Positions 1 through 64,000 of a DNA stretch of 64,000 nucleotides are shown in pieces. Under the pieces are notes generated by a model. That model was not told the DNA's origin. It worked only from the letters and a program-made list of their open reading frames with translations, and did not search any database. Source of the DNA: Mariniphaga sp. (GTDB lineage: Bacteria; Bacteroidota; Bacteroidia; Bacteroidales; Prolixibacteraceae); the NCBI GenBank assembly GCA_025355585.1, contig JANXZJ010000022.1, forward strand, positions 1 through 64,000, written 5' to 3'. Every line of letters begins with the position of its first letter. Positions within the stretch are counted from its first letter, which is position 1. A program made the translations under genes and the position numbers.

Positions 1-450
1 GGTCATCGCACCTATCGTCAGGATGTCGAGTTTTTCGTTGGCCGGAAATTTTTTCACAGCAGCAATAATAGCTTGTGCCGCGGGCGAATCGCGCGGGTCT
101 TGCTCACCCCAAGAGCGTCCGATCTGGCGGTCTGCCCCCAATGGATGGGCAACATCCAATCTTCCCAATGCTTTTAATATCTGTTCGTTGAGACGCTGAC
201 TTTCTGCTACCGTATTCAAGCCTTTGGTATCGTAAGCATTCCATTTTTCGAATACCAGTAAATCGGGATTGTTGTAATGCGCCGAACTTAAGCCAATCAG
301 GTCAATCTGAGATGCTTTGACGAGCCGGACAATCGCGTACAAATCATCCATTTCGTTGCCAGTGTCGGCATCGAGCCATACTTTTTGCTTTTGGGCAACA
401 GAAGAAAAGGCGAACAGGGTAATCGTAAAAAGCAGAATTAAATACTTCAT
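1..450 (-). CDS. Secreted nucleoside hydrolase-like protein (3' end cut by window)
   Basis: The reading frame opens at ATG 450 and runs off the window after 150 codons. Residues 1-20 are a signal peptide (hydrophobic core, then SVAQ), so the product is exported to the periplasm. The segment WLDADTGNEMDDLYAI at residues 25-40 matches the calcium-binding Asp cluster of inosine/uridine-type nucleoside hydrolases (D27, D29, D35, D36), which split N-ribosides into base and ribose. The related DUF1593 group has a similar motif and cannot be excluded without the C-terminal half. It lies 9 bp after the GH3 gene on the same strand, so the two are probably co-transcribed. Confidence 0.75.
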   Translation of the reverse strand, partial: MKYLILLFTITLFAFSSVAQKQKVWLDADTGNEMDDLYAIVRLVKASQIDLIGLSSAHYNNPDLLVFEKWNAYDTKGLNTVAESQRLNEQILKALGRLDVAHPLGADRQIGRSWGEQDPRDSPAAQAIIAAVKKFPANEKLDILTIGAMT

Positions 451-459
451 AGTTATTTT

Positions 460-2616
460 TTATTGAATGATGATGCTGCCATTCAGGCGTAAATCAGCGG
501 ATGAGGCTCCAATTGAGAAGTTTAACTTCCCCTTTTCGAGCACAAAGGCATGTTTTTCCACATTCCAATACTTCAATTCGTCAGTATTTAAAGGAACCGA
601 AACTTCAATGGTTTGTCCTTTGGCGACAAAAACACGTTTGAATCCTTTTAATGCAATTGCCGGTCGCTCAACTTTCGAATCGGGGAAACTGACATATAAC
701 TGCGCGACTTCATCGCTGTCGTAATTACCTAAATTTTCAAGTTTGAATGAAATGTTGGTAGTTTCACCCTCCTTAACCGATTGTTTTTCAGTCTTCAGCC
801 CGGAATATTTAAATGAGGTATAGGTCAGTCCATATCCAAACGGGAACAGAGGTTCACTTTTATCATACATGTAAGTGCGGCCATTTTTGATGTTATAGTC
901 AAGCATCGGCAATAACTGATCGATTGAAGTTGGCCATGTTTGCACCAACCGGCCGGCAGCACTGCTTTTCCCGAAGATCACATCTGCCAGTGCGTTTCCC
1001 AATTCCTGACTCGATTGGGTAATGTGCAAGATTGCAGGCACATGTTCTTTCGACCAGTTAATTGTATAGGGGAAACTTGATACCAATACGAGTACTGTAT
1101 TTGGATTGGCTTTATAAACCAGTTTCACAAGATCTTCCTGTTCAAGCGATAATGCCTGCCTGTCAACATCTTCGCGGCCATCGCTTGCGACATAGTTTTG
1201 ACCCCAGCCTAAACCGTAACTAAGCGGGTGGTTGCCAATGCATACAATGGCAATATCTGCCTTTTTTGCAGCAATAACTGCTGAATCTGCCTTATTGGAA
1301 GAAGTATAACTGATTTCTACAGTGTTTCCAACAGCATTTCTGATTCCCGCAAGGGGTGTTATTGCATAAGGAGGCGTGCCTGCGTACCAGTCAGAAATAA
1401 CATTGTCGGCGCTTGGTCCTATTAGCGCAATACGCTTCATCTTTTGCATGTTAAGAGGAAGTAACTGTTTGTCGTTTTTCAGCAGAACAATTGATTTTAC
1501 GGTCGCTTTCCTCACCAATGCCTGCGTTTCAGGTTTCGTCCACGGAGCAATGGTATCTTTAATCCCAATCTGTGAATAAGGATTTTCAGTTGATTGATCG
1601 AACAAACCCAACTTTAGCATAACTCTTAATGAACCCCTGATTGCATTGTCAATTTCTTTCTCTGAAACCTGTCCGGCTGTAATTGCTTGTTTGAGCGGCT
1701 CTTTGTAATTGTCAAGAAACATCGTGATGCCTGCTTTGATACATTCGGCAGCAGCTGTCTGAAGATCGGGATAATATTTATGAGTGGTCAACAACTGCCG
1801 GTAAGCTCCGCCATCGGTTGCAATAATACCGTTTTGGCCCCATTCGTTTACAGTGACATTTTTCAGAACAGGATTAACAACACATGGGATTCCGTTGTAT
1901 TTATTGTAGGCAGTCATGAAAGCGCGTGAACCACCTTCGGTTACTCCCTTGAAAAAAGGGTATGAATAATATTCACGGAACAGGCGTTCGTCGAAATCGG
2001 ATGAATTGATGGTCCGGTTGTTTTCATTGCTATTGGCCAGGAAATGTTTCATTAGCGAGGCTGTTTTCCAGTATTTCGGATCGTTTCCCTGAAGTCCTTT
2101 AACGAATGCAACGACCAATCGTGAAGTCAGATAAGCATCTTCACCATAACACTCTTCCGTTCGTCCCCAACGTACATCGCGCCCAAGATCGGCATTTGGC
2201 GAAAACACGATTAAACCGGCACTTTCGTATTTTGGACTTTGTGCCAGGTACCGGCATTCTTCGGCTTCGAGCGAAGCCAATTGTGTAAGCAATTCAGTAT
2301 CCCAGGTTTCTGCCAGGCCGATTGATTGTGGAAATGTGGTGGTGCATGATGCACCTTTGCCTTTTAATGCCCAGTTTGCCGGTCCGCTAAGTGCCAGACC
2401 ATGCAACCCCTCGACGGTGCGTGTCCCTTTTATCCCCAATCGGGGAATCGACAGTCTTGTTGACAAACAATTGATTTTTTCATCAAGCGTGAGCAGTGAG
2501 ATCAAATTATCCAGACGTTTTTCATCGCTGAGTTTGTTATCCTGAAACGGGTAAGTTTGAGCCCTCAAGCTAACTTGAAGCAAGCAAAGGAACGTTAGTA
2601 AAATCAGGTTTTTCAT
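460..2616 (-). CDS. Secreted GH3 beta-glycosidase
   Basis: 718 residues, a normal length for multidomain glycoside hydrolase family 3. Residues 1-19 form a signal peptide. The N-terminal TIM-barrel contains GRDVRWGRTEECYGED (residues 145-160) and KHF at 190-192, which bind substrate in GH3. The probable nucleophile is D268 in ATDGG. A fibronectin-III-like domain sits at the C terminus. The best general match is the beta-xylosidase/beta-glucosidase branch; the exact sugar cannot be read from sequence. It lies between a HAD phosphatase (12 bp upstream) and a nucleoside hydrolase (9 bp downstream), and not in the PUL further right, so its substrate may differ from that of the PUL enzymes. Confidence 0.85.
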   Translation of the reverse strand: MKNLILLTFLCLLQVSLRAQTYPFQDNKLSDEKRLDNLISLLTLDEKINCLSTRLSIPRLGIKGTRTVEGLHGLALSGPANWALKGKGASCTTTFPQSIGLAETWDTELLTQLASLEAEECRYLAQSPKYESAGLIVFSPNADLGRDVRWGRTEECYGEDAYLTSRLVVAFVKGLQGNDPKYWKTASLMKHFLANSNENNRTINSSDFDERLFREYYSYPFFKGVTEGGSRAFMTAYNKYNGIPCVVNPVLKNVTVNEWGQNGIIATDGGAYRQLLTTHKYYPDLQTAAAECIKAGITMFLDNYKEPLKQAITAGQVSEKEIDNAIRGSLRVMLKLGLFDQSTENPYSQIGIKDTIAPWTKPETQALVRKATVKSIVLLKNDKQLLPLNMQKMKRIALIGPSADNVISDWYAGTPPYAITPLAGIRNAVGNTVEISYTSSNKADSAVIAAKKADIAIVCIGNHPLSYGLGWGQNYVASDGREDVDRQALSLEQEDLVKLVYKANPNTVLVLVSSFPYTINWSKEHVPAILHITQSSQELGNALADVIFGKSSAAGRLVQTWPTSIDQLLPMLDYNIKNGRTYMYDKSEPLFPFGYGLTYTSFKYSGLKTEKQSVKEGETTNISFKLENLGNYDSDEVAQLYVSFPDSKVERPAIALKGFKRVFVAKGQTIEVSVPLNTDELKYWNVEKHAFVLEKGKLNFSIGASSADLRLNGSIIIQ

Positions 2617-2628
2617 TGAGCAGTTGAT

Positions 2629-3318
2629 TTATAGTATGTTTAATATTTCCGAGATTTCTGAAATGGTAATAAAGGTTTCGCTATCAGGCGTTGAATGGTT
2701 GCTTTCGTGCTGCCAGGTTACTTCAAACGGAACGTGAACGGCCTTTGCGCCAATGTTAATCACCGGTAAGATATCTGATTTAATTGAATTTCCAACCATC
2801 AGAAATTCTTCAGGTTTTATGTCGAGACGAGATAAGAGTTTTTTGTAGTTATTCTCATGCTTGTCGCTCATGATTTCGATGTGATGGAAATTATCGATGA
2901 GCCCTGAATCCTGTAACTTCCGTTCCTGATCGAGCAGGTCGCCCTTTGTAACAAGGATTAGTATGTACTGTCCCTGAAGTTTTTGCAAGACCTCTTCAAC
3001 GCCAGCCAGCATATGAATAGGCATCGTTAAGAGCGTTTTCCCGATTTCGATTATTTTGTTTATTTCTGTTGTGGTAATTTTTCCTTGTGTTGCCCGAAGT
3101 GATGTTTCGATCATCGCCAAAAGAAAACCTTTTGCGCCATACCCGTAAATCTTCAGGTTTTGCATTTCGGTTTTGAAAAGTTCTGCGGAAGTCTCTTTTT
3201 CAATCAGGTATGGTTTCATTATCTGACAGAATTTCTTCTCAACTTCCTGATAAAAAGGTTCATTCACCCAGAGTGTATCATCGGCATCGAATCCGATGAC
3301 TTTAATTTGGCTCAGCAT
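2629..3318 (-). CDS. HAD-superfamily hydrolase
   Basis: 229 residues. Motif I is DADDT (nucleophile D11, general acid D13), motif II the Thr of VTKG, motif III a Lys in NYKK, and motif IV GNSIKSD, so all four catalytic motifs of a phosphatase of the haloacid dehalogenase superfamily are intact. There is a helical cap insert between motifs I and II, typical of subclass I (YjjG/YfnB-like). No signal peptide, so it is cytoplasmic. It is the first gene of a likely operon with GH3 and the nucleoside hydrolase; dephosphorylation of a nucleotide or sugar phosphate would fit, but the substrate is not known. Confidence 0.8.
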   Translation of the reverse strand: MLSQIKVIGFDADDTLWVNEPFYQEVEKKFCQIMKPYLIEKETSAELFKTEMQNLKIYGYGAKGFLLAMIETSLRATQGKITTTEINKIIEIGKTLLTMPIHMLAGVEEVLQKLQGQYILILVTKGDLLDQERKLQDSGLIDNFHHIEIMSDKHENNYKKLLSRLDIKPEEFLMVGNSIKSDILPVINIGAKAVHVPFEVTWQHESNHSTPDSETFITISEISEILNIL

Positions 3319-3346
3319 ATTGTTTGGTTATGCGTAATGTTATATA

Positions 3347-3354
3347 CAAACGTA
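3347..3354 (-). promoter_or_regulatory. Putative -7 promoter box
   Basis: Reads TACGTTTG on the minus strand, a match to the Bacteroidota sigma-70 box TAnnTTTG, 28 bp before the start of the HAD gene. No clear TTTG -33 element was found at the usual distance. Confidence 0.3.
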
Positions 3355-3444
3355 GTCAATTTTTAACTCGTTGATGTCTAGCAGAGGGGAAAAGGGACGC
3401 GGATGATTGGGTAGGCTAATCTTTTCCCTTTAAATAATGATTAA

Positions 3445-3513
3445 CGCCCTAATGAGGAACGTCTCCACGCCCTAATGAGGAGCCTTTCCACACCCTAATG
3501 AGGAGACTCTCCA
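3445..3513. repeat. Intergenic tandem repeat, 3 x 23 bp
   Basis: Three head-to-tail units at 3445-3467, 3468-3490 and 3491-3513. Each has the conserved core CCCTAATGAGGA and ends in CTCCA or TTCCA; the 4-5 bases between vary. The period is exactly 23 bp, so the array cannot be a coding repeat. It lies in the roughly 300-bp gap between the deoC stop and the HAD gene; the rest of this gap shows only a weak inverted pair (GGGAAAAG near 3387, CTTTTCCC near 3421). No coding sequence is supported here. Confidence 0.8.
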
Positions 3514-3618
3514 TATTAAAATGCGCAATTGAATGAGCAGTGCAGGTGAATGGAAAAGTGACTGCCTGCTTTCTTTCGTGATTGATCGTCGGTCACTTCA
3601 AGGTATCAGTATGACTGG

Positions 3619-4335
3619 CTATTCGTTGCCGAACCGTCTGATCGCCTCTTCCATTATGGCAATTGTGGCAGTTGCACCACAGCGTGAACATCCGGCTTCT
3701 TTTACCGCAATCAGTTGATCGAGCGTACGCACTCCGCCGGCAGCTTTGACTTTTACTTTTGGTCCCGAATGTTGACGCATCAGTATAAGATTAGGAATTG
3801 TTGCTCCGACATAGTCGTATTTTCCGTCCGCACCCTTCACGAAGCCAAAACCCGAGGAGGTCTTCACATAGTCGGCATTGACCTTCGTGCAGATTTCGCA
3901 AAGTTTAATAATGTCCTCTTTCTTTGTGACATAGTCGGTCTCGAAAATCACCTTTACAATGGCACCATTTCGATGGCTTGCATTGGTTACTGCCTTGATC
4001 TCCTCTTCGATGTAATCCCAATCACCCTGAAGTGCTTTGCCGATGTTTATGACCATATCAATTTCGACGGCTCCATCTTTGCAAGCTGATTCCGCTTCAA
4101 AGACTTTAACCGGAATGGTTGAGTTTCCGGCCGGAAATCCAATTACACATCCAACAAATACGGTTGTCCCTTTGAGCAGTTCTTTGGCCTGTTTTACCAT
4201 GTACGGTTTTACACAAACCGAAGCCACGTCATATTTTTTCGCGATTGCACACTCTCGTACTAAATCTGCATCGGTCATGGTAGGATGAAGAATCGAGTGG
4301 TCGATCATCTTTACGAGTTCTTTTATTTTAGTCAT
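3619..4335 (-). CDS. deoC: Deoxyribose-phosphate aldolase
   Basis: Cleaves 2-deoxyribose 5-phosphate to glyceraldehyde 3-phosphate and acetaldehyde, the last step of deoxynucleoside breakdown. Class I aldolase fold: the Schiff-base lysine is in DYVKTSSGFG, the second lysine in KVKAAGGVR, and the catalytic Asp in EIDMVINIG. With the ATG at 4335 the protein is 238 residues, slightly longer than E. coli-type short forms but normal for Bacteroidota. The frame can be extended to a TTG at 4377, but that overlaps the upstream HAD gene; the ATG leaves a 7-bp gap and is preferred. Co-transcribed with the HAD gene. Confidence 0.95.
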   Translation of the reverse strand: MTKIKELVKMIDHSILHPTMTDADLVRECAIAKKYDVASVCVKPYMVKQAKELLKGTTVFVGCVIGFPAGNSTIPVKVFEAESACKDGAVEIDMVINIGKALQGDWDYIEEEIKAVTNASHRNGAIVKVIFETDYVTKKEDIIKLCEICTKVNADYVKTSSGFGFVKGADGKYDYVGATIPNLILMRQHSGPKVKVKAAGGVRTLDQLIAVKEAGCSRCGATATIAIMEEAIRRFGNE

Positions 4336-4342
4336 TTGATAA

Positions 4343-5083
4343 TTAATGATTGGTTTCTGTTTGAATAAGTTCAGCAAGATCCCTGATTACAAAGTCTGCA
4401 TCGGGTTTGAATTTTTCTATTTTGTGTGGCCATATTTTTTCAATAATTCCTGTAATCAAAATGGATGTCATTCCAGATGCTTTTGCACCACTGAGTTCGT
4501 TTGAACCACCATCTCCGACGAAGGCGCAATCCTGTGGACGTTCACAAAGTTGATGAAGGCAAATTTCGAAAATTTCACTTTCCGGTTTTACAAAGCCAAC
4601 ATCACACGAGAAGATGACACTATCAAAAAAGTGTGCGATCGGCGATTTATTCCACGATTTTGATTCAATTACATCGGCATTGCTGAGTAAAGCAAGTTTT
4701 TTGCCGCTCTCTTTTAGCGCACGAAGTACATTGCAAGTTTCTTTTGGAATCAGGGTAAGTGCATTATCAAACCGCTTTAATCTATGCTCAGTAGCCTGAA
4801 TGATTAACTCGTTGGAAATATTTGGGTTAATTGCGCGTGCAAGTTTTTCAATAATCAGGTACGGATCTTTTTCCACCCCTTTTAAACGACCAATAGATCT
4901 TTCGGTCAGTTGTCGGTTCCAGATTTCCATTTCTATTCCGAGAATTTGCGAAGTCGTAAGTCCCGATGGTGCAGTTATTTCAGGAGCAGTAAGTGTATGA
5001 AAAAGATCAAAAACAATTGCTTTTTTTTGACAGATTAAGGTTGATATGGGGGTGAAATACATATAATAAAATATTGCATCCAT
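4343..5083 (-). CDS. HAD-family hydrolase
   Basis: 246 residues. Motif I is DLFHT (D26), where the second Asp of the usual DxD is replaced by Phe, as in haloacid dehalogenase-like and some cap-C1 members. Motif II is SNAD, motif III the Lys of VKPES, motif IV GDGGSNE. The missing second Asp means a normal phosphatase mechanism is not certain. It starts the unit with deoC, seven bases apart, so a role around deoxyribose or nucleoside phosphates is likely but inferred. An internal ATG seven codons in is an alternative start. Confidence 0.75.
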   Translation of the reverse strand: MDAIFYYMYFTPISTLICQKKAIVFDLFHTLTAPEITAPSGLTTSQILGIEMEIWNRQLTERSIGRLKGVEKDPYLIIEKLARAINPNISNELIIQATEHRLKRFDNALTLIPKETCNVLRALKESGKKLALLSNADVIESKSWNKSPIAHFFDSVIFSCDVGFVKPESEIFEICLHQLCERPQDCAFVGDGGSNELSGAKASGMTSILITGIIEKIWPHKIEKFKPDADFVIRDLAELIQTETNH

Positions 5084-5235
5084 TTAAATTTCATTTCTAA
5101 TAGGCGACTTTGAATAAATGACCTGCCAGCCTGATAAAAACAGTACAAATATCAAAAATCAACCCGAATAATTTTCGACATCCGTCTAAAATTATCATCT
5201 TAACGAAAAGTATTTGTTAAAACGCCGAAATGGAA

Positions 5236-6111
5236 CTAATAAATGACGCTTTTCCGTTTTATTGAATAGGCGGCAAAAATGCCAACTGCATCATCAATTG
5301 GTTTAATATTCGTCGGAATATTGGCAGATGGTCCGCTGAAAATTGGTACTTTAGGATAATAATCTGTGATGTAACTATAAATAAATGAGTAATAATCTTC
5401 TGTAATCCCATACATCTCCAGGGTTATTGTATCACCGCGTGTTAGTTTTTCATCTTTGCGATCTTCCCTGAGATTATATACCGGAAAACCTTTGAAGTAC
5501 TTGCCTTCGAAACTATTATTGTCGCCTATCGAATATTTGAATACGCTGTCTGTCAATAGAATATTATTCTTTCGAACTTTAAAAAGGTAGAAATTTCGTC
5601 CGTTACCAGGATCCATCGTAAAAAGGTTAACGCTCCAACCCCGTCGGTCACGTTCTAAATTATTATAAACAAAATGAATAGAGTCTATTGAGTTCAATGG
5701 TTTTAGAAGCGACCGGGCAGAGTACTCCTCCATCACTTGATCATTATTGATGTCAACATTCTTAATAAGTAGAGTATAAGTCCGTCCTGCAACGCCGAAA
5801 ACGTCAGGTGTGGTGAAATAGGTTCCTTTTTTTGTTTGATCTTCGGTAAGGCCAAATGTTTTTGTTCCATCCGAAATTGTAACCACTGCATTCGAAATGA
5901 CTTGAATAGGCTCAGTATTAAGAGCATCGCCTAACTTCGATAGCTTAACTACCTGACGGGTTGTATCGGTTGAAATATATCCTTCGACAACCAGACGGGG
6001 TCGTGTGGAATCGAGCTGAATATTGTCGATGGTCTCGGTGCATCCGGCAGCAATTATTGAAAGGATGAAGAGGGACAGTGCAATTGTTTGAATACTCATA
6101 TTCTTCATCAT
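5236..6111 (-). CDS. DUF4249 lipoprotein
   Basis: 291 residues. A lipoprotein signal peptide ends in IIAAGC with the lipidated Cys at residue 24, followed by T-E, so it is probably anchored in the outer membrane. The body is beta-rich and starts with a segment (PRLVVEGYISTD) typical of DUF4249, a family found almost only beside TonB-dependent receptors in Bacteroidota. It starts 2 bp after the receptor stop codon, so translation is coupled. By analogy with SusD it may help hand a ligand to the receptor, but no ligand is known for this family. Confidence 0.8.
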   Translation of the reverse strand: MMKNMSIQTIALSLFILSIIAAGCTETIDNIQLDSTRPRLVVEGYISTDTTRQVVKLSKLGDALNTEPIQVISNAVVTISDGTKTFGLTEDQTKKGTYFTTPDVFGVAGRTYTLLIKNVDINNDQVMEEYSARSLLKPLNSIDSIHFVYNNLERDRRGWSVNLFTMDPGNGRNFYLFKVRKNNILLTDSVFKYSIGDNNSFEGKYFKGFPVYNLREDRKDEKLTRGDTITLEMYGITEDYYSFIYSYITDYYPKVPIFSGPSANIPTNIKPIDDAVGIFAAYSIKRKSVIY

Positions 6112-6113
6112 GA

Positions 6114-8477
6114 CTAAAATTTAAAATTGTAAGTGATTCCGGGAAAATTAACGAAAGGAAGGTACCATCTTTCGGCGGTGACTTTTTCAGCATTCTTTGA
6201 GTCTTGAACAAAGTTGATCATCCAGTCGTTGTGTCTGCCATAGGCATTGTACATTGAGAAAACCCACTCGCCTTTCCATTTTTTACCGGGACGTTCTTTC
6301 CCTTTTATTGTAAGCGATAAGTCCAGCCGGTGATAATCGCGCATTCTATATCCGTTTCGGGCTGAATAATACTTCCCATAGGTGTTGTCAATCACATACG
6401 ATCCAACAGGGAAAGTGATCGGGGCACCTGTCGCATAAACCCAATTTCCCGAAAGAATCACGCGATTCGAGAATTCGTAATTTACAATGATATTGATATT
6501 ATGAGGCTTATCGTAGGTAGTCGGGTAGGGATTCCCATTATTGATCTCAGCAATTGTCCGTGTTACTTTCGACAACGTATAGCTGATCCAGCCATTCAAC
6601 CTGCCATTGTTCTTTTTGACAAACAATTCGAGACCATATGCTTTTGCCGTTCCCGACCGGATGTCACCCTCCATACGCGGATTCATTAGCAACTGTGCAT
6701 TATCTTTAAAATCAATTACATCGTACATCTGTTTATAGTAACTTTCGACCGATGTTTCAATTGTATTGTTCGCGAAATTTCTGAAATATCCAATGGCATA
6801 CTGGTTTGCCTTTTGAGGTTTTATATTTGGACTTGAAGGAAACCAGACATCAAGCGGCATTCCACCAGCCGAGTTTGATGCTAATTGCATATTCTGGATC
6901 GTGCGTGAGAAACTTGCTTTTACAGACGACTGTTCATTAAAAGTATAATTGATGCCGAGACGCGGCTCAAGTCCCTGGTATGTGTGAAATATCTCACCCT
7001 TAGCATAATAAGTGGTGTCAGTCACCGAATAATTCGGATATCCTTTGGCAAAAGTATAAATGGTGGCAGTGCCAATATTCTGGAAAACGGTGTACCGCAA
7101 TCCATATTTAATGGTAAGCTTTTCTCCGATTTTCTGTTCATTCGAAATATAAAGACCATGTTCGAGTGCATAGTTTCTTGGAACAGGAGCACCTAGTTTG
7201 CTCCCTTCACCTTCGATATAGGCATCTGCCGGATTGAAATCGTGGAAAGTAGATGAAAGACCAAATTTAATTTCATTTTGGGGATTAGGGAAGTAATTGA
7301 AATCCAGCTTAAGTGTGTAATCTAACATGTTCGAATTCCACACATAATTCGATCCACCTTGTTTCATTTTAAGCGAGTAATCGTACCTGGCAACAACTGC
7401 TGATAAATTCGAAAATAATTTATTATTAATGAGGTGATTCCATCGCAGTGTTCCTGTAAGGTTCCCGAATCCGGCATCTGAAGTTCCTTTTTGGCCAAAC
7501 AGGTCACGACCTGTATAAGCAGAAAGGTATAAACGATTCCGGTCATTGATCTGATGATTAACTTTTAGGTTGAGGTCGTAAAAATACAATTTGCTTTTTC
7601 TGAGACCTGAATCAGACATCAATGGAAAAAAGAGATCTGCATAGGTGCGTCTTCCTGCAAGAAGGAAAGAGGTTTTGTCGTTTCCGACCGGCCCTTCGAG
7701 TGTTAATCTGCTTGATATTAAACCAATGCCACCGGTTGCGGTAAATTTCTTGTTATTTCCCTCCTTCATCCTGACATCCAGAACAGAAGAGAGTCTTCCC
7801 CCATAATTTGCGGGGATATCTCCTTTGTAAAGTTTCACATCCCGAACGGCATCATTGTTGAAAACCGAAAAGAATCCCATCAGGTGAGAGGCATTGTAAA
7901 CTGTTGCTTCATCCAGAAGTATCAGGTTCTGATCATTACCTCCGCCCCTGACACTAAATCCGGAAGTTCCTTCTGCCGTTGACTGCACGCCAGGTAGCAT
8001 TTGTATCACCTTGATTACATCTACTTCGCCCATTAGCGCCGGTACTTGCTTGATGGTTTTCATCTCCAGTTTCGAAATACTCATCTCCGCTTTTTTTACA
8101 TTTGCTTCAGGACGGTCTGCCGTAACCACCACCTCCTCAATTTTATTCTTTTCAGGAACCAGTTCGATATTTAAGGTGACGTCTTTATTTAGGGTAATTG
8201 TTTTTTGAATGGTTTGATATCCAATGTATCTGAACTCAAGAATATAATTTTCCGGTTTCAGGCTAACCGAGTAAAACCCATATTGATTTGCTGCAGTACC
8301 CCGGTTTAATTCTTTAACGGTGATTGTAGCGCCGATCAGGGACTCTCCGCTTTCAGCATCTTTAATATAACCACTAACCGTTAATAAAACTGCCGGATGA
8401 TCGTTGATCGCCAATACTGGTAGCGCAATGATTAAAAATATCAGGCATGTAATAAATAGTTTCTTTTTAATAATCAT
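6114..8477 (-). CDS. TonB-dependent receptor with CarboxypepD_reg-like domain
   Basis: 787 residues from the ATG at 8477; the open frame reaches a TTG at 8519, but the ATG directly precedes a good signal peptide (MIIKKKLFITCLIFLI). After it come a carboxypeptidase-regulatory-like beta-sandwich (about residues 30-115), a plug domain containing VRGGGNDQNLILLDEA, and a beta-barrel ending in an aromatic C terminus (YNFKF) as needed for outer-membrane assembly. Such receptors import siderophores, cobalamin, peptides or glycans with TonB energy. No SusD partner is present; the partner is the DUF4249 lipoprotein. The ligand cannot be called. Confidence 0.88.
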   Translation of the reverse strand: MIIKKKLFITCLIFLIIALPVLAINDHPAVLLTVSGYIKDAESGESLIGATITVKELNRGTAANQYGFYSVSLKPENYILEFRYIGYQTIQKTITLNKDVTLNIELVPEKNKIEEVVVTADRPEANVKKAEMSISKLEMKTIKQVPALMGEVDVIKVIQMLPGVQSTAEGTSGFSVRGGGNDQNLILLDEATVYNASHLMGFFSVFNNDAVRDVKLYKGDIPANYGGRLSSVLDVRMKEGNNKKFTATGGIGLISSRLTLEGPVGNDKTSFLLAGRRTYADLFFPLMSDSGLRKSKLYFYDLNLKVNHQINDRNRLYLSAYTGRDLFGQKGTSDAGFGNLTGTLRWNHLINNKLFSNLSAVVARYDYSLKMKQGGSNYVWNSNMLDYTLKLDFNYFPNPQNEIKFGLSSTFHDFNPADAYIEGEGSKLGAPVPRNYALEHGLYISNEQKIGEKLTIKYGLRYTVFQNIGTATIYTFAKGYPNYSVTDTTYYAKGEIFHTYQGLEPRLGINYTFNEQSSVKASFSRTIQNMQLASNSAGGMPLDVWFPSSPNIKPQKANQYAIGYFRNFANNTIETSVESYYKQMYDVIDFKDNAQLLMNPRMEGDIRSGTAKAYGLELFVKKNNGRLNGWISYTLSKVTRTIAEINNGNPYPTTYDKPHNINIIVNYEFSNRVILSGNWVYATGAPITFPVGSYVIDNTYGKYYSARNGYRMRDYHRLDLSLTIKGKERPGKKWKGEWVFSMYNAYGRHNDWMINFVQDSKNAEKVTAERWYLPFVNFPGITYNFKF

Positions 8478-8529
8478 CTTGTTGATTAAAGGTTGATTTA
8501 TGGATGCTGTGGTATTCAAATTGTGTATA

Positions 8530-8537
8530 CAAAATTA
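8530..8537 (-). promoter_or_regulatory. Putative -7 promoter box for the TonB receptor
   Basis: TAATTTTG on the minus strand matches TAnnTTTG, 52 bp before the chosen ATG at 8477. No -33 element is evident. Confidence 0.3.
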
Positions 8538-8766
8538 AGAAATGTTATTTTGTTACCCGCTTAAAATCGATGAATGGCTTTATTGAACCGGCGAATTGAC
8601 GATTACATAACATTAACACTGGTGTGGAGAGCAGGACTTCACTTTTTATTGGTAAGTATACTTCCTCTCACAAATAGATTGAAATTTAACCAACTAAGAG
8701 CTATGGGTGTGAACTGGCAAGAATGCAAATTAACCCGCTTGAATTGAAAAGGAGTCTTCAAACCGG

Positions 8767-9504
8767 CTATTTACTTCTTAATCGAAGGAAGATTGAAATA
8801 AGGATAAAACTAATTATCGCAGCAGCGATACCGTATATACTGAATGCAATAATAAGCGCTACCGAAATCGCCAAAAAAGTAAATCGCACCTTATTGTCTG
8901 CCCATGAAAGATTTTTAAGTTTTAACGAAAACATTGGTAGTTCTGAAACCAAAAGGAGCGACATTATTATCGTAATCAGAAGTAAAACAACTGGTTGTAA
9001 GACGAAAGCATCAAGAACATCGTATTTGCCATGTTCGGTTATAAGTGCTAATGCCGCTATTAGCAGGGCATTTGCCGGGGTTGGTAAACCGATAAACGAT
9101 TCAGTCTGCCGGGTGTCGATGTTAAACTTGGCCAACCGAAGTGCAGAAAAAACCGGGATCAGTAAGAACGAAGAAATGCACACTAACTCCCACAATGATA
9201 AACTGGCGAAACTCTCTGCACGAACGTTAATACCGAACAGCGCATATTCCATCATAACCATCATAAGCGCTCCCGGTGCCAAACCAAACGAGATCATATC
9301 TGCGAGCGAATCAAGCTCTTTTCCCATCGGAGAGTAGGCTTTGAGCCAACGTGCGGCCATGCCGTCAAAAAAGTCGAAGATCGCAGCTGCAATGATCAAA
9401 ATCACTGAAACGGTAAGTTGTCCTTTTATTGCGAAAAGTACAGCAAGACTCCCCGAAACGACGTTGAGACAGGTAATAAAATTGGGAATATTCTTGCGGA
9501 TCAT
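8767..9504 (-). CDS. pssA: CDP-diacylglycerol--serine O-phosphatidyltransferase
   Basis: Makes phosphatidylserine from CDP-diacylglycerol and serine in the inner membrane. 245 residues with about seven membrane helices. The CDP-alcohol phosphotransferase signature DG-x2-AR-x8-G-x3-D-x3-D is complete (D47, G48, A51, R52, G61, D65, D69). It is the last gene of the lipid operon and lies 8 bp after psd, whose product uses its product. The length and topology match the Gram-positive/Bacteroidota type-II PssA rather than the E. coli PLD-type enzyme. Confidence 0.95.
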   Translation of the reverse strand: MIRKNIPNFITCLNVVSGSLAVLFAIKGQLTVSVILIIAAAIFDFFDGMAARWLKAYSPMGKELDSLADMISFGLAPGALMMVMMEYALFGINVRAESFASLSLWELVCISSFLLIPVFSALRLAKFNIDTRQTESFIGLPTPANALLIAALALITEHGKYDVLDAFVLQPVVLLLITIIMSLLLVSELPMFSLKLKNLSWADNKVRFTFLAISVALIIAFSIYGIAAAIISFILISIFLRLRSK

Positions 9505-9512
9505 AATGGGTT

Positions 9513-10166
9513 TTATAAAAGGTCTGCTATAACAGTTTGACTGCCAGTGACGAGTTGCCCCAATTCTACAAAAACCTTTGTCCCTATCGGAAGAAAAAGA
9601 TCAACGCGCGAGCCAAACCTGATAAAGCCAAGTTCATTCCGTTGAGTCACAACAGCATTTAACTTGGAATAGGTAATAATCCTTTTAGCGACTGCGCCGG
9701 CAATCTGTCTGGCCAGAATTTCAGTACCATTCTCCATCTGGATGACTGTTGTTGCTCTTTCGTTATCGGTTGATGATTTTGGCAGATAGGCTGCCATAAA
9801 CCGGCCATTGTGATGTTTAAAATATTTTACTACTCCGGGAACAGGTACCCAGTTTACATGCACATTGTAAACCGACATAAAAACGGACACCTGAAGCCGG
9901 CGATCACCAAAGTATTCTGATTCTATTGTTTCCTCGATGGCAACAATCTGTCCATCGGCGGGAGATAAAACACTGTTCGGTTTTAATTCAATTGTACGCC
10001 TTGGATGTCTGAAAAAACGAATAACAACTACCAAAACTGGCGTTGATGCAAGAAATGTAAAACAACGGAAATAAAGTTCGCCGGTCATTCCTACAATGAT
10101 ATTAAGCGCCAGCCAAATAAGAAACGCTACCACGATGACCAGAAATCCTTCTTTATGAACTCTCAT
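9513..10166 (-). CDS. psd: Phosphatidylserine decarboxylase proenzyme, short form
   Basis: Decarboxylates phosphatidylserine to phosphatidylethanolamine. 217 residues, the short class seen in Bacteroidota. Two N-terminal membrane helices are followed by LSPADGQIV, YNVHVNWVPVPG (conserved His) and the self-cleavage site FGS near the C terminus; the Ser becomes the pyruvoyl cofactor. Placed between cdsA and pssA, so the three consecutive steps of phosphatidylethanolamine synthesis are in one transcript. Confidence 0.93.
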   Translation of the reverse strand: MRVHKEGFLVIVVAFLIWLALNIIVGMTGELYFRCFTFLASTPVLVVVIRFFRHPRRTIELKPNSVLSPADGQIVAIEETIESEYFGDRRLQVSVFMSVYNVHVNWVPVPGVVKYFKHHNGRFMAAYLPKSSTDNERATTVIQMENGTEILARQIAGAVAKRIITYSKLNAVVTQRNELGFIRFGSRVDLFLPIGTKVFVELGQLVTGSQTVIADLL

Positions 10167-10206
10167 AAGTTTAAACTATTGTGGCGCGAAATTAAGCAAA
10201 TAATCT

Positions 10207-11028
10207 TCAGCTAAAAAATTGGAATACAAAATAAATAACAGGTGAAGCAAGCAGAATACTATCAAAACGATCGAGCAGTCCGCCATGACCAGGTAAAAAA
10301 CGCCCTGAATCCTTTACGCCGATGCTTCGTTTTATCATCGATTCCACTAAATCGCCAAGCGTTCCGGAAATAACGACAACGATAGCCATAACTATCAGTA
10401 AAATAATATTATACTGCGGAAATAGTAAATTAAGAATCCATGCTGTGGCTATTGCTGTGATTACGCCTCCTAAAAGCCCTTCCCACGACTTTTTAGGAGA
10501 GATTCTTTCAAACAATCGGTGACGACCAAACCGTACTCCAAAAATATAAGCGCCTGAATCACCTGCCCAAACCAAAACGAACAGGCTAATAAGCAATCCG
10601 TGGTTGTAGATTTTATATCCTTCAAATTCGGGAAACGCCAGGAAGTTGAGCATTGCAAACGGAATAGATACAAAGCTGATACCGAATCCGGTAAGGGCAA
10701 TATTGGCCATCGTATTTTCCTTCTTACGAAAAAGCTCGTAAACAGGAATTGCATATATCAGCGGCAAGAGAAAATAAAATGCAGCGTAAGTGATGGTCTG
10801 ATTAGCTACAAAATACGATAAAATAAAGATAACAGCTCCGGTAATAAGGCCCGGATAAACCTGCGGTGAAAAACCCGCAGTTTGGCATAATGTGTAGAAC
10901 TCGCGAAGCGCTAATATTGAAAGGATTAAAAATAGCGATACAAACGTATAAGGTCCGATAAGGATTGCTCCCAGAAGAACTACTACATAAAGGAATCCCC
11001 AAAATGTTCGCGTACGAAACTCGTTCAA
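10207..11028 (-). CDS. cdsA: Phosphatidate cytidylyltransferase
   Basis: Forms CDP-diacylglycerol from phosphatidate and CTP. 273 residues, about eight membrane helices, with the full family signature near the C terminus: S-x-x-KR-x4-KD-x-G-x3-PGHGG (SMIKRSIGVKDSGRFLPGHG). No ATG lies near the N terminus; the frame starts at TTG 11028, two bases after the stop codon of the DUF2007 gene, which suggests translational coupling and a genuine TTG start. First committed step for the downstream psd and pssA. Confidence 0.95.
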   Translation of the reverse strand: MNEFRTRTFWGFLYVVVLLGAILIGPYTFVSLFLILSILALREFYTLCQTAGFSPQVYPGLITGAVIFILSYFVANQTITYAAFYFLLPLIYAIPVYELFRKKENTMANIALTGFGISFVSIPFAMLNFLAFPEFEGYKIYNHGLLISLFVLVWAGDSGAYIFGVRFGRHRLFERISPKKSWEGLLGGVITAIATAWILNLLFPQYNIILLIVMAIVVVISGTLGDLVESMIKRSIGVKDSGRFLPGHGGLLDRFDSILLASPVIYFVFQFFS

Positions 11029-11030
11029 TT

Positions 11031-11240
11031 TCAGCCTATTTTTAATTGTTCAAGAATTTTTACTGCCTTCTTTTCATCCTCTTCTCTGACGTATAGCTCA
11101 ATTTCTCCCATAAAAGCGTAAGATGAATCCTTGTGATTCATCACAACGGATTCAATCTCATTCTCCTGAAGTAACTCTTTTGCAATAGTTCCGAGGTATT
11201 CATCAGATGTAGAATAGACTATCTTCCACCCTTTTTCCAT
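11031..11240 (-). CDS. DUF2007-family small protein
   Basis: 69 residues, no signal peptide. It has a ferredoxin-like pattern (KIVYSTSDEYLGTIAKELL, then SVVMNHKDS, then ELYVREEDEKKAVKIL) matching DUF2007, a small domain annotated as putative signal transducing, with similarity to GlnB-like folds. Function unknown. It lies 7 bp after ftsH and 2 bp before cdsA, a position kept in many Bacteroidota, so a role in membrane lipid or protein quality control is possible but inferred from position only. Confidence 0.8.
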   Translation of the reverse strand: MEKGWKIVYSTSDEYLGTIAKELLQENEIESVVMNHKDSSYAFMGEIELYVREEDEKKAVKILEQLKIG

Positions 11241-11247
11241 CTGGTAA

Positions 11248-13278
11248 TTATATCTTGGTTATTTCTGATTCTAAACTTGAAGGCAGCGTGTCGTCGTCCT
11301 TTAATGGATTTTCATCATCTTTTTTCTTTCCCCAAGGACGTGCTCCAAAAATGTTTTCCATATCCTCTGTGAAAATGACCTCACGTTCGAGAAGTAATTC
11401 AGCAAGCTGTTTGTGTCCTGCCGCATTTTTGATAAGAATATCTTTGGCCCTGGTAAAAGCGGTATCAATCAATTCCTTGATTTCAGAATCAATCAGTTCT
11501 GCCGTTTTTTCACTGTACGGTTTATTAAAGCTGTAATCACTTTGTCCCGATGAATCGTAGTAACTGACGTTTCCTACTTTTTCGCTCATCCCAAAATAGC
11601 AGATCATCGAATAGGCAGTTTTGGTAACTTTTTCGAGATCGTTTTGAGCGCCCGATGAGATTTTAGAAAAGACAACGGTTTCGGCTGCTCTTCCGCCTAA
11701 CGTGGCGCATACTTCATCCAGCATTTGTTCACGTGTGGTAATTTGGCGCTCCTCAGGTAAATACCATGCAGCTCCCAACGCCTTTCCGCGTGGTACAATT
11801 GTGACTTTAACCAGCGGATGAGCATGTTCGAGTAACCAACTTACAGTGGCATGTCCAGCTTCATGGTAAGCAATAATTGCTTTTTCATCAGCCGTTATAA
11901 TTTTATTCTTCTTTTCAAGCCCTCCGACAATACGGTCGACAGCATCCAGAAAGTCTTGTTTTTCAACCTTTGTTTTTTTCTTACGTGCTGCAATCAAAGC
12001 TGCTTCATTACAAACATTGGCAATGTCGGCACCCGAAAATCCTGGTGTTTGTTTGGCAAGGAAGTTTACATTCACATCTTCCGATAAAGTTAACGGACGT
12101 AAGTGGACCATAAATATCTCTTTACGATCAATTACATCGGGTAGTTCAACATGAATCTGACGGTCGAACCTTCCGGCACGCATCAAAGCCCTGTCAAGAA
12201 TATCGGCACGGTTAGTTGCACCCAATATGATAACTCCGGAATTGGTATCGAAACCATCCATTTCGGTAAGCAATTGATTTAACGTGTTTTCACGCTCATC
12301 ATTCGATCCCATATTCGGATTTCTACCCCTGGCGCGACCAATAGCATCAATCTCATCAATAAAGACAATACAAGGGGCTTTTTCTTTCGCCTGTTTGAAC
12401 AAATCGCGAACACGTGATGCACCAACTCCGACGAACATTTCCACAAAGTCGGAACCCGACATGGAGAAGAACGGAACGTCTGCTTCGCCAGCAACGGCTT
12501 TGGCTAATAGGGTTTTACCAGTTCCCGGAGGGCCTACAAGTAATGCTCCTTTCGGAATTTTTCCTCCAAGTTTTGTGTATCTGTCAGGATTTTTAAGAAA
12601 TTCGACAATCTCTTCGATCTCTTGTTTTGCTTCGGCCAAGCCGGCCACCTCTTTAAATGAAGTATTTACCCTTGACTCTTTATCGAAAACTTTTGCCTGC
12701 GATTTGCCGACATTGAAAATGTTGCCACCTCCACCGCCTCCTTTGCTCATTCGTCTGAAGATCCAGAACCAAACAGCGATAAGCACAAGCGGGAGGAACA
12801 ACCAGCTTAGAATCTCGCTAAAATAATCGTGACGAATTTCGTAGGTCAAAGTAACTTTGGAATTATCTCCAAACTCTACCTGTGCAGCTTCAAGGTTTTT
12901 TTCGAACACATCAACTGAACCGATTGTAAAGAAAAAGTGCGGTCCCAGCTTTGTTGGCGATCCAAAACCCTGATTGAGTTTACTTTTATATTTATCGTAA
13001 GAAGCTTCTTTCAGATAAATATCTGCCTGCGATTTATTTACGACAACAACTTTGTCAATATCCCCATTTTTAAGCATTGTATTTTTTACTTCCTGCCAAC
13101 TGGTTTCAACCGGCGTACCACTTGAAGTAAAATATTGGATTGCAAAAAAGGCAACCAGCAAAATCCCATAAATATAAATTGGGTTAAACTTAGGTGTGAA
13201 CTTTACACCACCCGCTGGTTTTTTATTACCCTTGGGGTTAATATTCCCCAGGTTATTTTTTGTTTCTTTCTCAGCCAT
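11248..13278 (-). CDS. ftsH: ATP-dependent zinc metalloprotease FtsH
   Basis: Membrane-anchored AAA+ protease that degrades misfolded membrane proteins and regulatory targets. 676 residues from ATG 13278 (a TTG six bases upstream touches the rsfS stop and is less likely). N-terminal membrane helix at about 37-52, periplasmic domain, second helix at about 155-175, glycine-rich linker, AAA domain with Walker A GPPGTGKT (249-256) and Walker B IVFIDEID (304-311), arginine-finger region [20 protein letters not shown], and zinc motif HEAGH (472-476). All catalytic residues are present. Directly follows rsfS. Confidence 0.98.
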
Positions 13279-13284
13279 AATCAA

Positions 13285-13662
13285 TTAAATGTCAGCATCA
13301 ATATTTAAAATTTTTCCGTCTGCCCACAAACTTTCAAGATCGTACAACCTGCGTATGGGTTCCTGAAACACGTGAACCATTATGTTTGCGTAATCGAGCA
13401 ATATCCATTGCGCCTGTTTATAACCATCGCGATGCCATGCAGGTTCATTTTTTAATTCTTCAACAGTCTCCTCTACTGAATGTGCAATAGCATCTACATG
13501 GGTATTAGAGTTACCATGACAGATGATATAATGATCACATTCGGTATTATTAATTATCTGAAGATCAATATCGACGATTTCAAGTCCTTTTTTTCGTTGA
13601 ATACCTTCGATAATCGCCTCTATTAAATCGATTGAGCCATCCTGAATGGCATGATTTACCAT
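13285..13662 (-). CDS. rsfS: Ribosome silencing factor RsfS/YbeB (Iojap family)
   Basis: Binds ribosomal protein L14 (uL14) and blocks subunit joining in stationary phase. 125 residues, the usual size. Family features: DCDHYIICHGNS-type strand (here TECDHYIICHGNS), W-x-R-DGY-x-x-A-x-WILLDY, VHVF and R-x-x-Y-x-LE-x-LW-x-D. First gene of the ftsH-lipid operon, divergent from birA, as in many Bacteroidota. Confidence 0.95.
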   Translation of the reverse strand: MVNHAIQDGSIDLIEAIIEGIQRKKGLEIVDIDLQIINNTECDHYIICHGNSNTHVDAIAHSVEETVEELKNEPAWHRDGYKQAQWILLDYANIMVHVFQEPIRRLYDLESLWADGKILNIDADI

Positions 13663-13679
13663 ATGGAATATTTAAAGTA

Positions 13680-13687
13680 CAAAGATA
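13680..13687 (-). promoter_or_regulatory. Putative -7 box of the rsfS-ftsH-lipid operon
   Basis: TATCTTTG on the minus strand, an exact TAnnTTTG match, 17 bp upstream of the rsfS ATG. The leader would be only about 10 nt. No clear -33 element. Confidence 0.4.
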
Positions 13688-13779
13688 ATTTTTTTGTCCG
13701 ATAGAAAAATAAAGAAATGTGAAGGTAATCTTCTGAAATAATAGTTTTTACTTTGATCTCTCAAATATACAGGGCAAAA

Positions 13780-14523
13780 ATGAACGAAATTATCGGATCG
13801 GAAATTGTACGAATTGACGAATTAGGATCTTCCAATAACTATGCCGCAACCCAGCTACTGACAAAACGTCTGCCGGAAGGAATTGTTTTTGTTGCAAACA
13901 GTCAGGTTGACGGTCGCGGACAGGCTTCTAACAAATGGGAAAGTGAGCCGAATATGAATTTAACGTTCAGCATTCTTCTTTATCCCGATTTTTTGGAAAT
14001 CATCAGGCAATTCGAGATATCGAAAGCGATCTCGCTGGGTGTTGCGGATTATTTGAAAGAACTGACGAATGATATTTCAATTAAATGGCCAAATGATATT
14101 TATATTGGAACAAAGAAAGTCGCCGGAATACTTATCGAGAACTCGATCAGATTGGACAAAATATCGTCGTGTGTTGTAGGCATTGGATTGAATATCAATC
14201 AACAGGAGTTTACAGGCGATGCCCCAAACCCGGTGTCTTTAAGCCTGATCACCGGACAGGTTTACAATCTCGGGGAATCGCTTTCTAACTTGTGTATCAA
14301 AATAGATGCCCGATATCACCAGCTTCGTAACGGAGATTTCGGGCAAATTGACGATGATTACATTGAAGTGCTTTATAATCATGGTCGCTGGTCGTCCTAT
14401 TCCGATGAAAATGGCGATTTTGAAGGGAAGATTCTTCGCGTCGATCAAATCGGCCGGTTAATGATCGAAACGAGGGCTGGGACAGTAAACAAATATCACT
14501 TTAAGGAAGTGGTATTTAAATAG
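13780..14523 (+). CDS. birA: Biotin--[acetyl-CoA-carboxylase] ligase
   Basis: Activates biotin to biotinyl-AMP and attaches it to the biotin carrier protein of acetyl-CoA carboxylase. 247 residues from ATG 13780 (an in-frame TTG at 13753 is less likely). The catalytic domain shows SSNNYA, the biotin loop GRGQASNKWES (GRGRxGRxW-like, with changes), KWPNDIYI and KVAGILIE, and VVGIGLNIN. No N-terminal helix-turn-helix, so it is the ligase-only (group I) form and not the repressor. Divergent from rsfS. Confidence 0.93.
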   Translation: MNEIIGSEIVRIDELGSSNNYAATQLLTKRLPEGIVFVANSQVDGRGQASNKWESEPNMNLTFSILLYPDFLEIIRQFEISKAISLGVADYLKELTNDISIKWPNDIYIGTKKVAGILIENSIRLDKISSCVVGIGLNINQQEFTGDAPNPVSLSLITGQVYNLGESLSNLCIKIDARYHQLRNGDFGQIDDDYIEVLYNHGRWSSYSDENGDFEGKILRVDQIGRLMIETRAGTVNKYHFKEVVFK

Positions 14524-14540
14524 AATGCAGGATTGGCTGA

Positions 14541-14999
14541 TCAGGCGTATGGTATTTTTGTCAAAGCTTCTGCAATCTGATCAACGCCCTTTTTTAAATG
14601 TTTATTAACAAGCATTTTAATCATCGGATTTAATTCAGCATGCAAGGTTATTTTTACTTTACAGCTCGTTTCATCAACAACGACAAGCTGAATCCAGCAA
14701 CCAAACTGAAATGGAACAGATTTGCTCCCAGCTAATTTAATCATCTTCGATGGTTCGCGCTCGACAATATGTACACCGACAGTACCAACCGGACTGACAG
14801 AAAAGCTGCATTCATCTTCTGTTGCCTGAAAATTATCAAGATTAATATCAGGAACGTCAGGGTATTGTTTCTTAATCTCCTCCATTTTCTTTGGATCAAA
14901 AAGCTGCTCAAGATTCTTGAGGTTTGAAAGGAGTTTATAAACTGCCTCCTGAGGAGCGGAAATGACTTTTACTTCACTGATATATTTTTCGGTTCCCAT
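14541..14999 (-). CDS. SRPBCC/START-like domain protein
   Basis: 152 residues, no signal peptide. The pattern (N-terminal strand, two helices AVYKLLSNLKNLEQLF, long antiparallel sheet, C-terminal helix MLVNKHLKKGVDQIAEAL) is that of the Bet v1/START helix-grip fold that binds hydrophobic ligands. Function unknown. It follows pyrE on the same strand after 152 bp, and is convergent with birA (17-bp gap). Often seen near pyrE in Bacteroidota. Confidence 0.7.
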   Translation of the reverse strand: MGTEKYISEVKVISAPQEAVYKLLSNLKNLEQLFDPKKMEEIKKQYPDVPDINLDNFQATEDECSFSVSPVGTVGVHIVEREPSKMIKLAGSKSVPFQFGCWIQLVVVDETSCKVKITLHAELNPMIKMLVNKHLKKGVDQIAEALTKIPYA

Positions 15000-15151
15000 T
15001 TTTTGCTGATTAAAATGTTTCTATAAACAATTGATGATTTATAGCGTAAGTATTTAAGCCCTTGTGATGGAGAGATTTTGAAAAAATGTGACAGTAAGAA
15101 ACCGAGGGTGGAAAACGGTGTGAGAATATATGAACACTCACCTTTTAACCT

Positions 15152-15796
15152 TTATCCTTTCAGCTCTTGTCCCCAGGTTTCAGGATTTTTCCTCCAGTTA
15201 TTCAGGCTTTCGAGCTGCGTATCCGTGATTTCGCCTGAATTGTAAGCCAGTTTAAGCAATAAATTGTAATTACTTAATGTTGTAAGCTCAATATTGGCAT
15301 CGGCAAAGTTCTTTGCAGCAAGCGGAAAATTGTACGTGAAAATAGCAAGCATTCCCAGGACTTCAGCCCCATAATTCCGTACTGCTTCTGCCGCACTTAA
15401 TGAACTTCCACCAGTTGAAATAAGATCCTCAATCATCACCACTTTTGTACCTGGCTGAATATCACCTTCAATCAGGTTTTCTAATCCGTGTCCTTTGGGT
15501 TTGGACCTGACGTAAATAAATGGAAGTTGTAACACTTCTGCTACTAAGACACCATGGGCAATGGCACCAGTTGCTACTCCGGCAATCGCTTCAGCATTCG
15601 GATACTTCTCGCGAATCAGTTTTGCAAACTGATTGCAGATAAAGGTTCTTGTTTCGGGGTATGAAAGCACTTTGCGATTGTCGCAATAAATAGGAGCTTT
15701 CCATCCTGATGCCCAGGTAAATGGGTTATCTGGCTGTATTTTGATTGTATCTATTGCCAACAGGCGTTTCGTGACTTCTATTTGTGTGTTTTCCAT
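15152..15796 (-). CDS. pyrE: Orotate phosphoribosyltransferase
   Basis: Joins orotate to PRPP to give OMP in pyrimidine synthesis. 214 residues. The PRPP loop is VVMIEDLISTGGSS; the flexible catalytic loop carries VRSKPKGHG with the catalytic lysines; N-terminal TWASGWKAPIYCDNR binds orotate. All as in the family. It follows the thioredoxin-fold gene and may be read from its own promoter (a TATTTTTG box at 15822-15829 on the minus strand, 26 bp before the ATG). Confidence 0.96.
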   Translation of the reverse strand: MENTQIEVTKRLLAIDTIKIQPDNPFTWASGWKAPIYCDNRKVLSYPETRTFICNQFAKLIREKYPNAEAIAGVATGAIAHGVLVAEVLQLPFIYVRSKPKGHGLENLIEGDIQPGTKVVMIEDLISTGGSSLSAAEAVRNYGAEVLGMLAIFTYNFPLAAKNFADANIELTTLSNYNLLLKLAYNSGEITDTQLESLNNWRKNPETWGQELKG

Positions 15797-15821
15797 GATG
15801 TTTACAACATTATATTTTATG

Positions 15822-15829
15822 CAAAAATA
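15822..15829 (-). promoter_or_regulatory. Putative -7 box upstream of pyrE
   Basis: TATTTTTG on the minus strand matches TAnnTTTG; the leader to the pyrE ATG would be about 20 nt. Confidence 0.3.
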
Positions 15830-15883
15830 CGAAGAATTTCGGCTCAGGTGTGAATCAATTTATTGTCATTTCTTAAAAAATCG

Positions 15884-17293
15884 TTAATTCCGTTGTCGTT
15901 TGAAATTGTAGTCCCTGAACATTTTTAAAAATAAGGGTTCGAAGCCTTTTGACGGGGAAGGTGCCTGAGAGAGTTTTAGCATGCCATCCGGACCGACCAG
16001 GTAGAATGCAGGTGTGATTGAGGCATTATAGCTGTTAATCAGTTGTTTTTGTTTAGAGCCATTGAGTAATTCCCATTTGTAACCTTTTGTTTTCCAGAGT
16101 TTCACAGCAGCATCAAAATCGTCGTCAAGCGATACTGACACAATGGTAAGAACTTGCCGAAGTCTTTTTTCGATCGAAACAATTGAATCAAGTTCTGCCC
16201 GGCAGTCGGAACTTTTGCTGTTAAAAAAAGAAAGATAAATAAATTTTCCGCCGAACTGATCGAGTGTAACTGTTTCATTTTTTGAATTTTTTAGCTTTAT
16301 TGCCGGCGCTTTTCCACCGATTGCCAGAAGTGCAAGTTTATTTTTAATCTGATGGGCAACAGGCTGCAGAATGACAGTGGTAGTGGCTGTTTGTGCTGTT
16401 TCAATTGCTTTCAGTACCCCTTCTTTTGAGAAAGTATTCGTATAATATCCATCATTTAAACCTTTCAGAACAACAAGTTCAGCGAACTCTTTTTTGTAAC
16501 CCTTGTTTTCAAAAAAACTTACCAGTTTCTGATAATTGCCTGAATTAGTTATATTAACTATCTCCCGGTTTTTAATGTCCTGCGACTGCTTCCGAAGAAA
16601 GTCACTAAATATTGTTTCAAACGCTCTTTGATAAACAGGATGATGAAGTTGTACCGTCTCAGTCACGAAATATTTCCGGATAACTAATTCTGGTGATCGT
16701 TGATTCACGGCATACTCCAGTTCGGCGAAATAATATTTTTTTAATGTCTTGAAGTATTCGTTTTTATTGGCTGAATATTTTGCCTCAAGCCTTTCAATGA
16801 TTTCATTTACAACTTCTTTTGATTGTGTTTGATAGATTGAAATGGTGTTTTTAACGGTTTCTGAATTGAATTCCATTACAAATGATCGAACGACAAAATT
16901 GAGGTCGGTGTTATCGGAAGCTGGCAATCCCAGCCAATAAGGGGCAGGTTTAAAATAGGAACTGTGCGCCTCATTACTCGTCCGGAGCGAAAAAGGGGGG
17001 AACGTTACAGCGTAATTTTTCCCGGGTTCAACAATCATAGTCCCACAATATTTTTCGAGATCAGCGTATATTTCGATTGTTTGACTGATAGGTAAAGTCA
17101 CCGAAAAGGTACCGTCAATTCCGACCTTTGTTGTGGCCAGCTCAAGTTTCTGACGAAGGACCGGATCTGGTATCGTGTAAAAAGTAATTTCTTTGGTGCT
17201 GTAATCGACCGCTTTACCAGACAATACTGATTTTTGGGCATTAAGCTGAATTGATATCAGCGACAGCAGTATTAAAATTTGGAAATAGCGCAT
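15884..17293 (-). CDS. TlpA-like thioredoxin-fold envelope protein with degenerate active site
   Basis: 469 residues with a signal peptide (1-20). Residues 20-320 are a Bacteroidota-type N-terminal region, beta-rich then helical, of unknown role. Residues 325-465 have a TlpA/AhpC-TSA thioredoxin fold (GGKAPAIKLKNSKNETVTL, then FIYLSFFNSK, then the cis-Pro segment SITPAFYLVGPDG). The CxxC site is S361-S-D-C364: the first Cys is Ser, so it cannot act as an ordinary dithiol oxidoreductase. It may be a monothiol exchange protein or a non-redox one. It starts 2 bp after the coaD stop. Confidence 0.75.
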   Translation of the reverse strand: MRYFQILILLSLISIQLNAQKSVLSGKAVDYSTKEITFYTIPDPVLRQKLELATTKVGIDGTFSVTLPISQTIEIYADLEKYCGTMIVEPGKNYAVTFPPFSLRTSNEAHSSYFKPAPYWLGLPASDNTDLNFVVRSFVMEFNSETVKNTISIYQTQSKEVVNEIIERLEAKYSANKNEYFKTLKKYYFAELEYAVNQRSPELVIRKYFVTETVQLHHPVYQRAFETIFSDFLRKQSQDIKNREIVNITNSGNYQKLVSFFENKGYKKEFAELVVLKGLNDGYYTNTFSKEGVLKAIETAQTATTTVILQPVAHQIKNKLALLAIGGKAPAIKLKNSKNETVTLDQFGGKFIYLSFFNSKSSDCRAELDSIVSIEKRLRQVLTIVSVSLDDDFDAAVKLWKTKGYKWELLNGSKQKQLINSYNASITPAFYLVGPDGMLKLSQAPSPSKGFEPLFLKMFRDYNFKRQRN

Positions 17294-17295
17294 GT

Positions 17296-17772
17296 TTATT
17301 CTTCGTAAAACTCCGATATGTCAAGACAAGCAGGCAGAAAAAGACTTGCATCACCTTTGTGCCGGAGGATATCCCGAACGATTGTTGACGAGATTGCCGT
17401 AGTTTCGGGTGTGGTCAAAAGAAATACAGTTTCTACTTCAGGGTGCATCATCTTATTAATCTGGGCAATGGCTCTTTCGTATTCGAAATCGGAAGCTGTT
17501 CGTAATCCCCTTAAAATATATTGCGCGTGGACCCTTGTACAATAATCAACTGTAAGACCTTCAAATTTTCCCACCTTAATCTTCGGCTCGTCCTCGAATA
17601 CCCGTTTTATCCAATCTTTTCTTTTTGCCATAGGGTAGTAGGGCTCTTTATTCGAATTGTACCCAATCATAATGATAATCTGGTCGAACAGGGGCAAGGC
17701 ACGCCTGACAATTGATTCATGACCTAATGTAAACGGATCAAAGGAACCGGGAAATATTGCAATTTTTTCCAT
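17296..17772 (-). CDS. coaD: Phosphopantetheine adenylyltransferase
   Basis: Transfers AMP from ATP to 4'-phosphopantetheine, the penultimate step of CoA synthesis. 158 residues from ATG 17772; the longer frame upstream lacks homology. Nucleotidyltransferase motif FPGSFDPFTLGH (His18), substrate-loop RGLRTASDFEYE, and ISSTIVR at the C terminus are all present. Confidence 0.96.
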   Translation of the reverse strand: MEKIAIFPGSFDPFTLGHESIVRRALPLFDQIIIMIGYNSNKEPYYPMAKRKDWIKRVFEDEPKIKVGKFEGLTVDYCTRVHAQYILRGLRTASDFEYERAIAQINKMMHPEVETVFLLTTPETTAISSTIVRDILRHKGDASLFLPACLDISEFYEE

Positions 17773-17790
17773 GTGCGATATTTTATTGTA

Positions 17791-17798
17791 CAAAGCTA
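17791..17798 (-). promoter_or_regulatory. Putative -7 box upstream of coaD
   Basis: TAGCTTTG on the minus strand matches TAnnTTTG, 18 bp before the coaD ATG, in the gap shared with divergent hydF. Confidence 0.35.
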
Positions 17799-17907
17799 AT
17801 AAGAAAAATTTGACAATTAGATAATGTGGCAACCAGACAATTTGACAAATCGTTAATGATACAATTTGAGAATTTTTGTTTCCTTTACATCGCTAGTACT
17901 AAATACG

Positions 17908-19152
17908 ATGACAGAACGCGATATCATAGGAATTTTCGGTAAGATGAATTCAGGAAAGAGTTCCCTGATGAACCTTCTTACGCAGCAGGAAACCTCCATT
18001 GTGGACCCAACTCCCGGAACTACAGCCGATACAAAAATTACACTGACAGAGATTCATGGGCTGGGCCCAGTGAAACTATTGGACACTGCCGGGTTTGATG
18101 AGCAACAAGATCTGGGTCTTAAAAAAAGGACAAAAGTGATTACCGCTTTGAAAGAGTGTGATCTTGTTCTGCTCGTAATTGATCCTGCGGCTTTTGAATA
18201 TGAAACTGATAAGTTAATCCTCGAAGAGGCACGGTCGCTTGATAAACAAGTAATTGTTGTTTACAATCTCTTTCGCATCAGCGACAAGAACCGGATAGAC
18301 AAGGTTGAAGAATTGCTCACCCGATTACGCGTTTATCATAGGATTGTCGTAAATGCGATTGATATTACTCACCGTCAGCGATTGCTGGAGGCTATACTGG
18401 CCAATTATATCCCTAAAAATGTAACTGTTGATTTGCTGCCGTTTGTTGAGAAAGGTGAATTTTATATTCTGAATATCCCGATGGATGAGGAGACGCCACC
18501 CGGAAGGTATTTGCGGCCCCAGGCAATGGCTGAAGAGTACATTACGCGAAAGTGGGCTTTCCCGGTTTCGTACCGGATGAATTTGGCAAAAGCGAGGGCG
18601 GGTGATTCGTCGGAAAAAGAGCGATGGAATGGCTTTGTCAACAGTTTCACGAGAAGACCAAAAGCGATTATCACCGATTCGCAGGCCATGGACATCATGA
18701 AGGACTGGGCGCCTGACGATATGGCATTGACGACTTTTTCGGTGATGATGATCAATTATATGAGCAGGGGAAGGCTGAATGAGTTTGTGAACGGCATCAG
18801 GGCATTGAACTCCTTAGTGGCTGGTGATCACATTTTGATCGCCGAGGCATGTAATCATTCGCGCATAAGGGAAGATATCGGGACTGTACAAATACCCAAT
18901 CTGCTTAAGAAATTCTATCCGGAAGTAATTGTAAACTATACTTTTGGAAGAGAGTTCGTCGATGATCTCGATATGAAAAAGTACAAACTGGTGATCCATT
19001 GCGGCGGATGTATGATCTCGAATCAACGCATGGCAGCACGGCTTCGTGATCTTAATGCAACCGGGGTACCGATCACCAACTACGGCATTTTTCTCTCCTA
19101 TATTCACGGTGAAAAAATTCTGGACAGGGTGATTGCTCCCTGGGATGTTTAG
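17908..19152 (+). CDS. hydF: [FeFe] hydrogenase maturation GTPase HydF
   Basis: Scaffold GTPase that receives the diiron subcluster made by HydE and HydG and delivers it to HydA. 414 residues from ATG 17908 (a TTG at 17866 is in frame). GTPase domain: P-loop GKMNSGKSS (11-19), switch T-T, DTAG (59-62). The usual G4 NKxD is not obvious (VVYNLFRIS at 117-125). The C-terminal cluster site is complete: C-x-H (ACNHS) and, about 50 residues on, HCGGC. No hydE, hydG or hydA lies in the window; they must be elsewhere. Implies hydrogen metabolism under anoxia. Confidence 0.93.
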   Translation: MTERDIIGIFGKMNSGKSSLMNLLTQQETSIVDPTPGTTADTKITLTEIHGLGPVKLLDTAGFDEQQDLGLKKRTKVITALKECDLVLLVIDPAAFEYETDKLILEEARSLDKQVIVVYNLFRISDKNRIDKVEELLTRLRVYHRIVVNAIDITHRQRLLEAILANYIPKNVTVDLLPFVEKGEFYILNIPMDEETPPGRYLRPQAMAEEYITRKWAFPVSYRMNLAKARAGDSSEKERWNGFVNSFTRRPKAIITDSQAMDIMKDWAPDDMALTTFSVMMINYMSRGRLNEFVNGIRALNSLVAGDHILIAEACNHSRIREDIGTVQIPNLLKKFYPEVIVNYTFGREFVDDLDMKKYKLVIHCGGCMISNQRMAARLRDLNATGVPITNYGIFLSYIHGEKILDRVIAPWDV

Positions 19153-19209
19153 GAAGGTTAAGGGATTTAAGATGCAGTTATACATCATTCACGGCTAAAC
19201 GACAATCGC

Positions 19210-20043
19210 CTACTTCTTCAAACAACAACTCTTGTACTTTTTACCAGATCCGCAGGGACACAAATCGTTACGGCCAACATTGTTGAAAATGTTCGCGAGC
19301 ATCGGATTTTCTTCCGCAAAAATTTCTTCTGCATTCTTGTAATGTGCATTCCAGTCACCGCGTTGTTTAAAATAGCAGCCTGGCTCATGGGTTTCATCAT
19401 CAAATAGTTCAAGCGCATACTTCAACTCTTCACGAATCAGGTTTTCATTCGTCCCCATTTCGGTAAAAGGAATAAATGCTTCATGAAGTTTTGTTACCTC
19501 ATCACGGCACGACTTCAACCTGCTTTCTGCGGCATGCACAGCCAATAATGGTTTCCAGCCAGTGTTGGGATTGCTCAACAGTCTGGAGATCATCTCTCCG
19601 TGAATTTCATCTTTGGCAAAGTAGATGCAATCGTAAAGGAAAAGATAGGGGGCATTACTTTTCTTCGATACCTGGTCTTCAATAGCATCAAGAAAGGTAG
19701 CAATGGTTTCCGGATACCGTTCCGAAAGCATCCCAACCAGAAATAACCCTTGCTCGTCCAGAAGATCCCAGTCGGGGGAATCGGGCGTAGTAAACAGGCT
19801 GATGACCGATGGAACCATTTTTCGCGAGGAATGCACCTCAGCAAGAATGGCGTACCACAAAGGCAGATTTGGCAATTGTTTGTTCAATACTGCAATTCGT
19901 TCGTTGTAAGCATTATCCAGGTGAAAGATAATTTTGCTTTCAATCTCTTCGTCGTAAGAGAGATTCATCAAAAACTCAAGTGCCTCAAATGGAACTCCTG
20001 TTGTCTGTGAATGCAGAACTGCTATTGCTTCTTTTTTTGTCAT
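19210..20043 (-). CDS. SEC-C zinc-motif protein (DUF1186-like)
   Basis: 277 residues, no signal peptide. The first 230 residues are mainly helical (repeat-like) and resemble DUF1186. The last 20 residues, [18 protein letters not shown], are a SEC-C motif (CxC...CC, zinc binding), as at the SecA C terminus, where it binds SecB and ribosomes. The role of this stand-alone protein is unknown; it may bind ribosomes or other proteins through the motif. It has its own promoter and is convergent with hydF. Confidence 0.8.
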
Positions 20044-20063
20044 CGTGCTTTTTATTTCCGGCG

Positions 20064-20094
20064 CAAAGATAGAGTTTCAGATCCACCAAACAAA
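20064..20094 (-). promoter_or_regulatory. Promoter of the SEC-C gene
   Basis: On the minus strand TTTG (20094-20091), 19 bp spacer, then TATCTTTG (20071-20064), an exact match of the Bacteroidota TTTG-N19-TAnnTTTG arrangement. The ATG follows 20 bp later. Confidence 0.55.
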
Positions 20095-20145
20095 TCACAG
20101 GAATTCGCCAATCAATGCTGAGATTTCTTAAATCGGATCTCTGCG

Positions 20146-20353
20146 TATCGTTATCGTAACTCTGAGGAAGGATTTCCTTTGTCTGAGTATCGTTATCGTA
20201 ACTCTAAGTGCCGATTTACCTCTCAGAGTAAGGTTATCGTAACTTTGAGTAAGGATTTTCTTTGTCTTAGTATCGTTATCGTAACTCTAAGTGCCGATTT
20301 ACCTCTCAGAGTAACGTTTTCGTAACTCTGAATAAGGATTTCGTTAGTCTAAG
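20146..20353. repeat. Intergenic alternating tandem array (42/41/42/41/42 bp, about 21-bp subunits)
   Basis: Five units: 20146-20187, 20188-20228, 20229-20270, 20271-20311, 20312-20353. Odd units (42 bp) and even units (41 bp) alternate; units 2 and 4 are identical over all 41 bases. Each unit splits into two subunits of 20-21 bp ending in CTnAG or similar; the first halves share TTATCGTAACTCT and the odd second halves AAGGATTT. Degenerate 21-bp copies may continue to about 20395. Unit borders form inverted pairs (GTAACTCT with CTCAGAGTAA) and could fold. It fills most of the 491-bp gap between the SEC-C and EamA genes; nothing coding is seen. Confidence 0.85.
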
Positions 20354-20502
20354 AATCATTCTCAGTTATTGGAGAATCATCTTTGGTCGTCAATGGTGAT
20401 TTTCTGAGCATTAAGTTTCATTCGCTTTTGGAGTACCATCGTATTGGTGGTTCGAATTTTAACTTGATAGAATCAATTGATTTCGCTTCAGATTAAATTA
20501 GC

Positions 20503-20510
20503 TAACTTTG
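20503..20510 (+). promoter_or_regulatory. Putative -7 box of the EamA gene
   Basis: TAACTTTG is an exact TAnnTTTG match, 24 bp before the ATG at 20535. A TTG at 20477-20479 is slightly further than the ideal -33 distance. Confidence 0.4.
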
Positions 20511-20534
20511 AATAAAATTGGATAAAGCTTTATT

Positions 20535-21575
20535 ATGAGGCGTTTTGCGATTATAACCGGTATTCTGTCGGGATTTCTTTTTGGTATTGCCACGCCGTTT
20601 AGCAAGTTGTTACTGGCTGGTTTAAACTCTTTTCAGCTCGCCGGTCTGCTCTATTTGGGAGCTGCTCTGGCAATGTTTCCTTACATTTTTAGAAGAAACA
20701 GCCATCTTAAATTGCTATTCCATAAGGGTAGCCTGGCAAAAACGATCGGAATAATATTTTTTGGCGGGTTCGCAGGTCCTTTACTTTTATTGGCAGGTTT
20801 GAAAACTGCCAATGCAGCTTCGGTTTCAATCTGGCTGAATATGGAACTTGTGGCGACTGCCATTTTAGGTGTTTTGATTTTCAGGGATGCACTCGACAGA
20901 AATACCTGGATTGGCGTAATTCTGACGATTGTGGCAGGACTCGTAACCTCGTTTGGAGAAGGTTCAAGCGGCTTAATTTCAGGCTTATTAATCACTGCTG
21001 CATGTATTTGCTGGGGAATAGATAATCACCTGACAGCACTTACAGATGGAGCTTCACCTCAGACGGTAACGTTTGTCAAAGGTATAGTTGCTGGCTCGGT
21101 TAATTTATTGATAGGTTGCCTGATCGCCGGTCAAGGCATTTCGTTTGGAAATGTGATTCCGGCAATTGTTGTGGGGATTTTTGCATATGGAATTAGCATT
21201 GTGCTTTATGTAACCTCCGCGCAAAATATTGGCGCCACCCGGAGTCAGATATTGTTTTCAACCGCGCCTGTCTGGGGCGTGCTTTTATCCTATTTGTTTG
21301 TTCACGAATCCTTCCAATGGGTTCACGTTATTTCGATCGTCTTGCTGGCACTTGCAGTTATCATTACAAATCTGTTATCTCACAAACATATCCATACTCA
21401 TGTCTTGATGGAACATGTCCATTATCACCAACATGCTGACGGGCATCATACCCATTTACACGAAGGTGAAACAGTTCCCGGGAGCAAATGGCATTCACAC
21501 CTTCATACGCATGACCCTTTAACGCATGAGCATTCTCACGACCCTGATTTGCACCACAGGCATGCCCATGATTGA
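20535..21575 (+). CDS. EamA/DMT transporter with histidine-rich C-terminal tail
   Basis: 346 residues. Residues 1-280 form ten hydrophobic helices in two EamA repeats, as in drug/metabolite transporters (typical total about 300). Residues 283-346 are an added hydrophilic tail with 23 His in 64 residues, in HxH patterns (HIHTH, HSHLHTH, HEHSH). Such tails bind Zn, Ni, Co or Cu in metal carriers such as CDF and ZIP proteins. A metal-linked role is therefore likely, for export, sensing or buffering, but the substrate cannot be read. Preceded by the tandem repeat array and followed by a hairpin terminator. Confidence 0.85.
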   Translation: MRRFAIITGILSGFLFGIATPFSKLLLAGLNSFQLAGLLYLGAALAMFPYIFRRNSHLKLLFHKGSLAKTIGIIFFGGFAGPLLLLAGLKTANAASVSIWLNMELVATAILGVLIFRDALDRNTWIGVILTIVAGLVTSFGEGSSGLISGLLITAACICWGIDNHLTALTDGASPQTVTFVKGIVAGSVNLLIGCLIAGQGISFGNVIPAIVVGIFAYGISIVLYVTSAQNIGATRSQILFSTAPVWGVLLSYLFVHESFQWVHVISIVLLALAVIITNLLSHKHIHTHVLMEHVHYHQHADGHHTHLHEGETVPGSKWHSHLHTHDPLTHEHSHDPDLHHRHAHD

Positions 21576-21595
21576 TTTCCGGTTAGACAAATGAA

Positions 21596-21624
21596 AAAGC
21601 CGGACTTTTTAAGGATCCGGCTTT
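21596..21624 (-). terminator. Hairpin terminator between convergent genes
   Basis: Arms AAAGCCGGA (21596-21604) and TCCGGCTTT (21616-21624). Read on the minus strand the stem is followed by a T-rich run, so it mainly ends the POT transporter transcript; it may also stop the EamA transcript. Confidence 0.75.
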
Positions 21625-21644
21625 AAAAAATTGTAAACTGAGTT

Positions 21645-23456
21645 TTATTTGGTTGCTGTTTCCAGTCTTTTCATGATAGAGAATATAACTGTTGCTGAAA
21701 CCAAGATACAAACGATAAATATGAGCCATAATTGCCACAACTCCAATCTGCCCCAAAAGTAGCTTCCTACAAACAAAAGTTTATTCCCTACAGCAGTCGC
21801 TAATAGCCATCCACCTTGCATCAACCCCTGGAATCTCTGTGGTGCAACTTTGGAGACAAACGAAAGTCCCATCGGACTCAGAAACAATTCAGCAACTGTT
21901 AAAATCAGATAGCTGTTAACCAACCAGTATGGTGAAACACGTGAGGCTTCCGGAACAGCTTGTCCGGCCAACTCATGAGGAGAAATCAGTCCAATGGATG
22001 CTATCAGAACAAGTAAAAATCCACCGGCAGCGATGATCATTCCGATGCCGATCTTTTTTGGTGTTGAAGGTTCTTTACCTGCTTTGTTCAGCATGGCAAA
22101 AACACCCATAACAAGAGTCGTCAGTGCAACAATAAACAGGGGATTAAACGATTGGAAAACTTCAGGTGCAATTGCATTGCTGACATCGTTATTGCTGATA
22201 AAATAATAAGAGAAGCCACCGCCAACAAGGATCATTGCAGCTCCGATCAGGCGTGTCATCAACTCTTTACCTTTCCCGATAAAAACAAACAGACCGCCAA
22301 TGGTAGTTATGACTGCCAAAATCGACCACATATCGAAGAACAGGTAAGTAAATGCGCTAACTTCCTTTACGATATAGTCACGGGCAAAAAATGTGAGGGT
22401 TAATCCATTTTGATGAAATGACATCCAGAAGAAAATGACCACAAAGAATACAAGAATCAGTGAAGTCACCTTTGGTTTTTCTTCCTTGGTGGATATCATT
22501 GTTATCCAGGTTACAAAGGCAGCAAATAATCCGAAAGCCATACCTGTTTTATAATCCAGAACCAGTCCTGTAAGCACAGTCACGATGGTGGCAGCTGCCA
22601 TAGAGGCAATAATGGCGATCGGACTGGTCTGCGAACTTTTAGCTTCCGCTGCAGTCTTAACCTTTGAAGTACCCGCTTTTACTGCTTGTTTTTCAGCATT
22701 CGGAAGGTATTTCTGAAAGAAGATATAGACCAGCATGGAGATAATCATTGCTCCGGCAGCAATTCCGAAAGCGTAGTTGTATCCGCGTGAAAAAACTTCA
22801 ACGTAATTATGAGCAAAAGCTCCCAAATCGGCAACCGGGCCAGCAATATTGGCTTTATTCGCAAGTTCAGTAAATTGAGTAGTATCAGTTAAAGTACCAT
22901 TAATGTACTGGTGACAAAGTGAAGGAAGACTTCCGTCGTGTAGCAAACCATTCGATTTTAACCACCAGTTGCGGACACCAGTTGCAGCAAATGGAGCAAA
23001 GAAAGCACCTACATTGATACCCATGTAAAAGATCATAAATGCTGAATCTCTCATTTTGGAATATTTTGGATCGTCGTATAACTGTCCGACGACAGCCTGA
23101 AGATTACCTTTAAACAAGCCGTTTCCGAAAGCGATTACAAATAAGCTAATAACCGTAATGGTCAGTGACATGCCTGGGATAGCAAGGCTGGCATAACCCA
23201 TTAGCATGATAGCTATTCCGACAAATATAACCAACTTGTATTTCTTGGTATAATCGGCTAATATTCCCCCAATTAAAGCCAATGCATAAATTCCGAAGTA
23301 AAACCAGCTGTAGATATCACCGGCAGCTTCCTCAGATAAACCGAATCTGGCCTGAAGAAACAAAACAAGAATTGCCATCATTGTGTAAAATCCAAAGCGT
23401 TCGCCCATGTTTGCGAAAAAGGCTACTAAGAGCCCTTTGGGATGTCCTTTCAGCAT
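21645..23456 (-). CDS. POT-family peptide:proton symporter
   Basis: 603 residues from ATG 23456 (the frame extends to a TTG at 23501). Proton-driven uptake of di- and tripeptides across the inner membrane. The family signature is present at the N terminus: GERFGFYTMMAIL, with the conserved ExxER-like motif here reduced to MGERF, and later GIYALALIGGILAD and FYMGINVGAFFAP. About 14 membrane helices with a longer soluble loop between helices 4 and 5 and around residue 270. Longer than E. coli DtpA (about 500), as usual in Bacteroidota. Confidence 0.92.
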   Translation of the reverse strand: MLKGHPKGLLVAFFANMGERFGFYTMMAILVLFLQARFGLSEEAAGDIYSWFYFGIYALALIGGILADYTKKYKLVIFVGIAIMLMGYASLAIPGMSLTITVISLFVIAFGNGLFKGNLQAVVGQLYDDPKYSKMRDSAFMIFYMGINVGAFFAPFAATGVRNWWLKSNGLLHDGSLPSLCHQYINGTLTDTTQFTELANKANIAGPVADLGAFAHNYVEVFSRGYNYAFGIAAGAMIISMLVYIFFQKYLPNAEKQAVKAGTSKVKTAAEAKSSQTSPIAIIASMAAATIVTVLTGLVLDYKTGMAFGLFAAFVTWITMISTKEEKPKVTSLILVFFVVIFFWMSFHQNGLTLTFFARDYIVKEVSAFTYLFFDMWSILAVITTIGGLFVFIGKGKELMTRLIGAAMILVGGGFSYYFISNNDVSNAIAPEVFQSFNPLFIVALTTLVMGVFAMLNKAGKEPSTPKKIGIGMIIAAGGFLLVLIASIGLISPHELAGQAVPEASRVSPYWLVNSYLILTVAELFLSPMGLSFVSKVAPQRFQGLMQGGWLLATAVGNKLLFVGSYFWGRLELWQLWLIFIVCILVSATVIFSIMKRLETATK

Positions 23457-23498
23457 AAAATTATTGTTTAAGGAGTTAATTAAATTGATTATTTGCAG

Positions 23499-23506
23499 CA
23501 AATATA
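23499..23506 (-). promoter_or_regulatory. Putative -7 box of the POT gene
   Basis: TATATTTG on the minus strand matches TAnnTTTG, 42 bp before the chosen ATG at 23456. It overlaps the alternative TTG start, which supports the downstream ATG. Confidence 0.35.
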
Positions 23507-23590
23507 GCGATCTTTTTCTGTGTCGTTATGCTGCGAAAAATCATGTTTTTATTATGTCTGGCTCTTTTATTGAACTTCACGCAATCTTTG

Positions 23591-23621
23591 TTTGCCCCGA
23601 AACGATTTCTTCTTAAATTTG
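23591..23621 (+). promoter_or_regulatory. Promoter of nnrDE
   Basis: TTTG (23591-23594), a 19-bp spacer, then TAAATTTG (23614-23621), matching both elements of the Bacteroidota promoter. The ATG is 21 bp downstream. Confidence 0.6.
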
Positions 23622-23642
23622 AAATAAGTAAAACGATGAACA

Positions 23643-25199
23643 ATGAAACTATTTACCACCTCCCAAATTGCTGAACTTGACAAGTATACAATCGCAAATG
23701 AACCTATTGAGTCAATCGATCTGATGGAGCGCGCTTCCGGACTGCTTGCCGGATGGATTGAAGTACATTTTGATACCAGTCATCGGGTTGCAGTATTTGC
23801 AGGACCGGGGAATAACGGAGGCGATGCTTTGGCCGTTGCCCGTATGTTGGCGGAGAAAGACTATAAGGTCGATGTTTTTATTCCTGATTCAGAAAAAAAG
23901 TTCACAGATTTATTTTTAATCAATCTCGGCAGGTTAAAAAATTGGAATGTAGTAAAGACGATCAATTGGAATGTTGAGGAACCGCTTCCGGAACTTATTG
24001 GATATGATGTGATTCTTGATGGTTTATTTGGAGCTGGCTTAACGCGGCCACTCAGCGGCTTTCCTGCCCTGCTTGTAAAACACCTGAATCATGCCGGTTT
24101 GCCGATTGTTTCCATCGATATGCCTTCCGGGCTCATGGGCGAGGACAATGGGGGCATTGACCCCGATGCCATTATTCATGCAACTTATACACTGACATTC
24201 GAGTTTCCAAAATTGAGCTTCTTCTTTAAAGAGAATAAGCAGTTTACGGGCAAATGGGAAGTCATTCCCATCGGATTACATCCGGATGCAATTGCTCAGA
24301 CCGAAACGCGCTGGTATTATTCTCATTCCCGGTCAATGGTTTCAATACTAAAGCCAAGGGGGATATTTTCGCACAAAGGTACCTACGGGCATGCACTTTT
24401 GGTGGCCGGAAGCCTCGGGAAAATGGGTGCTGCTGTTCTATCCACAAAAGGATGCCTCCGTTCAGGTGTCGGTTTACTCACAATTCACATCCCAAAATCG
24501 GGTAATCAGATTGTTCAAATTTCTGTGCCGGAAGCGATGGTGAGCCTGGATAAATCCGAAAATCTGATTTCAGGGATTCCGAACCTTTCCGGCTTTAAAG
24601 CCATCGGGGTTGGGTCCGGAATAGGGAAAGCGAACCAGACTGTGATTGCCCTGGAGCTAATATTGGAGAATTATCATACTCCTATGGTAATTGATGCTGA
24701 CGCAATTAATATACTTTCGGAGAACCCCGAAATGATTGATTTAATTCCTGAAGGTTCAATTCTTACACCACATCCGCTTGAATTTGAGCGTTTGGCCGGA
24801 CATGCAGCTTCTGATTTTGAAAGGTTAAAGCTCGCAATGAACTTTGCTAAAATCCATCGCCTGGTCCTTGTTTTAAAAGGGACTTATACGGCCATTGCTT
24901 TACCCGATGGTAACTGCTGGTTCAATATTTCCGGCAATCCAGGGATGGCTACGGGTGGCAGTGGCGATGTACTTACAGGAGTCCTGACCGGATTGCTTGC
25001 TCAAGGTTATACGCCTGCGGAAGCCGCAATTCTTGGCGTCTATCTTCATGGTCTTTCAGGTGATTTGTCCGTTTCAAATTCCGGAATATCAGAAGAATCA
25101 TTGCTTGCAAGTGATATTGCCGATGGGCTCGGTCTGGCTTACGGGCACCTTAAAAGCGCTGATGATTTTGGGAAAGCCGAAAAAAAGAGTCAATTTTGA
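23643..25199 (+). CDS. nnr: Bifunctional NAD(P)H-hydrate epimerase / ADP-dependent dehydratase
   Basis: Repairs hydrated NADH and NADPH. 518 residues. The epimerase domain (YjeF_N, about 1-215) has FAGPGNNGGDALAVAR and DGLFGAG. The dehydratase domain (about 225-505, ribokinase-like) has VIDADAIN, TPHPLEFERL, LKGTYTAI and NPGMATGGSGDVLTG with the catalytic Asp. Both active sites look intact. Strong promoter just upstream; the DUF4831 gene follows after 44 bp in the same direction. Confidence 0.95.
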   Translation: MKLFTTSQIAELDKYTIANEPIESIDLMERASGLLAGWIEVHFDTSHRVAVFAGPGNNGGDALAVARMLAEKDYKVDVFIPDSEKKFTDLFLINLGRLKNWNVVKTINWNVEEPLPELIGYDVILDGLFGAGLTRPLSGFPALLVKHLNHAGLPIVSIDMPSGLMGEDNGGIDPDAIIHATYTLTFEFPKLSFFFKENKQFTGKWEVIPIGLHPDAIAQTETRWYYSHSRSMVSILKPRGIFSHKGTYGHALLVAGSLGKMGAAVLSTKGCLRSGVGLLTIHIPKSGNQIVQISVPEAMVSLDKSENLISGIPNLSGFKAIGVGSGIGKANQTVIALELILENYHTPMVIDADAINILSENPEMIDLIPEGSILTPHPLEFERLAGHAASDFERLKLAMNFAKIHRLVLVLKGTYTAIALPDGNCWFNISGNPGMATGGSGDVLTGVLTGLLAQGYTPAEAAILGVYLHGLSGDLSVSNSGISEESLLASDIADGLGLAYGHLKSADDFGKAEKKSQF

Positions 25200-25243
25200 A
25201 AGATTAAATTTTACAGAGTTGGAAATAGTAACTTAAAATAATA

Positions 25244-26353
25244 ATGATGAGACGAATCGTAATTTTGTTATTAACTTGTTTTCTGATCGCCGGAAATCTT
25301 ACCGCGCAACGAAACGATAAAAAGAAATCGGCCTCCGAATTAGGTATTTTTAATGGAGGTGTAATCTATAGTTTGCCACGGACGGGTATCCGCGTTGTGG
25401 TTGAAGTAACGCAGGAGAAATTCTTCCGCGGACCTTACAGTGAATATGCCCAGAAATATCTTGGTGTGAAAAATGCCGCAACTTCTGATGCTGAAGTCTG
25501 GAAGATCAATGACTTGAAAATAGAGACCTTCGGCGAACCCGATCCTGCAGAAATGCATAAAGCAACCGGTGCCATTGCATCGATGCTTAGTCTGTCCGAA
25601 AATGGTGTTCTGATCGGCATTAACAGTTCTGTAAAAGGAGAGCCTTCAATAACCCACACGTCGGTATTTACGCCCGACATCGAGATTCCGCGTGAAATAT
25701 GGCCCGATCTCTCGATGCGATCGTTTTTCGCAGGGAAAGACAGTTTGAACCAGTCGGGTGGTAAATTGAAATCATTGGAGCAAAAGGCAGCCGAAGCAGC
25801 TTCTGATATTTTAACTTTACGCGAACGTAAGGTCGTAGTCCTGGAAGCAGATGATAATCCACTTCCTCCTGATGGGAAAGCTTACCAGGTGATGGTTGAT
25901 GAGTTGAATAAAATAATGGCCGAATACGAAAGTCTCTTTATCGGAAAGTCGTATAAATCATCACATAAATATGTCTTCGACGTGGTTCCGGATACAAAAG
26001 GAAGTAAAGCGATTGTTGCATTTAGGTTCTCAGCCTCTGGTGGTGTCCTGCCGGAGAGTAATGTTTCGGGAAAACCAATTATGCTTGAGCTCGATTCCAA
26101 CGCAGATCTTGTACGCAATGGTGAACAGAAAGCTGCCCCGGTTGCAGGTGAAACTTCCTCTAACGGATTGTTTTACAGAACCCCGGGAATTGTGGTCGCA
26201 CGATTGCTGAATGGGAGCGATGTTCTTGCCCAGGCTCGCCTTTCAATGGCCCAGTTTGGTGTTGTCACACCGATCCCCGATGGGTTGACAAACGGAGAAT
26301 ACTCAATTGAATTTCATCCTGTTACCGGGGCAATAAAACGCATCGGTAATTAA
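25244..26353 (+). CDS. Exported DUF4831 protein
   Basis: 369 residues, signal peptide 1-22 (cleavage after LTAQ). The N-terminal half matches DUF4831 (GVIYSLPRTGIRVVVEVTQ, PYSEYAQKYLG, WKINDLKIETFGEPDP), a Bacteroidota-only family of unknown function. No catalytic motif is evident. Probably periplasmic or on the outer membrane. Co-transcribed with nnr, which has no obvious functional link. A long hairpin follows the stop. Confidence 0.75.
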   Translation: MMRRIVILLLTCFLIAGNLTAQRNDKKKSASELGIFNGGVIYSLPRTGIRVVVEVTQEKFFRGPYSEYAQKYLGVKNAATSDAEVWKINDLKIETFGEPDPAEMHKATGAIASMLSLSENGVLIGINSSVKGEPSITHTSVFTPDIEIPREIWPDLSMRSFFAGKDSLNQSGGKLKSLEQKAAEAASDILTLRERKVVVLEADDNPLPPDGKAYQVMVDELNKIMAEYESLFIGKSYKSSHKYVFDVVPDTKGSKAIVAFRFSASGGVLPESNVSGKPIMLELDSNADLVRNGEQKAAPVAGETSSNGLFYRTPGIVVARLLNGSDVLAQARLSMAQFGVVTPIPDGLTNGEYSIEFHPVTGAIKRIGN

Positions 26354-26373
26354 ATTGGGTGACACCGCTTTTG

Positions 26374-26435
26374 AATAAGGAAAGTGTAAAAGGCTTAAGG
26401 TTGGTTTACCTTTGGCCTTTTATGCTTTCCTTATT
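26374..26435 (+). terminator. Long hairpin terminator after the DUF4831 gene
   Basis: Nested arms: AATAAGGAAAG (26374-26384) pairs with CTTTCCTTATT (26425-26435); AAAAGGC (26388-26394) with GCCTTTT (26415-26421); AAGGT (26397-26401) with ACCTT (26408-26412). About 23 base pairs in total with one small internal loop. Confidence 0.75.
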
Positions 26436-26540
26436 TAGTTTAATGATTTTTGATCTGTATTAAATCACCCGTTTTTAACTATATTGCGACGCTCATAATC
26501 AAAAATAATTTATCCAATTAAACATTCTTACCCGTTAAAA

Positions 26541-27944
26541 ATGCAAGAACTTAAAAAATCCCTTCGCGACTCGAAGTCAGCACGTTGGATTATGCTTTGC
26601 CTGGTATCATTTACCATGATGTGTATGTATTATCTCACTGACGCTATGGCTCCTTTACAGGAAAGGTTACAGGCTAATTTATCATGGTCGGCGTCAGACT
26701 ATGGTTTGTTTACCAGCGGTTACGGCTGGTTCAATGTGTTCTTGCTGATGCTTGTTTTCAGCGGTATGATTCTTGATAAAATGGGCGTCCGGTTTACCGG
26801 AATTCTTGCTATTGCAATCATGCTGATCGGCGGATTTATTAAATACCTTGCTATTTCAGGCCACTTTCACGGCATGTTCGAGTTAACAATAGGTTCATGG
26901 CAACTGATTGGTCCAACCACAAAATCGGCTGTTGTGGCCGGATTTGGATTTGCCATTTTTGGAGTAGGATGCGAAATGTTTGGTATTGCAGCGAATAAAG
27001 CGGTGGTACGCTGGTTTCGCGGAAAAGAAATGGCCTTGGCAATTGGACTCAACACCTCGACCGGTCGTATCGGAACTGCTCTGGCAATGTTCACACCCAT
27101 TCCATTGATAAAATTGACCGGTGATATCAGCATGCCGGTCATCGTTTCCCTTTTCTTATTAGGTATTGGGATGCTTGTATTTGTCCTGTTTACTTTTATG
27201 GATCGCAAACTTGATCAGGAAGATGCTGATGCCGGTATGGAGAAAGATGAAGAATTTAAGTTTGCTGATATTATCGAGATTGGCAGAAACCGCGCGTTTT
27301 GGTACATTACCATCCTTTGCGTCCTGTTTTATTCAGCCGTTTTCCCCTTTATCAAGTATGCCACGAATATGATTGTCCAGAAATTTGGTATAACGGACTC
27401 TTTCGCCGGCTATATTCCCGCTTTATTACCTTTCAGCGCGTTACTGCTTACACCAATCTTTGGTAGTATGTTCGATAAAAAAGGGAGAGGTGCCACGATC
27501 ATGATTATTGGTTCGATCCTGTTGGTCTGTGTTCATTTGTTGTTCGCAATACCTTCATTAAACAGCTTCCCGATCGCCATTGGATTAGTAATGGTATTAG
27601 GTATTGCCTTTTCGATGGTGCCATCAGCAATGTGGCCATCAATTGCCAAGATTATTCCCGAAAGCAAACTCGGAACAGCTTACGCGATGACATTCTGGGT
27701 TCAGAACTGGGGTCTGATGGGTGTGCCTTTGCTAATTGGCATTGTGCTGGATAAATATTGTATCACAGGGACAATCAATAAAATGGTTGACGGTAAAGAA
27801 CAAATCATTACCCAATATAATTATATGATCCCGATGTTGATTTTTGCCTGTTTTGGAATGCTTGCCATCGTGTTTTCATTTCTATTGAAAGCTGAAGACA
27901 GGAAAATGGGATACGGACTCGAGAAACCAAATATCAGAAAATAA
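26541..27944 (+). CDS. MFS transporter (possibly peptide or dipeptide carrier)
   Basis: 467 residues, twelve predicted membrane helices, with an A-like motif after helix 2 (LDKMGVRFTG) and again after helix 8 (FDKKGRGATIM), typical of the major facilitator superfamily. The closest type I can suggest is the MFSD1-like group, members of which carry dipeptides; this is a low-confidence family call. It is 34 bp upstream of the dipeptidase pepD on the same strand, which supports uptake of a substrate that PepD then cleaves. Confidence 0.75.
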   Translation: MQELKKSLRDSKSARWIMLCLVSFTMMCMYYLTDAMAPLQERLQANLSWSASDYGLFTSGYGWFNVFLLMLVFSGMILDKMGVRFTGILAIAIMLIGGFIKYLAISGHFHGMFELTIGSWQLIGPTTKSAVVAGFGFAIFGVGCEMFGIAANKAVVRWFRGKEMALAIGLNTSTGRIGTALAMFTPIPLIKLTGDISMPVIVSLFLLGIGMLVFVLFTFMDRKLDQEDADAGMEKDEEFKFADIIEIGRNRAFWYITILCVLFYSAVFPFIKYATNMIVQKFGITDSFAGYIPALLPFSALLLTPIFGSMFDKKGRGATIMIIGSILLVCVHLLFAIPSLNSFPIAIGLVMVLGIAFSMVPSAMWPSIAKIIPESKLGTAYAMTFWVQNWGLMGVPLLIGIVLDKYCITGTINKMVDGKEQIITQYNYMIPMLIFACFGMLAIVFSFLLKAEDRKMGYGLEKPNIRK

Positions 27945-27978
27945 GAATAATTGATTAAGAATTTAATTCATAACTATT

Positions 27979-29439
27979 ATGGCTAAAGAAATTGCAAATC
28001 TCGAACCCAAGGCGGTCTGGGAAAACTTTTATAAACTGACGCAAGTTCCGCGTCCTTCGAAGAAAGAGGAGAAAATCCAGGCATTTATGGTTGATTTTGG
28101 TAAAAGCCTTGGACTTGTAACTGAAAAAGACAGCGTTGGAAATGTTCTGATCCGTAAACCTGCCACGGCAGGAATGGAAAACCGGAAGGGAATTATCCTT
28201 CAGGGACATCTTGATATGGTTCCCCAGAAAAACAGCGGAACTGCCCACGATTTCGATAAAGATCCAATCGACGCCTTTATTGACGGCGAATGGGTGCGTG
28301 CCCGTGGAACAACTCTTGGTGCCGATAATGGAATTGGTGTTGCAAGTGCAATGGCCGTTCTTGCTGCGAAAAACCTGGTTCATGGCCCGATTGAAGCCAT
28401 CTTCACCTGTGATGAAGAGACAGGTATGACGGGTGCGATCGGATTAAAAGCCAATTGGCTGAAGGGTGATATTCTGCTGAATATGGACTCTGAAGAAGAA
28501 GGCGAACTCTATGTAGGTTGTGCCGGAGGTATTAATGCAAATATTGAATTTGAATACGACGAAGTGATTGTCCCTGAAGGTGTAAAACCATTCAAGCTTA
28601 CAATCTCGGGTCTGAAAGGCGGCCATTCCGGACTTGATATTAGTCTTGGAAGGGGCAATGCCAATAAATTGCTGATCCGTTTTCTGAAATATGCAACCCG
28701 TGAACTCGATGTACGTCTAGCAGACATCAATGGTGGCGGAATGCGTAACGCTATTCCGCGCGAAGGTTATGCAATTGTATTGGTGCCCGATGAAAATGCG
28801 GACCAGTTGAAGAAAGCGGTGAAACGTTACGAATCAATTTATCAGTTCGAATTAGGTGCGGTCGAGCCAACGCTCAGTTTTAAGCTGGAAGCCACTGAAA
28901 TGCCGAAATCGATGATCGAAGAACGTGTTCAGGACGATCTGATCGACTCCGTTTATGGCTGTCCGAATGGTGTTGTCAGGATGTCTGACGGAATGGCAGG
29001 TATGGTTGAAACTTCGACCAACCTTTCAACGGTTAAATCACAAAAAGGGGTGATTTTTGTCAAATGCCTGTTACGGAGTTCTGTGGAATCAGCCAAAGAA
29101 GACCTTGTTGAACAGGTCGACAGTGTTTTTGCATTGGGCGGTGCGATGGTATCGTTCGATGGCGGTTATCCCGGATGGAAACCAAACATGGATTCGCAGA
29201 TCCTGAAACAGATGAAGGAGATCTATCAGAGTAAATTTGGTAAGACGCCTGCTGTTTTGGGTATTCATGCCGGATTGGAATGTGGTATCCTGGGTGCAGT
29301 GTATCCTAACTGGGATATGATCTCATTCGGACCGACCATGCGCTCGCCTCATTCACCTGACGAACGCGTCAACATACCATCGGTTCAGAAATTCTGGGAT
29401 TTCCTTGTAGAGGTCTTAAAGAATGCTCAGGTGAAGTAG
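27979..29439 (+). CDS. pepD: Aminoacyl-histidine dipeptidase (peptidase M20C)
   Basis: Cytoplasmic zinc dipeptidase (carnosinase-like, Xaa-His and other dipeptides). 486 residues, the family length. Metal and catalytic residues are visible: GHLDM (H77, D79), GADNG (D116, bridging), CDEETG (E146 base, E147 metal), NMDSEE (D170), lid-domain GGHSG, and SPHSPDE near the C terminus with the last His. Forms an operon with the MFS transporter and ends at a strong terminator. Confidence 0.96.
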   Translation: MAKEIANLEPKAVWENFYKLTQVPRPSKKEEKIQAFMVDFGKSLGLVTEKDSVGNVLIRKPATAGMENRKGIILQGHLDMVPQKNSGTAHDFDKDPIDAFIDGEWVRARGTTLGADNGIGVASAMAVLAAKNLVHGPIEAIFTCDEETGMTGAIGLKANWLKGDILLNMDSEEEGELYVGCAGGINANIEFEYDEVIVPEGVKPFKLTISGLKGGHSGLDISLGRGNANKLLIRFLKYATRELDVRLADINGGGMRNAIPREGYAIVLVPDENADQLKKAVKRYESIYQFELGAVEPTLSFKLEATEMPKSMIEERVQDDLIDSVYGCPNGVVRMSDGMAGMVETSTNLSTVKSQKGVIFVKCLLRSSVESAKEDLVEQVDSVFALGGAMVSFDGGYPGWKPNMDSQILKQMKEIYQSKFGKTPAVLGIHAGLECGILGAVYPNWDMISFGPTMRSPHSPDERVNIPSVQKFWDFLVEVLKNAQVK

Positions 29440-29470
29440 TTTGTTCTGCTGATTAAACAGGATTCATATA

Positions 29471-29503
29471 AAACCCTGAAGGTTTCAAAAACCTTCAGGG
29501 TTT
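29471..29503. terminator. Strong bidirectional terminator
   Basis: Perfect 15-bp inverted repeat, arms 29471-29485 (AAACCCTGAAGGTTT) and 29489-29503, with a 3-nt loop. T-rich on both sides. It separates convergent pepD and the di-haem lipoprotein gene. Confidence 0.9.
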
Positions 29504-29520
29504 ATTTATTCAAAGAATTC

Positions 29521-29991
29521 CTAGTTCGTCAACATTTTATCTGTCGAAACGCCGTGACAACTGTTGCACCGTCCGGTAGTTATTGCAGTTGACATGTATT
29601 TTGGTCCTGCAGTGCCCTGAACCGCAGGATACAAGCCGCTTCCGAAATCAACGGTTTGAGTTGTGTAGAAATTACCTAATGCGTCACCCTGAATTGTATA
29701 TTTCAAGGTGCCGGTTCCGTTAATCCCTGTATATAATTTCACCGTAGTATTGGGATAGGCGTTGATTTTTGCAACATCATAGACGGTTCCTGCAACGGCA
29801 AACCATCCTTCACCTGAACCACCCTGGGAATGACAACTCATACAATCCTGCCCCGTATGATGACTTCTGCTGGTCCCGTTGGCACTGATTTTTGATTCGT
29901 TCTCCCCATTTTCTTTCTGGCATGATTGAAGTGTAATGATCAACAGTGAAAAAGCCAGAATAGGTGTTACATTCAATTTAACGTTCATCAT
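29521..29991 (-). CDS. Small di-haem c-type cytochrome lipoprotein
   Basis: 156 residues. A lipoprotein signal ends in LQSC (Cys24). Two haem c motifs, CMSCH (50-54) and CNSCH (142-146), flank a beta-rich insert (about 62-135) with the pattern of a small carboxypeptidase-regulatory-like sandwich (VAGTVYDVAKINAYPNTTVK, GNFYT). HH at 44-45 and other histidines could be distal haem ligands. Probably an outer- or inner-membrane electron carrier. It starts 11 bp after the PQQ-type propeller gene, so the two may work together. The family is not one I recognise by name. Confidence 0.75.
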   Translation of the reverse strand: MMNVKLNVTPILAFSLLIITLQSCQKENGENESKISANGTSRSHHTGQDCMSCHSQGGSGEGWFAVAGTVYDVAKINAYPNTTVKLYTGINGTGTLKYTIQGDALGNFYTTQTVDFGSGLYPAVQGTAGPKYMSTAITTGRCNSCHGVSTDKMLTN

Positions 29992-30002
29992 TTTAAATGT
30001 AT

Positions 30003-31250
30003 TTATTTTTCAAGAATATCATAAGCCATCAATGCTCTTCCGTGCCTGATGTACATTGTCCCGTTAGAGATAACCGGATGAGAGAAGTGTTCCTTGGTTC
30101 CTTTCTCCACCTTAAACTTGCTGATTTCTATAAATTTATTGTTTTCGAACTTAATCAGTTTTACATCACCCGTTTCGTTGTAACAATAGAATTTACTGTC
30201 GGCATAAATAAGGCTCCCCTTGTTGGCTGATAAAGAGTCGACCACGTTGCCGTTGAACGTGTCAACGCAAACCAATCTCTTTTTCTTTGTAGTCGTAAAC
30301 AACTGATCGCCGAGTTTGATAAACCCACCTTGTGCATTTGTCACATTTATATTCCGCCAGACTTCTTTAATACTTTTCCCGTCAGGTGATAATTGAAGTT
30401 TCACGGCTCCGTTTGCAGCTTCTTCGCCTGCTGTGAAGTAGATAAAACCATCGGCATAAATCGGTGTATTGGCATGTAATTTTTCGAACGCGAAGTTGTT
30501 GAGTGTCTTTGATGACCAAAGCAATTCACCTGTCTGCGCATCAACCCCAAAAACAAAACGTGTTGAAAGTGTAACCAATACTTTTCGTGTGGGCAGCGTA
30601 ATTAAAAGTGGGGAACAAAAAGCGGCCGTATCGCCCAGCGCTTTTGATGACCAGATTGTCTTTCCGGTAAACCTATTTAAAGCAACCATATTGTTTGCTG
30701 CTCCACCTGCCATGAAATAGACTTTGTCACCATCAATCAATGGTGATTCCGAAAAACCAAACATGTTTTCAATTCCACCAAGATCGGGTACCATATCAAC
30801 CGCCCATTTTTCCTTACCGGTAGCCAATTCATAACCGGCCAGACGTCCTTTGCCTGAGCTGGTATAAACGAGATCACCAACAACGGTAGGAGTGGAGCGT
30901 GAACCGGGGAAACTGGCAGAAAAACCTTTCCCGTAATATTCTTTACCATTCGCAGTTTTCCAGAGTAATTTGCCCTTCAGATCAAAGGCGTACAAAAAGC
31001 TGGTACTATCTGACTCACCATTAATAAGTAGTTTGTCGTTTGTAACAACTGGTGCGGCATAACCCTGTCCAATCTCTTCGTTAAACCATACAAGCTCCGG
31101 CCCTTTTTCAGGCCAGGTCTTCATCAGTTTATTTTCAGTATAAATGCCGTCGCGATTATCACCCCGCCATTGATAAACTTTCTGGCCAATGCTTTGGAAT
31201 GCGACTAATAATAGAAAGACGAAAGCTAAAACGGATTGAAATTTCTTCAT
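30003..31250 (-). CDS. PQQ-like beta-propeller repeat protein
   Basis: 415 residues with a signal peptide (1-22). The mature protein begins YQWRGDNRDGIY, the start typical of secreted PQQ-repeat proteins, and then shows repeated A-x-D-x-x-x-G-x-x-x-W strands (YAFDLKGKLLWK, AGYELATGKEKW, VALNRFTGKTIW, FGVDAQTGELLW), consistent with a seven- or eight-blade propeller as in BamB and quinoprotein dehydrogenases. No clear calcium-PQQ catalytic set was found, so it may not be an enzyme. Paired with the di-haem lipoprotein, which could be its redox partner. Confidence 0.8.
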   Translation of the reverse strand: MKKFQSVLAFVFLLLVAFQSIGQKVYQWRGDNRDGIYTENKLMKTWPEKGPELVWFNEEIGQGYAAPVVTNDKLLINGESDSTSFLYAFDLKGKLLWKTANGKEYYGKGFSASFPGSRSTPTVVGDLVYTSSGKGRLAGYELATGKEKWAVDMVPDLGGIENMFGFSESPLIDGDKVYFMAGGAANNMVALNRFTGKTIWSSKALGDTAAFCSPLLITLPTRKVLVTLSTRFVFGVDAQTGELLWSSKTLNNFAFEKLHANTPIYADGFIYFTAGEEAANGAVKLQLSPDGKSIKEVWRNINVTNAQGGFIKLGDQLFTTTKKKRLVCVDTFNGNVVDSLSANKGSLIYADSKFYCYNETGDVKLIKFENNKFIEISKFKVEKGTKEHFSHPVISNGTMYIRHGRALMAYDILEK

Positions 31251-31321
31251 TGTTGATTTTACAAATTGTTAAAAACATTTACCATCAATACACCATCATT
31301 CAGATAGCTGACTGAATGTTG

Positions 31322-31329
31322 CAAATATA
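31322..31329 (-). promoter_or_regulatory. Putative -7 box of the PQQ/di-haem pair
   Basis: TATATTTG on the minus strand, exact TAnnTTTG, 71 bp before the ATG at 31250. No -33 element evident. Confidence 0.35.
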
Positions 31330-31505
31330 ATCAATCCACCCACAGGGGAACGAATATTAAGCGAAAGCATGTCCGGAATGGTTTTAAATTGAAAGGACCT
31401 TATCACACGCTTTGCCGGAAACGCTCAATTACAAACATGATAAAACTAATTACATGCGTTAGTCGTTATTGCCTTAGCGAGACAACCTCTAACATCCGAA
31501 AGATC

Positions 31506-31610
31506 CATTTTAACGCGGGAGAAATGAGTTTTAACGCAGGCGAAAACACATTAGTGCAGGAGAAATACATTTTAACAGGGGAGAGATTTAGTTTAACGCA
31601 TGACAGGGTA
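31506..31610. repeat. Intergenic tandem repeat, 5 x 21 bp, degenerate
   Basis: Units begin at 31506, 31527, 31548, 31569 and 31590. The consensus contains TTTTAACGCAGGAGAAA; units 1 and 2 are the best conserved, 3 to 5 drift. The period is exactly 21 bp, and on the plus strand one frame stays open, giving a seven-residue repeat (SFNAGEN type). I do not think it is translated: there is no good start, and the frame runs into the terminator of the GH30 gene. The rest of the 480-bp gap (31251-31730) holds only the promoter and terminator listed. Confidence 0.75.
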
Positions 31611-31658
31611 TTTACTGCTATGTGTCATATGATAACAATCAGAAAGGGAATCAGAAAA

Positions 31659-31685
31659 CCCGGCCTTGAAATGAATCAGGCCGGG
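31659..31685 (-). terminator. Terminator of the PUL operon
   Basis: Arms CCCGGCCT (31659-31666) and AGGCCGGG (31678-31685). Read on the minus strand the stem is followed by TTTTCTG, a usable U-tract, 46 bp after the last GH30 gene. Confidence 0.75.
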
Positions 31686-31730
31686 TCTCACTTTACTAAC
31701 TAACAATCTAACTTAAAAACAAACAATATT

Positions 31731-33146
31731 TTACCAGATATATGTTCCGACAGCATCTTTTTCCAAAGAGGTGGAGCCTGTTTTGCCATTAAAACTGATA
31801 TTGAAAACCTTCTTTGCACCGCTGTTATTCTGAACGATCAGTATTTTTTTGCCCTCCGGATTCTTAAAGGCAACGTTGGGAAGGATTAATGATGAATTTG
31901 AATCTATTCGAACCGATCCCGGTCTTACAAATTTTGCGGCATGAGCCAGGATATAGTAGGCAGGATTTCGGGTTACTTTATTCCCGTCAATTGTGATGGT
32001 TCCGAGACATTGGTCGCAGCCGCCAATTGTATGCGGATCTTTATTCGGATCTGCTGCCAGGTTCCATTCTAATACAGTGCGGCACCAGTTACGTGTTCCA
32101 CCAATAATCAGTGTGCGAACATGCCATGCAAGATCGCCAGACATATTTCCCGGAGCCCCTACCCATTGTTCGGTGAAATAGAGGTTTTTATCAGGGAAGG
32201 CATCGTGCACCGGAGTCAGTGCATCGATTTTCCCTCCATAAAGATGAAAAGCCGAGCCATCGACATACTTTGAGGCTTCCGGATCTTTGAGTATTGTCAG
32301 CGGATAGTCGGGGCGGTCGGCGTTGTGATCGTAAACAATGATTTTTGTGGTAATATTTGCGGCTTTAAAAGTCGGTCCAAGGCTGCGTTTAATAAATAAA
32401 GCCTGGTCTTCGGCTGTCATATACATGCTTGGATTGTTCCCGGGGTGCAAGGGCTCGTTCTGGATCGTTATCGCATCAATTGTGATCCCTTCAGCTTTCA
32501 TTCCCTGGATGTACTTCACGAAATACTTCGCATAGGCATCAAAATACTCCGGTTTTAAGCTTCCGCCTTTCGAATTGTTGTTCGTTTTCATCCAGGTCGG
32601 CGCCGACCACGGAGAACCCATCAATTTTAGGTTGGGATTAATGGACAAAATCTCCTTCAGTACTGGAATCAGATCAACCTTGTCGGTATTTAGCGTAAAT
32701 TTCGCCATCGAAGGATCGGTTTCCCCGTCGGGAAGATCGTTATAAGAAAATACAGTAGGGTCTAAATCGGATGCGCCAATACTAATACGCAAATAGCTAA
32801 TCCCGATGTTATTACCATCGGTCGCGAATAATTCCTTCAGGATGGCGCTCCGGCTTGCGGCGTCCATCTTATGCAATAATGTGGCGCTTCCACCCGTCAG
32901 ACAATTTCCAAATCCATCGATGGTTTGAAACGTTTTCTTTGTATCAACAATGATCGTCTCACCCGGATTGGCTTGTTTTCCAAAGACCAGGTTTTCTTTC
33001 TGAAGCTGGAACATTACATTGGTTGAGGGACTTGTCATCCAGACTGCAATCCCTTTTTTCGCTTTATCCGCGGAAGTGACAATCCCTTTGCCGCTTAAGG
33101 AGGTGAAAAGGGTGATTAAAATAATGAATGTCTTTATCTTTTTCAT
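31731..33146 (-). CDS. GH30 glycoside hydrolase (copy 2)
   Basis: 471 residues from ATG 33146; the frame extends upstream into the other GH30 gene and that part is not plausible. N-terminal signal peptide (1-20). Motifs of GH30: FQTIDGFGNCLTGGSA, SYLRISIGASDLD, SPWSAPTWMKTN, acid/base E231 in QNEP, nucleophile E326 in FTEQ. This branch includes beta-1,6-glucanases and glucocerebrosidase-like enzymes. In a locus with GH16 and GH3 it should remove beta-1,6-linked glucose from laminarin-like glucan. No lipobox, so it is probably periplasmic or secreted, unlike copy 1. Confidence 0.88.
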   Translation of the reverse strand: MKKIKTFIILITLFTSLSGKGIVTSADKAKKGIAVWMTSPSTNVMFQLQKENLVFGKQANPGETIIVDTKKTFQTIDGFGNCLTGGSATLLHKMDAASRSAILKELFATDGNNIGISYLRISIGASDLDPTVFSYNDLPDGETDPSMAKFTLNTDKVDLIPVLKEILSINPNLKLMGSPWSAPTWMKTNNNSKGGSLKPEYFDAYAKYFVKYIQGMKAEGITIDAITIQNEPLHPGNNPSMYMTAEDQALFIKRSLGPTFKAANITTKIIVYDHNADRPDYPLTILKDPEASKYVDGSAFHLYGGKIDALTPVHDAFPDKNLYFTEQWVGAPGNMSGDLAWHVRTLIIGGTRNWCRTVLEWNLAADPNKDPHTIGGCDQCLGTITIDGNKVTRNPAYYILAHAAKFVRPGSVRIDSNSSLILPNVAFKNPEGKKILIVQNNSGAKKVFNISFNGKTGSTSLEKDAVGTYIW

Positions 33147-33162
33147 AATTTCAGATTGATTC

Positions 33163-34611
33163 TTATTGCCATGAATACGTTCCCACAGATCCGCCTTCCA
33201 ACGAGGTGGTGATCCACTTGCCATTGAATTTGATGTTAAACAACTCGGCGGCGGCTCCATCATTTTCGACGATCAGCACCTTTTTATCGCCCGGTATTTT
33301 AAAGGCGACCGTATTCAGATTGCCGCTTATATTACTGACAATCCGGACAGAACCAGCCGGAACAAATTTAGAAGCATGTGCAATGATGTAGTATCCCACA
33401 TTTCTTGTAAAACTATCACCTGAGTTAACTGTAATTGCACCTTTGCAGGTAGAACAGCCACCCGCAGTGTGCGGTTCGAAAGCGCCGTTATTCGCAAGAT
33501 TCCATTCAAGCGCCACTTTGCTCCAGTTACGCATCGAACCAATCACCACATTCTTTAAATGCCATTTTAAATCGCCGCTAAAACTTCCGGTTGAGGCCGT
33601 ATACTGTTCGGTGAAATAGACATTCTTATCCGGAAATGCATTATGAACCACCGACAACGCACTGATATCACCACCATATAAATGAAATGCAGAACCATCA
33701 ACGAAAGGTTTTGCGGCTGCGTCGTTTAATATTGCAATCGGATATTCAGGTTTGTCGCAATTGTGATCGTAAATAATAATCTTCGTGGAAATATTGGCTG
33801 CCTGAAAAGCTGGCCCCAGGTTTTCTTTAATGAAAACTGCCTGTTGTAAAGCCGTCATTAACATGCTCGGGTTATTCCCCGGATGCAAAGGTTCATTCTG
33901 AGGCGTTATTGCATTGATTGTAATGCCTTCGGCCTTCATCTTTTGAATATATTTCACGAAGTATTGAGCATAAACGCCATAATACTGCGGTTGAAGGCTT
34001 CCTCCCATGAAGTTGTTATTGTCTTTCATCCAGACCGGGGCCGACCAGGGTGTTGCAAGAATCTGGATGGAAGGATTTATCAGTAAAATCTCTTTTAAAA
34101 GCGGGATTAATCCGCTCATATCTGCAGATAGCTTAAAGTTGGTTAAGTTGACATCGGTTTGTCCGTATGGCATATCATCATAAGTATAGGGCATACTGTC
34201 GAGATCGGATGCACCAATGCCGACTCTTAAATAGCTTATTGAAATGGAAGTGGCACTTTTACCAAACAGCTCCTGTAACAATTCCTGTTTCTTTGCCACG
34301 CTTAATGAATTAATTACCTGCGCGCTTCCGCCTGTAAGTGTGTAACCAAAGCCATCAATCGTCTGAAATGTTTGCGTATCGTCGACGTCGATATTGGCAT
34401 ACATATTATAAGTCGTGCCAAAACCAAGCACAGTCGATTGTTTCTGAAGATTCACTGTCTGATCTCCTTTGGTTAACCAAAAATCCACATCATTTGTGAC
34501 AGGTACCGGAGGTACAACAGGTATTGGATCAACACTCGTTTTACCACATTTCACCTGGATGAGTGCAAGGGCTATCAGCAACAGAAACTTCATATTTAAT
34601 TTCACGACCAT
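33163..34611 (-). CDS. GH30 glycoside hydrolase (copy 1)
   Basis: 482 residues, alternative ATG six codons in (34593). The signal region ends LIQVKCGK (Cys22), a weak lipobox, followed by a Pro-rich linker, so it may be a surface lipoprotein. Catalytic motifs match copy 2: PWSAPVWMKDN, E240 in QNEP, E335 in FTEQ. The two copies are clearly homologous along the full length and lie 16 bp apart, which indicates tandem duplication followed by divergence of the N terminus. Likely beta-1,6-glucan activity; exo or endo mode is unknown. Confidence 0.88.
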   Translation of the reverse strand: MVVKLNMKFLLLIALALIQVKCGKTSVDPIPVVPPVPVTNDVDFWLTKGDQTVNLQKQSTVLGFGTTYNMYANIDVDDTQTFQTIDGFGYTLTGGSAQVINSLSVAKKQELLQELFGKSATSISISYLRVGIGASDLDSMPYTYDDMPYGQTDVNLTNFKLSADMSGLIPLLKEILLINPSIQILATPWSAPVWMKDNNNFMGGSLQPQYYGVYAQYFVKYIQKMKAEGITINAITPQNEPLHPGNNPSMLMTALQQAVFIKENLGPAFQAANISTKIIIYDHNCDKPEYPIAILNDAAAKPFVDGSAFHLYGGDISALSVVHNAFPDKNVYFTEQYTASTGSFSGDLKWHLKNVVIGSMRNWSKVALEWNLANNGAFEPHTAGGCSTCKGAITVNSGDSFTRNVGYYIIAHASKFVPAGSVRIVSNISGNLNTVAFKIPGDKKVLIVENDGAAAELFNIKFNGKWITTSLEGGSVGTYSWQ

Positions 34612-34625
34612 CGTTTTATTTAAAA

Positions 34626-36908
34626 CTAATTTTTAATTGCAAACTCACCATGCAAACCCTCGTCAGAATTTGGTCCGATCCAGACATCAAATTCACCGGG
34701 TTCGATCACATTTCCCTTTCCATTGAAAAATTCAAGCGAAGATGCCGGAAGTTCAAAAGTCACGCCAACGGTTTCGCGGCTTTTCAGGTGAATTCTTTTA
34801 AACCCCTTCAACTCTTTAACCGGGCGCGTAATACTACCGACCCTGTCGCGGATATAAAGCTGGACAATTTCATCAGCATCGACATTTCCGGCATTCAGAA
34901 TGGACGCCTTTACCGTCAGATTGCCATTCTTGCTCATTTCGGTTGATGAAAGCTTCAGGTCGCTGTATTTAAAGGTGGTATAACTTAAACCATATCCAAA
35001 CGGGAAGAGCGGTGTAAATCCGTAATCGAGGTGAAATGATTTATAACCCAGTGAGGCCTGACTATTTATGACCGGAATACTATCTATTGGTGTCCATGAT
35101 TTTGCATTGGCCGGACGACCTGTCATGTTGTGGTAATAGTAGAAGGGTATCTGACCTGAGCCTTTTACAAAGGTAACAGGAAGTTTCCCGGATGGCGACT
35201 CTTTGCCAAAAATCAGATCGGCCAATGCAGGGCCGGCCATCGATCCCCCATGCCATGCATAAAGGAGGGCATTTGACTTTTCAACAACCTTCCCAATCGC
35301 CAACGGACGGCCAGCCATAACTACAACAATCAATGGTTTTCCTGTTTTTGATAACGCTTCGATCAACTCCTCCTGAACTCCCGGAAGGTTGATCTCGCCA
35401 CGGCTCTGACCTTCGCCTGAAAGTATCCACTCTTCACCCGCAAAGAACAAGATCGCCTGTGATTTCTTTGCAGCAGCTATCGCTTCGGCAAACCCGGATT
35501 TGCTTTTATCGCGGCTATATTTCAGTCCGGCTGCAAAATTAACTTTCGGGTTGCCTAAAACCGCTTTAATGGCGGTCAGAGGAGTTACCGAATTCTCAGC
35601 TTTTCCGTCGAAAACCCATGTCCCGAGCTGATCGCGGGGTGCATCGGCCAATGGCCCGATAACAGCGACAGATGAAATACGGGCAGAGAGCGGCAGTGTA
35701 TTGGGATCATTCTTCAACATTACCGTACTTTGTCTTGCCACAATTCTTGCATGGTCTAAAAACTCAGGTGAGAGCATTTGTTTCTCCGCTTCGGGATTCA
35801 CATAGGGGTTTTCGAATAATCCCAGTTTAAACTTCAACGTTAATATATTTTTGACAGCCTCATCAATCATGGCCAGATCCACCTTTCCCTCATTAATAAG
35901 GGTTTTCAGGTTTTTCAGATAAGTAGTGCCCGACATTTCCATGTCAACACCGGCAGTAATTGCTTTTAATGCGGCTTCCTTTTCATCCGCGCAATAGCCA
36001 TGCGAGATCATTTCGGCTATTGAACCCCAGTCGCTTACAACCATGCCGTCATATTTCCACTCTTTGCGAAGTACCTGGCGCAACGTAAATTCGTTTCCTG
36101 AGGTTGGTACACCATTTAAGTCATTAAAGGCAGACATAAAGGTTAATGCACCTGCATCTTTAGCGGCCTTGAAAGGTTTAAGTACCACGTTCCGAAGCAT
36201 GGGCTCCGATATATAAGTTGTATTGTAATCGCGTCCTCCTTCGGCAAATCCGTAACCGACAAAATGTTTGGCACAAGCCGCAACGGCCTTTGGATCTGTT
36301 AGTTGTTCACCCTGGATACCTTCGACCATTGCCTTTGCAAAAGCAGAAGCAAGATAAGGATCTTCGCCGCAACCTTCAGCAATTCTTCCCCAGCGCGGAT
36401 CCCAGGTGATGTCGATCATAGGGGCAAAGGTCCATTTAATCCCCTGTGAAGAAGCTTCGATCGAAGAGATCCGGAATGCCTTTTTTACAATCTCCGGGTT
36501 CCATGTTGAGGCCATCGCCAGCGGAATGGGAAAGATGGTCCGGTAGCCGTGAATAACATCCCTTCCAATAATCAAAGGGATCTTCAGGCGGCTCTCTTCC
36601 ATTGCCAGTTTTTGCAATGCGTTTATTTTTTCGACACCGGATACATTTAGGAAGGAACCGTAATTTCCATTACGAACTGCTTTATTGATTTGATCAGCTG
36701 ACATAGCTATCGGATCAATCTGCGTCATTTGTCCTATTTTCTCTTCAAGCGTCATCTTCGAAAGCAAGCTTGTCACTTTGCTTTCAATATCGTTGTTCTT
36801 CGACTGAACCTGTTGGCACGAATAGTTTGAGATAGAAACAATTAATAAGAAGGCGAAGTAAAAGAACTTCAGCAATCGACGACCCGTTTTACTGAGATTA
36901 ATGGACAT
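34626..36908 (-). CDS. GH3 beta-glucosidase (BglX-like)
   Basis: 760 residues from ATG 36908; ATG 36923 is nearly as good, while the longer frame to 37001 would start inside a hairpin. Signal region ends SNYSC (lipobox-like). Motifs: WDPRWGRIAEGCGEDP, KHFVGYG, nucleophile D293 in VVSDWGS, GH3-C domain with the acid/base region, and a C-terminal fibronectin-III-like domain (FPFGYGLSYTTFKYS). It should hydrolyse gluco-oligosaccharides released by GH16/GH30 to glucose. Gap of 14 bp to the next GH30 gene. Confidence 0.9.
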   Translation of the reverse strand: MSINLSKTGRRLLKFFYFAFLLIVSISNYSCQQVQSKNNDIESKVTSLLSKMTLEEKIGQMTQIDPIAMSADQINKAVRNGNYGSFLNVSGVEKINALQKLAMEESRLKIPLIIGRDVIHGYRTIFPIPLAMASTWNPEIVKKAFRISSIEASSQGIKWTFAPMIDITWDPRWGRIAEGCGEDPYLASAFAKAMVEGIQGEQLTDPKAVAACAKHFVGYGFAEGGRDYNTTYISEPMLRNVVLKPFKAAKDAGALTFMSAFNDLNGVPTSGNEFTLRQVLRKEWKYDGMVVSDWGSIAEMISHGYCADEKEAALKAITAGVDMEMSGTTYLKNLKTLINEGKVDLAMIDEAVKNILTLKFKLGLFENPYVNPEAEKQMLSPEFLDHARIVARQSTVMLKNDPNTLPLSARISSVAVIGPLADAPRDQLGTWVFDGKAENSVTPLTAIKAVLGNPKVNFAAGLKYSRDKSKSGFAEAIAAAKKSQAILFFAGEEWILSGEGQSRGEINLPGVQEELIEALSKTGKPLIVVVMAGRPLAIGKVVEKSNALLYAWHGGSMAGPALADLIFGKESPSGKLPVTFVKGSGQIPFYYYHNMTGRPANAKSWTPIDSIPVINSQASLGYKSFHLDYGFTPLFPFGYGLSYTTFKYSDLKLSSTEMSKNGNLTVKASILNAGNVDADEIVQLYIRDRVGSITRPVKELKGFKRIHLKSRETVGVTFELPASSLEFFNGKGNVIEPGEFDVWIGPNSDEGLHGEFAIKN

Positions 36909-36957
36909 TTCTATATCTGCCATACCTTTTTGTATTTTAAGTTTTAAGTGAAAGAAA

Positions 36958-37018
36958 TTGGCCGGGTACGTCTTTAAAACATGGAAACCAAACACACCCA
37001 TAAAGACGATCCGGCCAA
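36958..37018 (-). terminator. Hairpin between GH16 and GH3 (terminator or attenuator)
   Basis: Arms TTGGCCGG-GTA-CGTCTTTA (36958-36976) and TAAAGACG-AT-CCGGCCAA (37001-37018): 16 base pairs with a small internal loop and a 24-nt apical loop. It begins five bases after the GH16 stop codon on the minus strand and is followed by ATTTCTTTC, a weak U-tract. Partial termination would lower expression of GH3-GH30-GH30 relative to the upstream genes. Confidence 0.7.
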
Positions 37019-37023
37019 ATCTA

Positions 37024-37911
37024 TTATTTTGCCTGATAAACCCTTACATAATCTACAACCATTGAACGCGGGAAAATTGTTTCATCAATGCCTTTCTGTC
37101 CTCCCCAGTTGCCACCAACAGCAACATTTAGCAACAAGTGAAACCGTTGATCGAAGGGCCAGACTTTAAAACCCGTACCTTCATTTTTGAATGTAAAATA
37201 TAGTGTGTCATCAATATAAATGCGATATTCATTGGCTTCCCATTCGAGCGCGTAAACATGAAAATTGGTGTAGCAGTCTGCCAAAGTTATTTTATTGTTC
37301 TTCTGAGTTCCTATCACATGATTGTAAGTTTCAGTGTGCGCTGAAGCAACAATCACATAAGGGTCGTATCCGACATTTTCCATAATGTCGATCTCGCCAC
37401 TGGCAGGCCATCCGCCATACTTCCAGTCAGTAGGCAACATCCAGATAGCAGGCCACATGCCACGGCCTTCGGGAAGTTTTGCCCGAACCTCAATTCGTCC
37501 ATATAACCAGTCGCCTTTCGATTTCGTGATCAGACGGGCAGAGGTGTATTTAAAACCCTGGTAATCTTCTTTGACGGCATTGATGTTTAAGAAGCCGTCT
37601 TTTACTTCCGCATTTTTTAGCCGGGCTTTTGTGTAAAACTGCTTTTCGTTGTTTCCCCAACCTGATGCATTGCCCTGGGTGTCGAAGCTCCACTTTGAGC
37701 TATCGGGCAGACCATTGTAATTAAACTCATCGCTCCAAACGAGTTTCAACTTGTTGTCAGCTTTTTCAGAAGAACCGGTTTTCCTTGATTCACGCTGATG
37801 GGTAATCGCCTTGTTTTGATTCGCACCTGCATTTTGCGCCTTTGAGATGAAGCCAAAGCCGGAAATTGCCAGCGTTAAGGAAATGCAGAGAACCTGTTGT
37901 TTCAGTGACAT
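37024..37911 (-). CDS. GH16 endo-beta-1,3-glucanase (laminarinase-like, copy 2)
   Basis: 295 residues with a signal peptide (1-25). The GH16 catalytic signature is GEIDIMENVG with E173 nucleophile, D175 and E178 acid/base. WGNNEKQFY, GRIEVRAKLPEGRGMWPAIWMLP and the C-terminal VVDYVRVYQ are typical of the laminarinase/lichenase branch. The substrate is a beta-1,3- or mixed beta-1,3/1,4-glucan. No accessory domain, so it is probably periplasmic or secreted. Followed by a hairpin. Confidence 0.92.
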   Translation of the reverse strand: MSLKQQVLCISLTLAISGFGFISKAQNAGANQNKAITHQRESRKTGSSEKADNKLKLVWSDEFNYNGLPDSSKWSFDTQGNASGWGNNEKQFYTKARLKNAEVKDGFLNINAVKEDYQGFKYTSARLITKSKGDWLYGRIEVRAKLPEGRGMWPAIWMLPTDWKYGGWPASGEIDIMENVGYDPYVIVASAHTETYNHVIGTQKNNKITLADCYTNFHVYALEWEANEYRIYIDDTLYFTFKNEGTGFKVWPFDQRFHLLLNVAVGGNWGGQKGIDETIFPRSMVVDYVRVYQAK

Positions 37912-37950
37912 ATATTTATCTTGTTTACTTATATAAACTATCTGATTTAC

Positions 37951-39171
37951 CTATTGAAATACCCTTACGTAATCGACAAACATCCTTTGAGGAAACAGTG
38001 TGGTCGCATCGGGCGGACCGGGCCAGTCGCCGCCTGTTGCTACATTAAAGATAAAAAACTGATTCGCATTAAACGGATAATTTGCCGGACCGGAGTCGGT
38101 ATTTGTAACTGTCAGGCTCAATATATCATCAACATACCATTTAATTACATCCTGTGACCAAACAATACTATAAACGTGAAATTGCTGCGAGAAATCGCCC
38201 GAAGGTAAATTGTAGCTTGATCCTTTTGAGCCGTGTGTTCCGTCTCCGTTTTTCCAGTGCATTGTACCTGAAACCCTTCCCGGATAGGTGCCGACGAGTT
38301 CCATGATATCTATTTCGCCGCAGGCGGGCCAGCTCACCGAGGAAATGTTAGCGCCCAGCATCCACAATGCGGGCCAGATTCCTTTGCCAACAGGCAATTT
38401 GGCCCTGATATCAATGCGGCCAAATTTAAATGTCTTTTTATTCTGGGTTGTCAGTCTTGCCGAAGAATAGTTAAAACCACTGATCGCCTCTTTGCGGGCT
38501 TCGATGATTAAGTTCCCGTTCGACAGCAATGTGTTTTTCGGACTACTTGTATAATATTCCAGTTCATTATTTCCCCAACCGTTTCCTCCATTTCCAATTT
38601 CCTGGTTCCAAACACCTAAATCCAGATTAGTTCCGGAAAATTCATCGCTCCAGGCAAGTGTATATCCAGGATAGGTTAATGGTGTAGAATAACCTGTGTT
38701 ATCGGTTGGAAGGTATGTCCCGTCTTCGGTTAGAAGGGTGCCTTTTGCGGAGGTTGTTTTAATCGTACAGGACTTTGGATTACTTAACAGAACTGTAAAC
38801 TGCAAATTGTTTTGGCGCAAATTGGTAGGATCGCCTTTAATCTGGACATCAATTATTGCCTGTGTTTTGCCGGCAGGAATCGTCAAAGTTCCCGAAGCAG
38901 AAACAAAATCTTTGGGCGAAAGTGCCGTTCCATCAACTAAAGAATAGTCAATTGAAACTGCATTTGTCGAAGTTTTATTACTATTTATATAAAACTGCAT
39001 CGTTGTGTTAGCGACAGTTATTGGTTGGCTTACATCCAGAACGCTTATCTCCGGAACTGTTGCAGGCAGAGGAACGGGCGTATCGCCACCTTTTTGACAC
39101 GAGAATAAAATTGCGCAAAAGGCAAGAATTAAAATGTTGGAGGATATTTTTCTTTGATGCATAAAAACCAT
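37951..39171 (-). CDS. Surface GH16 beta-glucanase with Calx-beta-like domain (copy 1)
   Basis: 406 residues. Lipoprotein signal ending ILFSC (Cys25), then a linker and a Calx-beta-type immunoglobulin-like domain (about 40-150; NAVSIDYSLVDGTAL, FVSASGTLTIPAGKT). Catalytic GH16 domain 165-406 with CGEIDIMELVG (E286, D288, E291), WGNNELEYY and the C-terminal MFVDYVRVFQ. It is the likely cell-surface endo-enzyme that makes the first cuts before SusC/SusD import. First gene after an internal hairpin. Confidence 0.9.
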   Translation of the reverse strand: MVFMHQRKISSNILILAFCAILFSCQKGGDTPVPLPATVPEISVLDVSQPITVANTTMQFYINSNKTSTNAVSIDYSLVDGTALSPKDFVSASGTLTIPAGKTQAIIDVQIKGDPTNLRQNNLQFTVLLSNPKSCTIKTTSAKGTLLTEDGTYLPTDNTGYSTPLTYPGYTLAWSDEFSGTNLDLGVWNQEIGNGGNGWGNNELEYYTSSPKNTLLSNGNLIIEARKEAISGFNYSSARLTTQNKKTFKFGRIDIRAKLPVGKGIWPALWMLGANISSVSWPACGEIDIMELVGTYPGRVSGTMHWKNGDGTHGSKGSSYNLPSGDFSQQFHVYSIVWSQDVIKWYVDDILSLTVTNTDSGPANYPFNANQFFIFNVATGGDWPGPPDATTLFPQRMFVDYVRVFQ

Positions 39172-39207
39172 TTTAACAGTGAGCAGATACCGCCATCAAT
39201 TGTAATG

Positions 39208-39241
39208 AAAAAATGGAGGAGGTATTTCTCCTCCATTTTTT
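39208..39241 (-). terminator. Internal hairpin of the PUL
   Basis: Perfect 14-bp inverted repeat: AAAAAATGGAGGAG (39208-39221) and CTCCTCCATTTTTT (39228-39241), 6-nt loop, with a T-run on the minus strand built in. It lies between the surface lipoprotein genes and the first GH16 gene, where it should end part of the susC transcripts. Confidence 0.85.
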
Positions 39242-39297
39242 CTGTATTTCAATATTACCTGTAAATGAGCATATTTATTGCTTCATTTATTCAAATA

Positions 39298-40230
39298 TCA
39301 GAGCGCCTTTAATTTTATATACCACGCATTTCCAGTCTCGGTACCTTGTACACGAAGGTACATATAGGTAGCTGTTAATGCCATGATCTCATATTCCTTT
39401 TGCACTGCACCATACCCGATATAAGTAGTGTTTCCTGCAAGCAGAATACTGGTCTGGGTGGAAGGTGTTGCAGCAGCAATACCTGTGCTGGCAGGAATGA
39501 AAGAAAAATTGGAAGTTCCTCCGGTATAGGTATAGCAAGCTTCCGCGCCCGTTGCAGGAATACCAGGAAGTGTTGTCAGAGCTCCTGTTTTTGTAAATGC
39601 ACCGTCAGGATTTGTAACCTGTAATGTGTAGTTACCGGTTGCCACATCTTTTGAAAATTTAAAAGTTGAGGTGTATAAACAATTGGCAGTGGCTACTTTC
39701 TCGTTAACTGTAGCAGCCCACCATTCAGGAACAACAGAACCAGTCCATGGACCAACACCCATATGGCCGGGAACGCTTTTATCAACAATCCAGGTTTTGG
39801 ATGTTCCACCGGTTAAGTTGTCCGCAATTGCAGGAGCCACATTGAAATTACTTTGGACAGTTACGTCTTTTGTAATTGTCGATGAGGTACCACCTTTCCC
39901 ATAGGCAACGGCAGTGATCCGATAGGTATTTAAACCCAGTGTTGCATACTTTTTAGTCACTGTGCCAGAAGATAAATAGACTAAATCGACTGCGTTATTA
40001 GCATCATAGTCAACTTTGTAGGCAAGAGCATTGTTCGCGGTAATGGTGATTTTCACATTCCCGGAGCCATCGCCGTTCGGAGTGGCAGTTGTAGCGCCTG
40101 CAATTTCAGTAGTAATCACTAAATCTGTGGGAGCAGTTAAGTCTCCCATTGTATAGGTAGTATCTGTACAACGGTAAAGTGTAATAACTATTACAAATAT
40201 GCCCAACAGGTATTTTAAAGTTTTTTTCAT
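39298..40230 (-). CDS. Surface glycan-binding lipoprotein candidate (SusE/F position)
   Basis: 310 residues. A signal region ends ITLYRC (Cys21, imperfect lipobox). Residues 35-130 form a PKD/immunoglobulin-like domain (GNVKITITANNALAYKVDYD), and the C-terminal 170 residues a beta-rich domain of the type found at the end of laminarin-PUL proteins (KTWIVDKSVPGHMGVGPW, EYEIMALTATYMYLRVQG). No catalytic residues are evident. Fourth gene from susC, 10 bp after the previous lipoprotein gene, so it is probably an outer-surface binding protein for the glucan. Automatic annotation often labels such proteins glucanases on weak grounds. Confidence 0.75.
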   Translation of the reverse strand: MKKTLKYLLGIFVIVITLYRCTDTTYTMGDLTAPTDLVITTEIAGATTATPNGDGSGNVKITITANNALAYKVDYDANNAVDLVYLSSGTVTKKYATLGLNTYRITAVAYGKGGTSSTITKDVTVQSNFNVAPAIADNLTGGTSKTWIVDKSVPGHMGVGPWTGSVVPEWWAATVNEKVATANCLYTSTFKFSKDVATGNYTLQVTNPDGAFTKTGALTTLPGIPATGAEACYTYTGGTSNFSFIPASTGIAAATPSTQTSILLAGNTTYIGYGAVQKEYEIMALTATYMYLRVQGTETGNAWYIKLKAL

Positions 40231-40240
40231 ATTCCTTTTA

Positions 40241-41335
40241 TTAATTAGTTAATCTAATATTGTCCACATAGATAACGGCGCCCGCGCCATCTGATGAATC
40301 ATTGAAACGCAAAACAAGCTGTCCGAATTTCGCTGAAACTGGTATTGCAGCAATTGTGCTGAAATCAAATACCAATTCTTCCCATGCACCAGATGTTGTA
40401 AAAGCCACTTTGAGTACTGCAACTCCATTTGCCGGGCTACCACCAAAAGCAGCTTCCAGTTCCACATTCAGTTTTTTACCAACGAGAGCAGGATCAGGGT
40501 TATAAGCCAACATTTTGATTTTTTTACCTGAAGCGAAGCTAATCGGGATATCCAAAGGACTGTATGTTCCACTCCAGCCTTCGCTGCCTCTGGTGAATTT
40601 TCCCACCTTGGCACTGGTATTCAGACCTGTTGCATTAGGATTTGCTACTGTGGCAAATAACTGTCCGGAACCAAAAGTGCCGAAGAAGTAATTCATCGTA
40701 GCAATTTCAAAGGTTGCAGGGAGTCCAAAGAGTGTTTTAATTGATTGAATGGTAGCGGCACCACCACTTAGGGCCACGACTTTAAGATCAAAAGGTCCTC
40801 CGTCCGGATAGGCATGTGCAGGAAGTTCCTGGCCTACTGCCATTGGAGTCCCTACTTCGCCGGCAACATCACCATAATAGACTAAGAAAGAATTAGCATA
40901 TAAAGCGGTAGCTGAAACTTTTATCGCTCCTACACCAGAGGTGGTGACAAGCAGCTTTTCAGGCGCTCTGTAGGTAACTTTCAACGGATAGGTGGCAGTC
41001 GTTTCGTGACCAGCAATATCTGCAGTCACAATCGATACGGTATAGTCACCTTCCGGATAAACATGTGTCGCACTGGCACCTGCCAATACTGTTGCAGAAG
41101 CGCCTGATCCGGTACCATGTCCGAAACTAATTACAAAGGAAGTTACACCGTTGCCGGTAGGGGTTATTTTTACCTTTCCTGAATTATCGTTGCTGATGTC
41201 AAAGATTTTATTGACATTTCCTGAGACCGCGTTATCTAAAAATTTCAGGTCCTGATCAATACCGTCTTTTTGGGTACAGCCCACAACAACAAACAGCATA
41301 AATATAAAGCTGTAGATAAATGTTAATTTCTTCAT
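40241..41335 (-). CDS. PKD-domain surface glycan-binding lipoprotein candidate
   Basis: 364 residues, lipobox VVVGC (Cys20). Two PKD-like domains follow (VKITPTGNGVTSFVISFGHGTG to VYPEGDYTVSIV; then VSATALYANSFLVYYGD to AYPDGGPFDLKVV), then a C-terminal jelly-roll-like domain (about 205-364) ending AVIYVDNIRLTN, the pattern of carbohydrate-binding modules. It fits a SusE/SGBP-type protein on the cell surface. Immediately follows susD (14 bp). Confidence 0.8.
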   Translation of the reverse strand: MKKLTFIYSFIFMLFVVVGCTQKDGIDQDLKFLDNAVSGNVNKIFDISNDNSGKVKITPTGNGVTSFVISFGHGTGSGASATVLAGASATHVYPEGDYTVSIVTADIAGHETTATYPLKVTYRAPEKLLVTTSGVGAIKVSATALYANSFLVYYGDVAGEVGTPMAVGQELPAHAYPDGGPFDLKVVALSGGAATIQSIKTLFGLPATFEIATMNYFFGTFGSGQLFATVANPNATGLNTSAKVGKFTRGSEGWSGTYSPLDIPISFASGKKIKMLAYNPDPALVGKKLNVELEAAFGGSPANGVAVLKVAFTTSGAWEELVFDFSTIAAIPVSAKFGQLVLRFNDSSDGAGAVIYVDNIRLTN

Positions 41336-41349
41336 ATTTCTAAGACTTA

Positions 41350-42864
41350 TTAATTATAGTTTGGATTTTGTACCAATTTAGTGCCTTGTAATTCCCTGTA
41401 AGGAATTGGGAAAACTTCGTCTTTACCGGCAACAAAACCTTTGCTTGCCAATTTAGCAGCTGCATCACCCCATCTTACCAAATCGAAAAAGCGGTAACCT
41501 TCGCCAGCCAGTTCCAATCTTCTTTCTGCTTTAATGGCAGCAAGATTAACTGTTACAGAAGGTAATCCAACTCGTTTTCTTACAGCATCAAGTAATGCCT
41601 GAGCCCTTGCTCCGGTTGCTCCCAGTGCTTCAGCTTCCAACAAGTAGGTATCAGCTAAACGGATGGCGTAAGTATCTTGCTTGTAATTTAAAACCTGGTC
41701 ACCCGCGCCTGTGGACACATCAGCCATTCTTGGTAAAAATTTATTTAAGAAATATCCTAAATCCTGGTATCCGGGAATAAAATCAGCTTTACCTGCTGCT
41801 TTTAATGTTTTTAAATCAAATACAGTTGCCTGGAATCTTGGGTCTGTTTTAATGACATCGTAGAAATCCTGGGTAAAGGTGCTGAAACACCATCCGGAAG
41901 GTAAATCAGGTGCCGTTGAACCTGCAGGTTTTGAATAACTTCTTGGTCCTACCATTACATTTACTGAATTGCCCTCATCACTGCCACTACCCCAGTTTCC
42001 CCAACCAGAACTTCCGATACTACTGTGACAAACTTCAATGATGGCTTCTGTATTGAATTTATTGCTGACCACCCAAAGATCACTGAAACTTGTTAATAAA
42101 CGGTAGCCATATTGACTTGTACCGCCCGGGGTTCCATTTACCTCGGCAAGTTGAGTCGCTGCAAGTGCATTTTTACCATCATACAGATAAACTTTGCCAA
42201 GCAAAGCCTGTGCAGCTCCTTTGGTCAGACGTCCGCCTTCGGATGCAACAGGCACTGTTGCAGGTAAATCGACAATTGCTTCTGTGAGATCCTTTTCTAT
42301 TTGAGTATAAACAGCTGTTGGAGTGGCCTGAACTACATCATACATATTTGTTGCAGTCAAAGGATCCAATAGTAAAGGGATGTTCTTAAACATTATTACA
42401 AGGTTGAAGTAATAATAAGCACGTAATGCCTTTGCCTCAGCTCCAAATCTTGCTTTTAAGGTAGCATCCATCGGAACATTTGTCAATTTTGACAACAATG
42501 TATTTGCCCTGAAAATACCCTGATAATAGTCGCTCCAGAAGCTCTGAGGCATTATGATTGCGTTTAATGTAAATGTATTAAACCCTTGTATGCCTGCACC
42601 ATCTGTTGAACCGCCACCACCAGCAACCTGGTCATCAGATCCGGCGTTCATCATGGTGATCATGTTTTCAAAACCACCTGAATTTTTGCGCATTACGTCA
42701 TATACTCCAACCAAACCGGCGAAGGCCTGATCTTTGTTTGAGTAATAGTTGGCCGAGAGGAACTGCCCTTTTGGTTGAACCTCAATAAACCCTTTGTCGC
42801 AGGATACCAATGAAATCATTAAGGCAACTGCTATAAATAAGTAACTACTTACTTTTTCTTTCAT
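41350..42864 (-). CDS. SusD/RagB-family outer-membrane lipoprotein
   Basis: 504 residues. Lipobox LVSC (Cys22) then the family start DKGFIEVQPKGQFLSANYYSN. N-terminal TPR-like helices (AKALRAYYYFNLVIMFKNIPL) and the C-terminal SusD block (AIKAERRLELAGEGYRFFDLVRWGDAA) are complete. It forms the lid over the SusC barrel and binds the oligosaccharide. Placed 13 bp after susC. Confidence 0.95.
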   Translation of the reverse strand: MKEKVSSYLFIAVALMISLVSCDKGFIEVQPKGQFLSANYYSNKDQAFAGLVGVYDVMRKNSGGFENMITMMNAGSDDQVAGGGGSTDGAGIQGFNTFTLNAIIMPQSFWSDYYQGIFRANTLLSKLTNVPMDATLKARFGAEAKALRAYYYFNLVIMFKNIPLLLDPLTATNMYDVVQATPTAVYTQIEKDLTEAIVDLPATVPVASEGGRLTKGAAQALLGKVYLYDGKNALAATQLAEVNGTPGGTSQYGYRLLTSFSDLWVVSNKFNTEAIIEVCHSSIGSSGWGNWGSGSDEGNSVNVMVGPRSYSKPAGSTAPDLPSGWCFSTFTQDFYDVIKTDPRFQATVFDLKTLKAAGKADFIPGYQDLGYFLNKFLPRMADVSTGAGDQVLNYKQDTYAIRLADTYLLEAEALGATGARAQALLDAVRKRVGLPSVTVNLAAIKAERRLELAGEGYRFFDLVRWGDAAAKLASKGFVAGKDEVFPIPYRELQGTKLVQNPNYN

Positions 42865-42877
42865 GTCTGTCTATTTT

Positions 42878-45800
42878 TTAAAATTGTAATTGAACGCCAA
42901 GCATAAATGAACGTGCCTGAGGATATACTCCCTTATCTATCCCAAATACACCACCGCCAATTTCAGGATCATATCCTGTATATTTGGTCAGGGTTAACAA
43001 ATTTTCAGCAGATACATAAAAACGCAATTTATTAGCTCCGATTTTACTTACCAGCGAATTAGGTAATGAATAACCAAACTGAAGTACTTTAAGACGGATA
43101 TAATTCCCTTTTTCTAAGTAAAAATCAGACATTTTGCCAAAGTTTTCGTTGGTGTCGTTACTTGTCAGGCGAGGATAGGTATTTGAAGTTCCATCACCTG
43201 TCCAACGACTTAAAGCTACAGTTTGCCAGTTTGAATTACTGATATCTAAACGGCGTAAACCCTGGAATATTTTGTTGCCTGCTGCACCCTGAGCAAATGC
43301 CATTAAGTCAAAGCTCTTAAAATCAAGATTCAATGTTAAACCAAAAGTAAACTTTGGAATACTGCTACCCAAAAAGGTCTTGTCTAAATCAGAAATCTTA
43401 CCATCTCCATCGGCATCTACCCAACGGAAATCGCCTGGTTTTGCAAGTGGCTGAATAAGGCCGCCGGTCGAATTGGTATAGGCGTTAACCTCTGCAACAT
43501 TTTGAAATATCCCTGCAGTTTTATAGCCATAAAATGAGTTGTATGATTGTCCAACCTGAGTTCTTGTTACAGCACCCATTGATTGAAAAGAAGCATCACC
43601 TGTAATGTAATTAGCATCTGAGGCTACATAGGTAACTTCGTTTTTCAGGTAAGCAACATTACCATTGACACCAAAATTAAGCTCGCCTAATTTTTTACGG
43701 TAACTGATTTCAACTTCTAATCCACTGTTTGCCATATCAGCGATATTGCCCACAGGAGATGAAGAGACACCAACATAACCAGGAATTGTAACTGGTCGCA
43801 GAATACCCGTTGTTTTTTTCTGATAGTAGTCAACTGTTAAGTTGATCGTATTCAGCAACAAAGCTTCAAAACCTATGTTTGCCTGTGATGTCTGTTCCCA
43901 ACGCAGGTCGGGATTATCAAGCGAGGCTGGAGCATACCCGGTGGTTATACTTCCTGTATTTCCCACTGTATAGTTGAATCCACCACCTACTGTGGCAAGA
44001 TATCCAAAATCACGAATGGCATCATTCCCTACAATACCATAACCGCCTCTGATTTTTAACGTATTTATGATATCATTGGTTTTCCAGAATCCTTCTTTTG
44101 AAACTACCCAGCCTAAAGAAAAGGATGGAAATACTCCGAATTTGTGATTTGCTCCAAATCTTGAAGAACCATCACGACGATAAATACCTGTGAATAAGTA
44201 TTTTTCTTTGTAGTTGTAGTTTAAACGCGAAAACAAGGAAGTTAATTTATGTTCGGTATTATCCCAGGCTCCTCCAACTCTGTTGGTTGCATCAGGGATG
44301 TTAAAACTAAACGAAGCATCTTTGTAACTAGTAATTGGTAAATCATAAAGAGTTACATTCGAACCTCCGCCGATATTATCAACATAGGCTGCCTGACCCA
44401 ATAATAAATTGAAACTGTGGTCGCCTACTGTTTTGGAATATGTGATTGTATTTTCCACGTTCCAGTTAAAACTTTTTTGATTTTGCTGGTAATAACTATT
44501 TTTAAGCACCTGGTTGGTAGCATTTAAATAATAAACAGGATTAAAAGCCTGGTTACCCCAGTAAGCTAATTTTGCTCCAACGGATGATTTTACAACAAGA
44601 TCTTTTGTGATAGCCGCTTGCAAATAGGCGTTTCCTACAAAATTGTCAGACCAGTCGTAAGCTCCTAATCTTGTTTGAATATAAGCAAGGGGATTTGTCA
44701 TTTCCTGACCAACAATGGATGAAATGCCATAAGGGTTACCACTTGCATTTCTCAATACCGGATTCACACTATAAGGTGCTGCACCAGCAACTGCAGGATC
44801 TGTAACAACCAATGGAGTTGTTGGATCAAGGTTTATTGCGGAACTTAAAGGTCCACCGTATTCACTGTTTGTGTTTCCGATACCCAATTGCTTTTGATGC
44901 GTATATCCAACCGTTTGTCCAAAAGTGAATATTTTAGATATTTTATGGGTAGAGTTTAAGCGCATGTTCTTTTGCGTGAAATTTGAGATTTCTGAAGCAA
45001 CAATCCCTTGTTGGTCCTGAATACCAAATGACAGGTAAAAAGTGGATTTATCGTTACCCCCACTCATACTTAACTCATGAGAATAGCGGTTTGCACTGTT
45101 ATTGAAAATGGCTTTTTGCCAATCGGTGCCAACACCAAGAGCACCAAGGTTAGAAAACATTGTATTTCCGCCACCAGCAACCGATCGCTCATTTAATAAA
45201 GCCCCATATTGAGTTGCATTTAAAAGGTTTAACATCTTGGCAGGTGCCGAAACGCCATAAAAACCATTATAGCTCACGCTTAATTTTCCTGCAACCCCTT
45301 TTTTGGTCGTAACCATTATAACACCGGTTGCAGCGCGAGTTCCATAAATAGCAGCTGATGCAGCATCCTTTAAAACTTCAATTGATTCAATATCTGATTG
45401 ATTAAGGAAGCCCATTCCACCCGCATCAACTACAACACCGTCAACAACCCAAAGGGGATTATTGCCGCCATCGCCAAAGGTTGTTACACCACGGACACGA
45501 ATCGTTGCCGCAGAGCCTGGCTGGCCAGAAGTTGCAGCGACAGTCACACCCGAAACACGGCCCTGAAGCGCCTGTTCAACACGTCCTGGTGAAACTTTTT
45601 CGAGATCTTTCGATTTGATGCTTGAAATCGCACCTGTTACGACACTCTTCTTTTGGGTACCATAACCGACAACCACAACCTCGTCAATACCAACTGTTTC
45701 GATTTTAAGCGCAACATTGATCACAGGATTCTGACCGATCGTAATGTCCTGGGAAATCATTCCGATAAATGAAAATGTTAGAATTTTTGAATTAGAAGGT

Positions 45801-45988
45801 ACTGTAAGATTGTACTTTCCGTCAATGTCGGTAACTGTACCTGTTGTTGTTCCTTTTACAATAACCGTGACACCCGGAATGGGTTGCCTGTCATCGACTG
45901 AAGTCACAACACCTTTTACTTGCATACCCTGTCCAAATCCGGACAATGAGCATACAATGACCAAGAGAACTAAAATTGTTTTTTTCAT
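42878..45988 (-). CDS. SusC/RagA-family TonB-linked outer-membrane transporter
   Basis: 1036 residues. Signal peptide 1-21; carboxypeptidase-regulatory-like domain about 23-105; TonB-box-like region VDEVVVVGYGTQKKSVVTGA; plug domain with the SusC signature (VRGVTTFGDGGNNPLWVVDG, then DAASAAIYGTRAATGVIMVTT); then a 22-strand barrel ending with an aromatic residue (GVQLQF). It imports oligosaccharides held by SusD. First structural gene of the PUL, with a 310-bp leader region after the regulator. Confidence 0.97.
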   Translation of the reverse strand: MKKTILVLLVIVCSLSGFGQGMQVKGVVTSVDDRQPIPGVTVIVKGTTTGTVTDIDGKYNLTVPSNSKILTFSFIGMISQDITIGQNPVINVALKIETVGIDEVVVVGYGTQKKSVVTGAISSIKSKDLEKVSPGRVEQALQGRVSGVTVAATSGQPGSAATIRVRGVTTFGDGGNNPLWVVDGVVVDAGGMGFLNQSDIESIEVLKDAASAAIYGTRAATGVIMVTTKKGVAGKLSVSYNGFYGVSAPAKMLNLLNATQYGALLNERSVAGGGNTMFSNLGALGVGTDWQKAIFNNSANRYSHELSMSGGNDKSTFYLSFGIQDQQGIVASEISNFTQKNMRLNSTHKISKIFTFGQTVGYTHQKQLGIGNTNSEYGGPLSSAINLDPTTPLVVTDPAVAGAAPYSVNPVLRNASGNPYGISSIVGQEMTNPLAYIQTRLGAYDWSDNFVGNAYLQAAITKDLVVKSSVGAKLAYWGNQAFNPVYYLNATNQVLKNSYYQQNQKSFNWNVENTITYSKTVGDHSFNLLLGQAAYVDNIGGGSNVTLYDLPITSYKDASFSFNIPDATNRVGGAWDNTEHKLTSLFSRLNYNYKEKYLFTGIYRRDGSSRFGANHKFGVFPSFSLGWVVSKEGFWKTNDIINTLKIRGGYGIVGNDAIRDFGYLATVGGGFNYTVGNTGSITTGYAPASLDNPDLRWEQTSQANIGFEALLLNTINLTVDYYQKKTTGILRPVTIPGYVGVSSSPVGNIADMANSGLEVEISYRKKLGELNFGVNGNVAYLKNEVTYVASDANYITGDASFQSMGAVTRTQVGQSYNSFYGYKTAGIFQNVAEVNAYTNSTGGLIQPLAKPGDFRWVDADGDGKISDLDKTFLGSSIPKFTFGLTLNLDFKSFDLMAFAQGAAGNKIFQGLRRLDISNSNWQTVALSRWTGDGTSNTYPRLTSNDTNENFGKMSDFYLEKGNYIRLKVLQFGYSLPNSLVSKIGANKLRFYVSAENLLTLTKYTGYDPEIGGGVFGIDKGVYPQARSFMLGVQLQF

Positions 45989-46135
45989 AAATTTGTAATT
46001 AAATTTAAGAATTGTTAATGAAAATTGACAACTGATAAATAACTGACTTTAGGATTTGTTAACAATGATTTAAGAATTATTAATCCAGAATCAGATTTTA
46101 AGTCGCAAAATAAGTTATAACAATTTGATAAAAAA

Positions 46136-46165
46136 CAAAATTAAGTACAACATTAATACATCAAA
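46136..46165 (-). promoter_or_regulatory. Candidate susC promoter
   Basis: On the minus strand TTTG (46165-46162), 18 bp, then TAATTTTG (46143-46136), matching the two Bacteroidota elements. It would give a leader of about 140 nt before the susC ATG. The -33 TTTG is part of one of the TTTGATGTA direct repeats. Confidence 0.5.
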
Positions 46166-46198
46166 TAGAAAATGGCAGTACATCAAAAATACATCAAA
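46146..46198 (-). promoter_or_regulatory. Direct repeats upstream of susC, candidate operator
   Basis: Three exact copies of TTTGATGTA on the minus strand at 46198-46190, 46187-46179 and 46165-46157, offset by 11 and 22 bp, with a weaker copy AATGTTGTA at 46154-46146 another 11 bp on. All are on nearly the same face of the helix, overlap the -33 element and stop just before the -7 box. The adjacent LuxR-type regulator is the obvious candidate to bind them. The rest of the 310-bp AT-rich gap (45989-46298) shows nothing else. Confidence 0.55.
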
Positions 46199-46298
46199 AT
46201 GAATCTATAGTTCACGTTAATTGAATGTTAGATTAAATTAATATAGTTTAATAATACACGTAACGGGAATTTTTGATACTATAACTTTAAAATTGACA

Positions 46299-49214
46299 TT
46301 AAAGGTCAATTATTAAGCTGGTGAGGTTGGTATCACGATCAATGTTAAGTTTTTTACGTACACGGTAGCGACATATCTCCACTCCCCGAATTGAGATATT
46401 CATTAAGGGGGCGATCTCCTTGGTCGAGATGTTCATCCGTAAGTAGGCACATAAACGGAGTTCCTTTGGTGTTAAAGTTGGGAATCTTGCTTTAAGACGG
46501 TTTAAAAAATCTTCATGTACATCATCAAAAGCCGTCTCGAATACTTCCCATTGTTTGTTGTGATCAATATCTTTATCTATTTTACTCATCAGGGATGAGA
46601 TTTTTTCTTTCGACTGTTCATCAGTAGATGACATTCTGGTTTTTTCGAGTTCCTCTTTAATTTTGGCCAGAAACTTATTCTTTCGGATCAGGTCCATGGT
46701 CTGATTGGCAAGTTCTTTATCCCGATGGATCATTTCAGTTTTAAGCTTTTCGTTTTTAAGCTTAATAATTTTCTTTTCAGATAAAGAAACCTGCTGAATA
46801 TAATCGCGTTCCTTCTGCCTGTATGCTTTCAGATGTTTTAACCGCTCTTTTCTCTTCGATATTTCAATCCTTTTAATAAACAACCATGTAGAAAAAAGAC
46901 CGGAAATTACCAAAAGGATAATGTAACATATGATCGCAATTGCGGATCTGTACCAAGGAGGCCTGACAGTAAACGGAAGCTCATCGACACTACTTTCAAC
47001 TCCAAGCGAATTGCGTGCTTTGACACTAAAAGTATAATTTCCTTCAGGTAGAAGTGCGAATTCGACCGACGAAGAACTGCTCCAGATTGACCAATCGTTA
47101 TTCAATCCTGCTAATTTGAAACTGTATTCAACACTTTCAGGGGTGTCGTAAATAGGCGTGGAAAAGAAAAACTTAAACGAGTTTTTGGGATATCTGAAGT
47201 AGTATATTCCATGAGCCGGAAGATCATTTGCACGGTGATTATTCCCGTAAAAGAAGGTGCTGTCAATGTTAGAGGCAACAGCTTTAGTTATGAACGTCGA
47301 AAATTCGGGATTGAAACTAAAGTGCGCAGTGGGCGAATAATGAGCGAAACCATCCTCTGTGCCAAAAAACAGGTGATCGTCCGAATAAGGATAGACAGAT
47401 TCGAACCCGCTGATAAATTTACTGTTCAGCAATATAAACGGAAAAGTAATGTGCTTTAAACTACCACCCTCCTGCACACGGAATACTCCGGCTTTGGTGT
47501 TTGCCTGGTACCATGCCACATACCAGATATTGCCGTTCTTATCCTCTTTGATGTACGAAAAGTCAGTTACCGGGCTTAACAGCTGATTGAAATATACAGA
47601 TTTTTCAAAGCGCTCATTTTGTGAGTTGTACTGATATATTCCAACATTGGTGGTGAAAATAATTTGGTCTTTAATTTTAAAAACGTTCAGGTTATAATTC
47701 GTAGGCAGTCCGTCACTGGTGGTGTAATACCTAAAAGACTTAATGCTCTCAAGGTTACTTCCAAAGGTGATTTTATAGATCCCTTTGAATCCATGACTCA
47801 TCCAGATATTGCCTTCGCCGTCCTCTTCGAATACCCTGAATGATTCGTTAAATCCCTTCACCTTATCGACATAATTCCAGGTGCCATTTCCCTTTTTAAA
47901 GAGAATCATTCCGCTGTAAGTTCCTCCAATTAAGTAATTGGGGAACCTTTTCAGTATATGATACTTCCACCCTCCCGGAATTTTGCTGATTTGCCGGGCT
48001 GTTTCACCTTCAATCACAAATGTACCATTGTTATGCCCGCAAATTAATACGCCATCCTGCACACCAAGGTACCAAACTTGTCCCGATGTATTTGGTATCA
48101 TCTTCAAAGTACTGTTTTGATCACTTCCATTCCAGTCCTTTACGAACAGACCCTGATTAGTTCCAAGATACAGCTTTCCCTGATGAATAATAGAGGTATA
48201 GCCTGTTCCAATCCCTTCCGATTGCTTCAAAAAAGTGATAGGCGAATTAATATTGATGAAGTCAATCCCGTTATCGAGCCCAAGCCATAAATCACCAGAC
48301 CTGTCGGCAAATACCTTAAGTACTGTGTTATTCTGAAGTCCTTTTTTCCGGTTAATATGCTGAACAACCTCTCCGTTTGCTTTAATTATAATGATCCCAT
48401 CCTGGATGGTACCGAAGGCATAATAATGATCCTGAAGAAGTATAGCACTAAATATCTGGTTCTTTTTTAAGTATTCATTTACAGGAACTTTCCACTCTTC
48501 GAGTTTCCCTTCTTTATAAATGAATACCCCTTTGGTCAAAGTAGAAATTAGCAATTCGTCAGCACTGGCATAAGGGAGGATTGACCAAATCTCCTCTCCT
48601 TTTAAAACCTGGCACCCGGGTAATGACACAAGTTTACCTCTTACCAATTCAAAGAGGCCCTTTTCAATGTCGTTAAAGTACAATCTTTCGTTGACTTTAT
48701 AGGAATTTTGAAACCGGACAGGCGCTTTTATGACCGTAATAGAGGTATCATTGTCATAGACAAAAGCGCTTGAGTAGGATTGAAAAATAATTTTTCCTTC
48801 AAATGATGTGATGTTCCAGATATCATCAAAATTCTGATATTCAGCAGGTATGTATTTTTTGAGTGATTTGAATTCCAATTTCCCGTTACTTCTAAAAACC
48901 ATCTTGCCTAATTCATTGTAGGCTCCAACATAAATGCTTTTGTTTTCACCGATATAAACAGATCGGGTGATTGATGAATTAGGCATTTTATACAAGTGCC
49001 ACACGATCCCATCAAAAGCAACAAGTCCTTCATTATTTGCGAAATACATAAATCCCCTTTGATCCTGCGCGATCGACCAGTTTTGAGTACCGGCTTTGTA
49101 CTCTCGCTTGGGAAAATTCCTTATAAAAGGAATGCCGATGTTTTTGATCTGGGAATATCCAAAATTGAAAAACAGCAGGAAAAAGAAAAATGCAAGGAGA
49201 TTTTTTTTTGTCAT
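46299..49214 (-). CDS. PUL sensor-regulator: two-component-type propeller, Y_Y_Y domain, LuxR HTH
   Basis: 971 residues from ATG 49214 (a GTG lies five codons upstream). Signal/anchor at the N terminus; about 700 residues of ligand-binding propeller repeats (WSIAQDQRGFMYFANNEGLV, DRSGDLWLGLDNGIDFI, DGEGNIWMSHGFKGIYKI); a Y_Y_Y domain (VEYSFKLAGLNNDWSIWSS to GNYTFSVKARN); one membrane helix; a cytoplasmic coiled coil of about 100 residues; and a LuxR-type helix-turn-helix (LTPKELRLCAYLRMNISTKE). No kinase or receiver is present, so periplasmic glycan binding must act on DNA directly. Lies upstream of susC in the same direction. Confidence 0.88.
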   Translation of the reverse strand: MTKKNLLAFFFFLLFFNFGYSQIKNIGIPFIRNFPKREYKAGTQNWSIAQDQRGFMYFANNEGLVAFDGIVWHLYKMPNSSITRSVYIGENKSIYVGAYNELGKMVFRSNGKLEFKSLKKYIPAEYQNFDDIWNITSFEGKIIFQSYSSAFVYDNDTSITVIKAPVRFQNSYKVNERLYFNDIEKGLFELVRGKLVSLPGCQVLKGEEIWSILPYASADELLISTLTKGVFIYKEGKLEEWKVPVNEYLKKNQIFSAILLQDHYYAFGTIQDGIIIIKANGEVVQHINRKKGLQNNTVLKVFADRSGDLWLGLDNGIDFININSPITFLKQSEGIGTGYTSIIHQGKLYLGTNQGLFVKDWNGSDQNSTLKMIPNTSGQVWYLGVQDGVLICGHNNGTFVIEGETARQISKIPGGWKYHILKRFPNYLIGGTYSGMILFKKGNGTWNYVDKVKGFNESFRVFEEDGEGNIWMSHGFKGIYKITFGSNLESIKSFRYYTTSDGLPTNYNLNVFKIKDQIIFTTNVGIYQYNSQNERFEKSVYFNQLLSPVTDFSYIKEDKNGNIWYVAWYQANTKAGVFRVQEGGSLKHITFPFILLNSKFISGFESVYPYSDDHLFFGTEDGFAHYSPTAHFSFNPEFSTFITKAVASNIDSTFFYGNNHRANDLPAHGIYYFRYPKNSFKFFFSTPIYDTPESVEYSFKLAGLNNDWSIWSSSSSVEFALLPEGNYTFSVKARNSLGVESSVDELPFTVRPPWYRSAIAIICYIILLVISGLFSTWLFIKRIEISKRKERLKHLKAYRQKERDYIQQVSLSEKKIIKLKNEKLKTEMIHRDKELANQTMDLIRKNKFLAKIKEELEKTRMSSTDEQSKEKISSLMSKIDKDIDHNKQWEVFETAFDDVHEDFLNRLKARFPTLTPKELRLCAYLRMNISTKEIAPLMNISIRGVEICRYRVRKKLNIDRDTNLTSLIIDL

Positions 49215-49273
49215 ATCAGATAAAACCACTTAAATCAACTGCAGCGCAACAATGTTCGATTAAAGGGTTGCGA

Positions 49274-49281
49274 CAAACTTA
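49274..49281 (-). promoter_or_regulatory. Putative -7 box of the PUL regulator
   Basis: TAAGTTTG on the minus strand matches TAnnTTTG, 59 bp before the ATG at 49214. Confidence 0.3.
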
Positions 49282-49367
49282 CTCATTCAATCTGAAATCA
49301 GAAAAAGTAATTTGGTTGATGAAATTTGTACATCGTGAACCTTTCTCTGCGGAATTTTACGCCTGAC

Positions 49368-49946
49368 TCAATAGTTCTCCGCCATCTCTTCAAAATAGCC
49401 AGTTGGGTGCTGACACGCCGGACAAACCTGCGGTGGTTGTGTACCTTCGTGAATATATCCGCATTTGCGGCATTCCCATTTAATTGGCTGTTCGCGATGG
49501 AAGAAAGTTCCATCTTCAAGTCTTTTCAAGAGTTTCAGAAACCTTTTTTCGTGAGCTGCCTCCACTTTGGCAATCATTTTAAAGATTGCGGCAATAGCCG
49601 GAAACCCTTCCTCTTTGGCAACCTCCGAGAAATGTGGATAAACAGCAGACCAACCATTGTTTTCCTCATCGATCGCCACCCTTAGATTGACAATTGTCTG
49701 ATTTGCAAGGCCCGTCATAATGGTGGTTTTGATTTCAACTGCTCCGCCTTCCATGAATTTGATAAACTGCTTCGCGTGCGATTGTTCCTGCAAAGCTGTT
49801 TTCTCGAAAATAGCGGCAATCTGCTCATATCCCTCTGCTTTTGCTTTTTCGGCAAAGAATTCATACCGGTTCTTTCGCTGGCACTCGCCTGCAAAAGCGG
49901 TCAGGAGATGCTGTTCGGTCAGTGTTCCTTTGATACTCTTTCCCAT
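49368..49946 (-). CDS. rbr: Rubrerythrin
   Basis: Reduces hydrogen peroxide in the cytoplasm of anaerobes. 192 residues from ATG 49946; the longer frame to a TTG at 50015 runs into the promoter region. Ferritin-like diiron domain with E21, E54, H57 (QEQSH), E94/E95, E129 and H132 (EAAHE); C-terminal rubredoxin domain with C159-x2-C162 and C175-x2-C178. All ligands present. Monocistronic as far as can be seen. Confidence 0.96.
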   Translation of the reverse strand: MGKSIKGTLTEQHLLTAFAGECQRKNRYEFFAEKAKAEGYEQIAAIFEKTALQEQSHAKQFIKFMEGGAVEIKTTIMTGLANQTIVNLRVAIDEENNGWSAVYPHFSEVAKEEGFPAIAAIFKMIAKVEAAHEKRFLKLLKRLEDGTFFHREQPIKWECRKCGYIHEGTQPPQVCPACQHPTGYFEEMAENY

Positions 49947-50012
49947 ATCGTTGAATTTTAGTAATGTATCTGCTTGAAGTGTTGTCACGGTTGCAAATAA
50001 GTTGTAAACGGC

Positions 50013-50020
50013 CAAATATA
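50013..50020 (-). promoter_or_regulatory. Putative -7 box of rubrerythrin
   Basis: TATATTTG on the minus strand matches TAnnTTTG, 66 bp before the ATG at 49946. On the plus strand a TATTTTTG at 50050-50057 may serve the divergent lipocalin gene. Confidence 0.35.
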
Positions 50021-50149
50021 CAATGATTCCCGTTGAATTGATGATTCATTATTTTTGGTTGCTCGTATATTTCAAAAAAATCGCAGATTAAGATGCCTGT
50101 ATATCATTATTAAATGATTAGTTTTGAGAAACCTGAAACAATACCCATC

Positions 50150-50680
50150 ATGCGAATATTCCGTCTTCTCCCGATATTGAGTGTCCTGCTTTTTTGTAGC
50201 TGTACAAATACCCAAAGCCAGATGATTGACAAAACGACAGTGAAAGAACTCGACCTGAACCGTTACCTTGGAAAGTGGTACGAGGTAGCGCGCTTCCCGC
50301 ATTCGTTTGAGAAGGGTTTGGTTGGTGTAACCGCGACTTACCGTCTGAGGGATGACGGGATGATTGAAGTTCTGAATGAAGGATTCAAGGGAACCCTTGA
50401 TGGCGAACATTCAACGGCAACCGGGAAGGCCAAGATCCCGGATAAACGGGAACCCGGAAAGCTAAAGGTATCATTCTTCTGGATCTTTTATGCCGATTAC
50501 TTTGTGCTCGAATTAGACCCCAATTACCAGTATGTGATGATCGGAAGCTCGTCTGATAAATACTTCTGGATTCTGAGCCGTACACCGCAAATGGAGCCTG
50601 CTATTTACAATATGCTGTGCGACAAAGCCCGCAAACGGGGATATAACCTGGAGAAGCTTTATCTGGTGCCGCAAACTTAA
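50150..50680 (+). CDS. blc: Outer-membrane lipocalin (Blc-like)
   Basis: 176 residues from ATG 50150 (ATG 50114 is in frame but would put acidic residues before the signal peptide). Signal ends LLFCSC (Cys16 or Cys18 lipidated). Lipocalin motif 1 is YLGKWYEVARFPHSFEKGL; the second region YFVLELDPNYQYVMIGSSS and third RTPQM are also present. Binds lipids such as lysophospholipids or fatty acids at the outer membrane. Divergent from rubrerythrin. Confidence 0.92.
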   Translation: MRIFRLLPILSVLLFCSCTNTQSQMIDKTTVKELDLNRYLGKWYEVARFPHSFEKGLVGVTATYRLRDDGMIEVLNEGFKGTLDGEHSTATGKAKIPDKREPGKLKVSFFWIFYADYFVLELDPNYQYVMIGSSSDKYFWILSRTPQMEPAIYNMLCDKARKRGYNLEKLYLVPQT

Positions 50681-50784
50681 AATAAATTCAAAATAAATTA
50701 GCTATTTAAGGTAGCAATTGGACGCCCTTTCCTATTAATATTAAAATCCAAATTAAGTTAACCTTAAAACTAATCACAGAGAGA

Positions 50785-52386
50785 AAATTCTTACTTAGGA
50801 CAAGCACAATTGTTTTTGTTTTTATGTTGGTGGTACTGGCCTGCCAAAAATAAAAGCTTAAAGAGACTGCCAATGAAAATGATGCCACATCGATGAGCGT
50901 GGCCGATGCGAAAACCTGGTTCGACACAAATCAGATACCATTGATGATGATGAAAGCTGGAAAACTGGAAGACAGAAAAACAGTTAATATGAAGCCTAGC
51001 TGGAATCACGCGTTTAAATCGAAAAACAGTAAATATGAAGTTGTTGAGTGCCCAATCCTCACAAAAGGTGTTTTTAGTATGGCCACAGAAGGAACTTCAA
51101 GTAGCTATGAATCAACTAAAAATGAGGATTACCTAAATTCTGTTTCCAGACTTGTGGTTCTGAAATATAAAAAAGATGGGCGTATCGTATCGTTTATAAT
51201 GACAGTTTTAGGCGATAAAAATTATTTGGAAAAAAAGAAGTTTTCAATGGAAGGAGAATCTTATCTCTCAAGAGACAAAGAGCTGTCCGGATTTGTGTAT
51301 TACCATAGCACAGAAGGTGATTTTGTGAATAGTTGGAAATATAATAATGGTAAAGTTGTAGCGAAAGTTGAAATAGGTGAAGATGCTGCACCTCGAATTA
51401 ATCTAAAGCTAATGAGCTATATTGAAGTAGTGTGTACTTATACCTTTGATTCATATGTAGATTCACAGGGTACTGCAACTATTAGAGGAACTCGTAATTG
51501 CGTCTTTAATTATTTAACATCGGATAATGGTGGAAGCGGAGGCAATCCAACAGATTCAAATGGAAGTACTAGTACGCCAGTAACTTCAGGCAACGGGACT
51601 ACAAACACTTACGATGGATTATATAATCCACCACCTGCAGTACCTCCAACTCCTTGCACATGCGTAAATACATGTCCGGTTTGTGGTAAATGTAAGGATA
51701 CAAACCTGCTGAAAAGTGCAGGCGTAGGTAATTGCGAGATATGTACTTGCCCTCTTCCTGTTGTGCTTGACGAACTAGGATCAAATCCTAAGGCAGAATG
51801 TATCTACCAAAAATTATCCAATGGACCCATTTTACAAGATTTTATAACCCGATATTTCGGTGCGACAAAACCTCATCAATCGTTTTTAGGAGAATTGAAC
51901 CTGACATGGACACTAGGTAGTGTTCAAGGTGGTTTCGGACAAACCATTCCAATTGGATATACAAATAATAACCAGTCTTATTCAGTTGAAATAAGGCTGG
52001 ATGAGGTACGTCTCAATGGGGCTTCGAATACAAAAGTTGCATTGACTATGCTGCACGAAGCATTACATGCAAAACTAATAGCGGACTTCTACGATGACAT
52101 TCTTTCAACCGATTTTACTGCATTATTTGCTTATTAAAAAGGATGGGGCATTAACGGGGGTGGCATTGATATTAATCAGGAAACAGAAATGCTGACTTTT
52201 TATTCCGATGAAATGGCAACCGCTCTTAAATCTTTTGACATGGGTCAAGGTATAGATCATCCTCTAAGTTTTTATACTGATGCAGTGAAATACAACCTGG
52301 GATCCGAAATATTTAATAAAAATGTTTATCCACAGGGATTCGATGCATATAATACATTATTTAATTCGTCAGTAAATTGTAAATAA
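50785..52386 (+). pseudogene. Decayed HExxH-motif lipoprotein gene (two in-frame stops)
   Basis: One reading frame runs from a lipoprotein signal (KFLLRTSTIV then LVVLAC, Cys codon 50842-50844) to 52386 but is cut by TAA at 50851-50853 and TAA at 52135-52137. No ATG precedes the signal peptide in frame. The longest intact piece starts at ATG 50893 (414 codons) and has a Ser/Gly/Thr-rich linker, a Cys-rich segment (CTCVNTCPVCGKC) and a zinc-protease motif HEALH (codons 52054-52068). After the second stop the frame continues (KGWGINGGGIDINQ to NCK). Most simply a lost gene; sequence error would be the alternative. Family not recognised. Confidence 0.65.
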
Positions 52387-52387
52387 A

Positions 52388-52852
52388 ATGGGAAAATACT
52401 TTTTGGTACTAATTTTTGGATTTGTTGCCATGCAATGCAAACCAACCAAGAATAAAGAAAAAATATATTACTTCTACAATGCAAAAGTGTTATTTGAACA
52501 AAATGTTCATAACAATGATACAATGAGCTTTCTTAATTATAGTAAGATAATAGTGGGCGCTCCTTCAGATACATTTTCTCTCAATAGAAGTGTTAAAGTA
52601 TATGGATTAAACCATTATTACAAATTTTTACACTATAGGGACACTTCGTTTATTAGACCCAAATCGTATTTAGATAGTATTGACTATTACGGTACTGAAT
52701 GGTTCAGAAGTGAGAATAACCTGGATAAGTTCTGGAAGACATCAGATGGCTGGTTGGATTCCATGAAAATTTATACCATCGAGCCGACTGAGGGAACCGA
52801 TTCTTTAATATTCAGAAGGGTACACCGTTATTTCCACTTATTTGGCGATTAG
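52388..52852 (+). CDS. Small lipoprotein of unknown function
   Basis: 154 residues, lipoprotein signal ending FVAMQC (Cys17). The mature part is rich in Tyr, Phe and Asp and has no recognised domain. It starts one base after the stop of the decayed HExxH gene, so the two were co-translated when the latter was intact. A protein-inhibitor or partner role is possible but speculative. AT-richer than its neighbours. A terminator follows. Confidence 0.6.
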   Translation: MGKYFLVLIFGFVAMQCKPTKNKEKIYYFYNAKVLFEQNVHNNDTMSFLNYSKIIVGAPSDTFSLNRSVKVYGLNHYYKFLHYRDTSFIRPKSYLDSIDYYGTEWFRSENNLDKFWKTSDGWLDSMKIYTIEPTEGTDSLIFRRVHRYFHLFGD

Positions 52853-52887
52853 AATTTGTTTTTATTTTTTGTGTAAATGCATAAAAT

Positions 52888-52927
52888 GTGAAGGTAAATT
52901 CTCCAAAGGATTTGCCTTTACTTTTTT
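52888..52927 (+). terminator. Hairpin terminator
   Basis: Arms 52888-52901 (GTGAAGGTAAATTC) and 52908-52921 pair over 14 positions with G-U wobbles, 6-nt loop, then TTTTTT. Ends the lipoprotein transcript. Confidence 0.75.
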
Positions 52928-53024
52928 ATTCAAATGAGATGGCAAACCGGGATACTTTTCGTTTTCAGGGAGTGGAAAGCTATTTTTCGTTTGCATTAAA
53001 ATAACCAATTTTCTGAATCAAATC

Positions 53025-54455
53025 TCAGATTGATTTACCACCAATCTTTTTCCGAAGTTGTTCTCTTAAATCCAGCAGCGCTTTCGAACTTCCCACTTTA
53101 TAGATATGTGGCATGATAAACCGTTTATGTTCGGCGGGTAATAATGCAGCGCGTGCCATTAAATACTCGTGACACTGTTGAGGCGAAGGAAGTTCGTTGG
53201 TGATCGACTGATGCTCGTAAACCTTTGTATGCAGGTTTTCTCTGGTCAGACCGCTAACAGTCGTGCATTTGTCAGGAAGAATCGGGTTATAAATACAATC
53301 GCAACCATCAGGATCTTCGTTTTCGAGCAGGATACCATCGCGGAAGAAGTTTCCCTCGCTGTCGTAATAACGATAGAGTGATTTCCGCCCGGGGTAGGTC
53401 ATCTTTTCGACATTCTCCGAAATTTTCATGCGGGGTGTATCGTTGCAAAGTGCGAGTTTATAAACGCCGTCGAGCGCTGCATCAGGCTTACCCGTCACAA
53501 GTTCCGTTCCGATTCCATATCCGTCCAACGGGGCGTGTTGTTCGTTCAAACTGTTTACCACGTATTCGTTCAGCTGATTGGAAGCGAATATTTTAACATA
53601 CTCCAGACCAGCATTATTCAGCATTTTACGCGCTTTTTTACTCAGGTAAGCCAAATCGCCGCTGTCGAGCCTGATTCCGATCAGTTTGTTTCCTTCGGCT
53701 TCCATCTCTTTGGCCACTACAATTGTATTCGGGACACCGCTACGCAAAGTATCATAAGTGTCGACCAGAAGAACGGTTCGCTCCGGATTAAACCTTGCAT
53801 ATGCGCGAAAGGCAGTCAGTTCATCTTCAAAGCTTTGAATCCAGCTGTGCGCCATCGTTCCCGAAACGGGAATACCGTATATATAGCCGGCCTGTACATT
53901 TGAAGTGGAGGAGGCTCCCCCAATTATTGCAGCGCGGCTGGCCATGATGCCACCTGTTCCGTGTGCGCGCCGGAGACCAAAATCGGCAAACTCTTTGTCT
54001 CCGCAAACCAGTTTTATCCGGAAAGCTTTGGTGGCAATCAGCGACTGGAAATTGAGGATATTGAGGAGCATTGTCTCGATCAGCTGGGCCTCGATGATAT
54101 TCCCTTCAACACGAACCAACGGTTCATTGGGAAAAACGATCTCACCTTCCCTGACAGAATAAATGGTTCCCGTAAAGGTGAAATCTTTGACATACTCAAG
54201 AAAATCGGCTCGAAACCCTTGTTTTGCAAGGTATTCAAGGTTTTCATCCGAATAACGAAAGGCTGACAACGAATGGAGTAAGTCTGAAAGTCCTGCAAAA
54301 ACAAGAAATCCGCCCTCATAGGGATTCGTCCTGTAAAAGTAATCGAAGACTGTTTGTTCATCTTTCTTCCCGGCCAGGAAATATCCTTGAGCCATCGATA
54401 ACTCATAGAAATCGGTGTAGAGACCCATCGTTTCGGAAGCTGAATTGATCGTCAT
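53025..54455 (-). CDS. pncB: Nicotinate phosphoribosyltransferase
   Basis: Salvages nicotinate to nicotinate mononucleotide for NAD synthesis. 476 residues from ATG 54455 (a TTG at 54473 overlaps the promoter box). YTDFYELSMAQGY at the N terminus, FADFGLRRAHG with the catalytic region, SGTMAHSWIQSF with the phosphorylated His, LLVDTYDT, IRLDSGDL and GIGTELVTG are typical. The Cys-rich C terminus (DPDGCDCIYNP) occurs in the long type. Monocistronic. Confidence 0.95.
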   Translation of the reverse strand: MTINSASETMGLYTDFYELSMAQGYFLAGKKDEQTVFDYFYRTNPYEGGFLVFAGLSDLLHSLSAFRYSDENLEYLAKQGFRADFLEYVKDFTFTGTIYSVREGEIVFPNEPLVRVEGNIIEAQLIETMLLNILNFQSLIATKAFRIKLVCGDKEFADFGLRRAHGTGGIMASRAAIIGGASSTSNVQAGYIYGIPVSGTMAHSWIQSFEDELTAFRAYARFNPERTVLLVDTYDTLRSGVPNTIVVAKEMEAEGNKLIGIRLDSGDLAYLSKKARKMLNNAGLEYVKIFASNQLNEYVVNSLNEQHAPLDGYGIGTELVTGKPDAALDGVYKLALCNDTPRMKISENVEKMTYPGRKSLYRYYDSEGNFFRDGILLENEDPDGCDCIYNPILPDKCTTVSGLTRENLHTKVYEHQSITNELPSPQQCHEYLMARAALLPAEHKRFIMPHIYKVGSSKALLDLREQLRKKIGGKSI

Positions 54456-54470
54456 AGCGCTTAATTTATC

Positions 54471-54478
54471 CAAATGTA
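54471..54478 (-). promoter_or_regulatory. Putative -7 box of pncB
   Basis: TACATTTG on the minus strand matches TAnnTTTG, 15 bp before the ATG at 54455, implying a very short leader. Confidence 0.35.
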
Positions 54479-54501
54479 ACCAATTGCGACAAAATAAAAA
54501 A

Positions 54502-54520
54502 TCCCGGTAGAGTTCCGGGA
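54502..54520 (-). terminator. Terminator of purA
   Basis: Arms TCCCGG (54502-54507) and CCGGGA (54515-54520) extended by A/T pairs on both sides; on the minus strand it is followed by TTTTTTATTTT. It lies about 135 bp after the purA stop. Confidence 0.7.
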
Positions 54521-54654
54521 CTTTTTGTTGTTATGCAAGAATTAATTCTTTGCCTGAATGAAAATGGAACGAATGAGAGATAAATTGAAGCAAATGAGAT
54601 ATTTACCCATTTCTTCTTTTCTCTCCATCACTAATTCTCTTAGTCTTCCAATGG

Positions 54655-55923
54655 CTATCGCTCAATCGTTTGATACCTGTCAGGACCTACAGAAACGATC
54701 CTGATCGGAACATTCAGCTTCGATTCGATGTATTTAATGTAGGAGCTCAATTCTGCAGGAAAATTTTTCTCGCTGGTAACTCCCGTAAGTGGTTTTTTCC
54801 AACCAGGAAGTGACTCATAAATTGGCTCTTCATTCCCATCTAATTCGTAAGGAAAGTCTTCGGTAAGCTGACCGTTAATTTTATATTTCGTACAAACTTC
54901 AATTGTATCAAAATCATCGAGAACATCGGCTTTCATCATGATCAGTTCAGTTACACCGTCAATCATGATGGCATATTTAAGTGCAACGAGATCGAGCCAT
55001 CCACAACGGCGCGGACGCCCTGTTGTCGAACCGAATTCATGTCCTACATCCCTGAGTTTTTGTCCGGTTGCATCGTTTAGTTCAGTAGGAAACGGACCGC
55101 TTCCAACGCGTGTGCAATATGCTTTAAAAATTCCGTAGACCTTTCCGATTTTATTCGGAGCAACGCCCAAACCTGTGCAGGCACCTGCAGTGATTGTATT
55201 TGATGAAGTCACGAAAGGGTAGGAGCCAAAGTCGATATCGAGCATTGTTCCCTGTGCACCTTCGGCAATTACCGACTTTCCGGAATCAACCAATTTATTG
55301 ATGACCGTCTCGCTATCAATTAATTGAAATTGTTTGATTGTTTCAATTCCCTCAAACCATGTTTTTTCGTAATCGCTAAGTGCTTCTTCGTAATCGAAAT
55401 GATAGTAGTTCGTCAGCAGATCAGTATGTTGTTTGACTCGTGCTTTATATTTTTCCTCGAAATTATGAAGGATGTCTCCAACCCGGAGTCCGTCGCGTCC
55501 AATCTTATCGCGGTAGGCAGGACCAATTCCCTTCAACGTTGATCCAATCTTATCGGCTCCTTTGGCTGCTTCAGACGCGGCATCAAGTAGCCGGTGAGTA
55601 GGAAGAATCAGGTGTGCTTTTTTAGAGATTAGAAGCGTCTTTTTCAGATCGAATCCCAATTTGAGCAACGAATCGATCTCTTTTTTAAAGATTGACGGGT
55701 CGATTACAACCCCGTTCCCGATAATATTGATCTTATCGGCTCTGAAGATTCCGGAAGGAATGGTATGTAAGACATGTTTTATGTTGTTGAATTCCAACGT
55801 ATGACCGGCATTTGGCCCTCCCTGAAAGCGGGTAATAACATCATATCGCGGAGTTAAAACATCCACAACTTTTCCTTTTCCTTCGTCTCCCCATTGAAGA
55901 CCAAGCAATACATCTACTTTCAT
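54655..55923 (-). CDS. purA: Adenylosuccinate synthetase
   Basis: Joins IMP and aspartate with GTP to adenylosuccinate in AMP synthesis. 422 residues from ATG 55923; the extension to 55944 has no homology. Motifs: LGLQWGDEGKGK (catalytic Asp, P-loop-like), GGPNAGHT (catalytic His), GPAYRDK, EGAQGTMLDIDFG and, near the C terminus, SVGPDRYQTI. Complete. Confidence 0.97.
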   Translation of the reverse strand: MKVDVLLGLQWGDEGKGKVVDVLTPRYDVITRFQGGPNAGHTLEFNNIKHVLHTIPSGIFRADKINIIGNGVVIDPSIFKKEIDSLLKLGFDLKKTLLISKKAHLILPTHRLLDAASEAAKGADKIGSTLKGIGPAYRDKIGRDGLRVGDILHNFEEKYKARVKQHTDLLTNYYHFDYEEALSDYEKTWFEGIETIKQFQLIDSETVINKLVDSGKSVIAEGAQGTMLDIDFGSYPFVTSSNTITAGACTGLGVAPNKIGKVYGIFKAYCTRVGSGPFPTELNDATGQKLRDVGHEFGSTTGRPRRCGWLDLVALKYAIMIDGVTELIMMKADVLDDFDTIEVCTKYKINGQLTEDFPYELDGNEEPIYESLPGWKKPLTGVTSEKNFPAELSSYIKYIESKLNVPIRIVSVGPDRYQTIER

Positions 55924-56068
55924 TTTAAATATCTTTACTAACAATTATTGTTTTGCAGTTGATCTTTCCTGAAATACAAAACCTTTAACCTTTAAAGTCT
56001 TTGTAGAATTCATTAAACGGCGGGCAAAAATCGACCAAAGGTAAAGATTATTTTTTGAAAAAGGGATA

Positions 56069-56093
56069 AAAAAAACCTTCCGTCCGGAAGGTT
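56069..56093 (-). terminator. Terminator of the Fur-like gene
   Basis: Arms AACCTTCC (56074-56081) and GGAAGGTT (56086-56093), 4-nt loop; on the minus strand followed by eight T. Confidence 0.85.
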
Positions 56094-56203
56094 GATTATT
56101 AATGCTTTTAGAACCGATGCATAATTTACAGTACAATAGCCACATTTGTAAAAGCGATAATTACCTAAATTAAAGTTGTTTATAATCTCAACGCAATTTC
56201 GGT

Positions 56204-56650
56204 TTATTTCGGATCAATCATCTCACCATAAAGGTAAAGGGAGTGATGCGAGAGCTTGAAATTGTTTTTGGCACACGCATCCTCAATGATTTCCTGTAAT
56301 CGCGGATCCTGAAACTCCGTTACCTTTCCGTTTCGGATGTCAATTAGGTGATCATGTTGCTTGGAGGCAAGCGTTTTCTCGAACTGAGCAATATTTTTCC
56401 CAAACTGATGCTTCACGACCAATTTACAATCGAGCAGAAGTTCAATGGTATTGTACAATGTTGCACGACTTACCCGATAGTTTTTGTTTTTCATCGAAAT
56501 ATATAACGTTTCGATGTCGAAATGCCCCTCCCGAGAGTATATTTCATCAAGAATAGCGTACCGTTCCGGAGTCTTTCGGTGCCCCTTTCTTTCAAGGTAA
56601 TCCGTGAAAAGGGATTTTACTGTTTCTCTATTATCTAGCAGACTATTCAT
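56204..56650 (-). CDS. Fur-family transcriptional regulator lacking the CxxC zinc site
   Basis: 148 residues. Winged-helix domain at the N terminus ([45 protein letters not shown]), then [13 protein letters not shown], where Fur usually has HHDHLICxxCGKV: both cysteines of the structural zinc site are replaced, by Asp and Arg. Histidines of the regulatory metal site are partly kept (HDH, later [11 protein letters not shown]). May sense iron, zinc or peroxide, or respond to something else. Between relA/spoT and purA, an order common in Bacteroidales. Own terminator. Confidence 0.85.
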
Positions 56651-56736
56651 ACTTAATCTAAGTTTAAATAGAGCGTAAAATTAGAAATATTTTTAAGAAT
56701 CAAACATTTAAAGGAAAAAAATTATACGTAAAAAAC

Positions 56737-58932
56737 TTAAATTTCCTTGCGATTCACCGTATCGACTCCTTTAATATTTAAAAGCTTCGTGATCAGCGTT
56801 TCAAGAAGCTCTGTATTTTGGATATAGAGGTAAAAGTTTCCTTCAAAAATACCATCGTGTGCATCAAGATTAATTGACCTCATGTTGATTCCATATTCGT
56901 TTGAGATCACATTGGTGATTTTATTAGCAATTCCTTGCTGGTCAAAACCCCTGATATATAAGTGAGTAAGATAAAAAAGCATCTTGGATTTTGTCCAGGT
57001 TGCTTCAATTATGTCATCTCCGTGACTTGACATCAGTTTTACTGCTTCGGGACACGATTTATTGTGGATCATGATTCTTCCATCATCAGAAACAAAACCT
57101 ACTACATCATCACCAGGGATTGGATTGCAGCAAAGAGAAAGAAGGTAATTGGCTTTTTTCTGATCTTCGTCGAGCAAATAGGGCTTTTTTTTGTCAATAA
57201 TTTGATTTGCAATCTTTTTATCGCCTCCAAACGAAAAAGAGAGTTTCCAGAATTTTATAAATTTATTGACCGATTTTTCCAGGAGAGTTGTTTCGAGGTT
57301 ATCGAGGCTCACAAGGCCCATTCCAATTTCGGCGTATAGTTGTTCTTTGGTATGTAATCCGTAATGGTTAATAAGTTTCTTGAGGGTGTTTGAAGATGGT
57401 TTTACCGTTAATTTTTCGAGTTGTTGATTCAGCTGATTTCTACCGTCTTCGATGTGCCTTTTCTGTTCTTGTTTGAAAGAATCTCTGATTTTAGATTTTG
57501 CCCGGGCAGTAATGGCGCTTTCAATCCACGAAGGTTTAGGCGATTGTTTATCGGAAGTCAGGATTTCAACCTGGTCGCCGCTCTTCAAAACATGGCTCAT
57601 CGGCACAAGTATATGGTTGACTTTTGCTCCGATACAATGGTTTCCCAGTTCGGAATGAATATCATAAGCGCAGTCAAGTACTGTAGCACCTTTTGGAAGC
57701 ATCTTCATCTCACCTTTGGGGGTAAAGATTACAATCTCCTGCGAGTAGAGGTTTAACTTGAACTCGTCAAGGAAATCAAGTGCATCAGATTCCGGATTAC
57801 CAAGCAATTCGCGGATTTTCAGGAGCCATTTGTCGAGTTCGCTCTCCGACGCTCCTTCTTCTTTGTAGCGGTAGTGAGCAGCAAATCCACGTTCGGCAAT
57901 TTCATCCATTCTTTCCGTACGGATTTGAACTTCGACCCATTGTCCTTCAGGCCCCATCACTGTTACATGCAACGCTTCGTAACCGTTGGCTTTTGGAATT
58001 GTGATCCAGTCTCGAATCCGGTCTGGTTTAGGGGTGTAGACATCGGTGATTAATGACAGAATATCAAAACATTGTCGTTTTTCTGAGATTCCCTCTTTTG
58101 GTTTAAAAACAATCCTTACTGCCAGCAAATCGTATATTTCATCGAACGTAACATTTTTGGTCTGCATCTTATTCCATATCGAATAGATCGATTTAGGGCG
58201 TCCGCTGATGGTGAAGTCAAAATTTTCGGTGTAAAGCTTTTCCTGAATAGGTTTCGCAAAATCGAAAACAAGGTAATTCATTCGCTCCTGTTCAGTTCGG
58301 AGCTTCAGTTCAATTTGCTGGAAAATTTCTGGGTTTTTGTATTTAAGGGCTAAATCTTCGAGTTCAGTTTTTATCGCATAGAGGCCAAGACGATGGGCGA
58401 GAGGGGCAAAAATGTATAGTGTTTCGGATGTGATCTTTAGCTGTTTCTGATATGGCATCGATTCGAGCGTACGCATATTGTGCAGCCGGTCAGCAAGTTT
58501 TATGAGAATAACCCTTACATCGTCAGATAAAGTAAGGAGCATCTTCCTAAAATTGGTAGCCTGCTTCGAGTCGAATGTTCCTGAAAGCTTGGTGAGGCCG
58601 TCTACAAGTGAGGACACTTTCGCTCCAAACATGTTCTCAATATCGTCGAGCGTATACTCGGTGTCTTCAACTACATCGTGTAAAATCGCTGCAAGAACTG
58701 ATTTTGTTCCAAGACCTATTTCACTTACAACAATCTTAGCAACGGCAATAGGATGAATAATATAAGGCTCTCCTGATTTACGTCTGACCCCCATATGAGC
58801 CGCGTTGGCAAATTGAAATGCTTTTCGGATAAGTTGTTCGTTTTCAGGCGACAGAGGCCTTGTGAACGACTTTATCAGGTCTTCAAATAAATCTTCAATT
58901 TCTCTTTTTTCTATTTCGGTCTGCAGATCCAT
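56737..58932 (-). CDS. relA/spoT: RelA/SpoT bifunctional (p)ppGpp synthetase/hydrolase
   Basis: 731 residues, full-length Rel type. HD hydrolase domain with HDVVEDT and LADRLHNMRTL; synthetase domain with GRPKSIYSIWNKM, YDLLAVRIVF and EVQIRT; TGS domain (IVIFTPKGEMKMLPKGATVLDCAY); C-terminal helical, zinc-finger-like and ACT domains (MRSINLDAHDGIFEGNFYLYI). Both catalytic motif sets look intact, so it should make and degrade the alarmone in response to starvation. Confidence 0.96.
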   Translation of the reverse strand: MDLQTEIEKREIEDLFEDLIKSFTRPLSPENEQLIRKAFQFANAAHMGVRRKSGEPYIIHPIAVAKIVVSEIGLGTKSVLAAILHDVVEDTEYTLDDIENMFGAKVSSLVDGLTKLSGTFDSKQATNFRKMLLTLSDDVRVILIKLADRLHNMRTLESMPYQKQLKITSETLYIFAPLAHRLGLYAIKTELEDLALKYKNPEIFQQIELKLRTEQERMNYLVFDFAKPIQEKLYTENFDFTISGRPKSIYSIWNKMQTKNVTFDEIYDLLAVRIVFKPKEGISEKRQCFDILSLITDVYTPKPDRIRDWITIPKANGYEALHVTVMGPEGQWVEVQIRTERMDEIAERGFAAHYRYKEEGASESELDKWLLKIRELLGNPESDALDFLDEFKLNLYSQEIVIFTPKGEMKMLPKGATVLDCAYDIHSELGNHCIGAKVNHILVPMSHVLKSGDQVEILTSDKQSPKPSWIESAITARAKSKIRDSFKQEQKRHIEDGRNQLNQQLEKLTVKPSSNTLKKLINHYGLHTKEQLYAEIGMGLVSLDNLETTLLEKSVNKFIKFWKLSFSFGGDKKIANQIIDKKKPYLLDEDQKKANYLLSLCCNPIPGDDVVGFVSDDGRIMIHNKSCPEAVKLMSSHGDDIIEATWTKSKMLFYLTHLYIRGFDQQGIANKITNVISNEYGINMRSINLDAHDGIFEGNFYLYIQNTELLETLITKLLNIKGVDTVNRKEI

Positions 58933-59000
58933 CCTGTAGTTTTACCTCATTTTATTTTTATAAAGCGTAAAAATAACTTTTTAATTTAAACGATTTCAAA

Positions 59001-60149
59001 CTACAATTTGTTGATGTTTCCATAGACTATTTCGATGGTCTCGACCATTGTGCCCCACGAAAACTTCTCCTTTTCGGAAATGACATTTCCGGTGAAAAAA
59101 TCATTGCGATCATTGTTATAAAAATCGAAAATTGCTTCGGTTATTGCTTCTGGTCCAGGATTTACAACATATCCTACTTTCCCGTGAGGTATAATTTCAC
59201 CAAGACCTCCTACATCGGTAACAAGCATAGGTTTATTATAGTGGAAGGCAATTTGCGTAACCCCGCTCTGGGTTGCTGACTTGTAGGGCTGTACAATCAT
59301 ATCGGCTGCTCCAAAGTAATTTGCAACATCTTGATCTGGAATAAAATCAGTTCGTAATATCACATGTTCTTCAAGTTTCATATCCTGGATGAGCTTCAGA
59401 TATTTCTCTGAAGAGGTATAAAATTCCCCTGCAACGATCAGCTTAACATGGAATTGCCGAAGCCTTTTATCTCCAAAAGCTTCCAGCAGCCAGTCAAGCC
59501 CTTTGTAATCGCGGATAAATCCAAAAAATAAAAGGTACCGGAAATTTGGATCTAAATTTAATTGTTTAATTGCCTGTTCCCGGGGTACTATATTCCCAAA
59601 AATATCGTAAAGTGGATGCGGTGTATAGACCATGGGTGCAACAGGCATGAATTTCTTAAGGTCGTTCAGGACAGCCCTTGACATGGTTATAAATCCGTTG
59701 CAACTAATAGTGAAATAGCGAGTTAGAGCATTATCGATAAAATGGGTTTCATGCGGGATTACATTATCAACGATCGCAATTACTTTGGTATGATTATTCC
59801 CGCGGACAATTTTCGAGATCGTTCCCAGACAAGGTGCCATAAATGGTGTCCAGTATCGAACCAGAAGCAGATCGGGTTTGAGTCGTTTAATCTCCCGACC
59901 GACTGCCAGCCAATTGAACGGATTAATAGAATTTACTTTTATTCTGATATCCAAACCTTCAGGAGCGGGTTGATCCGAAAATTGGGTCTTACCAGGAAAC
60001 AGAAAGGATGGATACTGAAGTGAAAAAGTATAATTGATTACTTCGTCGCCTCCTTCAATAAGCGCCCGCGTAAGTCGTTCATTGAAAGTCGCAATACCTC
60101 CACTTCTGAAGGGCCAGGTAGTACCAAGAAGGATAATTTTTCTTTTCAA
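59001..60149 (-). CDS. GT4-family glycosyltransferase
   Basis: 382 residues in two Rossmann (GT-B) domains. The N-terminal domain starts KIILLGTTWPFRSGGIATF with the acceptor loop; the C-terminal donor domain has FFGFIRDYKGLDWLLEAF, QPYKSATQSGVTQIAFHYNKP and DVGGLGEII, the E-x7-E-like region of family GT4. Starts at TTG: no ATG exists before the first conserved residues and a stop lies five codons upstream. It probably adds a sugar in surface polysaccharide or glycolipid synthesis; donor and acceptor are unknown. Single gene. Confidence 0.88.
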   Translation of the reverse strand: MKRKIILLGTTWPFRSGGIATFNERLTRALIEGGDEVINYTFSLQYPSFLFPGKTQFSDQPAPEGLDIRIKVNSINPFNWLAVGREIKRLKPDLLLVRYWTPFMAPCLGTISKIVRGNNHTKVIAIVDNVIPHETHFIDNALTRYFTISCNGFITMSRAVLNDLKKFMPVAPMVYTPHPLYDIFGNIVPREQAIKQLNLDPNFRYLLFFGFIRDYKGLDWLLEAFGDKRLRQFHVKLIVAGEFYTSSEKYLKLIQDMKLEEHVILRTDFIPDQDVANYFGAADMIVQPYKSATQSGVTQIAFHYNKPMLVTDVGGLGEIIPHGKVGYVVNPGPEAITEAIFDFYNNDRNDFFTGNVISEKEKFSWGTMVETIEIVYGNINKL

Positions 60150-60589
60150 AGCAGTCAGAATTTAAGACAAAGGTAAATTTTTTTAATAAGACCACGAACC
60201 TCTAAGTTGATGCAATTATAAATAAATATCTGAATATTTAAACTAGTGTCAAATACGTTCTCCTTTATATCCCTTTTTATCGAACTATGTATTAGATTCT
60301 AAATTAGTGTAATAAGTTAAATAATAGAAAAATAGCGGTTAATTGGCATACCGGTTTCTCAATATTTGTCACTATGATATCTTCTGGTAGTCCTCTATTT
60401 TTTTATTCAAGAGACCAGGTTTAAAGCAATCCTGAAAGAAACAGTATTCAGTTTCAATAAGCTATTCGCTAAATATTAACTATGTGGTCTTTGTCTCAAA
60501 CATCTCAAAATCTGATTTTTTAAATAATATAACTTTACTTACTATTGAATCCATTATCTTTGGCAAACTATTAATCTGTAAAAAAAGCA
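60150..60589. other. AT-rich intergenic region, nothing recognised
   Basis: 440 bp between the divergent glycosyltransferase and surE genes. No ORF, tRNA, repeat or hairpin of note was found apart from the surE promoter box near its right end. Confidence 0.6.
60555..60562 (+). promoter_or_regulatory. Putative -7 box of surE
   Basis: TATCTTTG, exact TAnnTTTG match, 27 bp before the ATG at 60590; no -33 element at the usual distance. Confidence 0.4.
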
Positions 60590-61351
60590 ATGGACGAGCG
60601 ACCTTTAATCCTAATTACTAATGACGATGGGGTTTACGCGAAAGGCTTGAATGAACTTATCGAAGTAATCCGCCTTTTTGGAAATATAGTTGTTGTTGCT
60701 CCCGATAGCCCTCGTTCAGGAATGGGACATGCAATAACAGTTGATCATCCTTTAAGGGTTACTCGTCTTCAGGAGGACGAAGGGCTTTTAATCTACTCGT
60801 GCACAGGAACACCTGCTGACTGTATTAAATTGGCTTGCAATCAATTATTGGAAAAATTGCCCGATTTTGTGATTTCTGGAATCAATCACGGAGCAAATAC
60901 TTCAGTTTCTATTTTATATTCCGGAACAATGGGCGCAGCGCTGGAAGGATGTATTCATGGAATTCCGTCAATTGGTTTTTCATTGAATGATTATAGTCCG
61001 GAAGCTGATTTCTCGAGATCAAAAATGGTTGTTGCCCGTGTTTTTCAGGCAGTTGCAGAAAGGGGTCTTCCCGAGGGGGTCTGCTTAAATGTGAATATTC
61101 CCCAGGGTGAAGTGAAAGGAATTAATTTTTGCCGTCAAACCAGGGGGAAATGGATGGAAGAATTCGAAAGAAGAACTGATCCTCATGGACGCGAATACTA
61201 TTGGCTCAAAGGATATTTCAATAATGCGGAGGCTGAAGCACGTGATACAGATGATTTTGCATTGCTTAATGGTTTTGTTTCTGTTGTACCTGTGAATACC
61301 GATCTTACGGCCTATTCGGCATTTCCTTCTATGCAAAAATGGAAATTTTAA
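60590..61351 (+). CDS. surE: 5'/3'-nucleotidase SurE
   Basis: Metal-dependent phosphatase of nucleoside monophosphates. 253 residues. ITNDDGVYAKG at the N terminus binds the metal (DD), AVAPDSPRSGMG-type loop (here VVAPDSPRSGMG), SCTGTPADCIKLA and SGINHGANTSVSILYSGTMGAALEG are all family motifs. First gene of a surE-small membrane protein-lpxB-gld run on the plus strand. Confidence 0.96.
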   Translation: MDERPLILITNDDGVYAKGLNELIEVIRLFGNIVVVAPDSPRSGMGHAITVDHPLRVTRLQEDEGLLIYSCTGTPADCIKLACNQLLEKLPDFVISGINHGANTSVSILYSGTMGAALEGCIHGIPSIGFSLNDYSPEADFSRSKMVVARVFQAVAERGLPEGVCLNVNIPQGEVKGINFCRQTRGKWMEEFERRTDPHGREYYWLKGYFNNAEAEARDTDDFALLNGFVSVVPVNTDLTAYSAFPSMQKWKF

Positions 61352-61459
61352 ATATTTAGAGCGAAAATTTTATTGTTTCAATCGTTTCGATTGGCAATAA
61401 TAATTTTTTATCTCTGGTCGGCTACATTGAAGATCCACATAACTGATATAATAATGTAA

Positions 61460-61780
61460 ATGAATAATCCAAAAAATTACGATGATAAAACGTTGTTTAT
61501 TAATAAAATAAGCTACGGAGTCATCATAGGGATCATTAGCCCGATCCTTTTTTTCCTGTTGAACTACATTTTTCGATTTCGCCAATACAATTTTAGCGAC
61601 TATCTGCAATTTTTGATCGAATCGAAAAAACTGGTCAGTGTAATCAGTTTAACCATATTCCCTAATCTTATTCCTTTTATGCTGTTTATCAACAGTAATC
61701 GGTACAGTTCTGCACGGGGAGTTTTGGCTTCAACCATAATTCTTGGGATTTTCATTTTCATCTTTTATTTCATTCAATGA
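61460..61780 (+). CDS. Small membrane protein of unknown function
   Basis: 106 residues with three hydrophobic helices (about 18-38, 58-76, 86-105). No domain recognised. Located between surE and lpxB, a position where Bacteroidota often have such a short gene, so it may be functionally tied to lipid A synthesis, but this is by position only. A real gene is likely because the frame is clean, starts with ATG and encodes a sensible helix pattern. Confidence 0.65.
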   Translation: MNNPKNYDDKTLFINKISYGVIIGIISPILFFLLNYIFRFRQYNFSDYLQFLIESKKLVSVISLTIFPNLIPFMLFINSNRYSSARGVLASTIILGIFIFIFYFIQ

Positions 61781-61865
61781 AACGAGACATAAGCATTAAT
61801 ATCTCATATATACTGATGACTAATGACGGGTTCCATCAGTCAATTAAAAAACAAATTATCTTCTG

Positions 61866-62996
61866 ATGAAGTACTTTATAATAGCCGGCGAAGCTTCGGG
61901 AGATCTTCATGCATCACATCTGATGCGCGAACTTAAAAATGGAGATAGCAACGCCAGTTTTTCTTTTTTCGGCGGTGATCTGATGGCTCATGAAGGCGGT
62001 ACATTGTTGAAGCATTATCGCGAAATGGCATTTATGGGACTATTTCCGGTCATATTCAATCTTCATAAAATCAAGCGGAACTTTACTTTGGCTGAGCAAA
62101 AGCTGCTGGAGTTTAATCCCGATGTTCTGATATTGGTCGATTATCCCGGATTTAACCTGCGGATGGCCGAATTTGCAAAGGCACATGGCATAAAAGTCTT
62201 CTATTACATCTCGCCCAAAATCTGGGCATGGAAAACCAAACGTGTTCATAAAGTGAAAAAGTTTGTAGATGAAATGTTTACGATTTTTCCATTCGAATCG
62301 GAATTTTATGCCAAATACAATTATCCGGTCCGGTTTGTTGGTAACCCAACCATCGATGAATTAGCTCACCGGCCAAATCAGCAGGAAACATTCGCAGATT
62401 TTATTCTGAAAAATAATCTCCAGGATAAACCTGTGATCGCTTTGTTGGCAGGAAGCCGTCATCACGAGATTAAAAGAATTTTGCCGGTCCTTGCAACAGT
62501 ATCCAAACGATTTGCTGATTATCAGTTTGTTATTGCTGGTGCACCTTCGCAATCTCAACTTCTGTATAACGAAGTTTTAGGTAAGACATCAATCCCCGTA
62601 GTGTTTGGACAGACCTATGAGTTGTTACAACAATCAACCGCTGCCTTGGTGGCTTCCGGAACTGCAACACTTGAGACAGCCTATATTAATATTCCCCAGG
62701 TAGTTTGCTACAGAATTGAGGCAGGCAGACTAGGCACCTGGGTAAAGGACCAGCTTATTAAGATTCCTTTTTTCTCACTTGTCAACCTCATTGCCGGCCG
62801 TGAAATTGTAAAGGAGCTTTTTCAGCAGTATTGTACCCCCGACACGGTTAGCCATGAATTGAATAAGATACTCACCGATAAGATCTACCGTGAAGCCATG
62901 CTGGCTGGTTATGCTGAGGTAATGGAAGACCTGGGCGGTCCAGGATGCGCGGAACGTGCTGCAAGTCTGATGATTGAATTGTTAAATAAAAAATAG
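61866..62996 (+). CDS. lpxB: Lipid-A-disaccharide synthase
   Basis: Joins UDP-2,3-diacylglucosamine and lipid X to the lipid A disaccharide at the inner membrane. 376 residues, family GT19. N-terminal IIAGEASGDLHASHLM, ILVDYPGFNLR, YYISPKIWAWK, PFESEFY, VGNPTIDE, LLAGSRHHEIKR and SGTATLETAYINIPQVVCY are characteristic. Confirms a Gram-negative envelope with lipid A. The next gene starts 8 bp after its stop. Confidence 0.97.
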   Translation: MKYFIIAGEASGDLHASHLMRELKNGDSNASFSFFGGDLMAHEGGTLLKHYREMAFMGLFPVIFNLHKIKRNFTLAEQKLLEFNPDVLILVDYPGFNLRMAEFAKAHGIKVFYYISPKIWAWKTKRVHKVKKFVDEMFTIFPFESEFYAKYNYPVRFVGNPTIDELAHRPNQQETFADFILKNNLQDKPVIALLAGSRHHEIKRILPVLATVSKRFADYQFVIAGAPSQSQLLYNEVLGKTSIPVVFGQTYELLQQSTAALVASGTATLETAYINIPQVVCYRIEAGRLGTWVKDQLIKIPFFSLVNLIAGREIVKELFQQYCTPDTVSHELNKILTDKIYREAMLAGYAEVMEDLGGPGCAERAASLMIELLNKK

Positions 62997-63004
62997 GTAT
63001 TGGT

Positions 63005-64000
63005 ATGATCAGTTTATTCAGAAAGGAGATCACCCAGTTTTTTGGTTCAATTACAGGAACAATGGTTTCGGTTGTTTTTTTATTACTGACAGGACTGTTT
63101 TTGTGGGTTTTTTCCGGAAATTACAATATTCCGGATGGCGGTTATGCAACCCTGGATGGTCTTTTTGAAATCGCTCCCTGGATTTATTTGTTTCTGATAC
63201 CTGCTGTTACGATGCGCATGTTTGCCGATGAAAAACGGAGCGGCACCATGGAATTACTTCTTTCCCGGCCTGTTACAGAACTACAGCTGATTTTTGCAAA
63301 ATTCCTCGCTGCTTTGGCTGTCGTTTTACTCACCCTATTGCCAACCCTGATCTATTTTTTATCCGTTTTCCTTATAGGCAACCCAGTTGGAAGCATTGAT
63401 ACCGGAGCAACCTGGGGTAGTTATACCGGACTTTTTTTCCTTGCTGTTATCTACCTCATAATAGGATTACTTACGTCTTCAATTACAGATAACCAGGTCG
63501 TCGCATTTATTCTGGCTGTTTTTATGTGTTTCATTTGGTACTCGGGTTTTGGATTCCTGGCACGATTGCCTTTTCCGTCAAATGTCTCATCTATAATAAC
63601 TTCACTTGGAATAGATGCTCATTACGAGTCGGTTAGCAGGGGCGTTCTCGATAGCCGCGATTTGCTTTATTTTATTTTGATGTCCGGGTTCTTCATTCTC
63701 TTAACGCGTATTGTGTTGGAATGGAAACGAAGACCATTAAAAAGATCTGCAAACCATCTGTTTGTGTATATGCTTTTTGCATTGATGGTTGCACTCGTAT
63801 CTGCAAACAATTTCTTTCGGATTGATTTTACGACAGAGAAAAGATTCACACTATCCACTCAAAGCCGGCAATTGCTAAAGAAGGTGAATGCACCGATCGA
63901 AGCTGAAATTTTACTTGCAGGTGATCTTCCTCCCGGATTTATGAAATTGCAGTCGGCTGCCCTTGAAAAGTTACGCGATTTAAAAATCTATTGCGATCAG
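63005..64000 (+). CDS. gldF: GldF-GldG fusion, ABC-2 permease and auxiliary domain (3' end cut)
   Basis: Open from ATG 63005 to the window edge (332 codons, no stop). Residues 1-240 are a GldF-type ABC-2 permease with six membrane helices (FRKEITQFFGSITG, DEKRSGTMELLLSRPVTELQL). At about 255-275 another helix follows, then NFFRIDFTTEKRFTLSTQS and EILLAGDLPPGFMKLQSAA, the start of GldG. GldF and GldG are separate genes in Flavobacterium; here they are one chain. Gld ABC transporters are linked to gliding motility and the type IX system, but also occur in non-gliding Bacteroidota. The ATPase GldA is not in the window. Confidence 0.85.
   Translation, partial: MISLFRKEITQFFGSITGTMVSVVFLLLTGLFLWVFSGNYNIPDGGYATLDGLFEIAPWIYLFLIPAVTMRMFADEKRSGTMELLLSRPVTELQLIFAKFLAALAVVLLTLLPTLIYFLSVFLIGNPVGSIDTGATWGSYTGLFFLAVIYLIIGLLTSSITDNQVVAFILAVFMCFIWYSGFGFLARLPFPSNVSSIITSLGIDAHYESVSRGVLDSRDLLYFILMSGFFILLTRIVLEWKRRPLKRSANHLFVYMLFALMVALVSANNFFRIDFTTEKRFTLSTQSRQLLKKVNAPIEAEILLAGDLPPGFMKLQSAALEKLRDLKIYCDQ

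Follow-up and report, generated by a model that had tools for sequence, protein, structure and literature searches.

A phased direct-repeat array upstream of susC in Mariniphaga sp., the probable operator of a membrane-anchored LuxR-type regulator

Ravcheev et al. (2013, PMC3878776) predicted the operators of four SusR-like regulators as direct repeats whose two boxes are separated by 67 or 77 bp. The same paper, in the sections considered here, gives an average spacing of about 21 bp for the predicted motifs of hybrid two-component systems (HTCSs), and describes SusR-like proteins as poorly studied and their sites as uncharacterised. The mechanism of SusR is called undefined in a passage of another paper (PMC6874557). 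In the covered parts of a survey of transmembrane transcription regulators, these proteins are reported to be enriched in Bacteroidota, with Y_Y_Y among their commonest non-DNA-binding domains, and no operator for them is given (PMC10269533). A 2026 paper (PMC13188888) mentions, in a passage that likewise gives no operator, that many laminarin-type clusters begin with LuxR genes; its abstract names laminarin as the main source of energy, by abundance, in the marine environment.

The window analyzed here is a 64,000-bp stretch of Mariniphaga sp. DNA, in which a repeat array lies between a regulator gene and susC (Table 1). Pfam recognizes only Reg_prop, Y_Y_Y and GerE in the regulator, the GerE match scoring 24.7 bits against a cut-off of 23.5. 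Neither a kinase nor a receiver domain was found by Pfam, and the term hybrid-like, used in the first-pass annotation, is therefore inexact. The sensor part matches in sequence the solved hybrid-system sensors 3v9f and 4a2l, and the last domain aligns with FixJ 1x3u (E 0.007). The C-terminal part shows a weak NCBIfam match to the BT3442 family (30.4 bits, cut-off 940). The listed start of the regulator is GTG (49229-49214), with an ATG five codons in and then a signal-peptide-like stretch; this downstream ATG is the likelier start. With susC, susD, PKD-like, GH16, GH3 and GH30 genes downstream of the array, the locus looks like a beta-1,3/1,6-glucan (laminarin-type) locus.

Table 1. Features of the array, its promoter and the surrounding locus in the window.
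Feature	Positions	Strand	Basis or remark
Proposed binder, Reg_prop/Y_Y_Y/transmembrane/coiled coil/LuxR-type HTH regulator	46299..49229	minus	Pfam; membrane segment and coil by eye
TATAGTA element, distal	46277..46283	minus	conserved columns in 13-promoter alignment
GTGTA element, distal	46255..46259	minus	conserved columns in 13-promoter alignment
Half-site 1 (distal pair)	46190..46198	minus	TTTGATGTA, exact; kept in 13-promoter alignment
Half-site 2 (distal pair, +11)	46179..46187	minus	TTTGATGTA, exact; kept in 13-promoter alignment
Half-site 3 (proximal pair, +33)	46157..46165	minus	TTTGATGTA, exact; kept in 13-promoter alignment
Half-site 4 (proximal pair, +44), weaker	46146..46154	minus	AATGTTGTA, 11 bp past half-site 3
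Probable -7 box TTATTTTG	46106..46113	minus	5 of 6 letters of TAnnTTTG; 32 bp past half-site 4
susC (TonB-dependent receptor), first gene of proposed target operon	42878..45988	minus	Pfam
susD	41350..42864	minus	Pfam
Protein with sub-threshold PKD match, possible surface glycan-binding protein	40241..41335	minus	Pfam, 19.9 bits, cut-off 27
Two GH16 genes	37951-39171, 37024-37911	minus	Pfam
GH3	34626-37001	minus	Pfam
Two GH30 genes	33163-34611, 31731-33263	minus	Pfam

The repeat array and the core promoter

The four half-sites start at offsets 0, 11, 33 and 44, all on the susC strand, and their core is TTGATGTA. The three exact 9-bp repeats at offsets of 11 and 22 bp and the weaker fourth repeat, which the first-pass annotation had reported, were confirmed as three copies of TTTGATGTA and one AATGTTGTA. 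The latter shares six of nine letters with TTTGATGTA, and most aligned orthologs carry TTGTTGTA or ATGTTGTA at its position. The 310-bp intergenic region is 79% AT, and 223 of 5,000 dinucleotide shuffles of it contained some exact 9-mer in three copies, whereas the 0/11/33 phasing of exact 9-mers appeared in none of the 5,000. With up to one mismatch allowed, TTTGATGTA has 24 matches in the window against 28.6 expected; thus, single copies are not rare and the unusual feature is the phasing. The four-site pattern with up to three mismatches occurs only once in the genome (4.09 Mb, 84% complete), as the window array itself, and no second array was found in the window or elsewhere in this 84%-complete genome. 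The sole other two-mismatch pair in the genome (C183) was rejected as an extra operator, as it lies within an ORF.

Two distal elements, GTGTA and TATAGTA, are located just past the stop codon of the regulator gene, and their GTAs are 22 bp apart. The TATAGTA element reads TGTAGTA in most aligned orthologs. The GTGTA element is 65 bp upstream of the array, a distance resembling the 67 bp of the SusR-like motifs. It is possibly a weak auxiliary half-site, and the GTGTA/TATAGTA stretch a putative auxiliary operator.

Primary-sigma promoters of Bacteroidota have the -7 consensus TAnnTTTG, according to the relevant passage of PMC7366714. The octamer TTATTTTG is the probable -7 box of the susC core promoter. 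TTAnTTTG is invariant downstream of the array in the alignment of 13 orthologous promoters. The tabulation of -7 boxes covered 68 promoters with a strong pair and counted octamers with five or six of the six letters. A TAnnTTTG-like octamer was found exactly 32 bp past the last half-site in 36 of the 68 promoters, compared with a mean of 1.0 and a maximum of 5 at other distances. Removal of the genus of the window and its nearest relatives left 23 of 52, with a mean of 0.77 elsewhere. Perfect TAnnTTTG octamers at 32 bp were seen in only five of the 68, and 32 of the 68 lack a five-of-six box at that distance.

With the -7 box 32 bp past the last half-site, the core promoter follows immediately downstream of the array, and the two do not overlap. 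The claim that the array overlaps a -33 element and abuts the -7 box was not supported, as the conserved -7 box is TTATTTTG, 32 bp beyond. TTTG at 46165-46162 and a perfect TAATTTTG at 46143-46136 are present as letters in the window. They were rejected as the promoter, as TAATTTTG is not kept in the orthologs. It stands at offset 2 from the array, where a -7-like octamer occurs in 4 of the 68 promoters, versus 36 at 32 bp. In the 13 orthologs, the region around 19 bp before the -7 box has no conserved TTTG (-33) and is only T-rich.

Conservation and recurrence across Bacteroidota

Homology search with the regulator covered 61 genomes, 56 of which have a match at E 0.001 or better. The genes of the closest homologs (L033 onward) are followed by the same array as far as about 45% protein identity, while none was seen by eye in some more distant homologs (e.g., L056 and L058). 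In the 13 aligned orthologous promoters, the half-sites are nearly unchanged and the flanks have diverged. The expectation in the first-pass annotation that the repeats are kept upstream of orthologous susC genes was thus borne out by the homologs and by the alignment.

Spacing was analyzed with near-identical 9-mers. Dinucleotides were kept in the shuffles for these offsets and for the window phasing; shuffles of two-base blocks, a cruder control, were used for the 95- and 87-promoter sets, the 40-promoter test and the TPR-LuxR test described below. Among 22 co-directional promoters, offset 11 was found in 17, offset 22 in 16 and offset 33 in 17, with a shuffle maximum of 5-6. Weaker excesses were seen at offsets 20 (9), 44 (8), and 12 and 23 (7 each), each with a maximum of 6, and offsets 10, 21, 32 and 34 were not above the shuffle maximum. 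In the 19 promoters of a looser paralog group, offset 11 leads with 9 (shuffle maximum 5), offset 8 follows with 8 (maximum 5), and offset 33 is at background, with no enrichment. Offset 20 reached 6 in this group (maximum 3) and is above the shuffles in both groups.

The scan of named genomes was reduced to the best 80 loci, which include Prolixibacteraceae, Marinifilaceae, Flavobacteriaceae, Cyclobacteriaceae, Sphingobacteriaceae, Chitinophagaceae and Saprospiraceae. These and the earlier loci provided 95 regulator-susC intergenic regions, and 87 remained after the removal of eight near-duplicates. As in the window, susC is alongside the regulator in relatives, though not in all of them, and regulators without susC within 900 bp (one set) or 1,200 bp (the other set) were left out. 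In 78 of the 87 promoters, the 11-bp pair scored higher than 95% of block shuffles, with a matrix trained on the same data, and the other 9 were below the threshold despite this training. The 19 of the 87 promoters without a strong pair were left out of the -7, second-pair and base-residue counts. The second half-sites are degenerate in Flavobacterium.

The main spacings are 11 and 33 in both the 22 co-directional promoters and the 95 promoters, and minor peaks at offsets 67 and 78 (9 counts each) were seen in the latter. Among the 48 promoters with a second pair, the pair-to-pair spacing is not universal: 34 promoters have 32-34 bp, 11 have 52-55 bp and three have 42-43 bp. Half-sites are oriented on the susC strand in 264 cases and on the opposite strand in 69. 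An inverted-repeat operator was rejected, as no inverted spacing peak was observed.

In a cleaner test, the window motif by itself was used on 40 promoters (loci L110 and above) that are not among the 22 co-directional ones and belong to regulators about 33-42% identical to that of the window. A TGATGTA pair with one mismatch allowed in each half-site was found at 11 bp in 18 and at 33 bp in 12 of the 40, and block shuffles gave the 11-bp pair a mean of 0.16 and a maximum of 2.

When both strands of the best 80 loci were counted, the intergenic DNA between regulator and susC (15.6 kb) contained 40 such pairs, and the other 905 kb contained 30, of which some are likewise in promoter position close to the regulator. 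Five genes after such pairs were submitted to Pfam; they include a GH16 gene (L117) and genes for PKD-domain proteins (L112 and L116), and no Pfam family was found for those at a second place in L117 and at L119. The pairs before PKD-protein, GH16 and family-less genes near the regulator suggest regulons with several promoters per locus. Pairs or arrays before other genes near the regulator were observed at L116 8135-8186, L117 9569-9618 and 4735-4785, and L159 4832-4903.

A scan of the 61 genomes for the exact pattern TGATGTAN4TGATGTA, blind to genes, revealed 28 matches versus 2 for the reversed control. Twenty of the 28 are located between a regulator of the Reg_prop/Y_Y_Y/LuxR class and the next downstream gene; in one of these cases (L197), the contig ends within the regulator ORF, which is 777 bp away from the pair. 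Two (both in L180) are upstream of susC in a 2.4-kb stretch without such a regulator, one (L184) is flanked by a GH3 and a Reg_prop gene, one (L179) is flanked by an MFS gene and an ORF to which Pfam assigns no family, and four are within ORFs. The two exact pairs in L180 (1501-1560) are 42 bp apart, and the regulator may be encoded elsewhere. When the gap was varied from 0 to 26, 181 matches were obtained, 28 of them with gap 4; among the matches listed, 13 have gap 15, 11 of which represent the 22-bp step within arrays. The 11-bp spacing is enriched genome-wide, and the place next to the regulator is the stronger evidence. The first-pass annotation had named random positions genome-wide as an outcome that would speak against an operator; instead, the exact pairs are mostly beside such regulators.

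Recognition helix and other LuxR-output classes

Half-sites can be divided into T-type, which are TGATGTA-like, and G-type, which are TGAGGTA, TGATGAG and similar; these classes were set after the sites were inspected. Regulators with Asn at residue 952 of the recognition helix are associated with nine G-type promoters, one mixed and no T-type promoter, while those with Ile, Leu, Val, Thr or Glu are associated with 53 T-type, four mixed and no G-type promoters. One of the 68 regulators was dropped from this comparison for length. In the maximum-likelihood tree of the 67 regulators, built with the columns of the trait itself left in, a minimum of two changes is required for Asn-952: one for a clade of eight and one for a clade of two members, of which one is on a long branch. 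In the FixJ alignment, residues 952 and 953 fall on V and H of VEVH. In base-residue association, 952 and 953 are equalled by many columns that are not part of the recognition helix. Since shared ancestry inflates the other columns, the claim on residue 952 rests on repeated origin and not on association ranking. With a matrix biased to the T-type, none of the ten Asn-952 promoters showed a second pair that scored above 5 at a distance of 32-34 bp. The recognition helix and the half-site change together.

Among the TPR-LuxR loci, L207 has a clear four-site array with the same spacing and other letters (ATTGTGAAA type), with a z of 4.9 and a score of 36 versus at most 29 for neighbouring spacings. 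The array of L209 is borderline, with a z of 4.9 on the gene strand and a score of 34 versus 33 at neighbouring spacings. By hand count, each has a -7-like octamer at 32 bp. The stretches concerned are L207 3289-3640 and L209 605-1104, and TPR-LuxR regulators have the C-terminal coil and HTH in common with the regulator in the window. Nine of the 11 TPR-LuxR loci lack a four-site array at z above 3; wider searches for this class yielded few loci. Downstream of a conserved PAS-LuxR gene, TTAGGTT-type elements were noticed by eye in L229, L237, L238, L240-L247 and L250, where they precede a gene with a similar-looking start.

The 11-bp pair, the whole-turn spacing and the 32-bp rule may represent a phylum-wide grammar of the coiled-coil/LuxR output module, independent of the sensor, be it a propeller, a TPR or perhaps a PAS domain; a few residues of the recognition helix, here 952 and 953, would then determine the half-site letters. 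This generalization is tentative and somewhat more likely to fail than to hold; outside the propeller class its support is thin, and the L209 array is borderline. If it is true, the targets of such Bacteroidota regulators would be readable from DNA alone and re-targetable by residue swaps. Regulon assignment in uncultured genomes also benefits from a DNA pattern by which a regulator and its target are found at once. As a similar layout recurs before related sugar-uptake genes across many Bacteroidota, control sites of a barely studied regulator class are now predictable from DNA. The analysis yields a concrete predicted operator, a single-base position rule and a residue-to-base prediction, and short DNA probes suffice for their tests.

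Proposed mechanism and comparison with known systems

The array appears to be a real, functional-looking feature and is probably the operator of a little-studied regulator class. Very probably, judging from the sequence comparisons, it binds two dimers of the adjacent regulator head-to-tail and serves to activate the glucan operon. The regulator is predicted to be a one-component, membrane-anchored sensor, with a periplasmic propeller and Y_Y_Y, one membrane span, a cytoplasmic coiled coil and a LuxR-type HTH. The four half-sites would constitute two head-to-tail pairs, with steps of 11 bp inside a pair and 33 bp between pairs, and would point to approximately the same side of the helix. A beta-glucan fragment sensed by the regulator would be the trigger, upon which two dimers would bind cooperatively, each to its own pair, and retain RNA polymerase at a weak promoter without an evident conserved -33 box. 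The susC and susD genes and the GH16, GH3 and GH30 genes would then be switched on. The geometry, the conservation, the link to regulator genes, the preferred distance to the -7 box and the joint change of recognition helix and half-site come from computation, and we infer binding, one dimer per pair, the ligand, co-transcription and an activating instead of a repressing role. Inverted repeats are the usual sites of LuxR-type HTH dimers; head-to-tail binding is therefore unusual for such a domain and calls for proof. The first-pass annotation had proposed a binding site for several regulator subunits, with the LuxR-type membrane regulator encoded upstream as the probable binder, and this proposal agrees with the conservation and with the 20 of 28 exact pairs beside regulators.

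The same regulator could instead bind mainly as a repressor, with glucan-free protein blocking RNA polymerase. In the genome of the window, TTTG inside the array and the perfect TAATTTTG beside it would suit this role, but TAATTTTG is absent from the aligned orthologs, and its offset of 2 is seldom used by -7-like octamers in the 68 promoters. Moreover, the array ends 32 bp upstream of the conserved -7 box, an activator-like position, and SusR itself is described as an activator in the section on it (PMC3878776). Repression as the main role is accordingly improbable.

It is still less probable that the array is bound by another factor, such as an AraC-type HTCS or a global factor. The predicted motifs of AraC-type HTCSs are direct repeats as well, spaced by 21 bp on average in the part of that study concerned (PMC3878776), whereas 11 and 33 are the main spacings here, 20 of the 28 exact genome-wide pairs adjoin a regulator of the Reg_prop/Y_Y_Y/LuxR class, and the half-site letters shift with the recognition helix of the adjacent type of regulator. 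The least credible explanation is that the repeats are functionless products of chance or mutation (slippage, AT-rich drift). An AT content of 79% and the 223 shuffles with a threefold 9-mer are in its favor, but none of the 5,000 shuffles reproduced the 0/11/33 phasing, and such products would not account for array letters kept amid diverged flanks in 13 orthologs or for the recurrence across the phylum. An activating operator of the adjacent regulator is thus the preferred reading.

Literature search, with subscription papers and preprints largely outside its coverage, found no published description of an 11/33-bp array, a 32-bp rule or a residue-952 link for Y_Y_Y-LuxR regulators. SusR-like regulators of Bacteroides are alike in being membrane-spanning single polypeptides with a periplasmic sensor and a cytoplasmic DNA-binding end, often encoded beside susC and susD, and their predicted operators are direct repeats on one face of DNA, as far as the relevant sections of PMC3878776 describe them. 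The regulator in the window shares with this class the membrane anchor, the lack of a phosphorelay and the susC/susD neighbours. The SusR-like boxes are 67 or 77 bp apart in those sections, whereas 11-bp pairs, mostly 33 or about 53 bp apart, are seen here. AraC-type HTCSs have a related periplasmic propeller/Y_Y_Y sensor, control polysaccharide loci and have direct-repeat motifs; the regulator in the window differs in having no kinase or receiver and a LuxR-type HTH instead of AraC. With NarL/FixJ response regulators it shares the GerE-type DNA-binding domain (Pfam; FixJ 1x3u alignment), but the half-sites here are direct, as reflected in the 264 versus 69 by strand. PhoB boxes and MalT sites are direct repeats in helical phase, like the window array. 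PhoB is a winged-helix protein, and MalT has a LuxR-type HTH but is soluble and ATP-dependent. The window array differs from both in its letters and promoter geometry.
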